This document shows positions 1 to 64,000 of a stretch of 64,000 bases of DNA, one piece after another (positions within the stretch are counted from its first letter, which is position 1; each line of letters starts with the position of its first letter). Source of the DNA: Pseudo-nitzschia pungens (taxonomy: Eukaryota; Bacillariophyta; Bacillariophyceae; Bacillariales; Bacillariaceae); the NCBI GenBank assembly GCA_037355855.1, contig CM074760.1, forward strand, positions 1,666,501-1,730,500, in the 5' to 3' direction. Below the pieces are notes generated by a model. It saw only the letters and a list, made by a program, of their open reading frames with translations, was not told where the DNA came from and searched no databases. The position numbers and the translations under genes are program-made.

Positions 1-223
1 GGTAATTACCTACCGGTTTTTGTTTTAGTCGGACGCAAACAATCCCTTTGTGGTTGATAAGTCTCGCGCTCTTGAATAATTATCATCTGTTTCGAACCCC
101 CTAAACTTGAGGAGAACAAACGCGGTCTAGTATTCAAGCGAGGTAGGCAGGCACCCAGGCATCAAGGCGCGACAGACAAATCACCGTTTGGTATTGGCAG
201 CTCAGCATTTATAGTTGATCATC

Positions 224-1114
224 ATGAGTTCGCAAAATATCCTCTTGGATTCTGATATCCGCGATTGGGTCGTACTTCCCCTTTTCGTCATTATGGTTTC
301 GGCTGGTCTTCTTCGAGTGCATGTCGGAACGCTGCTAAAACCCGACCCCAAGAACCAATCGAAAATCGAACAGCGGACTCAGTCAACCGTCCGTGCAACT
401 TCAGCTCTCAAGACAGGAGCAATCCACTTTTTGAGCTCATCGAAACTCGAATCAAGAAAGCTGGCGTATCCAGAAATTTTGAAAGATCAAGCCGACTGGT
501 GTGACACCTACATGGAAGAACGAGAAAGAGAAAAGGAAGAGAACCCTTCGGACGACGACGACGACATGCCAAATCCTCTCGCCGCAATGGATGGTATGAA
601 GGGTGGCATGGTCGGTATGGTGCAGAACATGATTATGATGCAGGGAATTCAATTTTTCTTTTCTGGATTTATTCTGTTGAAGGTTCCATTCAGTCTGACA
701 ATGGGATTCAAGCAAATGTTTCAGAGAGGCCTGGAGGGTTTGTCGAATCTGGACACCTCTTATGTCAGTAGCATTAGTTTGTATTTCTTGTTCATGTATG
801 GTTTGCGAGCATTCTTTCGGTTGGTTATTGGTGCCCCATCATTGGAAACACAGGAAACACAAAAAATGTGGATGAAGTTGGGAAAGAAGGCCGGGCCATC
901 AAATCCAAATGGTCCAAAGGAAGATGCTCAGATAAAGATTCTGAACACTGAGGCAGACAATTTAGAAATGATCTTGCCGAAGCAGTTTAAGTCTAATCTG
1001 GACCAGGTGGAGAAACGATTGTTAAAGGACAAATATCCAAAAAAGAAAGCCAAACTGGGAAAGGATGATTTCTTGTTGCATCAGACATCGGGGAAGAAAT
1101 CGAAAAAGAATTGA
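224..1114 (+). CDS. EMC3: ER membrane protein complex subunit 3 (EMC3/TMEM111)
   Basis: EMC3 is the insertase-type core subunit of the ER membrane complex, related to the Oxa1/YidC/Get1 superfamily, and helps insert tail-anchored and multi-pass proteins. The protein is 296 residues, about the usual length. It opens with the family-typical LLDSDIRDWVVLPL, followed by a first membrane helix (about residues 13-30), an acidic and then methionine-rich cytosolic loop (SDDDDDMPNPLAAMDGMKGG), and two further helices near residues 140-160 and 180-205 with YFLFMYGLRAFF between them. The C-terminus is lysine-rich. The first ATG in frame is at 224; the frame extends upstream only through a TTG. Single exon. 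It converges on the NAR1 gene, 232 nt away. Identification is firm from the N-terminus and helix layout. Confidence 0.93.
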   Translation: MSSQNILLDSDIRDWVVLPLFVIMVSAGLLRVHVGTLLKPDPKNQSKIEQRTQSTVRATSALKTGAIHFLSSSKLESRKLAYPEILKDQADWCDTYMEEREREKEENPSDDDDDMPNPLAAMDGMKGGMVGMVQNMIMMQGIQFFFSGFILLKVPFSLTMGFKQMFQRGLEGLSNLDTSYVSSISLYFLFMYGLRAFFRLVIGAPSLETQETQKMWMKLGKKAGPSNPNGPKEDAQIKILNTEADNLEMILPKQFKSNLDQVEKRLLKDKYPKKKAKLGKDDFLLHQTSGKKSKKN

Positions 1115-1346
1115 AAAGCTTTACCGGAGAGCTCTATTGTAGCCATATCCAAAATAGTTTGATGCTTAACAGGTCGACTTGCTGTAGATGTTTAGAAAAT
1201 GATTTCAGTTACTACAGTATCATGACTCGAGTTTGTTTGTGTTTGTCACAGTTCACCGAGTTTGCCAGTGTCTTCATAAAGAATAAAAATAAATATTGCA
1301 CGCATCCAAATATTCATCTTTTCCACTGCCTTTTCGAAGAGCATCG

Positions 1347-3614
1347 TCACCAAATCATATTTTCGACACTCTCTCCGGCAACAGCACCGGTTGTGTAATT
1401 CATTGGCGGGACCACGTGATACTCTGTTCGTGGAAGTGGTCCAATTTCGCGAGATTCTATGGGTATCTTAATCGTATTTAATTTGGCGAGGTTGGGCACC
1501 TCGAGATGTCCCAAAGTGGATCGAACTCGCTCCCGTGTTTCAGATGGAGTTTCTCGTGTCAGGTTCACAGAAGTCGATGATTTTTGGTTAGTACTGAAGG
1601 ACGATGTCGAACGAACAGAGCCGCCACCATTCACACAGCCGTGAGGACAGGCCATTGCCTCGAGGTAATGGAGAGTACGTGTGCTACAGGCATTTCCAGT
1701 GTTGCCAATCGGTCTTTCGACAACTTGTTTCAATGCGCGCTGCATCGTTTGCATCCCATGGGCAACGGCGAAATGAAGAACGAGCTTAGATGATTCTTCA
1801 TTTTCGGATACAACCGGCGCAATGCCATACGAACCATCCTGATAACGATATAACTTTGTCTCGTAGTAATGCTGTTTCAAAAGCTTTCCCAATCGAGCAC
1901 TTCGAACATTTTTCGCTGCGAGCGAAGCAGCTTGCCATTTCACACCTCTTCCTGTTCCATGATCATCGCCGTCGCCATCACTATCATCAAATGTGTAGCC
2001 AAAAAGTTTTTTGGCCGCATACATGAACATGAAATTCGCATGGCCACCAGAAGAGAATGCCATTTGATGATTTTGCAGCTTGGCTGTCGTCGTCGCAGCT
2101 TTGGTGTTTACACCTTCGCGAATAATTGTGGGCGTTGTCAACAATAGTGGTGTCGACTCTTCGTTAACATAGTAGGGCGAAGTTTTTTCCAGGAAATCCT
2201 TCGGTTCGAGCACATCAGTGCTCACGGTACTAGGAGGCAAGGTCGCTAAGTGATTCGCAACCGAGAGAGACGAGATTAATCCCAAATGTGCCTGTGACTG
2301 GTCGTGATTCTGATTTTGCTGGCTTTGAATCCATTCTTCTACTAACTCGACACATTCTTGTGTACTAATCACAAGATCCACTGCTTGCTCCTTGGACTCG
2401 TTGGCAAAATCTTTTCGAGACGCCTCCAACTTTTTATCGTGACAAGGCATAATTGCCCAGTGATCCCATCTATTTTTTCTCACTATATTAGGCGTTTCAT
2501 CATTCGTTGATAAAACACTGTTGGTGTCCACTTTGTGAGAGGAAAGTTTATCGTTTTCATCGTTGTCGCCATAATGATTCAAAATTATACCAGCCAGACT
2601 CATCGGGGAAATAGTTTGCGACAAATTTGGGACTAGTTGCGTTAAGGTTTTCTCCACAAGGCACACTAGAGCAGGACAGGAGCCGCTGATCAATGGTAAA
2701 ATTGCTGCTGGTCTCTTGGAGTTGTTGCGTATCTCGGAGGTTCCATCCGATTTGTAATAAAGTGTTTTGGACGAGTCAATAGCTATTGATGGAAGGGGGG
2801 GAGGATTGCTGCTTGCTCTTTGCAGATTTCCTTCTTCACTGGAAGTTTCTAGAGTTTTTTTGTATGCTTGGCAAAACTCTTGGGCTTCATCGATCCACGT
2901 CCATTGCAATGGTATATTTCCATCCATAACAACCTTTACCGACAGCATTTTCCACAACAAGGTCGTGAATCGTGAAAAATAGAAATTATGGTAGTCACAC
3001 TCGTTCTTTCCACGAGCTTCGTCATGGTCACCAGACTCGAATTTGTACTTTAGGTTCCAATGTCGGCACATATCCGCCCAAGAGTTTGGGGAAATCGTGA
3101 CAATACGGGGTCTCTCCCTCCCTCCGGACGACGACGACGACAATAGTCGATTCCGTAAGCTTTTCAGGGAATGCCGTTCTTCCATCATCACCGTCTCGGC
3201 TGTCGTCACGCACCCAGAACAAGCAAGGCAATCCGCCATTGAAGCTTTCACAGCTTTTTTCGTTTTCTTCTCTCCTTCCTCCTGTTTCGGTATCGATTGT
3301 TGTAGCGGCGATATCGGTTCAGTCCCCAATCCCCTTGTTGTGGCTCTTTCTGAAGGTTCCGTTCCATCGGTCGATGATATAATTCTTTTTCGCACGATCC
3401 GTCGACGACGCCGAGGAACTACGACATTTGTAGAGGATGCCGGTTCCGTCCCCGTTATCGCTTTCCCGGTCGCATCGCCGCCATTGTCGTCACCCCCAAG
3501 TTTGGTAGTTGGCTGAAATGCTGGGTTAATACATGCCTGCGAGGGTGCCAAATAGTCATCTATGTTTTCTAGCGTGACCGAGCTAGATCTTAGAGACGTG
3601 CTCGCCATAGCCAT
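1347..3614 (-). CDS. NAR1: Cytosolic Fe-S cluster assembly factor NAR1 (iron-only hydrogenase-like; CIAO3/IOP1)
   Basis: NAR1 is the hydrogenase-like adaptor of cytosolic iron-sulfur assembly; it links the scaffold to the CIA targeting complex. The 755-residue single-exon frame starts at ATG 3614 (MAMASTSLRSS). N-terminal cluster ligands are visible: Cys28 in YLAPSQAC, then Cys129, Cys132 and Cys135 in ADCLACSGC. Later family blocks include SISPMSLAG-like text, an MPCHDKK block, AFSSGGHANFMF, and the C-terminal ACPHGCVNGGG that carries the H-cluster-type cysteines. The protein ends in Trp, as NAR1 proteins do. Odd points are an about 100-residue low-complexity insert between Cys28 and the CxxCxxC group, and a longer total length than the usual 450-550 residues. 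Its 5' end faces the prolyl-hydroxylase gene across a motif-rich 1 kb spacer. Confidence 0.9.
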   Translation of the reverse strand: MAMASTSLRSSSVTLENIDDYLAPSQACINPAFQPTTKLGGDDNGGDATGKAITGTEPASSTNVVVPRRRRRIVRKRIISSTDGTEPSERATTRGLGTEPISPLQQSIPKQEEGEKKTKKAVKASMADCLACSGCVTTAETVMMEERHSLKSLRNRLLSSSSSGGRERPRIVTISPNSWADMCRHWNLKYKFESGDHDEARGKNECDYHNFYFSRFTTLLWKMLSVKVVMDGNIPLQWTWIDEAQEFCQAYKKTLETSSEEGNLQRASSNPPPLPSIAIDSSKTLYYKSDGTSEIRNNSKRPAAILPLISGSCPALVCLVEKTLTQLVPNLSQTISPMSLAGIILNHYGDNDENDKLSSHKVDTNSVLSTNDETPNIVRKNRWDHWAIMPCHDKKLEASRKDFANESKEQAVDLVISTQECVELVEEWIQSQQNQNHDQSQAHLGLISSLSVANHLATLPPSTVSTDVLEPKDFLEKTSPYYVNEESTPLLLTTPTIIREGVNTKAATTTAKLQNHQMAFSSGGHANFMFMYAAKKLFGYTFDDSDGDGDDHGTGRGVKWQAASLAAKNVRSARLGKLLKQHYYETKLYRYQDGSYGIAPVVSENEESSKLVLHFAVAHGMQTMQRALKQVVERPIGNTGNACSTRTLHYLEAMACPHGCVNGGGSVRSTSSFSTNQKSSTSVNLTRETPSETRERVRSTLGHLEVPNLAKLNTIKIPIESREIGPLPRTEYHVVPPMNYTTGAVAGESVENMIW

Positions 3615-4645
3615 TCTCAGTTCGAGTCAGATTTTGCGTTTGATGGGGTCGGTGCAAGTTCCTCAACAACTATTTGCACAGTCAGTATGCTCAATTTACC
3701 AGCTATCGGCACTCCACTTCAAATAATAGCGATGCTTTCAGGTATTCAATAAGAACTATGATTACTGAGAGGCAGGATTCAAAAGGATAAGTTGCATACC
3801 TTTTGTCCTGCAACACTGCGGGTAATTACTATATCAGCGTTCGAGGTTCGAGCGTACAGTTGTTGATGAGGCATCCCGCCTACGACGCTTGTGTACCGGT
3901 AAGGAGGGAGAGATTGGGAAGAGCAAAGTATTTTTCTTGGAACTTTCGATTTCGATTCTTTCGTACTTCGTATTTTTTTGGGTCTTGTTGATGTTTGCAT
4001 TGGTGGTAATTCAGGTCTGTCCATTGCCCGCAATCCCGAACAAAATCATTCATAAAAAGAAAAATTGACATAGGATACAGTACAAGAGGTAATCTTACCG
4101 GTACGTTCGTACCAGTACCGGTATTTACGGTGAGTCCATCTATTCTTTGGTCATAAAAATAACGCTGACCCCTGCATCGTTCATCTCCATCTCTTATGCC
4201 AGTCGTGGCAGTAAGCCCCAATAGGACGGATTTGCACACGGTACGCAGTTGTATTCTCGAAGAATGGCCCTTCCAATCAACGGTCGATTTTTATCAGCCG
4301 TCTTCCCAATTACTTCGTACTACGGTACTCCTATCGTGCGAGTAAGGCTTACTGCACTTCGTACTAGTACGAAGTAAAACACCTTACCGTAATTACAGTA
4401 AGTTACTCGTACCGTACTTCGTATGACCGAAACAAAGATTTGTTTTGATTTTGAGAAAAAAAATGGAATTCAGGATCGACTTGACTGTTGTAATGAAGTA
4501 ATTACTGTAATAGAATAGTCGTACACAACTTCAAAGCGATACGAACTATTCACAATCAAGAAATAGTCTACCATAGCGCGACGACACATTAATTCCCAAA
4601 CAACAATCGACCCGGAATCGCTTGTCTTCTTACGAAATCAAAAGA
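3615..4645. other. Divergent promoter spacer with palindromic-word island
   Basis: This spacer lies between the head-to-head NAR1 and prolyl-hydroxylase starts. I see no credible gene. From about 3780 to 4540 it is dense in short words such as CGTACTTCGTA, ACCGGTA and GTAATTAC, including a perfect 20-nt palindrome at 4356-4375. Short open frames on the minus strand here have no coding character. Confidence 0.6.
4356..4375. repeat. Perfect 20-nt palindrome (TACGAAGT core)
   Basis: ACTTCGTACTAGTACGAAGT equals its own reverse complement. It is built from two inverted copies of the TTCGTAC/GTACGAA word that recurs in most 5' spacers of this window. It lies about 270 nt upstream of the prolyl-hydroxylase start. 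Confidence 0.85.
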
Positions 4646-6706
4646 ATGAAAATTTTACACTATACGCGGGCAGCGATTGCTTTGTTGACAATCACGATAA
4701 TGGTGACAATCATGGTCGCAAATGGGGAGAGCGTCTCGCCGGAATCTAATCCGTATGAATCTCCTGATGGTAGAGAAGCAGATGGAGCTGTTTGCACGCA
4801 CAATTCTGGAGGAGAACAGACTTGTAGAGTCGTTGCCGAGGACGATCGGGAGGAGGAGGAGGACGACGACGACTATATCGATGATGCCGAAGACTTCGAC
4901 GAAGACGACGACATCTACGACGACGACTGTCGGAACAAAGATCGATCGTGTCAACATTGGGCAAGTCTGAAACCGAGCGAATGCGAAGTGAATCCCGGTT
5001 TTATGTTATTGAACTGTAGGCGGGCGTGCAGGGTGTGTGAGCGTCAGTAAGTTTCAATGATTTCCCACCCAATCATGCATTCTACAGCACGGTCGAAACA
5101 ATCAAACTATGGAGTATGCTCAGCGCCATTCATGCACCATGGTTGACCTTTAATTTCTCCTTGCCTTCACTTTTTGAACATTGACAGCAAAAGATACAGC
5201 GACCTACCACCCAGTGCGGATGGTAGTGATCTAGGTGAACCACAATCTTTCAATATCGACGAAGAAACCGACGACGACTTTGACGGAGAAATTCTACGGG
5301 AAGATATACTCAAACACATCGCCGAATCACGACGCTATATGCAAAGTCAGATAGAGTTACGTGTTATAGACCCTGAGCTCCTAAGGGCCTGCAGAAACAA
5401 AGACGAAGGCTGCACAATTTGGAGGTGAGTGGCGTAACTTGGCATCGAATGCCAATCTGACTATCGTCCGACAATGCAATTGGTGGATCGGTTGCTCGGC
5501 ACCAAGTAACTCATACATCGTTTTGGCACGTTTCAGTTTGAGCGGGGAATGCGAAGAAGAGCCTGAATACATGCAGTTGGAATGCGGCCCAGCCTGTCAA
5601 TCGTGTGACATGTTGGATGTTCAGAAACGATGCCCCATGGATCGGTCTGTAATCGGGCCAGATGTTTGGGGTCCGGGTGATTTGAACAAGATGTTTCGGA
5701 GATTATCTTCAGAAGCGCCATACAAATCGAAATACAATGTCACCGTGCTTTCGTCTCCAGAAAGTCATGACGGAGGGCCGTGGTAAGTTGATCTTCTGGT
5801 TCTAAAACGGAATGTGGATTCTTCCGATGTCTATTAACTTACTTCCATGCTATCAAATCCACCGTGTCAGGGTTTTAACGTTGGACAATTTCATCACAGA
5901 CGAAGAAGCCAACAGACTGATCGAAATGGGTGCTGTCGAGGGTTACGAAAGAAGCACGGATGTCGGAGAAATGAATCTGGATGGAACCACGGAGGAAGTA
6001 GTCAGCTCTGGGCGGACGTCTACCAACGCTTGGTGTTCGTACGAGTGCAAAGAAGACGAACTTGTGAAGATCATCAACCACCGAATAAGTAACATGACCC
6101 AGATCCCTGAATTAAACAGCGAGGATCTACAGTTACTAAGATATGAAGTGGGGCAAAAGTACGAGACTCATCACGACTATATCGAATTCGACATAGATCG
6201 ACAATCAGGAGTTCGAATAGTGACAGTCTACCTATATCTGTAAGTTGACAGAAAGCTCTGCCCTTAAACAATTAAAGACTGAGATATGCTCACCTACTGT
6301 ATTCTCATTATCTCCGCAGAAATGACGTCGAAGCTGGCGGAGGGACAAATTTTCCAGACCTCGACATAACGGTTATGCCGAAACGTGGAAGAGTCTTGAT
6401 CTGGCCAAGCGTCAGGGACAGCGATCCAAACATAATTGATGATCGCACAGATCACCAGGCGCTACCAGTGGAAGCAGGGATCAAGTAAGTTTTTGAATTG
6501 TGATTGCTCCGCATCTATGAGCTATATTCAACCTTTCTGTGTATCATGATATGGCGTCGGGATATTTCCAACATGTTATTGGAAGTTATGGTTGACTTGT
6601 TCGTCGCGAGTCTCAATTTTAATTTTAATTTCTACTCCTCAGATACGGGGCAAATGCATGGTTCCATATGCGGGACTTCAAGGGTCCACTCGAAAATAGC
6701 TGCTAA
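4646..6706 (+). CDS. Secreted/ER prolyl 4-hydroxylase with two N-terminal ShKT domains (six exons)
   Basis: A 2-oxoglutarate/Fe(II) dioxygenase that hydroxylates prolines in secretory proteins. My exon model is 4646-5046, 5188-5424, 5537-5782, 5871-6239, 6320-6484 and 6643-6706 (493 residues). All donors are GTAAGT or GTGAGT, all acceptors CAG, and every intron is in phase 2. The product has a signal peptide, an acidic Asp/Glu tract, a first six-Cys ShKT-like domain (CRNKDRSC to CRVC) and a second (CRNKDEGC to CQSC). The catalytic half follows: VLTLDNFITDEEAN, YETHHDY with the H-x-D iron ligands, GGGTNFPDL, and finally DHQALPV (distal His) plus GIKYGANAWFHM with the 2-oxoglutarate-binding Lys. 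The first ATG is 4646; upstream only TTG is in frame. It converges on the next gene, 67 nt away. Confidence 0.9.
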
Positions 6707-6773
6707 CAAAAGGATGGAAGATTCTCGTGACATGCGCTGTCTCCGATTTCAGTAATCGAACTACGAACAATTG

Positions 6774-7433
6774 TTACTCATCAATTGGTTCAAGCCACGT
6801 GAATCCTTCGTACTTGGAAACACTCCAGCCACCTCCGTCATGTGGGATCCAAATACCTCTTTTTGGTCCTGTCGCTGTTACAATCTGTCCATCAGAAAGT
6901 TGATTAACAACATTTTCTACCATGTATGGGTCACTGGGCTTTATGGAGATGACAATAACAAAACCATTTAAAACAAGAATGCAAGAAGTCGTTAGCAACG
7001 CACAAGATTTGGAAATCAAAACAAATTCAAACGTTCTGCATGATTGCATACCCACCTCGTAATGAACATTGAGAAATCCGCGTTGCGTTCTGGTTATGTA
7101 TCGTTTCCCTATTCCAAGATCTAGTTCTTTTATCTTTCGATTCAGTAAACTTGAAATTTGCTCATCGGAAGGGAAGTTATTGGACAATTCTGAGTCGTTT
7201 CCGCTTCCAAACAAATAGTCCTCCTCCTGCTGTTGGTTTTTGCGCTGAAAGTTTTCCGAAGAATTTTCTGCAAAGAGCAAAATGGATCGATTGACCCTCA
7301 GTGACGGAGACTGTTTAAGGAAAGCAAATGCTCCTTCTGTGATGAAAGACAGAGTCACCAGAGCGATACAAATGGCAGTAACACATCGATGATTGGGCCT
7401 GCGATACACCGCATTGTTCGATCCCGATAACAT
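6774..7433 (-). CDS. Small plastid-type protein of unknown function, probable in-frame 117-nt intron
   Basis: I do not recognise the family. The first ATG is at 7433 (MLSGSNNAV). A hydrophobic segment (AICIALVTLSFITEG) ends in GAFAFLKQ, which resembles the ASAF-type cleavage motif of diatom plastid leaders with Phe at +1; plastid import is therefore inferred. The conserved-looking part is KRYITRTQRGFLNVHYE followed by PSDPYMVENVVNQLSDG and WIPHDGGGWSVSKYEGF. Between them is a hydrophobic stretch that looks like translated intron: donor GTGGGT at 7055, acceptor AG at 6939, 117 nt, phase 0, so the frame stays open if it is retained. The spliced product is 180 residues, the unspliced 219. Confidence 0.7.
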   Translation of the reverse strand: MLSGSNNAVYRRPNHRCVTAICIALVTLSFITEGAFAFLKQSPSLRVNRSILLFAENSSENFQRKNQQQEEDYLFGSGNDSELSNNFPSDEQISSLLNRKIKELDLGIGKRYITRTQRGFLNVHYEVGMQSCRTFEFVLISKSCALLTTSCILVLNGFVIVISIKPSDPYMVENVVNQLSDGQIVTATGPKRGIWIPHDGGGWSVSKYEGFTWLEPIDE

Positions 7434-8474
7434 GATACGTTTCACTCAAGCTTTCCTCGCTTTTGTTTTCAGGTAGTATTGGCCAATCTGCTGTAAGTCC
7501 TAGTTTAGACGGTTGCTAGAGAATGGTTGGCCTCTTTACGGATAGATCGTCTCGCAGTTAAAAGTAATCAACACCGATTGATCGAACATTGGTGCGCGGT
7601 AAGTTTTACTTGTGGGATCCCTGTATTATTATTTCTTTCTGAGAAAACGTGTCAACGAATTATTTCGTATTGACTAAGGTTACCGAACATGGAATTCTTG
7701 TGAACTGAGAATAATGATGATGGTCGACGTCGTGCGCTTACGCAAATTGAGTACGAAATAAGGTTTACGGTAGAAAACCTTACCCACCGGTAACTTCACT
7801 GTGTTAGCGATCACATGCAAAGTAATGATATTCAAATCAATACTTCGTACGTCCTATGAATACCTACGTAATTACCTCATAGCTCGGGTCGGTTCGAATT
7901 GACACAAAAGAAACTACTAAAGTACTGTAAATAAGATTACTTCGTACTTCGTACGTCTGAGTTGGGGGTTGGGTCGAGCAAGTCGGTGGTCCAACATATG
8001 ATTAAACAGCTTTAACGTACGTATGGTACATACGTACAAACTGATGAAGCAACATACAACATACCAGGTAAATTACAACATAAGGTTACCCAACCAGCCA
8101 AAACCAACCGTAAAACATCAACCTTCGACGACTCATCTCATTATTATTTACAGTATTTTTTTTTATTTTAAATAAGATCTTACCGTGATCAGTACACTTC
8201 CACGTAAGATTTACGTTAATCAGGGGTCAGCTGTAATAATCTAAAAACAATCAATCAATCCGATCACGTTCATCGCTATCTTACCAGTTATCGGTTCCAG
8301 AATCATTACTTTTATCGAATGTATGACATGGGTTGTATGGCCACATTATTCCGAATACGGAGCACATTATTTATTAACCAACAACAAATGTCAGATCATA
8401 ATTTACAGATCAAGGGAGACTAAGAAGTTAGCCATCGAATAAAAATTGTGAATCTGATCTGCAGTCATGATCAG
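7434..8474. other. Divergent spacer with palindromic-word island
   Basis: This is the 5' flank of the plastid-type protein and of UROD. From about 7730 to 8220 there are repeated words: GAGTACGAAATAAGG, ACCGGTAAC, TTACTTCGTACTTCGTACG near 7938, CGTACGTATGG near 8018, and ATCTTACCG. No gene is visible. The missing 5' end of UROD may lie in this stretch; several ATGs occur at 8319-8335 but none joins cleanly to the UROD frame. Confidence 0.5.
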
Positions 8475-9860
8475 GACGGACAACGCTCTCATTGCTGGTT
8501 TCATTCTTTCTCGCATCCCATGCGTCCTCGCCGCTTTCCTCCAACCACAATGAACCACTTCTATTACGAGCAGCGCGCGGAGAGAGCGTAGAACGCACTC
8601 CCGTGTGGATGATGCGACAGGCTGGTAGACACATGCAGGCCTATCGGTAAGTGAATGGAATTACGTTGTTGTTTCAATTGGTTTTCCCATTCAATCAAAA
8701 AGATCAACTCAAGTAGCGATATTTTTCTATTCCTCGAACACCAGGGACCTTGTCAATGAATACCCAACGTTTCGACAACGATCAGAGACTCCAGACGTAT
8801 CTATGGAGATTTCATTACAACCTCTGGAACGGTGTACGTTCCATTCTTCATATCGGTGTATGAAAACTCTGCTAAAGAGTCCTCATTTGAGAATGGACGG
8901 ATATGTGTCGACTAACATTCTTTGTGTTGGTATGTTTCTTCGTTACATGTTACAGATGGTATTGATGGTGTTATTCTATTTTCTGACATATTGACGCCAC
9001 TCCCCGCAATGGGAATTGAGTTTGACGTATCAGAAGGTGGAAAAATCCGAATTGCTCCCATACGGACACGGGATGAATTGACGAAACGACTCCATCAAGT
9101 TTCCATGGCAGATTTTGAAGAAAAATGTCATTTTGTGGGATCTGTCTTGACGGAATTGAGACATAAATTTGCAAATTCGTCGCCTGAAACAACAATGTTG
9201 GGATTTGTCGGTCTACCTTTCACCCTTGCATCGTATCTAGTTGAAGGAAAAACGGGAGTTTCTGATGCCTTTCCTATTATGAAAGCACTCATGAAAGAAA
9301 ACCCAGATATCCTGCATGACATGCTAGCATTGCTCGCGGAGAACATTGTAAATTATGCATGTTATCAAATTGATTCTGGAGCCCAAGTGGTGCAAGTGTT
9401 TGATTCGTGGGCAGGACATGTTTGCGATAGGGAGTACGAAATATTTTGCGCTCCTTATCAACGGAGGGTAGTTCAAGGAATCAAACAACAATACGCGGAT
9501 ACTCCGATCATTATTTACATGGCACCAGGCCCTTACAGTACGGGTGGCCGCCGTCTCAAACAATTGGCAGAAACAGGAGTGGACATCGTCAGCATTGACC
9601 ATACAGTTGACATTGCATTGGGACTGGAGATGTTGGTTGGTTACCCCAACGTCGGGTTGCAAGGTAATCTTGATCCTCTGGTATTGCGTAATGGACCTTT
9701 GGAGGCAATACAATCGCAAACTCTCTCTATTCTAGAGAAGATTCAGGGGAGGAAACGATGCATACTGAATTTGGGACATGGCATTTTGCCTGACACACCG
9801 GAGGCTCATGCTGAGTTTTTTGTCCACACAGTAAAATCTTTCAAAACCAAGAACTGCTGA
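8475..9860 (+). CDS. UROD: Uroporphyrinogen decarboxylase (three exons seen; 5' end unresolved)
   Basis: UROD converts uroporphyrinogen III to coproporphyrinogen III in heme and chlorophyll synthesis, a plastid step in diatoms. Exons seen: up to 8646, 8745-8833, and 8956-9860. Exon 1 carries [12 protein letters not shown] and the signature [14 protein letters not shown]; exon 2 [10 protein letters not shown] and ISLQPLER; exon 3 [16 protein letters not shown] with the catalytic Asp, a conserved Tyr in [11 protein letters not shown], and NLGHGI near the end. Introns have GTAAGT and GTACGT donors. The coding frame of exon 1 is open back to a TGA at 8468-8470 and has no ATG before the signature. 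The nearest ATG, 8467, is one base out of frame. A signal-like stretch ([15 protein letters not shown]) precedes the enzyme. The listed start is the likeliest splice acceptor, not a start codon. Confidence 0.88.
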
Positions 9861-11525
9861 GGCAGACGTGAAAAGCTGCACGAAGGAGATCATCACAAAA
9901 ATATCTCGACACAATTTTTGAAAGTACGCCGCAGTGGTCTCTATCCAAGGCTTTTACAGCCATTAAGTTATCGATGACGATAGCCAAGTATGGTCTAGCT
10001 CATTGCAGACATATTTCGTTTCGACAACCCGATATTACTGTTAACAAAAAAAATTCAAAACTGAGGAATCGTTAGCTTGTTATCGAGGTGTTTTGATCCT
10101 ATTTTGAAAACGGAAATTTAATACACAGTTTTACAAACTGTCGCAGAAAGACTATTCTTTACGACCTGTTGAATGATGTCCTTTCAGTCTTTTTATCATA
10201 CCATCCGGCAACTACCAGATACGTCTCTGGATGGTGTGTCGTCTATATACTTGTAGTGGTTTGAATTATGCATCATCTGCCATTTGATGTTGGAATTTCT
10301 GGTAAAGTTGACCTGACTCACGAAAAATCAACAGTAGTAGTAAATATTCCCTGTGAAAACACAGCTTCATATAACATACCAATTGCAAGATCGATTTAAT
10401 CAACAATCCAGCAACTACTGTGGTTGACAAAGTAGTAATAGCGCAGTGCTACGGTATCACTAACCGTCAGGATCTGAATTTGGGAAATGATTACTACGCT
10501 GAAGCGACGCACTGTAATTAGAGCTAAAACAACATTTTTAGATCTGCTTGTGACCCAAGATGTCTTCTAAGAGAATTGTTGAACTTCCTTGATATCCTGC
10601 AACCGTTCAACTAGAGTTTAGTGATGTTTTGTTACCAGTTGACTTTCATCTGATGCATGCAACATGCAACATGCAACATCACAGGTACGGTACTGCTGGA
10701 TGCTAGTGCCGTGTCACGGACTGGTTCCATAATTACTACAGATTATGTTGTAAGGTTTATCTTATATTACCTTGTACTTGAGATAATTCGTACATCGTGG
10801 TTCGTCGCATTTCAATCCCAAATCGTATGACGTTGTCATTTTTTTGGCCTCCCCTGATACGAGTACCTTGTACGTAAGATTACCGTGTAGCTGCGACTAC
10901 GGTATTTTTTATGACTCGTGAGAAAATGCCCATCGCAACCATCGTGGGGCTTTATACTTGTACCATTGAAAAGTATCATCTCCAAAATAGATTCAATCGT
11001 GCAATATTTCAACTAAGCTCCCTTTTCGTTCAATTTGAATCATTCATTTTTTTTTCAAAACCTCAAAATTTTGTGCGTGCGAAACCGTACAGGTAGGTAC
11101 TTGCACTGAAAAAGTGTGGGAGACTACGGTAATGCGTAATGTGTGACCTGCAAGGAAGATCTTAAAAAATAAAACGCCGTACAGGTACTGGAAGATTTGG
11201 AATTACTCTCCGACGATCGGACTTCGTTCTGAACTGTTATTGTTTTCCTCCCGAGTCAGTCGGAAGTCCAGACGTCATATTCTTACATACCGGTACAACT
11301 ATTTCCTGTCAACAAAAAAGAGATTATCAAAAACACATTTGCATTTTAGCGCCAGTCCCCTTTGATAATCGAAGGTCCCAAAACGCTGAAGACGAGATAT
11401 TTTAGTAAGCGGTTAGATCGCTGTGGCCACAAACAACTTCTTGTAAGCAATACTCTGATTCCTGTCGTTTCAAAACGGCATGCGAGAACACCAAAATACT
11501 TATTAATAAAGTATTTTCAAGCAAG
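9861..11525. other. Tandem spacer, no gene seen
   Basis: 1.67 kb between UROD and the next plus-strand gene. Contents: a short GCAACAT direct repeat (about 10655-10679), and scattered palindromic words from about 10680 to 11110 (ACGGTACTG, TACGTAAGATTACCG, GTACAGGTAGGTAC). The only open frames are short and low in coding character. Confidence 0.5.
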
Positions 11526-12419
11526 ATGGACGAAGAAGATAAGAATACAAATACCGGAGACTTGCGAGCGAGTAGCACCGTTGGGGAAAGCGTTGAAGAT
11601 TTCGAAACGAACCAGTTGGTACAATTGCTTGCCCGTCAATCCTATCATTTGCCCGGAAATAACTGGGTTCAAGACTGGTGGCAATTCATGTCAAACAACC
11701 ATCCCGTTTTCGGAATATGCTGTCACAACGAAGTACATCCGATAAAGGCATGCGCCCGAATCTTCGCTCTGATTGGCACAATCACGTTTGGTCTAGCAAT
11801 GACGAACCTCTTTTATCTCTTCTTTCTCTCGAATCCCGAATTCGATCGTGTTGTTGCATCGATAACCACCGATAGTGGGACACAGTACGTGCTGACAACG
11901 GGAATGTTATTGGTTTGGACTATCGGTGGAGGTGTTCATTCGTTCTTCAATCTTCTTATGTGGCACATTGCTGCATGTGCCTGTTGCCAGCGCGGTGGCG
12001 TCTTCGAATCATATGCTTGTTGTCCTTCATTTGGCACATACGTGGTTCGCTTTTTCGTTGCTTGTTGTGTGGGTTTCTGTGGCATAATAGTATACCTTCG
12101 GATAGCAATCAATGAACAAGAAAACAATGCTAACGATTTCGAGGAAGGTACCAACGATCCAGGTATTGACACTGTGCTCGACGATCAGGTTAACCTTGGT
12201 TCGGAATTCATGTTTGTGACAACTTACCTCATCGAAATTACACTCGCTCTCTTTGTGTACTATCCCATTGGTGGAACAATATTGTTTTCGGGGATCTTGG
12301 CATGTGGCTTCATGATCCCTGTATTGGGTGGTAGACCATATGATGTAGTAAGTGTGGAACGACGCAACTCAAGGCGACAACACGGAAACTCTAGGGAAGA
12401 GTCGATGAGGGAACCATAA
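11526..12419 (+). CDS. Four-helix membrane protein of unknown function
   Basis: I do not recognise the family. The 297-residue single-exon protein starts at ATG 11526. It has a soluble acidic N-terminus, then HPVFGICCHNEVHP before the first membrane helix (about 78-101), a second (122-150) that contains GGGVHSFFNLLMWH, a Cys-rich turn (CACCQRG, YACCPSFG), a third helix (172-195), an acidic loop (about 197-222) and a fourth hydrophobic segment (about 226-262). The Arg-rich tail (RRNSRRQHG) is probably cytosolic. A membrane protein is clear; a transport or structural role cannot be told from sequence alone. Confidence 0.75.
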   Translation: MDEEDKNTNTGDLRASSTVGESVEDFETNQLVQLLARQSYHLPGNNWVQDWWQFMSNNHPVFGICCHNEVHPIKACARIFALIGTITFGLAMTNLFYLFFLSNPEFDRVVASITTDSGTQYVLTTGMLLVWTIGGGVHSFFNLLMWHIAACACCQRGGVFESYACCPSFGTYVVRFFVACCVGFCGIIVYLRIAINEQENNANDFEEGTNDPGIDTVLDDQVNLGSEFMFVTTYLIEITLALFVYYPIGGTILFSGILACGFMIPVLGGRPYDVVSVERRNSRRQHGNSREESMREP

Positions 12420-13889
12420 TAAGCTTTCTGTTACATAATTTCTGTGACAGAAAGGAAGTCATGGACAATGATGACGACGATGACGACGCATCTTCATATT
12501 ATTGGATCTGTGATGACACCAGTAATTGACTTCAAACTACATCAGTGCTATAAATCAATATCGTGATATACTTTAGATCAACTTATTATCATGAAAATTT
12601 CTTGCACAGGGTTACATGAACAACCTCTTGTATAATGGCATCATGGAATCGCATATTATATCTGCCCGTAAGGGTTGAGTTCATCTTCCATTCTCAAAAT
12701 TGATGGACACATTGGTTTCTTTCAAGGAATTCGTTGTGCTGAGCAACTTGCGTTGCCCTCCACCCAACCATTATATACATCGCACGTTAGATTGTACGAG
12801 CTTTCTTTCTTGCACGACCTCTCACATCGTGTAAAATTCCATTAGAAAACTCCAAGAGTCGCAAACAACAAGCCTTCCGTTTGTCATAGCAGGAACAGTT
12901 ACGATATCTCCTATTCAAGCAGTGAGAAGCAAAGACCAAGACAGCAAAGACAAGTATTTATTACACGAGTTTCTACATGGTAAGCAATACTGCTTGATGG
13001 TTCCGCAATCAGACTCCAACACCTAAAAATCTTTGGCCTGTATGCAATACGAAGACACGAACATCAGTCAAAACAGTAAAATAAATGGCTAAATGACTGG
13101 TGTCATAGATGCATCTACGTTCGGTATCAAATCATTTCCTCCTCACTACATGCATTGGCCGAGTCCGATAATTTCTCAATGAGTTTGACAATGTCCTGTA
13201 CATGCGCATCGGGGAATCTGTGACGATGATAGCATGCGCCTCGATATGTCACCGTGTTATATACTTTTGGCAATCGGGCATGACTGATGCCTATTGGACA
13301 TCGCCATAAGGATATAGATGTATCGGAGTTGCTGAGGTGATTTTGGCAGAAATTTTGGTGGGTCATAAGGCTTGTAACAGTGTCCGAGTGCCATCCCTAA
13401 TGGGTGCAAGCACAGTCAAATGAGGTGCACAATGATGCGTTGATACTCGAACATAACTTGTATCTTAAATGAAAGGACTAATTTGATAAGTATAAGTAAA
13501 CAAAAGGGCAATGGTGGCGAATGATCTTGTGTCAACAAGCCCTGAAACTTGCATCCACGCACTTCCATTTGCTTCAGAGGACTGAAGACGATCTCACATT
13601 CCAACAAAATGTACAGGTAAATATTTGTAGGTGATGACGAATGGTAGAAAGTTCTAGTCCCACTGTGTGTGCCGTAGGGAAAGAGCCTGAGCATGTGTTT
13701 TCAACATACTTGAGCTGCAACGAACGTAGATACTGCGGTGCATTGAAATATCGAGTGGAGTAACATAATGAAAACTTGCAAAGGACTGATTTAGACAAAA
13801 TTGTAATTAGTTACGAAAGCAGCACTTGTTGGTGCTACCACCTCTATTATATACTGACCAGCGGGTTCATGGACGAATGCTCTTTTCAA
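12420..13889. other. Convergent spacer, possible small unresolved gene on the minus strand
   Basis: This spacer lies between the 3' ends of the four-helix protein and the HAD gene and is nearly free of the palindromic words found in 5' spacers. On the minus strand 13127-13366 is an open frame of 79 residues starting with ATG (MTHQNFCQNHL), with text such as SLWRCPIGISHARLPK and a helix-like VQDIVKLIEKL end. It could be an exon of a small spliced gene with 13416-13800 upstream, but I found no convincing splice pair and do not call it. Confidence 0.35.
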
Positions 13890-14855
13890 TTAGAGTGTTA
13901 ATAGGGGCACAACCTCCTCCAAACTCGTTATTGTGTTTCGTTCAACGTCTTCAAGACTTTTACCAGGATAGTCGGGAGCCTCTAACCAATCCTGGTAGGT
14001 TGTGACGTTCGGATTGTCGCTCCGATCTAACAATAGAGCCTGAAATCCATAGGCCCTTGCGCCACAATAATCATTGGTGTACGAATCTCCAATATGCAAG
14101 ATGGCATCCTTCTCCAAATTGGGATCCTCTAACCAGAATTTAGCTTTTTCATAGGCGTCGTCAAATATTTGTGGCGAAGGTTTCTCATGACCAACTTCCT
14201 GGGAACAGGTGAACCAGGAGAATTTATTGTGAAGGCAATCTAACATCGGTAAGACAGATTCCATGTGGCGTATGGGTGTGTTGGAAGTAATGCCCAAGAC
14301 CAACTGGTTGTTGTTGTTGTTGTCTTGCTGAAAGTGCTGCTCCATCGCCGACAAAAAGAGTTGAGCATCTTCCAGGACCATATATCCGGCAGGACTTCCA
14401 AAGTGTTGGTACACTCGTCGAAAATATCGCTGGAACTCCTCTTCCGTGTAGTGAAACTCATAGTAGTCATCTTTCTTGGTTTCAAGAAGGGCACAATTCA
14501 ATACTTGGCGGACGGTTTCCATCCACCAATCACGACCGGAGATCCCCTCGACTCCCCCAAAACATGGACTCTCGATTGAGCGTGAGCGAAAGGCTTCCTT
14601 GAAACCAACCTTGAAGTCATGTTCTGAGGGTATGTCGGGAAGCTTGGCCCAAATGCAGGCATCGCGATAACTTTTAACGACAGGTTCTTTTGTCACCAGA
14701 AGAGTCCCTGTCACATCCAGAGAAATTGCACGGACTTTGGAAAGGTCCCGAAATGGATTGGACGATGAAATTGATGATAAAGCTTCGACCAAATAAGTGC
14801 TCCACACAAGGTAGAATCCAGCAACGGACGATACAAAGGAAATTCGCTTTGACAT
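13890..14855 (-). CDS. HAD-superfamily hydrolase, HDHD3-like, with N-terminal signal or anchor
   Basis: A haloacid-dehalogenase-type phosphatase-like protein; the substrate is unknown. The first ATG is at 14855 (MSKRISFVSS), giving 321 residues; the longer open frame starts only at a TTG. A hydrophobic segment (SSVAGFYLVWSTYLVEALSS) suggests a signal or anchor. HAD motifs are in order: motif I SLDVTGTL, where the second Asp of canonical DxD is Thr as in HDHD3-like members; motif II GITSNT; motif III Lys in GHEKPSPQIF; motif IV HIGDSYTNDYCGA. The alpha-helical cap lies between motifs I and II. The Thr in motif I makes true phosphatase activity uncertain, because the general acid/base Asp is missing. 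Confidence 0.82.
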   Translation of the reverse strand: MSKRISFVSSVAGFYLVWSTYLVEALSSISSSNPFRDLSKVRAISLDVTGTLLVTKEPVVKSYRDACIWAKLPDIPSEHDFKVGFKEAFRSRSIESPCFGGVEGISGRDWWMETVRQVLNCALLETKKDDYYEFHYTEEEFQRYFRRVYQHFGSPAGYMVLEDAQLFLSAMEQHFQQDNNNNNQLVLGITSNTPIRHMESVLPMLDCLHNKFSWFTCSQEVGHEKPSPQIFDDAYEKAKFWLEDPNLEKDAILHIGDSYTNDYCGARAYGFQALLLDRSDNPNVTTYQDWLEAPDYPGKSLEDVERNTITSLEEVVPLLTL

Positions 14856-15941
14856 GTTTCCTGTATCAAAGAAATTGAAGTGTCGTTGGGACACAGAATT
14901 CCATCCAGTATCGAATGTGTTCGTGGAAATTCGATGCAGACGTTTGAGTAATAACTTCAATGTCAGCTCGTTCAATGTAGGTGCTTGGTGCTTGCTCAGC
15001 GATCGATTTTCTGGAGGAAAAGTAGGGGGCCTTACCGAAGGGATAATAGTATTTCAGCGGGGAAGCTGCAACGATTTCTCGATACAATAGTGTCAGACGT
15101 TCGACCTGTATCATTGCAATCATAATCATACCGGTGCTGAAGAAGATCGGATCAGGATTTTTCTTATTTTTTGAGAAAATCAAATTCGAGTACAATTTCG
15201 ATTGCGCGTACGTAAGAGTACGTACGCACGTACGTTGCACTTTTTTAGGGAAAAACTTGGTCAAAAAATTACTACGGTAACCTTACTTCGGACTTCGTAA
15301 TCTTACTTCGTATCATCGCCGTATGCTATGTACGAAGTCATGTTAATCTCGCGACACCTGCTCGTATGTATCGTCTACGGTGCGTACATACGGGAATCTG
15401 CTTTCAGGGGTAGGTACGAGGATCTTTCACGTAGCTCCTTTTTTCCCTCCGTGATTCAGTTGCAAATTGATCTTGTGTGAATGGTTTAGTCCGAGTTCGG
15501 TCGCCGTTCGCGCGGATTTTTCATTCACAAAACAAGAATGAATCGCCCGCTTGCCAGCCCGACACGCTCGGGTGCCATACCCGCATCAATCGATACACAA
15601 CAATACACAACAACAGTTGTTTGGAAACCAAGCACCAAAACCATGAGCCAACGCATAAGGGTTGTGGATACAATTCTTCCAAACTAATTAGCACCACTGT
15701 CCCTGAACTATGATCGCTGCGGGTCCTCTTCTTTCGGACCCTTAGTGCATAAGCGTCTTCCACACCGTTACGACAGCATCGCGGTGGCCTTTGTTGCAGC
15801 AGGCTATTTATTCTCCAGCAACTGTGATTGCCGACTTACTGATCATCGAAAAGGAAGAACTGAATTATTTGACAAGTCGGAACATCTACCTTGGTTTTGC
15901 TCCAATTGCTTTCCGACATTCATAATATTGTTGATAGATAC
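14856..15941. other. Divergent spacer with palindromic-word island
   Basis: 5' flanks of the HAD gene and of the duplicated tail-anchored protein gene. The island runs from about 15190 to 15420: ACGTAAGAGTACGTACGC, GGTAACCTTACTTCGG, GTAATCTTACTTCGTA. Short open frames between 15477 and 15945 have no coding character that I trust. Confidence 0.5.
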
Positions 15942-17537
15942 ATGAGAGGGAATCTGTTGACGAAACCAAAATGGTTTCACCCTTCGAAAAGTTCGGGGGA
16001 AATTTTTGTTGGGAAAAACATCGTGAATATTCACGACGGTGATGCTATCGATCATTCTTCGAATTGCGATGGACGGAACGATTTGAAAAGAGGCCACCGT
16101 GAGATTGGGCAAGGAGTGGTAAGAAGTGAGAGGGGGGGCTTCAATCTTCATTCAAACAACCGCGATGACAATGACCCCGAAAGTGATCATAGACAAAAAC
16201 AAGAAGGAAAACACAAAAACACAACAAGACGGCAAACATTCGTCGGGGGGAAACGAGGTGGAACATCATCATCATCTCTTTTGAACATGGAACGAAAGAA
16301 GATTGTAGATGGTTTGGCAACAACTAATTTCTGTACTTCTGCAGCATCAAGGGCGGGACTTTTGACGAATGAGCGTGATTGTCTGGATAATACCTTTGAC
16401 GGTATAGAACTGTTTACCTGCAAAGAAGCAACCGGTGAACTGTTTCCTCCTGGCTTCGAAAGTGATGATAAACAAAAACAGGAAGGAAAGCACAAAAAAA
16501 CAACAAAAGGGCAAACATCTAGAGGGGGAAAGCAAGAAAGAGCATCATCATTATCGCTTTTGAAAGGGGAACGAAAGAACATAGTGGAGAGTTTGGCAAC
16601 AACTAATTTATGTATCTCTGCAGCATCAAGGGCAGGACTTTTGACGAACAAGCGTGATTGTCTGGATAATACCTGTGACGGTGTAGAACGGTTTGCCTGC
16701 AAAGAAGCAACCGGTGAACTGTTTCTTGCTCGCGTGAGACCCCCATCGCCAATATATTTTTTGGAACACAGACCACGACTGGATAAAAGCTCGAAGGGTC
16801 CGGACGTTGAAGGTACGCATGATGATGGACAGGTGAAAATTATCCGAGTCATTGGAAACGACGCAGAAAAGGACGAGAGCGATTCACCCGAGGGCATACG
16901 CAATAACTTTCCGAAACGCGGTCGTTCACGAGATGTTGCGTTTGGCGGAGAAGGAGATGATGAATCGGAGATACCCGACGATGCTGCTTTGGCCGAGAAC
17001 AAATCTCTTGCGACAACTCTTGATACATCTGATACAGAAACGCGGGAATCAGAAAGTAACTGTGAGCATCACCTGTGTCTCGATCAAGTTATGCCATGTA
17101 ATCTACATCAGCAATCTACCATCGATTCATGCACCAATCCTATCAATAGTGGGAGTAGCCTATCGGATCTTGAAGCAGGTGAACGCATCATCTCAATCTC
17201 ACCATCGTTGCAAAGCACACGAGATCGACTGGAGCAACTTCGGCAAAACAAACGAGACATAGAAACAAGAGTCAGTCGCAATCGTCAGACCATAGTCATA
17301 CCAAGGAGCTCTGTTTATCCCAACGAAGAGATGGAAGCAGCATCTGTTGAAAATACCGAGCAACCCAAAAGTAGTGTACCAATAAGAAAGCTTGGAGTTG
17401 GGTCATCAGTATCAACAGGTCAACAGAAGAAATTTGACCGCCGGAAGATGATCGTCCTAGTTGTAACCATATTACTTATTTTGGTTGCATTACTAATTCT
17501 GGCCATGGGACTCTTTTGGCCGGCAAAACTACTATGA
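15942..17537 (+). CDS. Tail-anchored protein of unknown function with internal tandem duplication
   Basis: I do not recognise the family. The first ATG in frame is at 15942 (MRGNLLTKPKW), giving 531 residues; the open frame upstream begins only at TTG. The protein is hydrophilic and Ser/Lys/Glu-rich until a single C-terminal membrane helix (MIVLVVTILLILVALLILAM) followed by a short tail, the pattern of a tail-anchored protein. Residues about 80-265 are two copies of a 93-residue unit, each with KQEGKHK, a Ser-rich patch, TTN-C-SAASRAGLLTN, CLDNT-DG and CKEATGELF. Before the helix is a predicted coiled-coil-like stretch (RDRLEQLRQNKRDIETRV). A SNARE-like or tether role is possible but unproven. 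Confidence 0.7.
   Translation: MRGNLLTKPKWFHPSKSSGEIFVGKNIVNIHDGDAIDHSSNCDGRNDLKRGHREIGQGVVRSERGGFNLHSNNRDDNDPESDHRQKQEGKHKNTTRRQTFVGGKRGGTSSSSLLNMERKKIVDGLATTNFCTSAASRAGLLTNERDCLDNTFDGIELFTCKEATGELFPPGFESDDKQKQEGKHKKTTKGQTSRGGKQERASSLSLLKGERKNIVESLATTNLCISAASRAGLLTNKRDCLDNTCDGVERFACKEATGELFLARVRPPSPIYFLEHRPRLDKSSKGPDVEGTHDDGQVKIIRVIGNDAEKDESDSPEGIRNNFPKRGRSRDVAFGGEGDDESEIPDDAALAENKSLATTLDTSDTETRESESNCEHHLCLDQVMPCNLHQQSTIDSCTNPINSGSSLSDLEAGERIISISPSLQSTRDRLEQLRQNKRDIETRVSRNRQTIVIPRSSVYPNEEMEAASVENTEQPKSSVPIRKLGVGSSVSTGQQKKFDRRKMIVLVVTILLILVALLILAMGLFWPAKLL
16178..16735 (+). repeat. Two tandem 279-nt (93-codon) coding repeats
   Basis: Copy 1 is about 16178-16456 and copy 2 about 16457-16735. 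The offset was set by matching AGTGATCATAGACAAAAACA at 16182 with AGTGATGATAAACAAAAACA at 16461. The two copies keep frame and share most residues, so duplication is fairly recent. Confidence 0.85.
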
Positions 17538-18566
17538 TTCGGTATGATAAAACTTTTGTTTTGACTTTCGTTACAGGTCTGTTTCTTGCCAAGTTAGATC
17601 TTTGAATTTGGGGATTATCTGCCGTAATAGTCAGTGATATAGAATCGAATTCATTGCTTCCGTGCAAAATCGAATAAGGCTTACTGATCATCGAAGTAAG
17701 ATTACCTGGAACTTGTACTCGGTAATCTTACGTTGTATTCGTGCTGGTGTTTGTACATTGTGCTCGTACGAGTGGAGTCAAAATAATCTGAAGCGGCTTT
17801 CGTTTCTCAATGGCAAACGGGAAGGTTTTACATACCTGTACCAGTAAAAGGGGTTTGAGAATAAGATTACTTCGTAGTATTAAAATAAGTTACTGTACCG
17901 GTAAGGTTTACGACATCGTAATAATAATCTCATGTGTAGTAAGGTACCAAGAAGTAATAACGTTTAGGCATTGAGGCAGTCAACTACGAGTACGACTTGT
18001 TGATACATTAGGTATGTGTATGTAATTGATATTCAAAAGTATCACTGTCATCAACGGATTTGTTTCTCACTGAGCTCTCTCAATTAATCGCCAAAGAATG
18101 TAACCATTTTTTATTCCGATGATATAAAACATACTCTTTTCTTTTCATACTGTTCGATTACTTACAAGCACTTACAAAGTGAAATGCAGTAGTGAAACAA
18201 AGATCCTTTTGAGAGAAGTAGTTCCAGTTCTTGATCGTGCACGTGTACCGTAGTGAATTTCTTACCAGTACCGTATGCGCATTTTTCGACCAAGAAAAAG
18301 CCAATACAGTATGGTTTGGTCGGAATATCCGTCCGTAAGCAATGCGCGAATGAAGGACAATTCCGTTCAGTGCACTTCGTTTTTGGCGGGGAATACCATT
18401 TTTTCGGCAATCTTCCAAATTTCGTTGGATACTTCCTATTTTTACTATCCTTTCTCTATCGAAGACACAATCTAGTGAACACTGGGACATCGAATCTTCT
18501 CAAAGTTTCTTTGTCGGCAAAGTGTCCACTATACGGTACTGTTATAATTTCATTTAAAATTACATC
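17538..18566. other. Tandem spacer with palindromic-word island
   Basis: No gene is seen. From about 17690 to 17960 the words GTAAGATTACC, GGTAATCTTACG, AAGATTACTTCGTAG and ACCGGTAAGG recur. Open frames at 18160-18610 on both strands overlap each other and the 5' flank of the next gene, and have no coding character. Confidence 0.5.
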
Positions 18567-19181
18567 ATGGTGCAAGAAAACGATACAGAACTACCTCCCG
18601 TCGTGGATGTAGAGGCGGGTGATGAAGATAGCACAAAACAGAAGAGAGGAGTGATCGACAAGGTGTGTGATCCTTGCGGCCTTGTTCCTGATAACCTTGA
18701 CCAAGCTTTCGCGCATAAGCAAAAAATGAAAGATATGAAAGCTAAGGAGGAAGAGGAGGCGGCAGCAAAGGCTGCTGAAACTCCTGAGGATGAGAACCTT
18801 GCCGCTGCGGATGAAGCTGTTGACAGCGTCTTGTCGAACTTCACTTGCTGTGCCAAACCTTCCCTCCCGGAAGCCGACGAGAAGGAGGAAGTGAAGAAAT
18901 TCCCTGACCCAGAGGAACCAATCGCAAACAACAGCCAACACTCTCAAAATCTGGCAGACATTGCTGCCAAAATGGATGACATTGACTTGGAATCTGCCGC
19001 CGCAAATACTGAAGGGGAGGAAATATCCGAAGCTGATGGAACTAGCAGTATTGTGAAGTTTGGTAACGAGGACCAATGGTACAAGCAACCTCTGTATGCA
19101 GGACTCATTGGCTTGTCTGGAGCATTCGCAATTGCGATCTTTGTACTAGCGATTCTGATTATCGTAAACAGGAAGAAATGA
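18567..19181 (+). CDS. Acidic tail-anchored protein of unknown function
   Basis: 204 residues from ATG 18567 (MVQENDTELPP). The body is acidic and Ala/Glu/Lys-rich with a helix-forming stretch (KMKDMKAKEEEEAAAKAAE) and three paired or near-paired cysteines (VCDPCG, FTCCAKP). The C-terminus has one membrane helix (AGLIGLSGAFAIAIFVLAILIIV) and ends NRKK, so it is tail-anchored with the bulk in the cytosol; a KK-type tail could favour ER retention. No known domain was recognised. Like the neighbouring gene upstream it is tail-anchored, but I see no sequence similarity between the two outside the helix. Confidence 0.75.
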   Translation: MVQENDTELPPVVDVEAGDEDSTKQKRGVIDKVCDPCGLVPDNLDQAFAHKQKMKDMKAKEEEEAAAKAAETPEDENLAAADEAVDSVLSNFTCCAKPSLPEADEKEEVKKFPDPEEPIANNSQHSQNLADIAAKMDDIDLESAAANTEGEEISEADGTSSIVKFGNEDQWYKQPLYAGLIGLSGAFAIAIFVLAILIIVNRKK

Positions 19182-19772
19182 ATGTAACCATTTTTGATCA
19201 TCAGAAACCTTTCACGATTCGGGCTGAAAGGCCCAGCCATGATGACGATAGGAACGGTTTCTTCGTATTTGGACTTTAGGTCCTGGCTTCTGTACCAACA
19301 CAAATAAAATTGATTTCAGTGTAAAAAACTACGATATAAATATTTCTGTTTATGCGATTTGGAGATCACAGAAATGTATGACAAATTAGTACCGGTACTG
19401 ACCAATAAAGAAAGTGATACTTCTTAGTATAATGATAGTAACTTATATTGACATGAAAAAAGCTATCTCGAACACCGCCTTTTTTGAGGTTTGATATTAT
19501 AGTGTTATCTTTGTTCGAATAGAGTAAACGGACACATGAAATTGCATGGCGACATATTTGTCTCCAAAACTGATTATTGTTTTTCGTAAACGTTTCCTTC
19601 GTTCCAAAAGTTTTGGTGGTGGAAGTAATAGGGAATTAGAATCATGTGTCTTTTCATTCTATAGCTTCGATGTCGCGGTTCATGAATTGATGGAACGAGT
19701 TGGTTATTCTGGCGCTATTGTAGGATAGAAATTGAACAAATCCCATCATATTGAAGGTAGAATGGCCAGTGG
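19182..19772. other. Convergent spacer, AT-rich, nothing seen
   Basis: This spacer lies between the 3' ends of the acidic tail-anchored gene and the ROCO/protease gene. A single ACCGGTACT word occurs near 19392; otherwise I see no gene or repeat. Confidence 0.5.
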
Positions 19773-22700
19773 CTAGAATGCAATGCCTCGTTCCCCATAG
19801 TTTGGATATTGAGTCTCGAAAATTTGCTGATCATACTTTCCACGCAACGACTCTTTTGTGAGGCGATTTTTTTCTCGTACGTTCCTCTCGGCCATCTCAA
19901 GCAATGTTCTGATTCCTTTCGAAGGGATTAACCACGATTGCTTTTCGTACTCCCTAGATAAGATCCCTACAACTCCTCCTTCATCATTTACACATGGTCC
20001 ACCAGAGTAGCCATGATTATTATACGTTCCAAAATCAACTTGAATTTCTTCCTTAGGTAAATACTTGTTTTTCGAATCCGATTCGGTGTAATCATCAACA
20101 TCTCTTGCTTTCGATATCTTCCTTATAGTACCCTCCTTATAACATGCCCTTCTATTGACATGCATGCCTTTTTTATACATTCCTTCACCTGTCTGGTTGA
20201 ATCCGAGAAGTCGTACAGTCTGCTCTCTATTACACTCATTGGTGATCTTCAACTCGTTCTGTAACATCGGAACGTTATGTCCTCCGATTGTAGTAGTGAT
20301 CTTCAAGACGCAAGCATCGATGCTGGAAACATTATGGGCAACTATCTCGGCATAGTAGCGCCAATTTGCAGCGCCGTCGCTTTCAATAAACCCAACTTTA
20401 ACTTTCGCATTTTTCAATCCAAAATATTTTGCTCCAAAGTTTTTATCTCCTCCCTCACACATGTTGAAGAAAGTATGACTAGCTGTCACGACAAGGCCTA
20501 ATTCCTTGTTAGCAACGAATCCTGTACCAACACGGTTTTCTATCTTGCTGTCATCATCCCACAGCGCGACTATGACAACGGAGGGAAGCAGATCTTCTAT
20601 TTTTTTCACTGGATTCTTGTACGCGGTAAACATTTCAGTACCGTACTCGATTTGCGCAGCGGGAGGGACTGTTCCACGAATCAAATGATAATCGGTTTGA
20701 TGCCCCTTTGTGCACAAAATATGGGGCAGTGCTGACTCTCTGTTTATGCTCTTTAAGCTCCACGAGATGGCAGAGGGTGCACCTGATCGCTGCAAGCAAA
20801 CCGGGCATGTGACTTGCCTAGAAGAAAGACGCAGTAGAATATAGCAAAGATGAGACACCTGACTTCTACCGTATTGTAACTCTTGCTTACACAAACCATA
20901 AACGCACCTTTCGATTTTGCTGCAGTTCTTCGTTTTTGTGGCCTTGATTGTGGCTTCGACTGAGTCTAACACAATTTTGTAACCACCTCTCCATATTTTT
21001 CGGCCATTATCAGAGGATTTTCCTTTAGCACTAACTATCAATCGCTGCCAGTGGGGTTCCATAGAATCTGATGCTACTGTATGTGGAGACGTTTTGTCTG
21101 TAAGAGCAACAAGAATCTCAGTAGTTTCCATAAACTCGTTTTTTGTTGAGAATTTTTGTCCAATCACTATCAGGAAAGAATCTTTCCAGAAGGTTGTGCG
21201 CAGAATATGAATCGGCCCTGTAGGCTGTTCATCATCGATCTCGTTGAAGTTCGAAAAGGGGTAGGTACTTGCTCGATGCAATCGAGGATTAGATCGAAGT
21301 GGAAGAACTCCACGTACCTCGGGATAGGCGCTTTTGTATAAGTCTCTAAGCAATGCAACTGCAATATTTCCCATGAGACCGGATGGCATACCATCTTCGA
21401 AAACCTGGAGACGTAAAGTGGTAGCGTAAAATGAGAATTGTAATAGGTGCTACATGTTCATGGTTGGCGAGATGATTTGATTTGCGTGATGAATACTGGT
21501 AACTTACCCAAGAATTGCAAATCGTTGTTTTCTGTTATAAAAGTTGTATGACATATTTCAAAAGAGCAAACAAAAATCTGAGTGAGACTTGAATTTCAGT
21601 AGAATTCTTTCGCAGGAGTGAAACCATGACTTCGATGCAATCAACCACATTACCACGTACATTGGGTGTTTCGCAATTGTATGTCCAGAAATCCCCAGTG
21701 CTTTGTTGAGGCAGTAGACAGGGGAAAAAGTAGGTTTCGTCCGTTTCGTTGATTCCTAACGGCAGAAAAACACCAAAATGTGCAAAAAGAACTTTGAGGA
21801 AGGGAAAGAAAATTTCAACTTCTTCATCAAACAACGAAGCATGCCATAGCAGCGCCATGTCGCTGCTCGACAAAAGAGGGCAACTGCTAGAAGCTTCCTG
21901 TGTAAATGTTTGGGTTATGAAGCTCTCTGGATAAGGGAACTGCATTTCTTGGTACGCATATTGCCCGCGAACAAAGGATCGAGCTTTGGACAAATTCGAC
22001 TCGAATCTTTTTTGCAGAAAAACACAAAGCCCACGGACAAACACACGTAGTTTGCCATCTTTGTTCATATTTTGTTTGGCATATTTGTTGTGTGATGTGT
22101 CATTCTCGTCGGAGTTAGAATCAGTGAGGTTGATAACGTAGTTCTTAACGTCAGATTCAGAACAGTTAAAGTAGAGCACTTCTCCAATACTGGCAAGGAA
22201 AGACAAAACTTCCATTACGGCTTCCTTCGAATCCTTCCTCTCACGGGAAAGTTCTCCAATGAAGTCATCGACTTTCATCACCGTGGCTGTTCGAGCTTTG
22301 AGCTCATTCCAGATTTCAACGGTTCCTGGAGGGACAGTTTTTCCAACTAGAGGAATAGCGCTAACACCTTCACGAACAACCAGTTGCGCCAAATCATCAA
22401 GACCGATGTCGTTTCCCTCTCGTTCGCACAATGAGACACAAGCGAGAGTATCGTTTTCGCAGAACAAAATGTTAGGCCGTATACCTTCTGGCAACTCCTC
22501 TGTATATCTCAATAAAAAATCTTTTGTGATTTTACATCGCGATGTGGCTTCGTCCGAAGACATCGATGAGGGTACCACAGCAACAGGCAGAATGACAGAA
22601 TGGTTTGTCCTTCGTGCTATACAATCTATCCATGATACTACACGTTTTCTGATGTCGGCTTCAAGAGCTTGGGCAGCTTCATAGTCAGTTGTGTCGTTTT

Positions 22701-24645
22701 CAGCGTCGTTTTCAGCGTCGCTTTCAGCCATATCGTACACCAACAAATACAATGCTTGATCCGAGAAAAATAGTGACTGGACATCAGGGTGAGCGCCAAA
22801 GTTTGGTAGGTGTTCTTCGCCGGCCTTACTTTCCGATGCCTGTACATCCCACATTGTGAAGTTTAGTTCAGAATTTTCTGGCTTCCAGGTATTGACATCA
22901 ACTCGGAGATTCGGTCGCGACTTTTTCCCTTTGCTCTTTGGTAATTCCCCTTTTATTTTGAGTGTTTCATTTACCAGTTTCGCACCGAGCTTGCTTCTGT
23001 TAGCGGAATTGTCGCCCACCACGAAGAGTTTGACGATATCGTTGTAAACTTCTTTATCCTCTGGTTTAGCTTGAGATAGTGCAATCGACCCTGCATCTGA
23101 CTTGGCCTTTGCCATGGAGGCCTTGGGTGAATGATGTATTTTGTACTGTGTACACTCCTCCTGCTCCATTCTTTCTTCTACGAGACGGCCTAATATCATG
23201 TCATCGGTGCATGAATTCAGACCTTTGGCAGCTTTCACAGAACCTTTGACGCCTTTGTCTTCGTGTTTCGTATACAATTCTTCTATGTGGGTGACATGTG
23301 CGCATACCTCAGAACAGTTGGGGTCGCTGTGACCAACGAGGCTCGCACGAGCCTCATGAGGCGACTGAGCCACAGCTGGAGATGACAGGTCACCCGATGG
23401 AGAAATCGAAAATGGTTCCACGGAAGTGCTTGAGAGAGTAGATCTGGGGGTGTCTTGTCCAGCATTTTGCGTCTCACGAGCGGCAGGTTTTCTATCAGAC
23501 ATCGACGACGAATTAGCTTTCTGCTGTTTCCTTGTGGAATTTCTTGCTGATGCCGAACCACGAGAGGAGTGCGGTGGGTTCTTCTTGTTCCCCAAAAGAG
23601 CAGGAAGAAAACTCTTTCCTTTCTTCTTTTGGCTTTTGCTCTTGTTGCCAGTGGCCGCGACTGTATTGCCGAAACTTCCCGACGCAGTGGATTGAGTGGG
23701 TGGAGAAATGAGTGAATCCTCTGAGCGGTCAGTCGACATTGCTAAAGACTGATGACGCGAATTTGGGGCCTCGATCAAACTGCCGTTATCATCAAATTCA
23801 TGGCAATCATCCGAAACGCAATTGCTACGGGCCTCTCGAAGAGAATAGACGTCGCCTTGTTCATTGCCGAAGTTAGTGGCGACTGTGGTTGAATCAACAC
23901 TCTGAGACTCGCTTGTATCATGTCGATTGAGAGCGCCATCGGATTGCGGGGACTCCTTTCGTTTCCGACGCAGGAAAAATCGGCGAAATCTTTGGAACGT
24001 AGATTTCTTTTTGTTGGAACGAATGTCCCGACGCATTTCTTCCATCGAACGTGAATCGTCGTCATCATCTGCAGTGTAATCTTCCTGCACAGGCCGTTGT
24101 ATAATTTGACCATCGACGACAACTAATTCTTGTCCATCCATTTCCAATTCTGCTGCCAAAGTTCCTTCCCCCTGGCTATCAACGATGTTGGCATCGGGTC
24201 TAACTGCTATGGACGATTCTGGGGGAACAGTTGATACTACACTGTCGTCAGTTCCGGGGCGAATGTCTCTTGTGGAGGTTGATTCCGCGGCATTCGTAGG
24301 GAACGGAAAGACGTTTCGCATCACCGTTGTTACCAACGTAGCCACAGCATATTGATTGCAATTGGCAATTCTGGTTTCGTTCGAACCGATCTCAGACGAA
24401 GCATCTCTAGTTGGTGATGCTTCTCCGCCCGGCGAGATTAGAACGGGTACGGCAATAGGAATTGTCGGGGTTGTCGGTTCTGTGTATGACCACTCTCGAA
24501 GCAAAGGAGATCCAACCATTACGGGAGTAGCTGTTTGTCTCGCTGCAACAGGGGTAGTGGGATCTCCAATGGAAGAAACATCGTTGTTCCCGTCCATGAT
24601 TTCATCATTGATGTCGCTCTCTTGGGGAGCCATTGCTGTATCCAT
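19773..24645 (-). CDS. ROCO-like protein (degenerate ROC GTPase plus COR) fused to a trypsin-like serine protease
   Basis: Two long frames join into one gene. My model reads 24645-21661, micro-exon 21531-21508, 21404-20908 and 20817-19773 (1516 residues); all junctions keep frame, with donors GTACGT, GTAAGT, GTGCGT. Order: disordered Ser-rich N-terminus (1 to about 530); ROC-like domain (about 536-735) with VVGDNSANRSKL in place of the P-loop and WDVQ in place of DxxG; COR region (about 790-1110) with LLWHASLFDEE, YFFPCLLPQQS and VFEDGMPSGLMGNIAVALLR; a CPVC plus CTKGH module; then a trypsin-like domain with VGTGFVAN, His1283 (TASHTFF), Asp1336 (SSIDACVLK) and Ser1440 (GYSGGPCV). The GTPase motifs are degenerate, the protease triad looks intact. 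ROCO proteins usually carry kinases or repeats, so this architecture is unusual. A signalling or defence switch is inference. Confidence 0.82.
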
Positions 24646-27029
24646 TTGTTTTCGAATGAATCGGTCCGTTTGGATCCTGTTCTAAGATACCGAAAGGAGA
24701 TGTCGAGAGATCTTGAAGACGGAAGAACTCAGTTATGAATCTGAAAATGAAAATGAGTGTGATATACGCCGGGATAGAAAGTCGTAGATGTTCGCAGAGT
24801 ATTTTAATCGAATTTGAAACAGGGCAGCCCTCTCCGAGTTTCAAAGTTCACAATCAAAGAAGCACGGTATGTAGAGTGCGCGATCGCTCAAAGAACTTAA
24901 CAAACCGCGGTGTGATGCACGATACTCGATACCGATACCTTACAGTAAGGTAGGTTTCCGTCTGTGAAAACAACAGGATGACATTACGCTAGGGTTACCT
25001 TCCGGTACCGTAAACATCGTTACCAGTACCGGAAGGCATACCAGAGGAGCGAGAGAATCACGACTAAAACACTAGCGACATTTTAATTTTTGGTGCCTGT
25101 CATGCTCGTTAGAGGCTATAATAGTTTGCTCTTGCCCGAGTGCAGTGTTCCGATTTCCAATTCATCTTCAATCGTGTCAAATCAAAAAGTTCCGTAGTTC
25201 TGACGGGTGGCGTTGTGATCAATTATGCTGTGCGGAACATACTTCTTGTAATTACCGGTACATACATGACCGGTTACCAAATGCTGAAGTCCGATGTTCG
25301 TCATCGCGGCTAGTAGTTAAATTGCTGTCCGCAAAAGCTAAAGCATATGGGTAAAAAATAATGCATCAAGTCCTTAGTAGGAAACATTGTTTACGTAACC
25401 TTGCCGTATGGTATACTGTACCGGTATGTGTTCTTGTACAGAATAGAACCTGTTGTGCTATCACCGAGCGGTTCCTCGTTCTCTTGCCATTATTACCACT
25501 GGCCATTGTTATGCCTCGGCACACGTGTACAAATTTGTTTGGAAGAGAAGTTAGACAGTTCGGAGAAGGAAGCGATCTCTGTGTCAAATTAAGGTTACTT
25601 GCAGATACTAGCAAACTGTTTCTTGGTGTCAAGTGTCAATCATGCATCCATACTACTAGTAGCACTGAGTAGTCAGCAGTTCGTTTAATGTCTCACCAAC
25701 TGAACAGTCAACAGGCGATTCAGATTTGAAGACAGAGAAAGGATAACAATACGGTATAAGTCTTACATTTCTTTTCTGATCGTCATCCAAGCACCAGTGG
25801 CGATGTAACGACATGTGTTTTGTTAGTAGTACGGTACTACTATTGCATGCAATTCCATCACAGAAAGAAGAAGTAGTATTAGGCTACTACTAGTAGTACT
25901 ACATGCAGGTGCCTGAACACGGAGGAGCTTGAGTAGATACTACAATACTAAAACAGTAACAAAGAGCGTGAGGAAGCTCAGACGCCAGTCATTAGCTGAG
26001 TTGGTCCTTTGTTGGAATTGATTGGCTCTAGATTGCTTCTACTACTACTACTACTACTACTACTAGACGAAGAAGACTGTTTGCGTATGCACATCATCTA
26101 AAAATGGACAAAGGCGTCAAAATTAAGAAAATATGTGTTGAGACGAGGTGATACGGGGATATGAAAAACTGGAAACCAATTGCCTCGGTTTGAAGAATGT
26201 TGCTGTCGTGTGAACTTTCACTTCTAATGTTCCATTGAAAAAGTTTTTGCCTTCCTTTTTTGCGGGTTGATTACTACTAGTAGTAGTAACCTTACTATGA
26301 GTAGTAGTACTACTAGTATTAGTACTACTACTCTAGTGGGCTGGCACTACTAGTACTACTAGTACTACTATTAAAAGTTATTGTCCATGTCCATTCAGCA
26401 GTTCAGTGTCTGAGCAATCTCTGTGTTCTTTCATGTTTGAGATTCACGCAAAGAAAGATTATGATTGAATGCGAGTAAGTTTATCGGTACCGTACAGTAA
26501 CGGACTGATCAATCAAGTACCGGTGCGGTGAGTCAGGAATAGAATCCTACAGGGAGGTACGGTAGGTGAAGGAGGCTTCGGACTACAAGAAGTAGGTAAG
26601 GTTACGTAGTATTCTTATTAAATTTTTGTAGATACTTTATGGTAATAATTAACCATAATCGCAGTAAAAAAGATTGTCCGACATAGTTTGCACCATGAAG
26701 AGATTGCTTGTGATTGAGATATTTAAGCTGCGAACGTAATGGGCAATACTCTTTGGTGATATTCAAATTTTTTAACCAATATCATTGTGCTGTTTTCAGT
26801 TGAAATGGAAAAGTCATTCAGGATGTTCGTCACGTATCATCGATTCGCAAACCAAAGCTATATTATGATGTGTAACTATGTTGGGAAGTACAACATTTAT
26901 CCGCTCAATTCTTTTGAGAAAACAACGCCATTTAAAATTCACTGTCACACATTCCTCGACAAAGCACCATAATAATATTGTCAAAGACGACCTACTGGTA
27001 TGAATGATGAATAAGAAAGCGATCGAATC
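24646..27029. other. Large divergent spacer: palindromic words and triplet tracts
   Basis: 2.4 kb between the ROCO/protease and M66 peptidase starts. About 24920-25060 and 25240-25440 hold ACCGGTA/GGTACCG words; 25815-26380 holds CTA/TAG tracts (listed separately); 26480-26600 holds GGTACCGTACAG and AGGTACGG words. Open frames at 25145-25672 are short and lack coding character. No gene called. Confidence 0.55.
25815..26380. repeat. CTA/TAG triplet tracts, locally palindromic
   Basis: Includes an uninterrupted (CTA)n run at about 26038-26065 and mixed palindromic stretches such as TACTAGTAGTACTAC near 25889 and about 26270-26370. The units form inverted repeats with themselves, so hairpins are expected. 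Confidence 0.8.
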
Positions 27030-30000
27030 ATGGCAATTATTTCATACATTCAAATTCTTCCCGCATTGCCATTTCTACCATTCGCTACAAGTGCGCTTCC
27101 TCAACAGGCTTTTTGGAATAACGAGTGGCCATCCGACTTACAGCCAACAACTGAAAATGATGAACTTCTAGAAGGCACTGTGTTGTTTGCGCAATCCCAA
27201 ATCATTCCATCGAATCATGGGATAGAAGACGATAATCAGCCTCATTTGACCGCATTACGAAAATCTCTCGTCATGTTGCGACCTCATGACACTGAAGGCG
27301 GATTGTTGAGCATAGAATTCACTGTTCGCAACAAGGACGGAACGATTATATCCGGTGAAGATCCCATTCTTATGAACGGCCCGGAAGACATTCCGAAACA
27401 AGAGGGATGGCATAATTTCACGCAGTTGCCTTCCTCACTTCAGAACGCACACGTCCTTCAGGGCCAAGAAGAGTTGGATTTGATTGTCGGAAACAAAACA
27501 AATAATGACAATTTGACCAGTATCTTCAATTCCAAAAACAGACAGATCGAAGTGAGAACATTCAATGGGTCATGGGTTCCAAACATCCATTTACCAAACG
27601 GATCCGAGATACCTGAAGGTTCTAAATTCCAAATCACTTGTGGGTCTTCTTGGGCAGTCACAATACACTATTATTCATATAATTCGAGCGACACTGTCAG
27701 CAATGAATGGAGAAGTCGATCGGTATCTATGGATGAAACATTAGTGATTGTTTTGGTGAACAGTGTATGGATGACAGAAAATGATCCAAAACCAGATCAT
27801 ATACTGGAATATCCTACTGAGTTGAATAAGCCATATGTGATACAAGACCAAATCAATCTAACTGAAATTGGCAATGATCCCGAAGCAGTTGGTTTGAAAG
27901 GGATATTGAACGATAATTCTAAAACGCCGACCAACGAAGTACAAATTACAACATGGGATCGTTCGTGGGTGAAGTTTATTTATCTCCCAGATGGCTCAAC
28001 TGTTCCTGCAAATTCCACGATTCAAATCATCGCAGACTCTTATTCCGTTGTTAACGTTCAATATCGCAATGTACAAACCAGTGGCTGGAGAGTCAGGTCT
28101 TTGTCGCAAGGCCAAGCATTAATTTTTAAATTGAATCCATTTAACAATGAATGGGTGCCTTCCGAGGACCTACAACATAATGATTATGTATTTGGGCACG
28201 ATTTCTATACAGGCACATTGGATGCCGAGTGGGTGGTCCCTGGAATGGCGTTGGAATTTGCTTCACGTAGCAAAAGAGGCGTTTTGAAAGCAGTCGTTGG
28301 CGGGGTAACTGAATTGATCGTTACCACATTCGATGCAGGATTCTTGACAAAGCCAAGAAATGAATTCACTTTTCGCAATGACTTAACAGCACACAAAGAA
28401 TACTATGAAACAACTTTCGCTACAAGACTTATTGTTGTTCAATACGAAAGCATTCATCTCACTGAAGTCATGATGCCAACTGGGAAATTGTATGAAACCG
28501 CCAGTGACGATGAAGGTGGGCTATATGATGGTGACATGAGAGAGTTTATTGGCAGAATACTGCTATCACACGGTATTAATTTGGCCAACTATGGTATATC
28601 AAGCTCTTTAGCACAATCGGAGGAGCCTCATCCATTTACTTGTGCCCTATTGACTGCTCATAATACTATTGGGATGTACAAGAACGGTGAAAAAGTTCAT
28701 GGTCCAAGTGGAGGGAATGGCATAGTAACTTTATATGAATCCATCGGTAACGAACTTAGTCATGAGGTTGGACACAATTACGGGCTAGATCACTATGTGG
28801 GTGGTTTTGAAGGGAGTGTTCACCGTTCAGCTGATCAAATAAACTCTTCATGGGGATGGGACAGCAGTAAAAATGTATTCCGTCCTAATTTTTCCTCCTT
28901 TCATACAGGAAAGGATCAGTGCCTACAGAGAAAGTGCCAGTCGGCATTCCTTGGCAAACATCAATACGGCAAAGATGCAATGGCACATGGTAGTCCACTG
29001 TGGGGTTCAAACCGGTTCACCATGTATACACCGAGCAGTGCAAAAATTATACAACAATTTTTAGAAACAAGGGCTATTTGGGACCCATCATCTTCAACTG
29101 GATTTCGAAAATATGATTCTACGAGTGGGGAAATGAAAGAATTTGTAAATGATGATAATGGGAACAAAGTGCCACGCTTGTACCGTGTTCCTGTTACGAC
29201 GATTATGGGATACTATGATCCTGATCCTGACCGTTCTTTACAAAGCTACATCTACCCTGCAATGCATGGGGCATTTGGTTTTGTCTACAACGACGATGGT
29301 GGCTCTTCCACAGGATCCTTCGATGGATGCGAACTCGTTGTCAAAACAGAAAAGGGTATCTTAGTTTACAATCTTGAAACATTCATTGATTCAAAAGGTA
29401 TGAACAAATTTCATGTGAATGTTGCGACGGCGGATGAGCCATATGAGGCAGAGGTTTATTGCAAGAGCAAGCTATGTGCTGCCCGAGCCCTGGCAAAACC
29501 GAATGACGATGAACCGCCTCTGGTTCATACAGTGAATGGACTCGCTTTCGCCGAAAACGATATTTCAAGTTCTCCTAGTAACGCTCCAGTTTCTCCAACC
29601 ACTGTCTATCCATCACATCTACCAAGCATATCACCGACAAAATCACCGGTAGAATCGCCGACAACAGCGCCGACAACAGTGCCGACAGCATCTCCGACAA
29701 CATCACCGACTGCATCACCGACTGCATCACCGACTGCATCACCGACTGCATCTCCGACAACATCTCCGACAACATCTCCGACAACATCTCCGACAACATC
29801 TCCGACTGCATCACCGACTGCATCACCGACTGCATCACCCACTGCTCCACCCACTGCATCACCCACTGCATCGCTTACAAAGACTGACTTAGTATGTAAA
29901 GACAGGAATGATTTGAAGTTTGGAAGAAAAAAGAAGTCCTGCAAGTGGGTTAAGCGCGGGAGTAAGAAAAAGGTGAAGAAGAAATGTAGAAAGAAGTCAA

Positions 30001-30080
30001 AAAAGATTCGGATTTGGGATTGGTGCCCTGCAACATGTGGTAACGTTGACCTTGGAAAATGTGCAGGCATTACCATTTGA
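27030..30080 (+). CDS. Secreted M66 (StcE/TagA-like) zinc metallopeptidase with S/T-P stalk
   Basis: Single exon, 1016 residues, ATG 27030. It has a hydrophobic signal peptide, then two related beta-type modules (SWVPNIHLPNGSEIPEGS near residue 186 and SWVKFIYLPDGSTVPANS near 314). The M66 catalytic domain follows (about 395-830): HEVGHNYGLDH at 578-588 gives zinc ligands His578, His582, His588 and catalytic Glu579, followed by YVGGFEGSVHRSADQIN, a DAMAHGSP turn, and VPVTTIMGYYDPD plus YIYPAMHGAFGFVY, all typical of this family. Residues about 870-949 are an S/T-P repeat stalk. The last 65 residues are basic with six or so Cys ending CPATCG, like the short Cys-rich modules on other secreted diatom proteins. 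M66 members cut glycoproteins; the substrate here is unknown. The family is mainly bacterial, so old transfer is possible. Confidence 0.88.
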   Translation: MAIISYIQILPALPFLPFATSALPQQAFWNNEWPSDLQPTTENDELLEGTVLFAQSQIIPSNHGIEDDNQPHLTALRKSLVMLRPHDTEGGLLSIEFTVRNKDGTIISGEDPILMNGPEDIPKQEGWHNFTQLPSSLQNAHVLQGQEELDLIVGNKTNNDNLTSIFNSKNRQIEVRTFNGSWVPNIHLPNGSEIPEGSKFQITCGSSWAVTIHYYSYNSSDTVSNEWRSRSVSMDETLVIVLVNSVWMTENDPKPDHILEYPTELNKPYVIQDQINLTEIGNDPEAVGLKGILNDNSKTPTNEVQITTWDRSWVKFIYLPDGSTVPANSTIQIIADSYSVVNVQYRNVQTSGWRVRSLSQGQALIFKLNPFNNEWVPSEDLQHNDYVFGHDFYTGTLDAEWVVPGMALEFASRSKRGVLKAVVGGVTELIVTTFDAGFLTKPRNEFTFRNDLTAHKEYYETTFATRLIVVQYESIHLTEVMMPTGKLYETASDDEGGLYDGDMREFIGRILLSHGINLANYGISSSLAQSEEPHPFTCALLTAHNTIGMYKNGEKVHGPSGGNGIVTLYESIGNELSHEVGHNYGLDHYVGGFEGSVHRSADQINSSWGWDSSKNVFRPNFSSFHTGKDQCLQRKCQSAFLGKHQYGKDAMAHGSPLWGSNRFTMYTPSSAKIIQQFLETRAIWDPSSSTGFRKYDSTSGEMKEFVNDDNGNKVPRLYRVPVTTIMGYYDPDPDRSLQSYIYPAMHGAFGFVYNDDGGSSTGSFDGCELVVKTEKGILVYNLETFIDSKGMNKFHVNVATADEPYEAEVYCKSKLCAARALAKPNDDEPPLVHTVNGLAFAENDISSSPSNAPVSPTTVYPSHLPSISPTKSPVESPTTAPTTVPTASPTTSPTASPTASPTASPTASPTTSPTTSPTTSPTTSPTASPTASPTASPTAPPTASPTASLTKTDLVCKDRNDLKFGRKKKSCKWVKRGSKKKVKKKCRKKSKKIRIWDWCPATCGNVDLGKCAGITI
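29640..29876 (+). repeat. Coding minisatellite, 12-nt unit (S/T-P repeats)
   Basis: Tandem units of the type CCGACTGCATCA or CCGACAACATCT encode a PTAS/PTTS repeat in the stalk of the M66 peptidase. Unit order is uneven, with runs of identical copies, which suggests length variation by slippage or unequal exchange. Confidence 0.88.
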
Positions 30081-31185
30081 GCCATTGATGTTTTCACTGG
30101 AAAAACCAAGTCATATGAATGTTGTCATGGACCGAAGAACCACCCATTGCTGTAATGATTCACCGGGCAATCGCTACTATCATTTCTATACGAGTCCCAA
30201 TTCTGCGTCGAAGACCCTGCGAGTAGATTGGGCCAAAGAGCAGGTTAATGTACGATTTCCTCTACACGTACGTGTACGAAGGATGTATATAACTTTTTAT
30301 TTTACATTACAGTCATACGAGCCATCACAACAACATGTAGTACACCCTAAATGTATTTCCCTTCTGCGCCATCATCGAGACGATGTTTAGGAGTCATAGG
30401 ATTCGCTTCCATCGACCTTTTTGAAAGCCAGTAGGTTGCATGCACGACAGATAACGAGACTCGATTTGTTGATTGTCACAGCGTCCGGTCTCGAGAAGAA
30501 ATGTAGGCAGACGCCTCGAGTAACGGATTGCACATCGCCAACGAAACCATGCTTGAACTGGAGACGCCTTCATCAAAAGAAGACTTCAACGGTATCGTGG
30601 AAGACCTAGCTAAATCCCCATTGCAAAAAGCGCCGGCATGACTTCGAAGCAACCCGTACGTTGAAAGCGTTGCAGGTTTCCGTTTGGTGATTCTAAGCTA
30701 CTACAGAGCAGCCAACGCCTTCGGCTGAAATCAATGAAGTTCGTCTATTTGAATGGCAATTGTTACTGCTGCAACAACCCATGAGCATGCGGCCAGTGAT
30801 CCTACTTCTATTTCGTAGCTACCAAGGTCATGTGTTTGCTCACGACGAAAGGCACGAGCTGAAACAACAGTGTGATGCGCGATGAGTTGATTGAGGCCGA
30901 GTCACCAACGCCCATCGTCTAGTGCGTGTTACAGAGTGAATAATCGATGCCTAACGCTCCAGTGCAGACGTTGCAATGCGCACTCGTCTAGCGTGTTGCA
31001 GTGCGCTATTTGCGCGCGTAGACAGGTGACCAAGCGGACGCACAACGACCTCCGACGACGACGCGGGGACAGCCCTCGGAAAGGCATCCACAAGGGGATA
31101 TGATACCCATCGCATTCTCCGGGGAAAAGCACTCGCCTCGGCTCGCCTCCATATCGCGGTGAGATCTTGTTTTCGTGTTCCCTGC
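30081..31185. other. Convergent spacer, nothing convincing seen
   Basis: This spacer lies between the 3' ends of the M66 and choline kinase-like genes. One TACACGTACGTGTACGAAGG word at about 30264 and short overlapping frames on both strands (30890-31100) are present. None has a start, splice sites and coding character together. Confidence 0.45.
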
Positions 31186-32926
31186 CTAGACGATGAATCG
31201 TTTCTTCGCCCACGCGTATCCCTCCATGCGATGACGTGCGTAGGCCATGTAGTCAAAGTCGACACCGTCTTCCTCCTGAGCTTTGACAACGGACCATATC
31301 GCCCAGCCCAGGTGCGACAGCAAAGAAAATCTTCCAATCTCTTCTCGTAGAGTAGCGCTAAAAATATCCCATTCTCTGTGGTCGGGTGCGGTTTGGTCGT
31401 TGTTGTTGCTTTCTGCGTGTCGTGATGGATACGACGAGAATCTCTTTGCTCGGTGCGGATCCAAATGCATCAGGTAATTCCAGAGAAAGATGTTTTGCTG
31501 CACTAGGAGTTGGGTATTCGTTGTCGTAATCGGCGCAGATATTGGTCATCTCGCAATACTCACAAAAAGTGTTGGCAATGTCAGCGGCCTTCGCAAACAA
31601 GAAAGGGAGACATGCATGGCGTCGTGGGAAGGACGGAAGAAACGAAACAGTTAAGAGAAACAACGGCAAGGAGTTCGAAAAGGACATTCAATAGCAACAG
31701 TAACAGCAACAATGTTGAGCGGGGGTGGCAACAGAGAGCGACAATCAAGACAAATTGAATTCTGTCCGAAAGTTATTCCGACCCACTTACGACAGGGTTC
31801 CAACCAGCGTACTCGTAATCGATCAATCGCAATCGGTTGGATCCTCGTGCGACATCCGCGGCACCGACATCTTGCTCGTTTCCTCCGTGGTGGTCGTTGT
31901 TTTTTTCGACATCGATCAAAATGTTCAGTGCTTGACAATCCATGTGCGTGACGGCCACTCGTCGGATAAAATCGAGAGCTTCGGCAGCTATCGACCCGTC
32001 GTTGTTGTCGTCGTCGTCGTTGTCGTCGTCGTTCGCTTTTTGATACTTTGCTGCCGTTTGTCGCGGGAGACCTGGTCAATTCCTTTTCCAGCCAGGCCCA
32101 TTCCGTGGATAGGTCCCTCAGAAATTCGTCGTCGCCATTCCTTTCGGATTGGTTCTCGGTCTCGTTGTTGTTCCCCGTCGCCTGCTGCCTCGCTCAACCA
32201 GGAAGCTACCGTCTCGTACACCGTAGCCGCTTTTTGTGGCCGGGGCAGCACGTCCGGTGGAGGCGCTTCCAGGGCGTGAAACGCGGCCATTCGTTGCGCA
32301 ATCCAAGGTGCGTAAAACTTCATCTCGACGCACGAGAGCGTCCGGGCGTTGGCATAGAATTCTTCGACCCTTCCGTTTAGGAACCGCCCGTAAACCGTCG
32401 GTGCCAATTTGTCCTTGTGCGAGGCCAACCATGCCGCAAGCTTTGGTTCCGATTCCCGGTCGACAATGGAGAACCCCACGGTTCCGTTCTCGTTCTCGTT
32501 TTCTTTCGCAGTTTCGTTGCCATTTTCTCGTTCGTCGTCATCGACATTGTAATTGTCATTGTCATCGTCACCGGCATCCGGATGAATCCGAACCAATACA
32601 GTTTTTCCGTCATTGGAAACCAAAAACAAGTGGTTGCTGAGACCTCCCGTCAGTGGCTTGATTTCGAAGCACTGACGAGGAGTTGGAGGATCACAATCAC
32701 CGTTGCTCTGGTTGTTTGGATTCCCAAGAAACGGGCACAGTATCTCTACGATTTCTTGTATTTGTTCGTTGCGCGTGTTGATGGAGGCTTCTGTCGTGTT
32801 TTCCCCATCGATATCAATTCGGAGTTTGAGGACCTTTTCGGCATTGTTCCGATACGGGGTGAACGGCTGATCCCAATCGACGAGAGGACCGGCGCTGCTG
32901 CAATTCCTTCCTTCTTGTGACGTCAT
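31186..32926 (-). pseudogene. Choline/ethanolamine kinase-like gene with three apparent +1 frame breaks
   Basis: The intact family product phosphorylates choline or ethanolamine (Kennedy pathway). From ATG 32926 (MTSQEGRNC) the frame gives IKPLTGGLSNHLFLVSN, VLVRIHP and a KAATVYETVASWL block. Conserved text then continues in the next frame (DEFLRDLSTEWAWLEKEL), in a third (RRVAVTHMDCQALNILI with the HxDxxxxN catalytic motif, then LIDYEYAGWNP), passes an ordinary intron (31790-31589), ADIANTFCEYCEMTN, and shifts again to QQNIFLWNYLMHLD and FSLLSHLGWAIWS to a stop at 31186. The breaks lie near 32173-32176 (GGGG on the coding strand), 32036-32067 and 31508-31514. Each needs one base skipped, and no GT-AG intron of workable size fits. 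It is either a recently broken gene or a set of sequence errors; if errors, this is an active kinase. Confidence 0.72.
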
Positions 32927-34538
32927 GGTTGTGGTTCGTGGCAAGCGTTGCACAGCACGCAAATGGATATCCAACTGGTTCGGTTTGGTTCGGTTGGTAA
33001 GCAAATACTGTAATCCAACTTTTCTTTAGCCAACAACAATGGACGATAGGCGATGGACGGTGGACGATGGGAAGACTCTTTCTCAAAAGTTGAAAGTTTC
33101 AGCGTGAAATGCCAATCGCTGCCGGGAGCGTTTAGAGGTGAGTGGGCTTCGATTCTTGACTACCGTACAAGTGTTACTTCTACGAATCAACGAAGGCCTT
33201 ACTCGTACCGGTACCAGGTAAACTTTGTACTACGTATTTTTGAATTTGGAGATGAAAATTCTGAAAACAAAATACTGGTAATACGAAGTAACTTACGTGT
33301 ACGAAGTAATAGTAAAAGTATTTTTTCGTGGTTCGGATCAACAATCTGGCGACGAGTGAGAGGCATTTCTGGTACCTTACTTACAGACTAGTAATACACG
33401 TTCCTTGTATGATGACTCACTCCGCCTAGGCGCCAGTTTTCCAAAATATCATACGAGGGAACTTACCGTATGAATAAGTTTACCGGTAATGAGGAAGGTT
33501 ACCGGTAAGGTAAGATTACTCGTAAGTTACCCAAAATACTGAAAACATGAGACATATACTCATCCAATGTTGCCTATGAGTAAGCTTATCGTAAACTTTA
33601 CCGTGCGAACGTGCAGCATTATTGTTGAAATCATGGTACTACTACTAGTAGTTTAGGTTAAGTTATCAGACAGAGTTTACTCTCCTACGCATACGAATCG
33701 AATGGTGCAACCGATATGGCTGGGCTTATCCAGACCTCACGCCGTTATCGACCAGAATGCTGTAGAATATCATTACCATTATCATAATACTTACTTCGTA
33801 TATTTTAATATTATTATTTATTTTTGTTGTTTTGAAAAAATAATACAAAAATTATCCCTGTGATGACTAGAAGTAGTAGTAGTAATATTATCACCATACC
33901 AGCTGAGAGGAGGACAGAGATGGGTTTGTTTGCAGTTCAATGAACTCGTTGGGGAACTTCTTGCAACAACAAACTACTGCTGAAATGTCGTACTAGTAGT
34001 AGTAATAGTTCGTATCAACAAGTTTGTACCTAGTAGTAATACTCGTAGTAGTTGTCAAAAAGAACCAGTGAGCCAACCAACAGATTGGAGCTGGTGGAAA
34101 GCATGGAATGCTATCGTTGCTGCACATAGTAGTAGGAGCAGCAGAAGCTACTATATATCTTGAAGCCTCGCGATTCTCACTTCCATCATAATGATACTAG
34201 TACTAGTAGTACTACTAGTATTATATGGTCGTCTGTTCAATTCACATGGTGGAGTCCTTGCCGCAATTTGATTCTTTTTATTCAACATAATGCATTATAC
34301 CAATACTAAATAGATTCTGCTGGCAAACCAGGGAGCAAATTGTACCGGAATACCCAACATTTAATTAACATGGATACTGGTGACACTGTTGGGTACGAAC
34401 GGATCAAAAGCGAGTTTAGTTTGCAAAGAAGGGTTTCGGAAATTCCGACAACTACCGTCGCACAAAATCAAAGGTTGGTGGATTCTCTTAGTAGTAGATC
34501 CATCGATCGGCTCTACCATACTCCCATTGCGCATCGTC
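32927..34538. other. Tandem spacer with palindromic-word island and triplet tracts
   Basis: 5' flank of the choline kinase-like gene. 33160-33620 is dense in words such as ACCGGTACCAGG, AATACGAAGTAACTTACG, ACCGGTAATGAGG and ACCGGTAAGGTAAG. 33630-34225 holds CTA/TAG tracts. No gene is seen. Confidence 0.55.
33630..34225. repeat. CTA/TAG triplet tracts, locally palindromic
   Basis: Clusters at about 33637-33650, 33870-33890, 33990-34050 and 34190-34222; the last contains ACTAGTACTAGTAGTACTAC. Same composition as the 25.8-26.4 kb cluster. Confidence 0.7.
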
Positions 34539-35738
34539 CTAGATGCCACTGCCATGGTCAGTACCAGCACCATGATCGTTGATTCCCAGTGCCTCTGCGA
34601 TTGGGAGATGCATCATGGATTCAATATTGTTCATAGATAACTCTAACCGCTCGAACATGAAATCTGCAGGATCCCTGGGGTTAAAAGGCGTATCTCGCAA
34701 CGAACCGGGTTCAAAGTCTTCTGGCAATTTTTCGTCCAGAAGGAAAAAATACAGACGGTGTTTTTCGACGGTCGTCAATGTTTTGTCGCTGCTCAAAAGA
34801 AACAAGAACATGCCCTGAGCTCCCATATTCCCAACGTCGAAGTGTCGAAATTCGGTTTCGGGGTTTGTCAAACGAGAGTCCATGATTCTGTCGGCTTGGT
34901 AATGAAAAACGTTTTCCAGCGTCAGAAAACTTTTTCCGCGGTTTCTTCTCATCAAGTTGTTAAGGAGTCCATCGTCAACTTCTCTTGATTTGTCAAAGCC
35001 AAAAAAACTATCTGCTCGCACCATACTGGCCTCGTGTTCTTCGCAGTCGCCATCAAACAGAATGCTGAGATCAAACCTTCGAATTCCATTTGAGTCGAAA
35101 TAAGTTTGATTGCAATCGATCATTTGTTGGATTGGTCCTTCCATCAGAAAGTCAGCTGCCACGTTGTAGACCGCTTCTAGTTTCATAGCCATATCCACTA
35201 CATCAATGAAAGTGCCGTTTCGATTGATGAAACCATGATTGGCAACTGTGTTCACGAAAGGGCATGGACTGCGTTGGTCAGTAGCCCCAGCAGGAACCCA
35301 TTCATGAAATTTCGGGCAGTGTGCATCGACAATGAAGGTTTCCGAATGCGCTTGCGAAATAGTACTCGCGCGATCTCCTGATACCGTAACAACGTACTCC
35401 CCGAGCTCAAGATTGTCGGTTTCAAATCGGATCACCCCATTCGATGGCCATCCATCTGAGCAGCCGTTTCTTTGACCACAGGTTAATATCCATTCGGACA
35501 ATTTGTCGTCGGAAAAAGTTGGAAGATTTTGAAGGTCGTCGACATTTTTCTTCGGGTACAAACCTATCCAGATGCCTTCCCCCTTGACATTGCTGAAAGT
35601 TGTACGGATAGCCTCCCCCTTTTCAAAACATGGTTTGCTTGTCAGAATTGTAGCAGGTTCGGTGAGGGGTCCTTCTGAATTCTGCGCACCTGCAGAAGCA
35701 AGGATGAGCGAGAGAAAAGGAACAAGGCAACCTCTCAT
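34539..35738 (-). CDS. Secreted heme-thiolate peroxidase (chloroperoxidase/peroxygenase family)
   Basis: Single exon, 399 residues, ATG 35738, with signal peptide MRGCLVPFLSLILASAGA. Family motifs: SPCPFVNTVANHGFI, where Cys159 would be the proximal heme thiolate, and EHEASMVRAD, where Glu234 matches the acid-base Glu of the family's EHD motif (here EHE). An N-terminal about 130-residue beta-type extension (GIWIGLYPKKN to HSETFIVDAHC) precedes the peroxidase part and looks like an extra SKICH-like or Ig-like module; this is inference. Such enzymes use hydrogen peroxide to halogenate or oxygenate organics, in the secretory path or outside the cell. The Asp-to-Glu change in EHE may weaken Mg2+ binding near the heme. 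Confidence 0.85.
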   Translation of the reverse strand: MRGCLVPFLSLILASAGAQNSEGPLTEPATILTSKPCFEKGEAIRTTFSNVKGEGIWIGLYPKKNVDDLQNLPTFSDDKLSEWILTCGQRNGCSDGWPSNGVIRFETDNLELGEYVVTVSGDRASTISQAHSETFIVDAHCPKFHEWVPAGATDQRSPCPFVNTVANHGFINRNGTFIDVVDMAMKLEAVYNVAADFLMEGPIQQMIDCNQTYFDSNGIRRFDLSILFDGDCEEHEASMVRADSFFGFDKSREVDDGLLNNLMRRNRGKSFLTLENVFHYQADRIMDSRLTNPETEFRHFDVGNMGAQGMFLFLLSSDKTLTTVEKHRLYFFLLDEKLPEDFEPGSLRDTPFNPRDPADFMFERLELSMNNIESMMHLPIAEALGINDHGAGTDHGSGI

Positions 35739-38045
35739 TGTCTTCTTCGACTCTATTCTTCATAGAAATGTGGTTCACAATAAATGCAACGAAACAATAA
35801 TCCAACAATTAGAGGTGCATGGTTATCATCTCAAATGGCATTCTTTACTCATCAAGCTGCGCCTTCCGAACATTAGTATCCGGTGAAAGAAGTACGCGCA
35901 GAGTGATATAAGGTTTGTCACAGTTCGGAGTTGGATGTTAGTCACACATCATCGCCTGGCGCTTTCAACGCTTCCGTTCCGTAGAAGGTAAAAACCTTAC
36001 TGTACCTCGTATCCAAAGGAACTCGTAATTACAAGACGGAATTTTGAGAAGGAATTCGATTATTCGTAACTGTGGAACGCTGCGCGATCGAAACTTATCT
36101 TGAGAGGGTACGAACTCGTAAGTGTACTTAATGAATATATCCATCGTACGAATCCAGTATGTTGGATGGACGGCAAGACAGTCATTTTTTTCCCGCGCAT
36201 TTTGATTTTGAGTTTTAACAACAGATTGTAAATACAAAGATTTTACACCTACGGTAATTAGTACGTATGTTCTCATCATATCTTCAATCTGTGAGAGCTC
36301 GTTCATATTCATTCACTGGTGGTTGCTGCTGACTGTTGTCGACAACGAAGGCTGGTCAAAGTGTTGATGGGACTTTTCATTATGAACGTAGTAGGACTAA
36401 TACTTCTTTCAGCTCTCTACAACACCTACTAAATGCACATGAGTTAATAACTTGGTCTGAGGTGATTGGGTTATCGAGTAAGGGTTTTGGCGAGTCGTGT
36501 CACTCACTTCGTAGTATGTATTGTGTATGTGGACTGGATGATGGTTTTGAGTGCGGATATGCCAGGTCCTGAACTTTGAATTATGAGAGAACGCTGGTGG
36601 GTACCTTTGCGACATCGAATCCGTTGAAAAATGGGAAGCGAATGACTCCGCAATCCTTGTTACAGAATCCGATCAAAACACTACAGAATAGCGCCGACGG
36701 TCGTCGCTAATTTTTTTGAATGACCCAACGAGAATAGTGAGCATTTGTTGTGGAAGTGCGGTATTCAGTTTCATTTTCGTTCCATTCCTTGAGTTTTTAG
36801 TTGTGGTCAACTTTGTTTTCGGCGGTTGCTTTGTATTTCGTACAATTAAAATGTATTGTTCGCGAGTAGTGAGGTCGCTCCTGCAGCAAGTGTTTCTGAA
36901 GCAAAGATCCTTGGATATGGGAGGGTCCCAAGAATTAAAAGTCATTGTAGTGATTGTCTTTAGTGAGTGATCTTGTTCCGTCATTGCTGCCATCTTTATT
37001 GGTGCATCGTTACGCAAGTGGAGGAGGGTAGCTGCTACTTCTATCTCCCTCACCAACCATTTCGATATCATTTCTATATGTTTGGATGACTCGATTGTCT
37101 TGGTTCTCAGATAGGTGAGATCGTCCCTTTCTTGATCCGTACCAGTACAGGACGTTGAAACTGTTTCGTCGTCTTCATTGTCGAGTGCTTCCAGCTGAAT
37201 CAAGCTGAAGTAGTCGCTTTCGAGAATCTTGCCATCGGCGACTAGAATGCGTTCATGAAGACATCTTGCTCTGTCAGTCAAGTGCTGTCTTCAGTTCCTT
37301 GTTTAAGCAGGGTCATGACCTGGGTGAACTTGGATTAAATTTGTGTAGAATCGCCTGCTCTGTTGGATCGGTAACCTTTGTCCTGCCATTCGTTGGTTCA
37401 GCTGATGTGTTGACTTCGTGTAGTTCGTGCAATGGTCGATGATTTCGAGCGTCCTTTTGGCGTCTTGCAGTAACGGAATGTTCCTTTGTATGGGTGTGAT
37501 TGAGTCGTCATCACTTCCTCGATAAGCATTTTGGCAGTAAACTTTCTTTCGAACGAATGGTTTACGATGTTATTTTCGGTGTCAAGAATGGGGTAACAGC
37601 ATCGGCGCAACTGATTCCTTCTGCGTTTGCTTCATGGCATTTGATGAGGCGTGACGACGATATGAGGCCTCCTACGGACTTGGAAACATCGAAGAATCTA
37701 TATCGGAATATATCACTGTACGAAGAGCTTCGGTGAAATTGGTTACCGCGTCGACTTAGGAATTATTACCACGATGACATAAGACCCTGAACAGTGAAAT
37801 AAGCTTGACTCCAATATTTGATTCGCTTCCACTTCATGGTCCATGTGTCCAATGACTGGGTTGCGGGTTGCACATCTATGACATAATTGAATGACCTGTG
37901 GATTGAACATATCCTCGATGTCGAAAATGAAAAGGTCAACCTTTTCGGCTCTCGTTCCGTATAAACGATGGAACGATCTAATGATGAAATCATTTCTCTA
38001 GCATCGCAGAAGAGTGAATCCATTTTACGAAAGCTGGTTTGTGAA
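35739..38045. other. Long spacer with possible unresolved minus-strand exons
   Basis: 2.3 kb between the peroxidase start and the sulfotransferase stop. Palindromic words occur near 35990-36130 (ACCTTACTGTACC, ACGAACTCGTAAG). On the minus strand 36673-37281 and 37398-37610 have text that could be coding (EMISKWLVREIEVAATLLHL; KMLIEEVMTTQSH) but both frames begin at TTG, and I could not find an ATG and splice sites to join them. They may be exons of a hypothetical gene or gene remnants. Confidence 0.35.
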
Positions 38046-39651
38046 TCAAGCCCATTCAAAACCCAACATCCATCCAAAGTACAAAAGCGTTGCAACCACC
38101 AGTATCCACCAAGCCAAGCTTCCAACAAACTCAAATCCCGCAATAAATATGAGCTTTAATTCTCGAAGAACCTGAAAGGATGTTCTCCTGCTGTTTTTAT
38201 TAACGTGCTTCCACTTCTTGGGATCGAGTCCAAATGCATTTGCAAGAACTGTGCTTGCATTCTCGCTCGTGATATTTAGTTCGATCAAGGCATGAGACGG
38301 GTGCTCGGAAGCAAAGTTTCGAACAAGAGCAAAGTGATCCAAATAAATTGTCCTCATGACCTCCTTAACTTTGGTCATGTTGTCTGGGGATGGAATGCTG
38401 GAAATGGCGTTCTGCATGTAGTACTCGTTCAGAAATTGGTAATGCAGATTGTCCTTGGTTCCCCAGCGCAAGACGGATTCAATCCAGGTATCAAAATCTC
38501 TCCAGTTCAAAATCCAGGTCGCGTTCGGATACGCATCGTGTATTTCTTGAATCCGAAAATGCTGCGGAAAAAATATTCGCTGTCCAGGGCCATCATAGTC
38601 AAATGATCCATCGTCCATAAGAAAACCAGTTTTGTTCCCCTTTTTTTTCGGGATTTTCTTTTTTCGTGGTCCATTGATCTCGCTATAAACATCGAAGTCA
38701 CCACAATCTTTGAACATGCTTGTTCTGTTTTTCTTTTTCAAGTTGTGAAGTAAACAGTTGGACATGAGATTGAAACCTGCTCCAGGCCCCGGTTTTTTTG
38801 AATCGCGTTGCACTTGTTTGATTATGAAAATATGGGGAAGTTGATGATCAAGTATGCATTGAGTTTTCGTACATCGGCATCATAAAAGGGAGCCACAAGA
38901 CGGATAGCGCACATGGCCATATTTACGTTTTGTGGTCAATCCAACCATAGCACATCATAGAAAAAGCATTTGAAAAAAATGAAATTTCATAGAGAAGAAG
39001 CTGCGACGAAAAATACTCACCACCGCAGCAATACCAATGCTGTGAACGAAAGCCCTGTTGCTGGAAAAATGTGAAAATGGAACTGGTGCCCGCTTTGGGA
39101 AAACCCATGACGATTATTGGTGTGGGAAGCAAAATCGGTGGTGTTTTGCGTTTGCGTTTGACTTTGACTTCGCGTGATGATTTCCTTGTTCCAAAAGAAA
39201 ACGATTGTCGAAGTCTGTCAAATCTTGACCTTTCCAACTTTCGTTTGTATTGTCGGAACGCCCATTTTACATCGCGGGTATAATCGTCATCGTTGTCGAA
39301 AACTGGTTCCTCATCGTCTACCGTTTTCACTTTATTGGAAAGAGCAGTATTCCATAGACGATGTTTGTTTGAATTGATTCCATTGCTGAGAGGATGGTGC
39401 TTTCGCATCTCCTGTAGAAGGTTCTCATTTTTGTTCACTTTTTTGGAAAGAGCATTATTCCGTAGACGATGCTTGTTTGCATTGATTCCATTGCTGACAG
39501 GAAGGTGCTTTCGCATCTCCATCCGCCGGTGTTTTTCCACCACATGGTCCTCTGAAGGAGGTAAATTGGAAACAGTATTGGTCAATAATACAAACCACAG
39601 ACAAAGCAGCGAGAGTCCAATTATTTGTAAGGTCCGAAGAGAAACTCGCAT
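38046..39651 (-). CDS. Golgi-type membrane sulfotransferase (two exons)
   Basis: A PAPS-dependent sulfotransferase-like protein, probably acting on glycans or proteins in the Golgi lumen. Exons are 39651-39021 and 38812-38046 with donor GTGAGT and phase 1, 465 residues. The N-terminal signal-anchor (LQIIGLSLLCLWFVLLTNTV) gives a type II layout, followed by a basic stem with a 36-residue duplication. GFPKAGTSSIFTFFQQQGF is the 5'-phosphosulfate-binding loop; WILNWRDFDTWIESVL is like the 3'-phosphate-binding block. The C-terminus adds an unusual second hydrophobic segment (AWWILVVATLLYFGWML). The donor-loop Lys is present. I could not assign the acceptor. Confidence 0.82.
39328..39519 (-). repeat. 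Tandem 108-nt coding repeat in sulfotransferase stem
   Basis: Residues 45-80 and 81-108 of the sulfotransferase are near-copies starting EMRKHLPVSNGINANKHRL and EMRKHHPLSNGINSNKHRL; unit 36 codons, second copy slightly shorter. Confidence 0.8.
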
Positions 39652-41093
39652 TGCTTTCTTTCGACAGGTGAAAATTGGTTACAATGAGATCGAAGCCCTT
39701 TTCGATTTCGGGTGATGAATGCCTTGCTTTCAGAAAACCGATGACACTTCCTTGCTGCACTTGCTTGCTTTGACAAGACTGGGACGCCGTTTCCTTCCTT
39801 GCTTACTTGGTCGCCACCCAGGAACTGGTTTTATCATGAGAAAATATACAAATACTGTGAGGTCTACAAACTTTCATTATTTTCATTTGTCCTCAATTTC
39901 ACGTTACTGATTACGAGTCAATACTTGCCAGCAAGTGCACATTGCAATGATGAGGAGTAAAAAAAATGAGACGGAGTGACAATCGTAATAATTCAAAACA
40001 GAAATAATAATAATACGGTACGGTACCGTAGCAAGACGTCGTTCGAACAATGCACAACGAGGCTGAAACAAGAGATTTTCTCCCCTTTTTGTCATTTTTT
40101 TGTTGTTCAGCCACCAGTGCCCTCTAGTGTCTACCCTCCTGAGTAAAGCAGAGGATGATACCACTAACATTGGGGAGAAGGTTATCTAGCATAACATAAC
40201 GAGACTATTTTCTTGGTGCTGTCGTTGAGTCCGAAAAGAGAAATGAAAGAACAATGAGCACTGCAACTCCTCAGAGGACCATATCAAATTGTTGACTTCT
40301 TGTATGGAGTAGCAGTCCGCAGTTACCTACACCTCGTCAGGGGTAGGAAGCCTATACAATTTAATGTATTGATTCTTGAGTGTGAAGTCCTGGTTTAAAA
40401 TAATTTGCTTAACGAGCAGTTTTTTCAAAAACAGTGTTCTTGAAAGATGGATCAACAAGCCTGAAAAAAAATGGATCTGTTCCAAAGAATCAGTATGGCA
40501 AAAGAGGGAACTTCTTTTCCTGCAGAATTTGTCCCGCTGTAAATAAAATGGCTAGGTATTTCAAATTGCTTATGGTTTGACAGACACACTCAATCCAATT
40601 TTAAATACCTTGCTGGTGCTACTTGGGTGGGTGCCTCTGAACAAGAGGTGGGACTACAAGCTGGTTGATAGAAAGCTCTTGCCGGTAGATCGACTCTCAC
40701 CGTGATTTGATACGTTCCTACTAATTGCCTTGTAGTAGTAGTCTTTCAATTCAGTTCGAAAACTCTACCGTATGTGGACGAAGACTGATCATCATTAGTA
40801 GGTCTCATTGTCATCATCATCACACGTAGGAAAATATACCACTGTGCGTGCACGACATGGTAAGGTTACAGTATCGTACTGGTAACTTCTCCACCGCTGA
40901 GACTGCGATTAGATCTTCCTGATGCCAAAAAAAATGAAAAATCACTTGCAATCTAGCATCCTACCGGTACGAACCATTATTATTATTTCAATCATCAAAT
41001 AATAATGAAACGCGGCCTTCTCGACTTGGAATCCATTCCCTAGCATCTTCAAATTTTTATCTTTCACTATCCCTACTATCTGGAAGACCAAAA
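39652..41093. other. Divergent spacer, scattered palindromic words
   Basis: This is the 5' flank of the sulfotransferase and UCHL5 genes. GGTACGGTACCGTAGC lies near 40017, and GGTAAGGTTACAGTATCG near 40859 with CCGGTACGAACC near 40964. No gene is seen. Confidence 0.5.
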
Positions 41094-42204
41094 ATGTCGG
41101 ACGATTGGTGCACAATTGAGAGTGACCCAGGTGTTTTCACGGAACTACTCACGGATCTTGGCTGTACTACGGTCCAGTTGGAGGAACTCTGGAGCCTCGA
41201 CGACGAGAGCTTGCAAACACTGAACAGTACAGCGGAGATCTACGGTCTTATATTCTTGTTTCAATGGCAATCGAAAACCCAAGCAGAAGAATCAGCCGGA
41301 TCCGAAAGCAAAAACGAACCACTCACCGAAGGCCAAATTCCTCCCGGTTTATTTTTTGCACACCAAGTAACGACCAACGCCTGCGCTGTAAGTTAGCATT
41401 TCATATTTGACTGCTTGTTTATTTTTCATTTTGGAATGCTTTCGGTGGGACGATCTCGATACAGTGTGCAACATTCTCATAGCTTTGTTGTTGTGTATCC
41501 CCTGTCAATCCCGAGAATAGACCCAAGCCATTTTATCGGTTGTTTTGAACCAGCGGGACGAGGTAGAGCTGGGATCAACTCTGAAAGAATTCAAAGACTT
41601 TACTGCTTCTTTCCCGCCAGCTCTGAAGGGAGTGGCGATCTCTAGTAGTGAAGCTATTAAAAAATCGCACAATGCTTTCGGTCGTACCGATGCCTTTTTG
41701 AATGATGGGAAATATATTTCGAGAGAAAATCAGTCGGAGGATGTCTTCCATTTTGTAGCATACGTTCCACACTCGGATGGGATTGTCTACGAGTTGGATG
41801 GCCTGCAGTCGGGACCAATCGTAGTGGGTCATTATTCGGATGAAGGTCAAAAAGGCAGTGCAGCGAAAGACACGAAATGGTTGACTGTAGCTAGGGAGGC
41901 AATCCAAAAGAGGATGGAAGGTGATGCTATTAAATTCAACCTGATGGCTGTGACGAAAGACAAGCGATTGGGACTGAAAGAAATGATTGAAGCAAACCCG
42001 GATGATGGAAGCCTCATTCATCACTTAAACATGGAAGAAGAGAAAAGGAAGCAATGGCAATTGGAGAATCAACGCCGGCGTCACAATTTTGTTCCTCTCT
42101 GCATATCGATTTTGAAGGAATTGGCACGTGCCAATCAGTTGCCAAAGCTAATTGAAGAAGCGCAAGAAAGAAAGAGGCGAAAGATCGTTGGCGAGAAAAA
42201 GTAA
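41094..42204 (+). CDS. UCHL5: Ubiquitin carboxyl-terminal hydrolase L5 (UCH37-type, proteasome-associated)
   Basis: A cysteine deubiquitinase of peptidase family C12, usually bound to the proteasome through Rpn13. Exons are 41094-41387 and 41521-42204 (donor GTAAGT, acceptor ATAG, phase 0), 325 residues. It starts WCTIESDPGVFTELL. The catalytic set is visible: Gln57 (FLFQW), Cys97 (TTNACA, directly before the splice site, continued by TQAILSVVLN), His175 (VFHFVAYVP) and Asp191 (YELDGLQSGP). The C-terminal extension is helical and charged (EEEKRKQWQLENQRRRH, FVPLCISILKELA, KLIEEAQERKRRK), as in UCH37, where it binds Rpn13. Length is as expected. It converges on the PP2C gene 295 nt away. Confidence 0.93.
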
Positions 42205-42499
42205 CGAAAAGAAATGAAAAAAGCGATAATGTCATAATCAGAAGCAGTCCATTCTAAACACATACTTGTGGGCGAAAAAATCATGGTTTGATTTTAGATT
42301 GTTACTACGGTTGATTCAGACTACCGTTGTCACTTATGTTTCGTTGCACTCAAATTTTAAAAATAGTGCATCCTCCCATTTCCGAATGCCACACTTGATA
42401 TTGTTGAAGTGCATTGTCTTTGTATTGATTATGCATACGAAGTCGCCGGTGACAATAATAATGATTTTGTCATCAACATTTCAGTATCGATGTACGACA

Positions 42500-43912
42500 C
42501 TACAATCTTAACTTCCGAGCCACAATTGAAATGTCATCTCGATAGTTTCCGGGTTCCAAATCCCAAAGTTGAGAGGCCTTCAAAATCAACTGTATAGCAG
42601 CCTCCACTCCTGGTGAAGTTTGGGGATGACGGCTCAAATTCGTTCGAAATCGTTTTATTTCACGATCAGTCTGCTTCATCGAGAATGCTTTCGCCATGGA
42701 AAGCGCCACCTCTTGGTCCGACAACTTACCAAAATCAACCATGCCATCTGTGACAGCCACAACAAAGTACTCTTGATTTTTATCAAACTTCGTAAGATCC
42801 AAAACACTAGTGTCCGGTTCGGGGCTCAAACCAACCTTCAAACCATCGTGATCACCCAAGCTTCGGCTCATGGCCAAACCAATTTCGAGTAATTGAGAAC
42901 CGATTTTCACAGGAATAAGCAGTCTTGCACTTGCCCCCTCGAAGATTGGATCCTGTACCCGACCACCAGATGCTTCGATCCTTTCTCGTTCACTGGGTAT
43001 ATCTGGTTTGTGGGGACTATTGGAATAGATAATTTTGATTTCATTCTTCGCTTCTTTGGATTTGTTGCAACTTGCCACGAACACCACTGAATCTCCAACA
43101 TTGGAAATGAATAGAGAATTGCCTCTTTTCAAAACACTTATAGCAGTACACCCGGAATTGCTCATTACGCTCGGTATCGACCTGTTTATATCTAGAAACA
43201 TGTTTCGTAGAGAATTTTTGACCATAGAATTGCTCTTCTCAGAGGTCCTAGAAGTTCGATCGGCAGTTTCATCTAACCAGTTGTTGCTTATGCGTCGCAT
43301 GAATTCTGAACTAACAAACTGCGACACAACGTGACCATGGTACCCATGACCGTCAAACAAACCCATCCACCAATCAATATCGTCTTGTCGAGACAAGACG
43401 ACTACGCGGTCTTGATTTGGAGTCCTCTTTCCGTCCTCTGGGTTGAACTTGTGACCCTTTCGCGTTAGCACAACAGTATCGTCATTTAAGTAACCGCCTG
43501 CATTATTTTCTTTAGCAACGCTTGTTTTTGTTTCTTCAAGATCTGCATAAGGAAGTTGAAGTGCAGTGACTGGAGAATATCGATATGACCCAACCATGAT
43601 ATTTTCGGCGTCCCGCTCCAATTCTTCGATACCTGATTTTGATGTCAGGGAATTATCAGGAAAGGCTGGAAGTGATAGGAACTCGGGACGTTGTCGTTTC
43701 GCATCCCAATCTGTACTAATTGAGGAGCCATCGGTGCTGGTGTTGCCGATTCTGTAAAGCACTGAGTAAGTGAATCGATAGTTCAGGTAAACTACCAGCA
43801 GTATCAACGAATACACGACACACCATCTTGCGAGGATAGAAGATCGTTGCGGTAATGCGAGACAGTGATGATTTGAAGGCTTCGAGAGGAGCCTGCGTTT
43901 TGACTGTATCAT
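42500..43912 (-). CDS. Membrane-anchored PP2C-type protein phosphatase
   Basis: A Mn/Mg-dependent Ser/Thr phosphatase (PPM family). The first ATG in frame is 43912 (MIQSKRRLLSKPSN), giving 470 residues; upstream only GTG opens the frame. A membrane helix (ARWCVVYSLILLVVYLNYRF) follows a basic N-terminus, so it is likely a type II or signal-anchored protein. PP2C motifs are in order: TPNQDRVVV, WWMGLFDGHGYHGH, SGCTAISVLKRG, FISNVGDSVV, AMSRSLGDHDGLKVG, VVAVTDGMVDF and YRDDISIVA, with the metal-binding Asp residues present. Single exon, usual domain length of about 290. The substrate is not evident from context. Confidence 0.9.
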   Translation of the reverse strand: MIQSKRRLLSKPSNHHCLALPQRSSILARWCVVYSLILLVVYLNYRFTYSVLYRIGNTSTDGSSISTDWDAKRQRPEFLSLPAFPDNSLTSKSGIEELERDAENIMVGSYRYSPVTALQLPYADLEETKTSVAKENNAGGYLNDDTVVLTRKGHKFNPEDGKRTPNQDRVVVLSRQDDIDWWMGLFDGHGYHGHVVSQFVSSEFMRRISNNWLDETADRTSRTSEKSNSMVKNSLRNMFLDINRSIPSVMSNSGCTAISVLKRGNSLFISNVGDSVVFVASCNKSKEAKNEIKIIYSNSPHKPDIPSERERIEASGGRVQDPIFEGASARLLIPVKIGSQLLEIGLAMSRSLGDHDGLKVGLSPEPDTSVLDLTKFDKNQEYFVVAVTDGMVDFGKLSDQEVALSMAKAFSMKQTDREIKRFRTNLSRHPQTSPGVEAAIQLILKASQLWDLEPGNYRDDISIVARKLRL

Positions 43913-45922
43913 GGTTGTGTTAAAGGATTTCAGAGACACAAGCTTTATTGTTTTACTGGGTCGTCTTTTGATTGAATTGTTTCTCTGCCGAACTACGTTT
44001 AAGATCGTTGACACATTCACCTTTTTCCGTACAATGAATGAAGTACTACTAGCTACTAGTACACGTACGTGAAAAACTTCTAACCATGAAAGTTAAAAAT
44101 CAACGGAAGTGCCATTCTTACAACTTTTTTTCGATCAATCTTGCGTGATGATAATTTTGGTTTTCAATGGAGGAGTCGGGACACACCAGAGGTATCAAAG
44201 CATCAGAGCATGAGTGGGCATCATCAAAGACATTCAAAGTAGAAATTTTGTCAGTTGAAGCAGGATCAACAGGATGGGGCCTGCAGGCAATTTGACGTCC
44301 ATCAGAAGGACGAAGTATTTCGGTTCACTTCCTCCAATTGCATTCTGAGTAATATTGTAAGCAGATTTGGTTGGAAGAAGTGTATGAAATTCTTCCAATA
44401 GATAACAGAAGAGTCTTCATTTACTTTCTCCATAAAGACACCTTAATGTGAGCTATACCACCATAGTAGCATCATCAGCAATTCTTTTCTAGACTGTAAT
44501 AATTGTAAACAAACAAAGTCAGGACCTGATGGTCTCTCTTGTTCCTTTCCATTCCATGTCTAGATCAACTTTGTGTTTGATATTGTGCACTATTGTTTTC
44601 TCTTCTCTGAATACTCTTTTTCCTTCCTGAACAGCAACAACAAACTAACTTGTTGACTCACTCTTCAACCACCAATTGCAAAAATTGTGTGCTGCTTTTG
44701 ATGAAATTTACTCTAATGGAATCTTCAAACAGATATCTGCTACTCCATTTCATAATATGTTTATCAATCTCTCGCAAAGCGTTCAAGTAGCTGCAGAGAT
44801 AGTACGTTCCATGGTCGAAGCACCAAGAACAACAGAGACAACAGATTGGAACAAGAAAATTGGAAAAAGTGTTACCACCGTACGTGGGTGGAGTAATTAC
44901 GAATATGTTTTTAAAAGTACTAAGCAAAGAAGTCGTTCAATTATGTTTTCTTTTTGTCACGAAGTTACTCTAGGATTTTAACCGAATACGTAGTACAGTA
45001 GTAATTAAGGTTACTGTAGAACGAAGTAACCTTAACTAAATTATCATTGTACGTAAGGTCTTACTCCGAGTGTTCAAAATACAAATCAATAAAAAAATAC
45101 GAAGTCATCTTCAGTGTCATGTCGTCTCAAAATACAAGTAACTATGGTACTATTACGTGGTAACTTACTCGTACCACCACATGGACGTAAGATTAGCATT
45201 GGAAGTTGAAAACAACTTTTCATTCCTCCATCCATTGAACATACCGGTAACCTTAAACGTTACCGGTACCGTAAGGTTTACTCTGTAGGAATAGAAGCAA
45301 AGGTCATGCGGATAGACTGAGATGATTGATTAGAGTTGATTGATTGGGTCAAGGGATGGGGATGATAATAAATACTTCGTACTTTTTAATTACCGTACGT
45401 CTTGTTGATGACGCAACTTAAAAACATCAATACGAACAAAACGGTAAGGTTATCCATAAAAATAGAAGAATTTCTTGTTAATAACGGTAATTGCCAGCTT
45501 TTGGCATTGTTTTTCATGAATTTCACGAATTTGGCAGTACCGTAGACATGACGGGCTGGCTCTCAGAGTGTAACAGCTACAATAGCACGGATCATTCTGA
45601 CACTCGCTGTCAGAAATCTGGAGCAAGGACTTCTTCGCTATCTTGTCCACTCATCGTTCTACATGAAACCGATACTTGTGTATGTTAGAAATACAGATGA
45701 CCAAAATAGGCCATTCTTGGATTGGCAACGCCTTTTGGTATGTTCTTCGTGTGATCCTGCATCAAACATGCATTAATTAATACGCATTACGATGAATTTA
45801 CTGATGCTTAATTGCTTGTTGCACTTTCGATTGAGACCAAGACAAACAAGTACGATAGCTGCCCCATAATTCTCCAGTGTTGCAAAAAGCCTCATTTTAG
45901 TTGATGGAATTCGATTGTGGTG
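43913..45922. other. Divergent spacer with palindromic-word island
   Basis: 2 kb between the PP2C and DUF6824 starts. TACTAGCTACTAGTACACGTACGTG-type text lies near 44045; a dense island spans about 44985-45460 with AGGTTACTGTAGAACGAAG, ACCGGTAACC, TTACCGGTACCGTAAGG and ACTTCGTAC. Open frames at 44658-44981 overlap on both strands and are not convincing. No gene is seen. Confidence 0.5.
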
Positions 45923-47086
45923 ATGGCGACCAGAGCAGAAGCAAATGATGATGCGATGCAAGAATTTGTCTCAGGCACCTTGGAATCGAGCAGCAGCTCA
46001 CTAGGTAAGGAAAGGTCAAAGTTGTCGGTTGGAGGAGACACACCTAGAAGAGTGTTGATAACAGAGCTGAACGATAACGACGTTCTCCAAGGTAGAGGAT
46101 CTGGGTCAATGCAAAATGCGGGAAATATTCGCTTTCGGGCACTGGTAGAGGAACTCAGACCGGCATACGTCGCAACCTCAAGTAGGAAAAAAAAGGCCAA
46201 AATGATAATTGATATGGTGCGAGTAATTCAATCAAGGAAGGGTCGTTTCCTCCAGCGACTGTCCGACAACGAATCTGACAAGTCGGGTGTCCATTTTGCT
46301 AACGAAGAATCTCACGTGGAGCAAGAGCAGTATGTCGAAATGACCGACGAAGAAGCAGCCGAAAAAACAAAACAGGCAATCCGATATGTGCACTATAAGA
46401 AGGTCCCATTAGAAGAAGAGAGACGCAAGAAAAGGGCATCAGAGAATCTTCCACTGCAGGGCAGCAAAAACTTCTACAGTCCATCGATACGGGATGGCAA
46501 CGAGAAAACTACCGGGGAAGCCGCCCAGAGAGCAGACTATACGGAAAATGTGAAAAGTACGACTGTCATCCCTCCTGCAATATCCCACTCTTCCCATGTA
46601 ACGAATACTTCGTCGAAAATTTCTATCCCAGGGATGAACACTATTCATTCGCAGCTTCAACAAACCGACCTTGGTCAGTTACTTGCAACTCTGCAGACCA
46701 CACAAACAGCTCTTGCAGCTCAAGTTACAGGGCCTATCCCCACTTTGTCACAGGTTCCAGCGAAACAATCTGCGGCACAACAGGCTCCGGCTGGTGCTGG
46801 GTTTGTACCCGTATTTGGAACTCTTCAGCAGCAGCCCAATCAAATTCAGCGAATTGGATCGACGGCGCCCTTATTTACTAGCAACGGCAATGATTTGCCT
46901 CAAAAATTTACACAAGCTTCAACTATTTCGCTGAATAATGCCAACATTCAAAATACGACCCAGCAGCAACTCCCGCAACAACAACCGCAAGTGAGCGCTC
47001 TGCTTCAAAATTTTATTCAGCAGCAACAGCAGCAGCAGCAGCCGGATTCGCTCTCGAACTCAATAATCCAAACGCTGCTCCAGCAG

Positions 47087-47118
<32 letters not shown>

Positions 47119-47206
47119 ACAGCAGTGGCAGCAACAGCAATGGCAGCAACAGCAACAGCAACAGCAAATAAATTCAGCCCTGCAAACTTTACAGCAGCAG
47201 CAGCAA

Positions 47207-47247
<41 letters not shown>

Positions 47248-47803
47248 GCGATTCGCCTCTGCGCTTCAATCTCTACAGCAACCACTGCAGACAAATTCAG
47301 CGGGCGAATTACAGCAGCAGCAAAACATGGATACGCTTCTGGCGTCTCTTTTGTCGAACGTCACCGCAAAAACAAACATGAATTCAAACCCACAAACTGA
47401 ATCAATGCTTCCTTCCCTTGTAAGTCAGCCTCCCCCCACGACGGCTCCAGCAGCAATTGTGACACCCCAACCAACTCTGGAAGCTGCGAATTCTCTCCTT
47501 ACGTCATTGCTAGCGAATAATATGCCCCGAGCTCCTGCTGCTCAACAATCTACAAACCCCAGCACTGGAGCAATGAATCAGCTTGTTGAGTGTTTGCTTA
47601 CTGATACGACAGGGCAGCATGATCAGCAGCAGCAACATACCAAAAATTTTCTACAGGCAATGCCGGGCATAGGAAACATGAGCGCGATCTTTGCTTCGAG
47701 CGCGAACGCCAATGTCGGAAACAACAACTTTCATCAAGGGCAAAATGTCGCAAATACGGCAAAGAGACCACGGCTTTCATTGGACAATATTGGTGGTATC
47801 TGA
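45923..47803 (+). CDS. DUF6824 protein with poly-Gln tracts
   Basis: A 626-residue protein from ATG 45923 (MATRAEAND). The recognised part is the DUF6824 domain (about residues 45-125), a family frequent in diatoms: ELNDNDVLQGRGSGSMQNAG with NIRFRALVEELRP, and a basic AKMIIDMVRVIQSRKGRFL end. The usual NDVLxGRGG...GNxxFR pattern is kept. After it the protein is Gln/Pro/Thr-rich and disordered, with three glutamine runs at about residues 365-455 broken by Trp and by INSALQTL/FASALQSL. The end (KRPRLSLDNIGGI) has a possible nuclear signal. A nuclear regulator is a fair inference from the composition, but DUF6824 has no established function that I know. Confidence 0.82.
47013..47283 (+). repeat. 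CAG/CAA (poly-Gln) coding repeat
   Basis: Mixed CAG and CAA codons in runs of up to about 19 glutamines, with two TGG interruptions. The mixture suggests selection on the protein tract rather than pure slippage, though both can act. Confidence 0.9.
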
Positions 47804-49033
47804 AATGGAATCATTCACTAAACTGTTGAAGTGAAAATGGCACGCCGTTGAGTTCGATCCACACGGATCTCTGAAAATCAATGGATTTTTGTTTTAATGG
47901 GGAGAAAGGGAAAGGGCTTGGAATTATCATCATTACTGCTGTATTTTAAGTAATTTCTACTAATTTGTAATATAAAAAATAATACGGTACTTGCATACTA
48001 TGCATTGTTGGATCAATAATGTACAAGTGACACGAAGTTAGAGTAATCTATTGGTGAGTGAGTGCTTGTACGGGTAAGGTCTGATGTACGGTAAACCTTA
48101 CCGTAACTTACTCATTGCTGAGGGATTTATCATAACAAAGTGCCTCACTATGTTTTTCAAGAGGGCAGGGGTCATACTAATAACAAATGTTTCCTTCTTA
48201 CTGTGCGAAGTAATTACTTGGTACCAGGTAATGCCTTACCGGTATGGTTTCCACAACATGAATGATGTCGCGTGAGTGTTGAACAAGGCGGCAACAAACA
48301 TTTCGAAGAAGTCGCGTAAGACCTTACGTATTACACTCGTAACCTTAAATTACTTTGTGGTTGAGACAATGGCATCCAATGATGATGGCTACCGCATGGT
48401 AAGTTACGTAACTTACCGGTAAATCGAATAGTAGCGGTAAACCTTACTACTGTACGTATTTCGTAATAGTAATACCATTACTAAGATTCTATGGTGTGGT
48501 AATTACGTACGATTGCGTATTTCGAAATTGACGGATTTTCCTCCCCTCTAAAAATTCATTTTCTCCCCTTTTCACATCCATCCCCCAAAATTACATCTGT
48601 ATCGCTTTATTCTCCGTTTCCTTCAACTCGTAAGAGAACGACTCGACCCCGAGAACATGTTCTCCATGTTCAACATGCTGAAGTCAAAGTCGCCGTCACG
48701 TATGTTTTGCATACCGATGACCACTCTTCTGTGACTACGTACGTACTAGGTACTGTGTACACATGAAAACAACCGATTTTTTCTTCCGAACGATGGAATT
48801 TAGTTGAGAATGGATCCTTTCTCGCATCCCAGAATAATGCCAACACCACATTTTGCAATGATTTCACCATTGACAAAAATCGCATCCAACTGAGAATGCA
48901 CGAATGAAGCTGTAAGCCCACCTCTGTCCCCCGTCTTATGCTGGATTGGAAGATAGCCCCGCCCAGCCCAAACCCAAACGAAACCCAGTGAAAATCACCA
49001 AACGGCTCTCGCTGTAACAAAAGTAGACAGCAC
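47804..49033. other. Tandem spacer with palindromic-word island
   Basis: 5' flank of KEA3. The island about 48060-48510 contains GTAAACCTTACCG, ACCGGTATGG, a perfect 20-nt palindrome at 48398-48417 and GTAAACCTTACTACTG. No gene is seen. Confidence 0.55.
48398..48417. repeat. Perfect 20-nt palindrome (GTAAGTTAC core)
   Basis: GGTAAGTTACGTAACTTACC is its own reverse complement, made of the GTAA(G)TTAC word that is repeated through 5' spacers in this window. It lies about 620 nt upstream of the KEA3 start. Confidence 0.85.
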
Positions 49034-51805
49034 ATGAGATCGAACTTTCAAAGGTTGCTGTCAGTGCAGCAAACGATGATCGCATATACTCTGTCCATTT
49101 TGCTCTATTTATATCTTTTCGATGGTCAAGTACAAGCGTTTTCGAGCAGACCGTTGTATTTGAAGCCACTTTCGGATGCATCTTACAACACTCACAGCCG
49201 GAATTATGGGAACAACGAAGGTCGGTACCGACCAAACAAAATCAAGGTAAAACGACCAAATCGAATGAATCACCGAAGATCAAGGCCGGATTCTTCACTG
49301 GCCATGGCGATAGACATTGATATCACTTCGCTTCCTAATATTCCATCGGCAATCGAGACGTTACAGCACACCGCGACAAGCTTCTCGCAGGTTATTGCCG
49401 ACGCCACCGAAGGTGTCGAATTATCTTCGGCAATGGAGTTAGCACCGTCAACAGAGGACGGATCGCTAGGTCACGACATTTTCGTTTTTTTGGTGGCTAG
49501 TGTCTTTGTGGTCCCTGTTTGCAAGTCATTGAAGATCACACCGGTTCTTGGCTTTCTCCTGGTGGGGTGTGTTCTGGGTCCCTATGGATTAGGATTGTTC
49601 GACAACAGCGAACAAGATATGGTTTTGGGAGATTTTGGAATTCTTTTCCTGTTGTTCAACGAAGGGCTTAGTCTAAGCCCAGAACGTATCAAAGAACTCG
49701 GCCGTTTCACAGGACTTGGCGCATTTCAACTGATCATAAGCATTGGTCTGATTTTTCTTGGATCGGTTTTGTTTGGACCAATCCTTGTGAAGTACGCACA
49801 AGAGATTGGATTTCCACTTAATTTCGGACTTTTGAAGCCGCTTTTCGATAATCCAATCGAGTCCTTCTGTATTGCTTCTGCGGGTGCCTTATCTTCATCT
49901 GCATTCGTGTTACCATTTCTGAAAGAAAAGGACTGGGAGGAGCGACCTGAGGGAATTGCAGGATTATCTATACTCTTGCTTCAGGATTTATCGGTAGCGC
50001 CACTGCTAGTTGTTTTGCCATTGCTGGCGGGGGGACCGACTGCTCCGCAATCTGCGGTCGATTTGGGGATCCTAGTGTCTAAAGCAACAATTGGTTTTGG
50101 TGCTGTACTTGCAGCAGGAAGTTACTTTCTTCGATATGTCTTCGATGTGGTGGCATCAGCCAGGTCCACAGAAACGTTTGTAGCGGCGTCTTTACTTGTG
50201 GCGATTGGGATGGGCGAGGTTGCCGATTTCCTAGGACTGTCGGCAACCACCGGAGCATTTGCGGCGGGTGTTCTGTTAGCAAGTAACAGATATCGGGCAC
50301 AGATTCAGGCAGACATTAAGCCTTTCGAAGGTATTTTGTTGGGCATATTCTTCATCACTGCCGGTGCCAATCTGGATCCGCTACTCGTCCTTCAGGAGTG
50401 GCCGACCCTGACCGCCGGTATATTTATTTTCATTTTAACCAAGGCGGGAATAATATTCGCTTCGGGTCCGTCTCTGGGCCTAACAAGCGCTGAATCTGCA
50501 CGAGTCGCTTTGGTTTTGTCAGGTGGTGGAGAGTTTGCTTTTGTTGTATTTCAGTTGGCTCAGGACCTTGGAATATTACCTGACAAGATTGCTAATTTGC
50601 TTATCGCCTCTGTAATTATATCCATGTCACTCACCCCAATACTGGGAGAGATCGGCGCCGCCGCGGGGAATTTCATCGAGTCGAAAAGTGGAATAGTGCG
50701 GGCAGACGGGTTAACCGCTGAAGAAGAGATTGAACTCTTCGATAAAATCGATATTGATAACTCTGGAACCATTGACATGGACGAACTTCGAGAAGCATTA
50801 GTTCGGCTTGATTTCTCATACCCTGCTATTGCGGAGGTATTTGAAAGGTTCGACACGAATGGTGATGGAGTAATTTGCAGAGAGGAATGGAAAATCGGAA
50901 CTGAGTCGGGTGTTTTGTCCGAAGCATGCAACAAAGACACCTCAGACTCTTCCCTATCGTCGAGCAACTTGTCATTTTCTGACGATGCAATTATCATATG
51001 TGGATTTGGAGAAGTTGGTCAGGAAATATATCGAATGCTGGATGGATTTGGGTTTTCGGGTACCAGAAGCAATGTCATTTGTTTTGATTTGAATCCTAAG
51101 CGTGTTCTGGCAGGGAGTTTGAACGGGGCCCCCGTTGTGTTCGGCGATGGTGCCAGAAATGAACTGCTTAAAGCCGCTGGCGTGAGAAATCCACGAGCAG
51201 CAATCGTGACCTACGCCTCGGATGACCGGCGTATTAGTGCAACGATGCGACTACGTTCCTGCTTGCCTGAAGGGACTCCGATTTATGTGTACGAAGGAAA
51301 TAGCAGGATTGGATCAAAGCTCATAGAAGTTGGAGCAACCGAGGTCATCGTCGAAAAAACAGAAACAAGTCTGCGGTTCGCCTCATTGCTCGGTGCCTAC
51401 ACGACAGATGATGAAGCGTCCCGATTGCGAACGATGAGTATGAACCGCGTTGCCGTGAAAGCACCACAAGCCGGTGATGATCCCGAAAATTTCGTTTTAC
51501 CCGGCATATCTGAAGAATTGTTGATTGATCTATGCGAAGAACTCGGTTGTTCGAGGAAGAATGTAAAGGATTTGTACCTGTCATTCCGAGCGGTTGCTGG
51601 GGACAAGGATTATGTCCCAATTTCCGAGCTAAAAGATTATATAATGAGGCAGTCATCAGATGGGCCCATGGACGACATTCAACTTACAACCTGCATGTCT
51701 TTGGAAGACGAAGACGGAGGAGGAGATATTACATTCATAGAATATCTACGGGCTAATTGGAACACGGAATGCCCTCTCGACGAATCTACTACATCAGGTA
51801 GGTGA
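49034..51805 (+). CDS. KEA3: Plastid K+/H+ antiporter KEA3-type with EF-hands
   Basis: A CPA2-family exchanger; in diatoms KEA3 sits in the thylakoid, tunes the proton gradient and so photoprotection, and is known to carry an EF-hand region. 923 residues, ATG 49034; an alternative in-frame Met15 would give a shorter signal. The leader ends in QVQAFSSRP, an ASAF-like plastid motif. The transporter (about residues 140-540) has GFLLVGCVLGPYGLGL, LLFNEGLSLSPERIKEL and ATTGAFAAGVLLASN. Two canonical EF-hand loops follow, DIDNSGTIDMDE (about 573) and DTNGDGVICREE (about 607), then a TrkA-N/RCK nucleotide-binding domain with ICGFGEVGQEIYRML, and a C-terminal degenerate EF-hand-like segment (EDEDGGGDITFIEY). 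Ca2+ control of transport is a supported inference. Single exon. Confidence 0.93.
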   Translation: MRSNFQRLLSVQQTMIAYTLSILLYLYLFDGQVQAFSSRPLYLKPLSDASYNTHSRNYGNNEGRYRPNKIKVKRPNRMNHRRSRPDSSLAMAIDIDITSLPNIPSAIETLQHTATSFSQVIADATEGVELSSAMELAPSTEDGSLGHDIFVFLVASVFVVPVCKSLKITPVLGFLLVGCVLGPYGLGLFDNSEQDMVLGDFGILFLLFNEGLSLSPERIKELGRFTGLGAFQLIISIGLIFLGSVLFGPILVKYAQEIGFPLNFGLLKPLFDNPIESFCIASAGALSSSAFVLPFLKEKDWEERPEGIAGLSILLLQDLSVAPLLVVLPLLAGGPTAPQSAVDLGILVSKATIGFGAVLAAGSYFLRYVFDVVASARSTETFVAASLLVAIGMGEVADFLGLSATTGAFAAGVLLASNRYRAQIQADIKPFEGILLGIFFITAGANLDPLLVLQEWPTLTAGIFIFILTKAGIIFASGPSLGLTSAESARVALVLSGGGEFAFVVFQLAQDLGILPDKIANLLIASVIISMSLTPILGEIGAAAGNFIESKSGIVRADGLTAEEEIELFDKIDIDNSGTIDMDELREALVRLDFSYPAIAEVFERFDTNGDGVICREEWKIGTESGVLSEACNKDTSDSSLSSSNLSFSDDAIIICGFGEVGQEIYRMLDGFGFSGTRSNVICFDLNPKRVLAGSLNGAPVVFGDGARNELLKAAGVRNPRAAIVTYASDDRRISATMRLRSCLPEGTPIYVYEGNSRIGSKLIEVGATEVIVEKTETSLRFASLLGAYTTDDEASRLRTMSMNRVAVKAPQAGDDPENFVLPGISEELLIDLCEELGCSRKNVKDLYLSFRAVAGDKDYVPISELKDYIMRQSSDGPMDDIQLTTCMSLEDEDGGGDITFIEYLRANWNTECPLDESTTSGR

Positions 51806-52326
51806 TGTAAGTAAAGTGACACCTCTCTTTTCTTGCCCCAAAAAATCATCATCGCTATCATAGTAAAATTCCAATGTAAACTAGAAAATAGATCTGTAGA
51901 TTGTGTCATCTGTCTTGTGGCTGCAAAGCAGAGGGTGATGCGGATTTTTTGCTTGATCACCATGTTTTTAACGCATTTGGTATGAATCAGTCAACATTTT
52001 TGCTACACTCCGGTGATGGTTGATGTGTGACGTGATGGATTAGTTGACTCGGTCACTCGTACAACGTAAAAAAACAAACAAGCTTCGGCCTTTCCCTAGT
52101 ACCCATCATTTTGAAGACATAATATGTAGTTTCAACATCATAACTGGAACAGTTATTCAAGCAACGACGAAGCCTGGAGGCCTCGCGCCATTTCCAATGC
52201 AGAACGAAAGTCGTACCATCTAGACTACAGCGGCATAAACCTATCGTATAATACACCACCCAAGATTGTTTTTCGGGACTTTTTCTCATCACAATTTTTT
52301 GAAAAATTATTGAACAAGTTCGTTGG
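51806..52326. other. Convergent spacer, nothing seen
   Basis: Lies between the 3' ends of KEA3 and the aldo/keto reductase-like gene. No palindromic-word island, repeat or gene is visible. Confidence 0.5.
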
Positions 52327-54266
52327 CTATTTTTCAGTATTATTGGGTTTGCTGGACGTATCGGGGGAAAGATTCTCGGCTGCACCGCCTCCTATTTTCT
52401 CGTTTTTAGATTCCGGCTTGGACAATAATTCATCCAGTGGGTGCTCCTCCCCAGAGTCGATTGCATTCATCAACTGGGTTTGATGATCAAAATCTTGCAT
52501 CGTGGACGCGCCGATCACGATGCGATCGAAGCATCTTTCCGCCAACATGTTCCGCAGTGCATACTCTTGCAGTGTCATGCCCTGCGGAATATTGGGATAC
52601 GTGATCCCGGTGCTTGCTTTGCTTCCCATTTCTCCTCCCTTCAGCACCTCTCTTGTCTTGGTCGCAATTGCGTACCGCACCGCAACAGCGTACGCCGCAA
52701 AATAAGCCTGTTGGGAACATCGCCACGAGAACAAGAAGTTAGTCGCACGAAAGCAGATTGCAGTGTTTCGACGCATTGCAAGACTAGGACCAGCAACTGT
52801 TCCATTCGCCATGGCAAGCGGCTAGGATTCTTACCTGTAACACGTCGGAGGTTGTATCATCCATCAATTCAAATGTGTCGTGAATCAGAGGAATGATTCT
52901 TCCGTACAGCTCATCTTCGTGAGCGGCAAACGACCGAATGTCGGCCAGCTGATTATCAAGGTCGTGGATCATGCTTTGCATTAGTTTGCACCCATCCAGT
53001 GTCTCTCGTTCCTCCATGGTCAGTTCGCGCTCTTGCTTCAGTTCTAGCAGTTCTTCGGCATCGAAATGTGCCATCGCGGCCTGAAGTGTCATTTGATAAA
53101 TGGCCGGAATCCCTGCCATTTCATTCGTATAGCGAAGAGACTGTCGAGTTGCCCCGAGAGTACCGTGCTGGAGTGTGTCCGCACCAGACGAGTCGTCTCC
53201 GAGTGTAGGCAACGCATAATCGACCAGACGAAACGGATAACCCGATCCAGTTCCCAAATCCGGGTAGCACGTGAGGGGTCTCATGGCTACAACGTCTACA
53301 GCGGACGACTGCGTTTCCGATTTTATTTTTCTCGCCATTTCCCATCCACACGTCTCTAACAGATTCGCCGGTAACTGGATTGTGGAGAATCCATCGTAGG
53401 TTTTAGCCGCTTGAATGACAAGCTCGGTGTCCAAGTGCATCGGATGATTATCGGCCTTTGGTATGCCCAGGCCATTGCTACAAACTCCAAAGGAAAGGAG
53501 ACTTTTTTGTCGCGGTTTGTCGGCGCTGTTGCTTACATTGATAGAATGTGAGTATTCTTCCAGGGATTCCATCGCCGGTGTCCATCGCTGTCGAATGAAA
53601 TCTTGTCGTGCTTCGGCTGTTGCCTTGGGTTCTTCCTTGAGCAAATCTACGACTTGAACCTCGGGATTGTGAAGCAAAAACACCAACCTCAGGTTATCCA
53701 TTTCTTGGAGTTCCCACAGGGGAGAGGATTTGACAGCCTGCAATACGTAGTCAGCGGATAGATTGTGAACGACATTGCTTGGTGTATCGTACGCCACATT
53801 GGTTCGCTTCTTGCCTTCCTCCAGAGGCTCGGTTAATATCACGTCTCCAAACATTGGTTGGTTCTCAGTCATCGTTGCATTGCTGCTTGCGTCTCCTTTC
53901 CCTCCACTGGCATTCGTATCGACACTCGAGGCGTCCACTACACTTCGATATCCGAGACGAGCAGTGATAGTGACAGGAGACGAAAGAAAGTCTGGATTTC
54001 GTTCCAGTGCACTCTGAATGGCTCCTACCATCGCAATGTCCCCACCTTCTTGACCCGCCACTTCGAAATGCGACACTCTCTTTGTCAGTGCTTGGTATAT
54101 CAACTCTTGATACGATTCCGGATTGAATTGTCTCCAGTGCTGTCCTCCGAGCCCGTATCGTAACAACGACTGGAGTCGGCGAAGAGGAAGAGGGACTGGT
54201 TGTGAGACGGCGACGCGTCGCCGCAACCAGTGACGCTACGGTCGATGTGCTCCTCGAAAAGGGCAT
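52327..54266 (-). CDS. Aldo/keto reductase-like protein (three-exon model)
   Basis: A divergent member of the NADP-dependent aldo/keto reductase fold: RYGLGGQHW near the start, a strand-helix text ending GGDIAMVGAIQSALE, LRLVFLLHNPEVQ like the family's D-LxLH-P step, PAMESLEEYSHS before SFGVCSNGLG, VDVVAMRPLTCYP, and RIVIGASTMQDFDHQTQLM near the end, where the cofactor phosphate is usually bound. The second intron is clear (52834-52708, donor GTAAGA, phase 0). The 5' end is less sure: the enzyme frame has no ATG, but ATG 54266 (MPFSRSTSTV) joins it through a 70-nt intron 54239-54170 with a strong pyrimidine tract and a weak GTAGCG donor (or GTTGCG, 12 nt later). The model gives 580 residues, longer than the usual 300-350. 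Catalytic Tyr/His were not placed with confidence. Confidence 0.7.
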
Positions 54267-55146
54267 TGTGTTTTGAGTATGGGCTTCGATGCCCCGCCGT
54301 ACTGGACGTCACTGCACTGAAATGCACTGCACTGCACTGTACCGTACCGGTGAAGTGGATGGGTTGGCCTTGCGGTGTTGCGGTAACTTACCCGCAAAGA
54401 TGTGAAATAACTATGAAACAGAGCGTTCCGATTCAGACTTCGGAGTTCGATACGATCAAAGACTACACGTACCTGGTACATCATTACTCGTACGTCGTGA
54501 AGTAAGATTTACGAAGTACACGTAATCTTAGTCGTCCGTACGGTATGTACGGTAGGATCTTCAGATTGCTTGTGTGTCCAGTCATGAGTCTCAAGTTTTC
54601 AATTCAATTGTCAGCAGAGAAGATCATTATTTTTTTCGGAAGTACGAGTGAGTTACGCAAGTCCAAGTGTTACTCTTTGTTGAGAGAGAAACTGGGTTTT
54701 GTTCTGTTGCTTCATGGCAGAGAACGGAACACAGTGAATAGCTACAGGGAACTGTGGTGGCAAAGAATCCAGCAATGGGCCCTTCTTGCGCTTCCTCGCC
54801 GCATCCCGGGGCTCAAGCACATAGCTGATCTATACTAATTTGCAAATTTGTAATGTGAATCTTGCTGAGAGCCATCAACAAGAAGAAAAGAATGCCGTTG
54901 GCATGTGTTCATTTCATTAGTTCTTTGGAACGCTTTGACGTTAGCAAACACAATGTTTGAAGTTTTCAAACGATCTTAACTATCGGTAACAGCACCAGGG
55001 TCCTGTAATTCCTAAGAGCTCACGAGGACGGCAGATAATACGCAATGCACTTCACGACTGATCTTTGCATCAGTGAATACACTGTGCCTATTCAACTAGA
55101 GAAATGATCCCACTTGGGACTTAGCCTGACGACGGCACTATCGGTA
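54267..55146. other. Tandem spacer with small palindromic-word island
   Basis: 5' flank of the reductase-like gene. About 54340-54560 holds ACCGTACCGGTGAAG, GTCGTGAAGTAAGATT, TACGAAGTACACGTAATC and GTACGGTATGTACGG. 54300-54345 also has a short CTGCACTGCACTG direct repeat. No gene is seen. Confidence 0.55.
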
Positions 55147-56579
55147 TCAAAGACTATTGTTTGCAACTAGTCCCACCGTTTCCTCCAACCCGATTCTCGT
55201 TGTCACCTCCTCCGCTTCAACCCCAAAGAAGTGCGCTCTCATGTATCGAATTGAAGCAATAGGAATCAGGTAGGCAAAGAGATTGATGGCCCAATACGCA
55301 GCATTAGCTATACCAAGACATTGTCCTATTCGGCACAAAATAGTGCTTTCGGTGAGGCTGGTAGCCCAGGACCACAGATAAATCAATCGCGATGCATTGT
55401 ATGCTACAGGAATCAGAATGCGCAGGGGCAGTGGTATCTGCGGTTAGTCAAAAACGACAAGAAAAACATGACATATTGATGCTGGTGAGGTAATCTGTGT
55501 TACGGATCGATGTGTTTGCTTTCATTCGTCAGCAGAGCAAACATCGCTTGCCGGACCAACAAATAAAAAATTATTCAGTCATCTCGTGGTCGTTAGCTCA
55601 CCAGTGATCGTTTGGATATAGCTTCAGTTGTCATCTGACAGCACAGCAAAAATACGTGTCTGCCTACAAGCCGAGCCGACTCAAGTTCCAACGTGACTGC
55701 TCCCTTCCATGGCAAGACAATCGTTGTGGTCAGCAACCATAACAGTGGACCAACAAGGCCGAACAATGCCCCTAGCTTGAGCCACCTTTGGTAGAGTACA
55801 CTCTGTTCGAACCGGATCCCCATTGGATTCGACAGAATAGAAGGCACATGGCCCTGGGGCGGGATGGCCGGCAGTATTGGGGCCCCTCCATCTCTGGAAG
55901 ATTGAGCCGTCATGTTCAGGATGACAAAGTAGGCTGTCCAACATGCGACTAGTGCCACGTCCATGGGTCGCACCAAGCCTCTCATCAGCAATAACAATCC
56001 GATGGCGATAGGGAGCTTTCCAATCGATCCGAGCTTACCCTCGCTCTCCAATTCCTCCTTGGAGGCTGCCATTCTGAGGATTCGTTTGATGTATTGTTTT
56101 GTGCGAGAGCCTTTGCTGTCGGTTCGATTGTCGATGCCACTGGTAGAGGATTGCACCTGTTGGTGAATCGACTCCATGTCGTCTTGTTCGATCGCAAGAA
56201 TGGCAGAATACGGAACATTACCGTTGGGAAAGGAATCCGAGAGCTCGATGGCATCATTATTTGATTCTGGCCAAATATCAGCCCCTCTCCCATAAACATT
56301 GTTGGCAGCCAAAGATGATGACGAGGACGAGGACGACGACCATGGATAGAGTATTGTTGAATCAATGTAGGAATTCGCTGGAAAATTTTTGACTGTTGTC
56401 ATTGCTCTTCTCACTTGGGTTAGTGACAACTTAGCTCTTCCGCCTGTTACCAAAGGCGACGAGCACGGCCAATGGAAGGCATGAATGAAGCACATGTGCT
56501 GGTAGAGTGATATCAATGATACAAATCGGACTATTGTCGTGGTGCAAAATGCGAACGTAGTGGGTACCCGAACACTCAT
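55147..56579 (-). CDS. Plastid-type multi-pass membrane protein of unknown function
   Basis: I do not recognise the family. Exons are 56579-55602 and 55437-55147 (donor GTGAGC, acceptor CGCAG, phase 0), 422 residues from ATG 56579 (MSVRVPTTFAF). A hydrophobic N-terminus ends MCFIHAFHWPCSS, an ASAF-like motif with aromatic residue that suggests plastid import. A Ser run (about nine) and an acidic disordered region follow. Membrane segments are about LPIAIGLLLLMRGL with DVALVACWTAYFVIL, LGALFGLVGPLLWLLTTTIV, and two to three in exon 2 (LYLWSWATSL context, ANAAYWAINLFAYLIPIA). No catalytic motif is seen. Confidence 0.75.
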
Positions 56580-59500
56580 TTTGATGAAAAGAAACCAAGC
56601 AATGCTTGTTGCGTTATCGATGATCCCTTTCTGAAGACGGAGAGAAAAAAAACATCAAAGCCATGGGTCACGATCAGCGAGGGTGTCAAGCGACTTGTGG
56701 ATTGTTGATATTGTTTTGGCGAATGGCTGTGCTGTGCGATAACAGGGCACTATCTGGTTGCTGTTGCTGTTGCTGTAGGCTAAAGTGCTTTTGCGTTGAC
56801 TGGGATACGAGGCGACGAGGGATTTGTGTTGTCTGTTCGGATGTTTTTGCCTCTGTTTCTAAATTGGTAACCTTACCTGTGAAGATCTGCTGATGCTTCA
56901 TCATTCAACAGCTGTCGCTTTCACTGCCGGTTAATAACTAACCTTAATTACTCAAAGTACATAGCAAGAGTCAAAGATCCGGCAGCGATCAAGATGATGT
57001 CATCACACGTAAGATTACCGTACAGTACAGAGTGAGTAATACATTACAGTTAGAAGTTTGACAGTCCACAATGAGCGGGTACAGTAATTACGTACGTACG
57101 GACGTATTCAGTATTGAGTGTGTGGTGCACAACATTGAACATACCGGTACCGGTGAACATCATTAGTGCATTGAGCATTGAGCATGCAAGTAAAATTCAG
57201 ATCTTACGGCAAGTTAAGCCTTATTCAGTATTGAGTAAGGTATTCAGTACGGTATGTACCGGTACCCGTGAAAAACTAAAATGAATCACGTCGGAGTGAC
57301 AGATTGTTGCCTCACTATCTGACCAAATACCTCCTCCCAGTAACGGAAACCTCCTCAACGAAAGTTACAACCTATTCGTAAACACTATAAACCGACTGTT
57401 TGCAACAACTCCTGTTGAAATCAGTGACTTACATCCATAGCTTTGGCCCCCTGTAGTTAGTGGTTTTTTCGAAAAATTGCCAAAAATTGATCCATCATGG
57501 TTAATGTAGACACTGGTACATTTTCTACACGCGACCATACAATCGAGTGACAGCATCTTGACGTCTGAAAATTGTTGTTCTTTGTATGTATGTACCATAC
57601 GGTATAAATCATAATAATAATATTATCATGTTCTTTCGACTGCGCGCAAGCTGGGAAACCATGCACGCAAGCCGAAAAACTATGCCGGCTCGATGCTGTC
57701 ACTCGAAAACACACAATTCGGCCCAATTTCTGTATTCGAGAGCTTACTAAGGGAAGAATAAGCAAGGTTGTTTAAAAGTGAATATAGAGCATTGTAGAGT
57801 AGAGTGTTAGCTAACAGAGGATGTCTTTACTTTGAACAGAGGTGGTGTATGCAAGGAGATATTCCAAAAAGCAAAGATGCTGTCACTCGACATGATTCAT
57901 TATGGTAAACGTGATTCATTATAGTTTTTCACGGGTACGTCCTGAGAAGCAGCAAAGAAAGTTGCTACTGTATGCATTGTCTACTACGGTATTGCATCCC
58001 CTCTCGACACAGTCAAGAACAATGGTCAGGGTAAGAAGACACAACATTTCACTGTGATCAGTTGGACCACAATGGTCAGATATATTCTACCCTCCACATT
58101 GAAATCTGTCGTGTTCAGCAAAGTACAAGTTACTAAAAGAATCAATTGAATTTGAAAAGTAACTGAAGAGGACAGCATAATTATTTTTTTAATCACATCT
58201 GTCATGATGTAACTACATCAATTGGGTTGTTCAAGGTCATTAAGACTTTATGTTGTCTTATGGATAGTAGTAATGCTGCTTGTCTAGAACAACAAACTAG
58301 AGTTCATGGATTTCCATTGCAATCTATATTCTCCTTCTTATCATTCATGGAGAATCAGATATCACCCAAATGCTGCCATTGAACGATTTAATAGTAGTAG
58401 TACTAGTAGCAGTAATAACAAGATATTTGCCAGTAGACAAGAATATGCGGAGAAACAGTAACAGCAACAGCAACAGCAGCACACGAGGTGCTGGCACACA
58501 GTGAGTCTACCGGAGATACTGTTCGGACGCTATTGAATACACTAATACCGTACTTCTAAGAAAACGAAAAATGATAGTCCCCTGGGGCCCCTGGAGGTAC
58601 AAAAGGATCGATCGATTCGGAGGGCATGATATGTGTCTTCTTTAGGGATCCGTCTTGCTCTGGGTTGTCTCCCCGCAAAAAAAATCCTGCGTAGCTTCTT
58701 CCAAATACAGTACATACTCGTACCTGTAAGGTAGTCGTAAGTTACTGTGGTGACATAAATTTCGGCATCAATGGACAAAAACGATTGGGTTTTGGTCCTT
58801 GTTCCATATTCCTTGCTAAAATCTGATCGGATTGGCCAGTATTAAGCAATTGTATTTTGATAGTGCTAATTTTTCATCATTAGAGGTATGACACCAAGTT
58901 GCGATACTCTTCTACCTCTCATTTAACGGTCTCACTCCGTTCACCGCCTATTATTTTTGGCAAACAAGTCGTGTGAAACACTACAAATTTGAGCAAGCCA
59001 ATCCCGCGTCATCTTTTGGACTTCAGATTCGACTGAAAGCAGTATTCGGTTTATCTTCCCGCATTGGACTGTGCACACGATCCAATACGATCGATGATCC
59101 GTTTTCAGAAGGATAAAACATTGGGGCACCGGTACTAGTAAAAGTACAAGTAGTGAGAAACTAGTACGTAAGACAGGTATTGAATACCTGTAGGATAGCC
59201 ACAAGGATACTGTGACTGTGAAGAAAACACGGATCGAAAAAAATAACATGGGCAGGCCCTGTATTCCGAAATAATAATACAACGACGTACTGCTCCTTTC
59301 TAGAACGATCATGAATCGTTCGAGAAGCAAATAAAAAATAATTGAGGACAAACAGAAAAGTAAGAACGACGACTTTTCGCCATCTTGGTGCCACATTGAG
59401 GCCATCGCTGAACCACTCTACAGGCAGTTGCAGACAAGGAAGTGCACACTGATTCCCGACACGACAGAGGTCGCAGAAAGTTGGCAAACCACAAACGGCG

Positions 59501-59600
59501 TCCTTCTTCGCGACGAAAAACGGAATCGGAGTTTCGTGAACAAGAGTTCTAACCTAGATCGGATCCACATTACACCGTTCACCACGGAATCACTCGAAGG
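56580..59600. other. Large divergent spacer with palindromic words
   Basis: 3 kb between two start sites. The island about 56990-57270 contains CGTAAGATTACCGTACAG, ACGTACGTACGGACG, ACCGGTACCGGTG and CGGTATGTACCGGTACCC. Further words occur near 57590 and 59130. A TAGTAGTAGTACTAG tract lies near 58394 and an AACAGCAACAGC tract near 58460. A hydrophobic minus-strand frame at 58941-59405 was considered and not called. Confidence 0.5.
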
Positions 59601-62600
59601 ATGGCATTCGGTAATGCAGTCGCGACAGCATTCTTCCTGCTGTCCCTTGGCTCGTGCTTCACGTTTCGCTTTGCCCGTGCCGCATTGCTTCCCGTGCCGA
59701 CTCTGAAATGGTCGCTCCAGTTGGAGGGATCCGGTCGACTCAGCGGACGCGGATTGAGAAGGGGCAATGCAATCATAGCACACAGGGACGGAACGAAAAT
59801 TGTCGCCACGGCGGACGATGGAAGTCTCCATGTAATTCAAACAACAAATCAAGTCAAGACCCTTGCGGTTTACGTCCCGGAAGGATTCGTTGGAAGATCC
59901 ATGGAGTGTCGATCGGGAGCAGTGTTTGTCGAAAAGGAACAACACGATGGACTCCTCGTTGCCAGCGGTGAAGGAAATAACCAGGCCGGAGACGGAGATG
60001 GGGCACAATATTTAAACGATGATTACGTCATCTACGCTGTGGTGGACAACAAGTTCGTTCCCGATGTCGGAATCGAATCGGGAATGATCGGATCCACGGA
60101 AAGAGACGGCAATACCGTGGATGGGGAAGACGAAGGCGAAGACGAAAGCGTCAAGAGTCGAGTCATCGCCGTAAACATGGATGGTTCGTTCAGGTGGAGC
60201 GTCGAGGTTTCTGGGCGGATCGAAGGAAGCCCCGTTGTGGGCGAGAATGGAATCTACGTCACTCACAACGACAGTGGCGGGGGACATTTGTCGGTGCTTC
60301 GGGTTCAAAGCAATGGAAGAGCTTTTGTTGTGGCGACCTTCGATCCCATAGCTACAGAACCGGGCAGCGTGGTTCCTTTGGGACCCCCTGCACTACAGAA
60401 ACCTGGCTTTTCAAACGAGCAACAAAACGGCGACATTGTGATTGTGGCAGAAAGCTGGGGCTCGGGTTTTTCGGAAAGCGTGGGTGGTTTGTATATGATG
60501 TCCACGACGAAGAGAGATTCCGACGAAAAGATGGAAGACGATGGGTCGGCGGGAACACCCGACGGCTACGGCTACAGTTTTATCAAGATTAGCTCATGGT
60601 CGCGCAGTGCAATTGCACAGCCCCTGGTACACGGAGATTCTATCTTCCTGGGAGCCGCTGGTGGAGTCATTGGTGGTTTTACCGGTGATCGCAAAAGTGA
60701 TTTGTCGGGGATCACGTCGGGCCGCGAACGCGAGATCTTGCCGCGATGGAACTACCAAGTCGCAACCAATCCGCGAGATGCATCTCAGCGTGAGTTGTTT
60801 TCCTGTCGTGTACGAGTGTTGCTCTTGTGTGTTGTTGCTCGTTAGTTGTGGGTCTGCTGGTTGTATCTATTTTTTTAGAGTCTCTAATATTTTTCCAAAC
60901 AATTCTCGCGATTCGTGCATCAACGATTGGTACAGCATTGCAAAGCCAGCCCACCTTGGATTTGGAAACTGAACTTTTGGTGATTCCTGGTGTAAGCGCC
61001 GACTTCTATTGCATTCAAAGCGAAAACGGAAGGCAAGTTTGGAGGGACAACCAGGGTAGCCAGGTCATGTCACAACCTCGTATCTTTGCAGCAGAAGGCT
61101 GGAGGAAAGTTGTCTACGCGATCGAAACTGTAAATGGACGAGTTCGCCAGTACGACTTGCTCACAGGGCGGCGATTTTGGGATTATAGTTGCGCAGACAT
61201 CAGCGAACAAATGTGTCGGGATGCGGTCGAGGCAGAATTTGCCATCACTCAGAGCGGCAACACAATCTACTACGGTGACATATACGGAAGGATCAACGCC
61301 TTGACAGTTGCTAACTTTGCAACAGAAACCCCAACAACAGCTCCGTCTTCTCTATCCAGTGCAAATCCCACTGCAATGCCGACGACAACGGCGACACTAG
61401 CTCCAACAAATGCGCCCGTTTCTGCAACAGATCAACCCTCAGTTGGATCAAAACCTACACCTGTCGTTGCTGGTAGTCCTTGGGAAGAAATCGAAACGAA
61501 CGATGATGATGACCAGGGTGAGGAGCAGCAGCAGCAGAAGCAGCCTTGGAACGACGAGGAAAGCGAAGACGAAGTCTCCGGAATTATCGACCAACAGTCA
61601 GCCAAAAAAGGAGGTTCGAATAGAACAGCCGCTTACATCGGGGCAACCATGGCAGCCTTATGTGTTCTGCTGATTCCGATCGTAATCTTTTCTCTTCTCC
61701 GAAGAAAGCGGAAGAAACCCACGAAAGGCCAGGAACTAGTAGTAGAAATCATTGATGATTGCTCATCGGAATCCGACGATGGCGGAGACCATATGAGTAC
61801 GAACGAAGTTAATGATGATTTCGATCCTTACAAGGGGGATGGCATTGAGGTAGAAATGAAAAGTAGAACGGTACTGATGCAGGGATCACCGTCCAAAAAG
61901 AAGAGGAAGAGGAGGAAGAAAAGCACCATTCCGGACACTCCGAATACGGTCAACACTTTAGAGTCCATAGAAGAGCTCCCTGAAGAAGCTTCTGCGATGG
62001 TTGTTGTAGGAGATGACTACGATATCGAAGACCCTTCTGTTGAAGCTGTAAATTTACGACATACATTTGAGAAGGCAGCTGATACCAGAGCTCCGGCGCC
62101 GGGTGAGGTTATGATGGGAGCAGGTTCCAATCATTTAGAGATTGCTGTTGGAGATTTGAACGACAGTTTCTTGAGTGACGATGATGTTCCGCCGCCACCG
62201 CCGCCTCCTTTGGAAGATTCCGAACCGTCTTTGTCGAAACAATGGACTTGGGGATCTTTGCTGCAGATGGGAACCGCTCAATCGTCTAAGAGAGTTCATA
62301 GTCAGAGGTCACCGAAGGGATCTTCTGAAAAACTCGAGTTGAAGAAAACAAGCAGAGAAGTTTCTATGCCCAAGGCGGAGCCATTATCAGAATCCCCCTC
62401 TGAAGCTACTCTTCCAATCTCAAAAAGCATTGCAAGAGATGACGAACCCATTGCTGAAGCTCCTCAACAGACTGACAACAATTCCGTGAAATCCAAGGCC
62501 GTTCCAATAGAGACTCGCGAAACTACGGAGATGCTCTCGAGCACTGAAGAGGAGAAGAAAGAAAGCGAGGAATCTGAAATCAGACCTGGAACCCCTGTCC

Positions 62601-63436
62601 TCCATGACGAATCGCCATCGTCACCACAGCCTTCGTTCGTGCTTCCCAATGTTATGAATAACCTCTCACCTCCTGAATCACTTCTTTCCAACCAAGAAAG
62701 TTTATTTAGTTCACCGAATCGTTCGAGATCTAACTCTCTTGGATCTGACGACGAGTCACTGTACACGTCTTATACTGGAATGACGGGCGGAACGCGTGAG
62801 AAAAAAGATGAAAAGGACTTGTCTCCGTTGTCAAACTACGTCTACGACCAGGACATTCGTCGGCGTGATCGTTCGGAGATTGTGAATGAGGGAAAAAATA
62901 TTCTGAATCATCCGGATCTATCCAAACAATATAGCAGAGACAAAGATAAGTTCCAATATCTTGAAAGCGCAGAACACCCCGACGATGAGAGTGCGCTGGC
63001 CCCTGGGATGCAGTACATGTCCCGTCTTCCGGAGGAAACTCAGGGTTCGAAGTACGGTAAAAGTGCGAGGTCGAAACGAGGTACGAATTCGTTCACAGCA
63101 ACAAACTCTTCCAAGGATGAATACACCCACACACCTCTGGCTCAAATGTACGACCAACTGGCAGCCATCGGGCAACAAAAAAGAGAAGAAAAGCGACCTG
63201 CATTTAAACGAAGAAGTAAAAGAGTAGAACGAGAGATCCCTTCTCCTTCTCCACAACCAGATGAGGAGCAAGCTGGGGACAACTGGGGTAGTTTTCTAGA
63301 CGAACTTGCCGAAGCCGAGAAACATTTTTTTTCGCCATCAGCAGCTAAAACGAAGTCGCTATTGAACGACAGTGACTCGGAAGGTAACAGTGAAGACACA
63401 GAAGTCGCAAGAATCAACAACCTATACAATCATTAA
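59601..63436 (+). CDS. Single-pass membrane protein with PQQ-like beta-propeller ectodomain
   Basis: Exons are 59601-60789 and 60879-63436 (donor GTGAGT, phase 1), 1248 residues. A signal peptide (AFFLLSLGSCFTFRFARA) is followed by a propeller of PQQ/quinoprotein-type blades: DGTKIVATADDGSLHVIQT, DGSFRWSVEVSGRIEGSPVV, HGDSIFLGAAGGVIGGF, ENGRQVWRDNQGSQVM, YGDIYGRINALTV. A T/S/P-rich stalk (about 545-590) leads to one membrane helix (about 646-670, IGATMAALCVLLIPIVIFSLL) and a basic stop-transfer. The long cytosolic tail (about 575 residues) is charged and Ser-rich with a poly-Pro patch (DVPPPPPPPLED). The layout is receptor-like or sensor-like; the luminal propeller resembles in outline that of ER stress sensors, but no kinase or nuclease domain follows. 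Function unknown. Confidence 0.82.
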
Positions 63437-63564
63437 ACGTGAATAGCAATTAATCACTCGGTTGGGGTTGCTCAAATACTTTACATACCAGATTACAATT
63501 ACGAAATTGGTTTAATTTATAGCATGATTATATCATACCACGAATTTGTTCTTCTTCTTTCATC

Positions 63565-64000
63565 CTACACGGGGCATTGATTATGCATCCTCTGTCGCCA
63601 GTCGTCGATTTTCATCTCGATACTCCTCGTAACGCGTTCTACTAGATCACTCTTTCTACCCGAGGTTGGGAGTCCAACAGACCGAAGGTATTGCTTCAAC
63701 AAATCCATTTTACAACTACCCACACAGTCTGTTCTATGAAGTTCCTCCCAATCAATCCCCGATGTGTCTGGTACTTTATTCCTTTCCCGTTTTCGAGATG
63801 GCGCTGTTGCTTCTTGTTCAACGTCGATCGGTAAGAACGATTTGAAAGTCTCAATTTCCTTCCTCGCAATCTCCCAAACCAGTTCTGGGTCGATTGTTGT
63901 ATCGTAGTTCATTTCCTCCTTGACCGTGTTGAATGCAACGCTTTTCAAGTAAGAATAGAACTCCGTAAGCGCTGCATTTTCAAAGTCTGATCCTATTTCG
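63565..64000 (-). CDS. Ku70-like C-terminus with SAP domain (partial, continues past window edge)
   Basis: The frame is open to the window edge, so the 5' part is missing. Visible text runs from FENAALTEFYSYLKSVAFN through IDPELVWEIARKEIETF, then a basic linker (SRKRERNKVP), and a SAP-type DNA-binding module: IDWEELHRT, MDLLKQYLRSVGLPTSGRK and SDLVERVTRSIE, ending NQCPV. Ku70 proteins end with a helical arm and a SAP domain with this LK-YL-GL-SG-K pattern, so Ku70, a DNA end-binding protein of non-homologous end joining, is the best guess. Another SAP protein is not excluded because the Ku core lies outside the window. Converges on the propeller protein gene, 128 nt away. Confidence 0.6.
   Translation of the reverse strand, partial: EIGSDFENAALTEFYSYLKSVAFNTVKEEMNYDTTIDPELVWEIARKEIETFKSFLPIDVEQEATAPSRKRERNKVPDTSGIDWEELHRTDCVGSCKMDLLKQYLRSVGLPTSGRKSDLVERVTRSIEMKIDDWRQRMHNQCPV

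Follow-up and report, generated by a model that had tools for sequence, protein, structure and literature searches.

A predicted ROCO-derived protein of the diatom Pseudo-nitzschia pungens joins a Roc-like domain with broken GTP-binding motifs to a trypsin-like protease domain

LRRK2 is the Parkinson kinase, and ROCO proteins are known mainly through it and its kinase domain; in the diatom family considered here, a protease stands at the kinase's place. In other ROCO proteins, the COR domain drives dimerisation, nucleotide affects the monomer–dimer state, and the core is regarded as a switch, according to the available text of a 2019 review whose main text contains neither 'protease' nor 'peptidase' (PMC6337361). 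A 2024 paper, in the part of its text available, reports 111 brown-algal ROCO genes, all with N-terminal leucine-rich repeats (LRRs), and gives diatoms at most four ROCO copies each (PMC11378527). Three of the 111 genes belong to a group whose members have a peptidase domain (IPR009003) at the C-terminus; this group nests among ROCO proteins from other SAR organisms, some also peptidase-bearing (PMC11378527). The peptidase fusion is thus in print, neither word occurs in the main text of the 2019 review, and the fusion is therefore of a kind known but barely described. The preliminary description of the present locus, which suggested a possible undescribed diatom system, is not supported on this point: ROCO proteins with a C-terminal peptidase are already reported from brown algae and other SAR lineages, and the usual diatom form bears LRRs. 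Bacterial conflict systems include trypsin-like peptidases and, rarely, Roc-COR domains within multi-gene systems, in the portion of the source available (PMC7159879). What appears to be new here, against an already known ROCO–peptidase fusion, is an LRR-less, GTP-motif-broken branch of diatom ROCO-proteases; no description of such a pseudo-GTPase branch was found in the literature searched, which lay mostly outside subscription papers, and none is mentioned in the available text of the brown-algal account (PMC11378527).

The gene lies on the minus strand of the window, the whole 64,000-nucleotide stretch of P. pungens DNA that was analysed, and appears there as two long open frames, 24645-21535 (1036 aa) and 21389-19773 (538 aa). 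A four-exon join from 24645 to 19773 yields a predicted protein of 1516 residues, with GT-AG boundaries at three of three introns (21660-21532, 21507-21405 and 20907-20818). From the open frame and gene model, exon 1 (21661..24645, residues 1-995) would encode a disordered N-terminus, the Roc-like domain and most of COR-A; micro-exon 2 (21508..21531, 24 nt, residues 996-1003) would add KTTICNSW; exon 3 (20908..21404, residues 1004 to about 1169) carries the remainder of COR by gene model and homologue alignment; and exon 4 (19773..20817, about residue 1169 to 1516 and the stop), placed by gene model and Trypsin_2, holds the CPVC/CTKGH module and the protease. No other AG-24nt-GT window lies between exons 1 and 3, and the product of the micro-exon is matched by KTTICHSW in the homologue P0001. 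A direct join at 21660-21405, giving a 1508-aa model without the micro-exon, was rejected because eight residues aligned in P0001 were absent from it, and the micro-exon puts them back; the protein search and earlier alignments used the 1508-aa version, and the later motif counts and tree the 1516-aa version. The third intron (90 nt) is in frame and stop-free just before the CPVC module, so its retention would insert 30 residues ahead of CPVC.

Residues 530-end of the window protein, used as query in a search whose scoring was limited to the candidates with the most words in common, gave twelve protein matches at E up to 0.01, with Pseudo-nitzschia multiseries, Seminavis robusta and Epithemia clementina as named sources (the JGI label Psemu1 on P0001 is taken to denote P. 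multiseries). Ten of these (P0001, P0003-P0010 and P0012) have Trypsin_2 in chains 1460-1841 residues long, covering 96-97% of the query in P0001 and P0003-P0010 and 56% in P0012, while P0002 (1008 aa, 91% coverage) ends ahead of the protease and P0011 (875 aa) is without the start of Roc. The window protein is 91% identical to the metagenome protein P0002 and 55% to P. multiseries P0001. Its own genome holds one paralogue (contig C4, L014:2329-6375), in which Roc, COR and protease share a single 1348-aa open frame with intact GTP motifs; COR-A narrowly misses its cut-off there, and the preceding frame contributes LRRs that pass theirs. This paralogue is 94% identical to the metagenome protein P0013 and 68% to P. 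multiseries P0014. Used as query in turn, it had 225 protein matches with E no higher than 0.001, of which the best 120 were listed and analysed; among these matches, P0046, P0088, P0095 and P0102 are transcripts labelled complete that contain Roc and Trypsin_2 together. The proposed fusion and its domain order are accordingly found in single-chain homologues and complete transcripts of other diatoms. Some database names mislead, such as 'NADH dehydrogenase (ubiquinone) complex I, assembly factor 6' for P0006 and 'Miro domain containing protein' for P0027, which makes the family easily overlooked.

The stop that parts the two genomic frames is what separate genes, one Ras-like and one for a protease, would leave, a reading given almost no credence here: splicing through the micro-exon at GT-AG introns brings the two into a single frame, the homologues are single-chain, and one open frame of the paralogue spans Roc, COR and protease. 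Given single-chain homologues matching 96-97% of residues 530-end, and a paralogue of the same genome with its domains in one frame, it is very unlikely that the join is due to chance or is an artefact of two genes; homology confirms the two frames as one coding chain, with 1516 residues in the predicted gene model, as originally proposed.

Other frames of the window were also inspected. A 1016-aa frame (27030-30077, plus strand) matching Peptidase_M66 with TagA and StcE beta-sandwich domains, a metalloprotease type best known from bacteria, is arranged head to head with the gene for the ROCO-protease. A 923-aa frame (49034-51802, plus strand) combines a Na/H exchanger domain, EF hands and TrkA_N, and its product is possibly a calcium-regulated exchanger; the frame at 1350-3614 (minus strand) has a match to the iron-only hydrogenase large subunit (C-terminal domain), its product perhaps being a Nar1-like protein. 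Peroxidase_2 is matched at 34542-35738 (minus strand), and DUF6824 exceeds the cut-off at 45917-47800 (plus strand).

The Roc-like domain spans about residues 527-765 (22351..23067, minus strand), with approximate limits taken from an AlphaFold model of 23067-21661 and a fold search. In that model a Roc fold is followed by a COR fold, with matches to LRRK1, LRRK2 and prokaryotic Roco, and its input alignment included relatives with intact Roc that may pull the fold; the earlier assignment of a Roc-COR fold is thus backed by a structure predicted from the protein's own sequence. A Pfam listing at E up to 10, in which filters remove most matches above about 0.1, gives the window protein no Roc, and its COR-A match (E 0.15) falls short of the cut-off; Roc is over the cut-off in P0003, P0006 and P0012 among six scanned relatives. 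Pfam finds no kinase family after COR in either window frame, and LRRs are absent from the window protein by Pfam (window frame) and by a sequence pattern for LRRs. By alignment, the P-loop (G1) is degenerate, GDNSANRS (22993..23016, minus strand, residues 544-551), as is G3, WDVQA (22837..22851, minus strand, residues 599-603), and G4 is off pattern, with PVAVVPSS against PVATFDDL in the own-genome paralogue. The protein therefore lacks strict G1 and G3, as a working GTPase would have them, and is named a ROCO-derived pseudo-GTPase rather than a ROCO GTPase, in agreement with the preliminary description; with the GTP-binding motifs missing from Roc, a GTP switch is likely absent.

Identity to P0001 is 56% in Roc, 64% in COR, 63% in the protease, 52% in the C/H module region and 40% in the N-terminus. 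The Roc domain is about as conserved as COR and the protease, and more so than the N-terminus, which suggests that it retains a job. Short blocks common to the relatives, such as LLREW, VAPAVVL, YPVATFV and KVDK...ML.RA (consensus), occur in the low-complexity N-terminus (24645-23068, minus strand, 526 residues), and could be docking or cleavage sites.

Across the diatoms, a canonical set of 121 proteins (the own-genome paralogue and P0013-P0132, the best 120 of 225 matches) was compared with a divergent set of 19 (the window protein, P0001-P0012 and P0133-P0138), the motif counts referring to related sequences, not independent events. Among the canonical matches listed, GxxxxGK[ST] is present in 99/99 countable proteins and DxxGQ in 101/101, the catalytic triad and the CxxC...CxxxH residues in 119/119 each, and the LRR pattern in 87/92 proteins of at least 1300 residues. 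The divergent set has an intact G1 in 2/14 countable members (P0012 and P0138; P0001, P0010, P0011, P0133 and P0135 are not countable through gaps or missing sequence), DxxGQ in 0/17 and DxxG in 9/17 countable, and the LRR pattern in 0/19, with the cysteine/histidine module in 18/18 and the triad in 16/16 countable members (P0002 ends before the protease, and P0135 and P0138 have no serine motif aligned). Serine motifs were counted as GxSG[GS], P0130 having GHSGSPC. In a first midpoint-rooted tree, the divergent members all fell in one clade; with six sequences added, P0012, P0011, P0133, P0138 and the Chaetoceros transcript P0135 lie across the root from the window gene's group, giving a canonical group (support 0.989), the window gene's group (1.0) and the P0012 group (1.0); LRRs may have been lost either once or twice. 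The window gene's group, including its three named species, presumably comprises raphid pennates; strict G1 is found in 0/12 countable members, repeats in none, and the triad in every countable member.

Atypical nucleotide binding by Roc, in a GTP-regulated ROCO protein with a protease instead of a kinase, is judged rather unlikely. Structure prediction retains the Roc-COR fold, the whole P-loop survives in two members of the second divergent group (P0012 and P0138), and the P-loop lysine position holds lysine in 11/13 aligned members of the window gene's own group (P0003-P0010, P0134, P0136 and P0137, the last keeping GKSS with the first glycine missing), which leaves this reading more room and makes nucleotide binding possible for the group; the lysine is not kept in the window protein or P0002, DxxGQ is present in 0/17 countable divergent members, and G1, G3 and G4 of the window protein are all off pattern. 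Decay towards a pseudogene would likewise account for broken G motifs and for the long branch (1.08 substitutions per site) to the window protein and P0001, and is nonetheless highly improbable, given 1516 open codons, GT-AG sites, a preserved triad and C/H module, 56-64% identity to P0001 across Roc, COR and protease, and broken P-loops common to the whole group.

The C-terminal frame carries Trypsin_2 at E 1.1e-13, over the cut-off, and the predicted catalytic residues His1283 (20475..20477), Asp1336 (20316..20318) and Ser1440 (20004..20006, in GYSGGPC), all on the minus strand, fall in family-wide conserved columns, their numbering in the preliminary description being exact in the 1516-residue gene model. 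With His, Asp and Ser in order and the Ser in GxSGG, the C-terminus is assigned from sequence as a putative trypsin-like (PA clan) serine protease, as had been claimed. Ahead of it, CPVC (20796..20807, minus strand, residues 1173-1176) and CTKGH (20700..20714, minus strand, residues 1204-1208) form the two halves of a C-x2-C...C-x3-H module, located by gene model and alignment. NCBIfam gave weak matches only, far under the cut-off. A sequence profile of the CPxC...CxxGH module found no relative among solved structures, its single match having E 0.7; LRRK fold matches reach residues 854-861 of the model of the canonical relative P0026, spanning its module residues C806, C809, C839 and H843, and the module may be either a COR-B extension or a separate zinc module. 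The protease of P0026, as distinct from the window sequence itself, has DegP, DegQ, DegS and HtrA1 as its nearest solved folds, and the window frame matches HTRA1 weakly (best E 0.0017), as would be expected of an HtrA-type housekeeping or stress protease whose Roc-COR is merely a localisation or oligomerisation handle without a signalling switch. That reading is considered unlikely: for the C-terminal frame the Pfam listing at E up to 10 contains Trypsin_2 and Trypsin only, with no PDZ after the protease, the Roc-COR-protease order is conserved over many diatoms, and ROCO cores are regarded as switches elsewhere, according to the available review text (PMC6337361).

With the GTP motifs gone and the triad kept, a scaffold with a proximity-activated protease is the economical reading, and is held to have about an even chance of being right, perhaps a shade better: in this ROCO-derived protein of 1516 residues, COR assembly would switch on a trypsin/HtrA-like protease. 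The Roc-like domain would be a fixed, nucleotide-independent scaffold, dimerisation would proceed through COR as in other ROCO proteins, assembly would activate the protease by proximity, and the disordered N-terminus may be the control input in place of GTP. The protein is probably inside the cell, no signal peptide being seen by eye. A plausible partner would be the GTPase-competent LRR-Roc-COR-protease paralogue of the same genome. One canonical and one divergent form each occur in that genome, in P. multiseries (P0001, P0014) and in Epithemia (P0008, P0090), and the Chaetoceros transcriptome MMETSP1447 has divergent P0135 and canonical P0130; Seminavis has P0006 only among the matches listed. 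The canonical form looks widespread in diatoms, and co-occurrence therefore lends weak support to pairing. An assembly switch with an immune or cell-death role is suggested by analogy, and a two-tier version is speculative and quite improbable: in it, the ROCO-protease with LRRs and a GTP gate would sense a signal and join up with the pseudo-GTPase form, and the resulting mixed complex would set off proteolysis during defence or cell death. Forms with intact and with broken GTP motifs in one genome constitute a natural experiment on the purpose of the GTP switch, and, if assembly drives the protease, they would offer diatoms, in which switches of this kind seem little known, a concrete, testable path to regulated proteolysis.

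Compared with known systems, the window protein resembles LRRK1, LRRK2 and prokaryotic Roco (M. barkeri, C. tepidum) in its predicted Roc-COR fold, and differs in its broken Roc motifs, its C-terminal protease and the kinase not found in it. Unlike the HtrA/Deg proteases (DegP, DegQ, DegS, HtrA1), it has no PDZ listed and is fused to Roc-COR. Brown-algal ROCO group 3 and its SAR relatives, as the available text describes them, share ROC-COR followed by a C-terminal peptidase, in stramenopiles; the LRRs given for all 111 brown-algal genes were not found in the window gene, and the Roc motifs of the window protein are broken. The canonical diatom LRR-Roc-COR-proteases (L014:2329-6375, P0013-P0132) have the same order of Roc, COR, CPxC...CxxGH and protease, and the same triad; among the matches listed, they mostly bear LRRs and in all countable cases keep intact GxxxxGK[ST] and DxxGQ, whereas the window gene is without either the repeats or the motifs.
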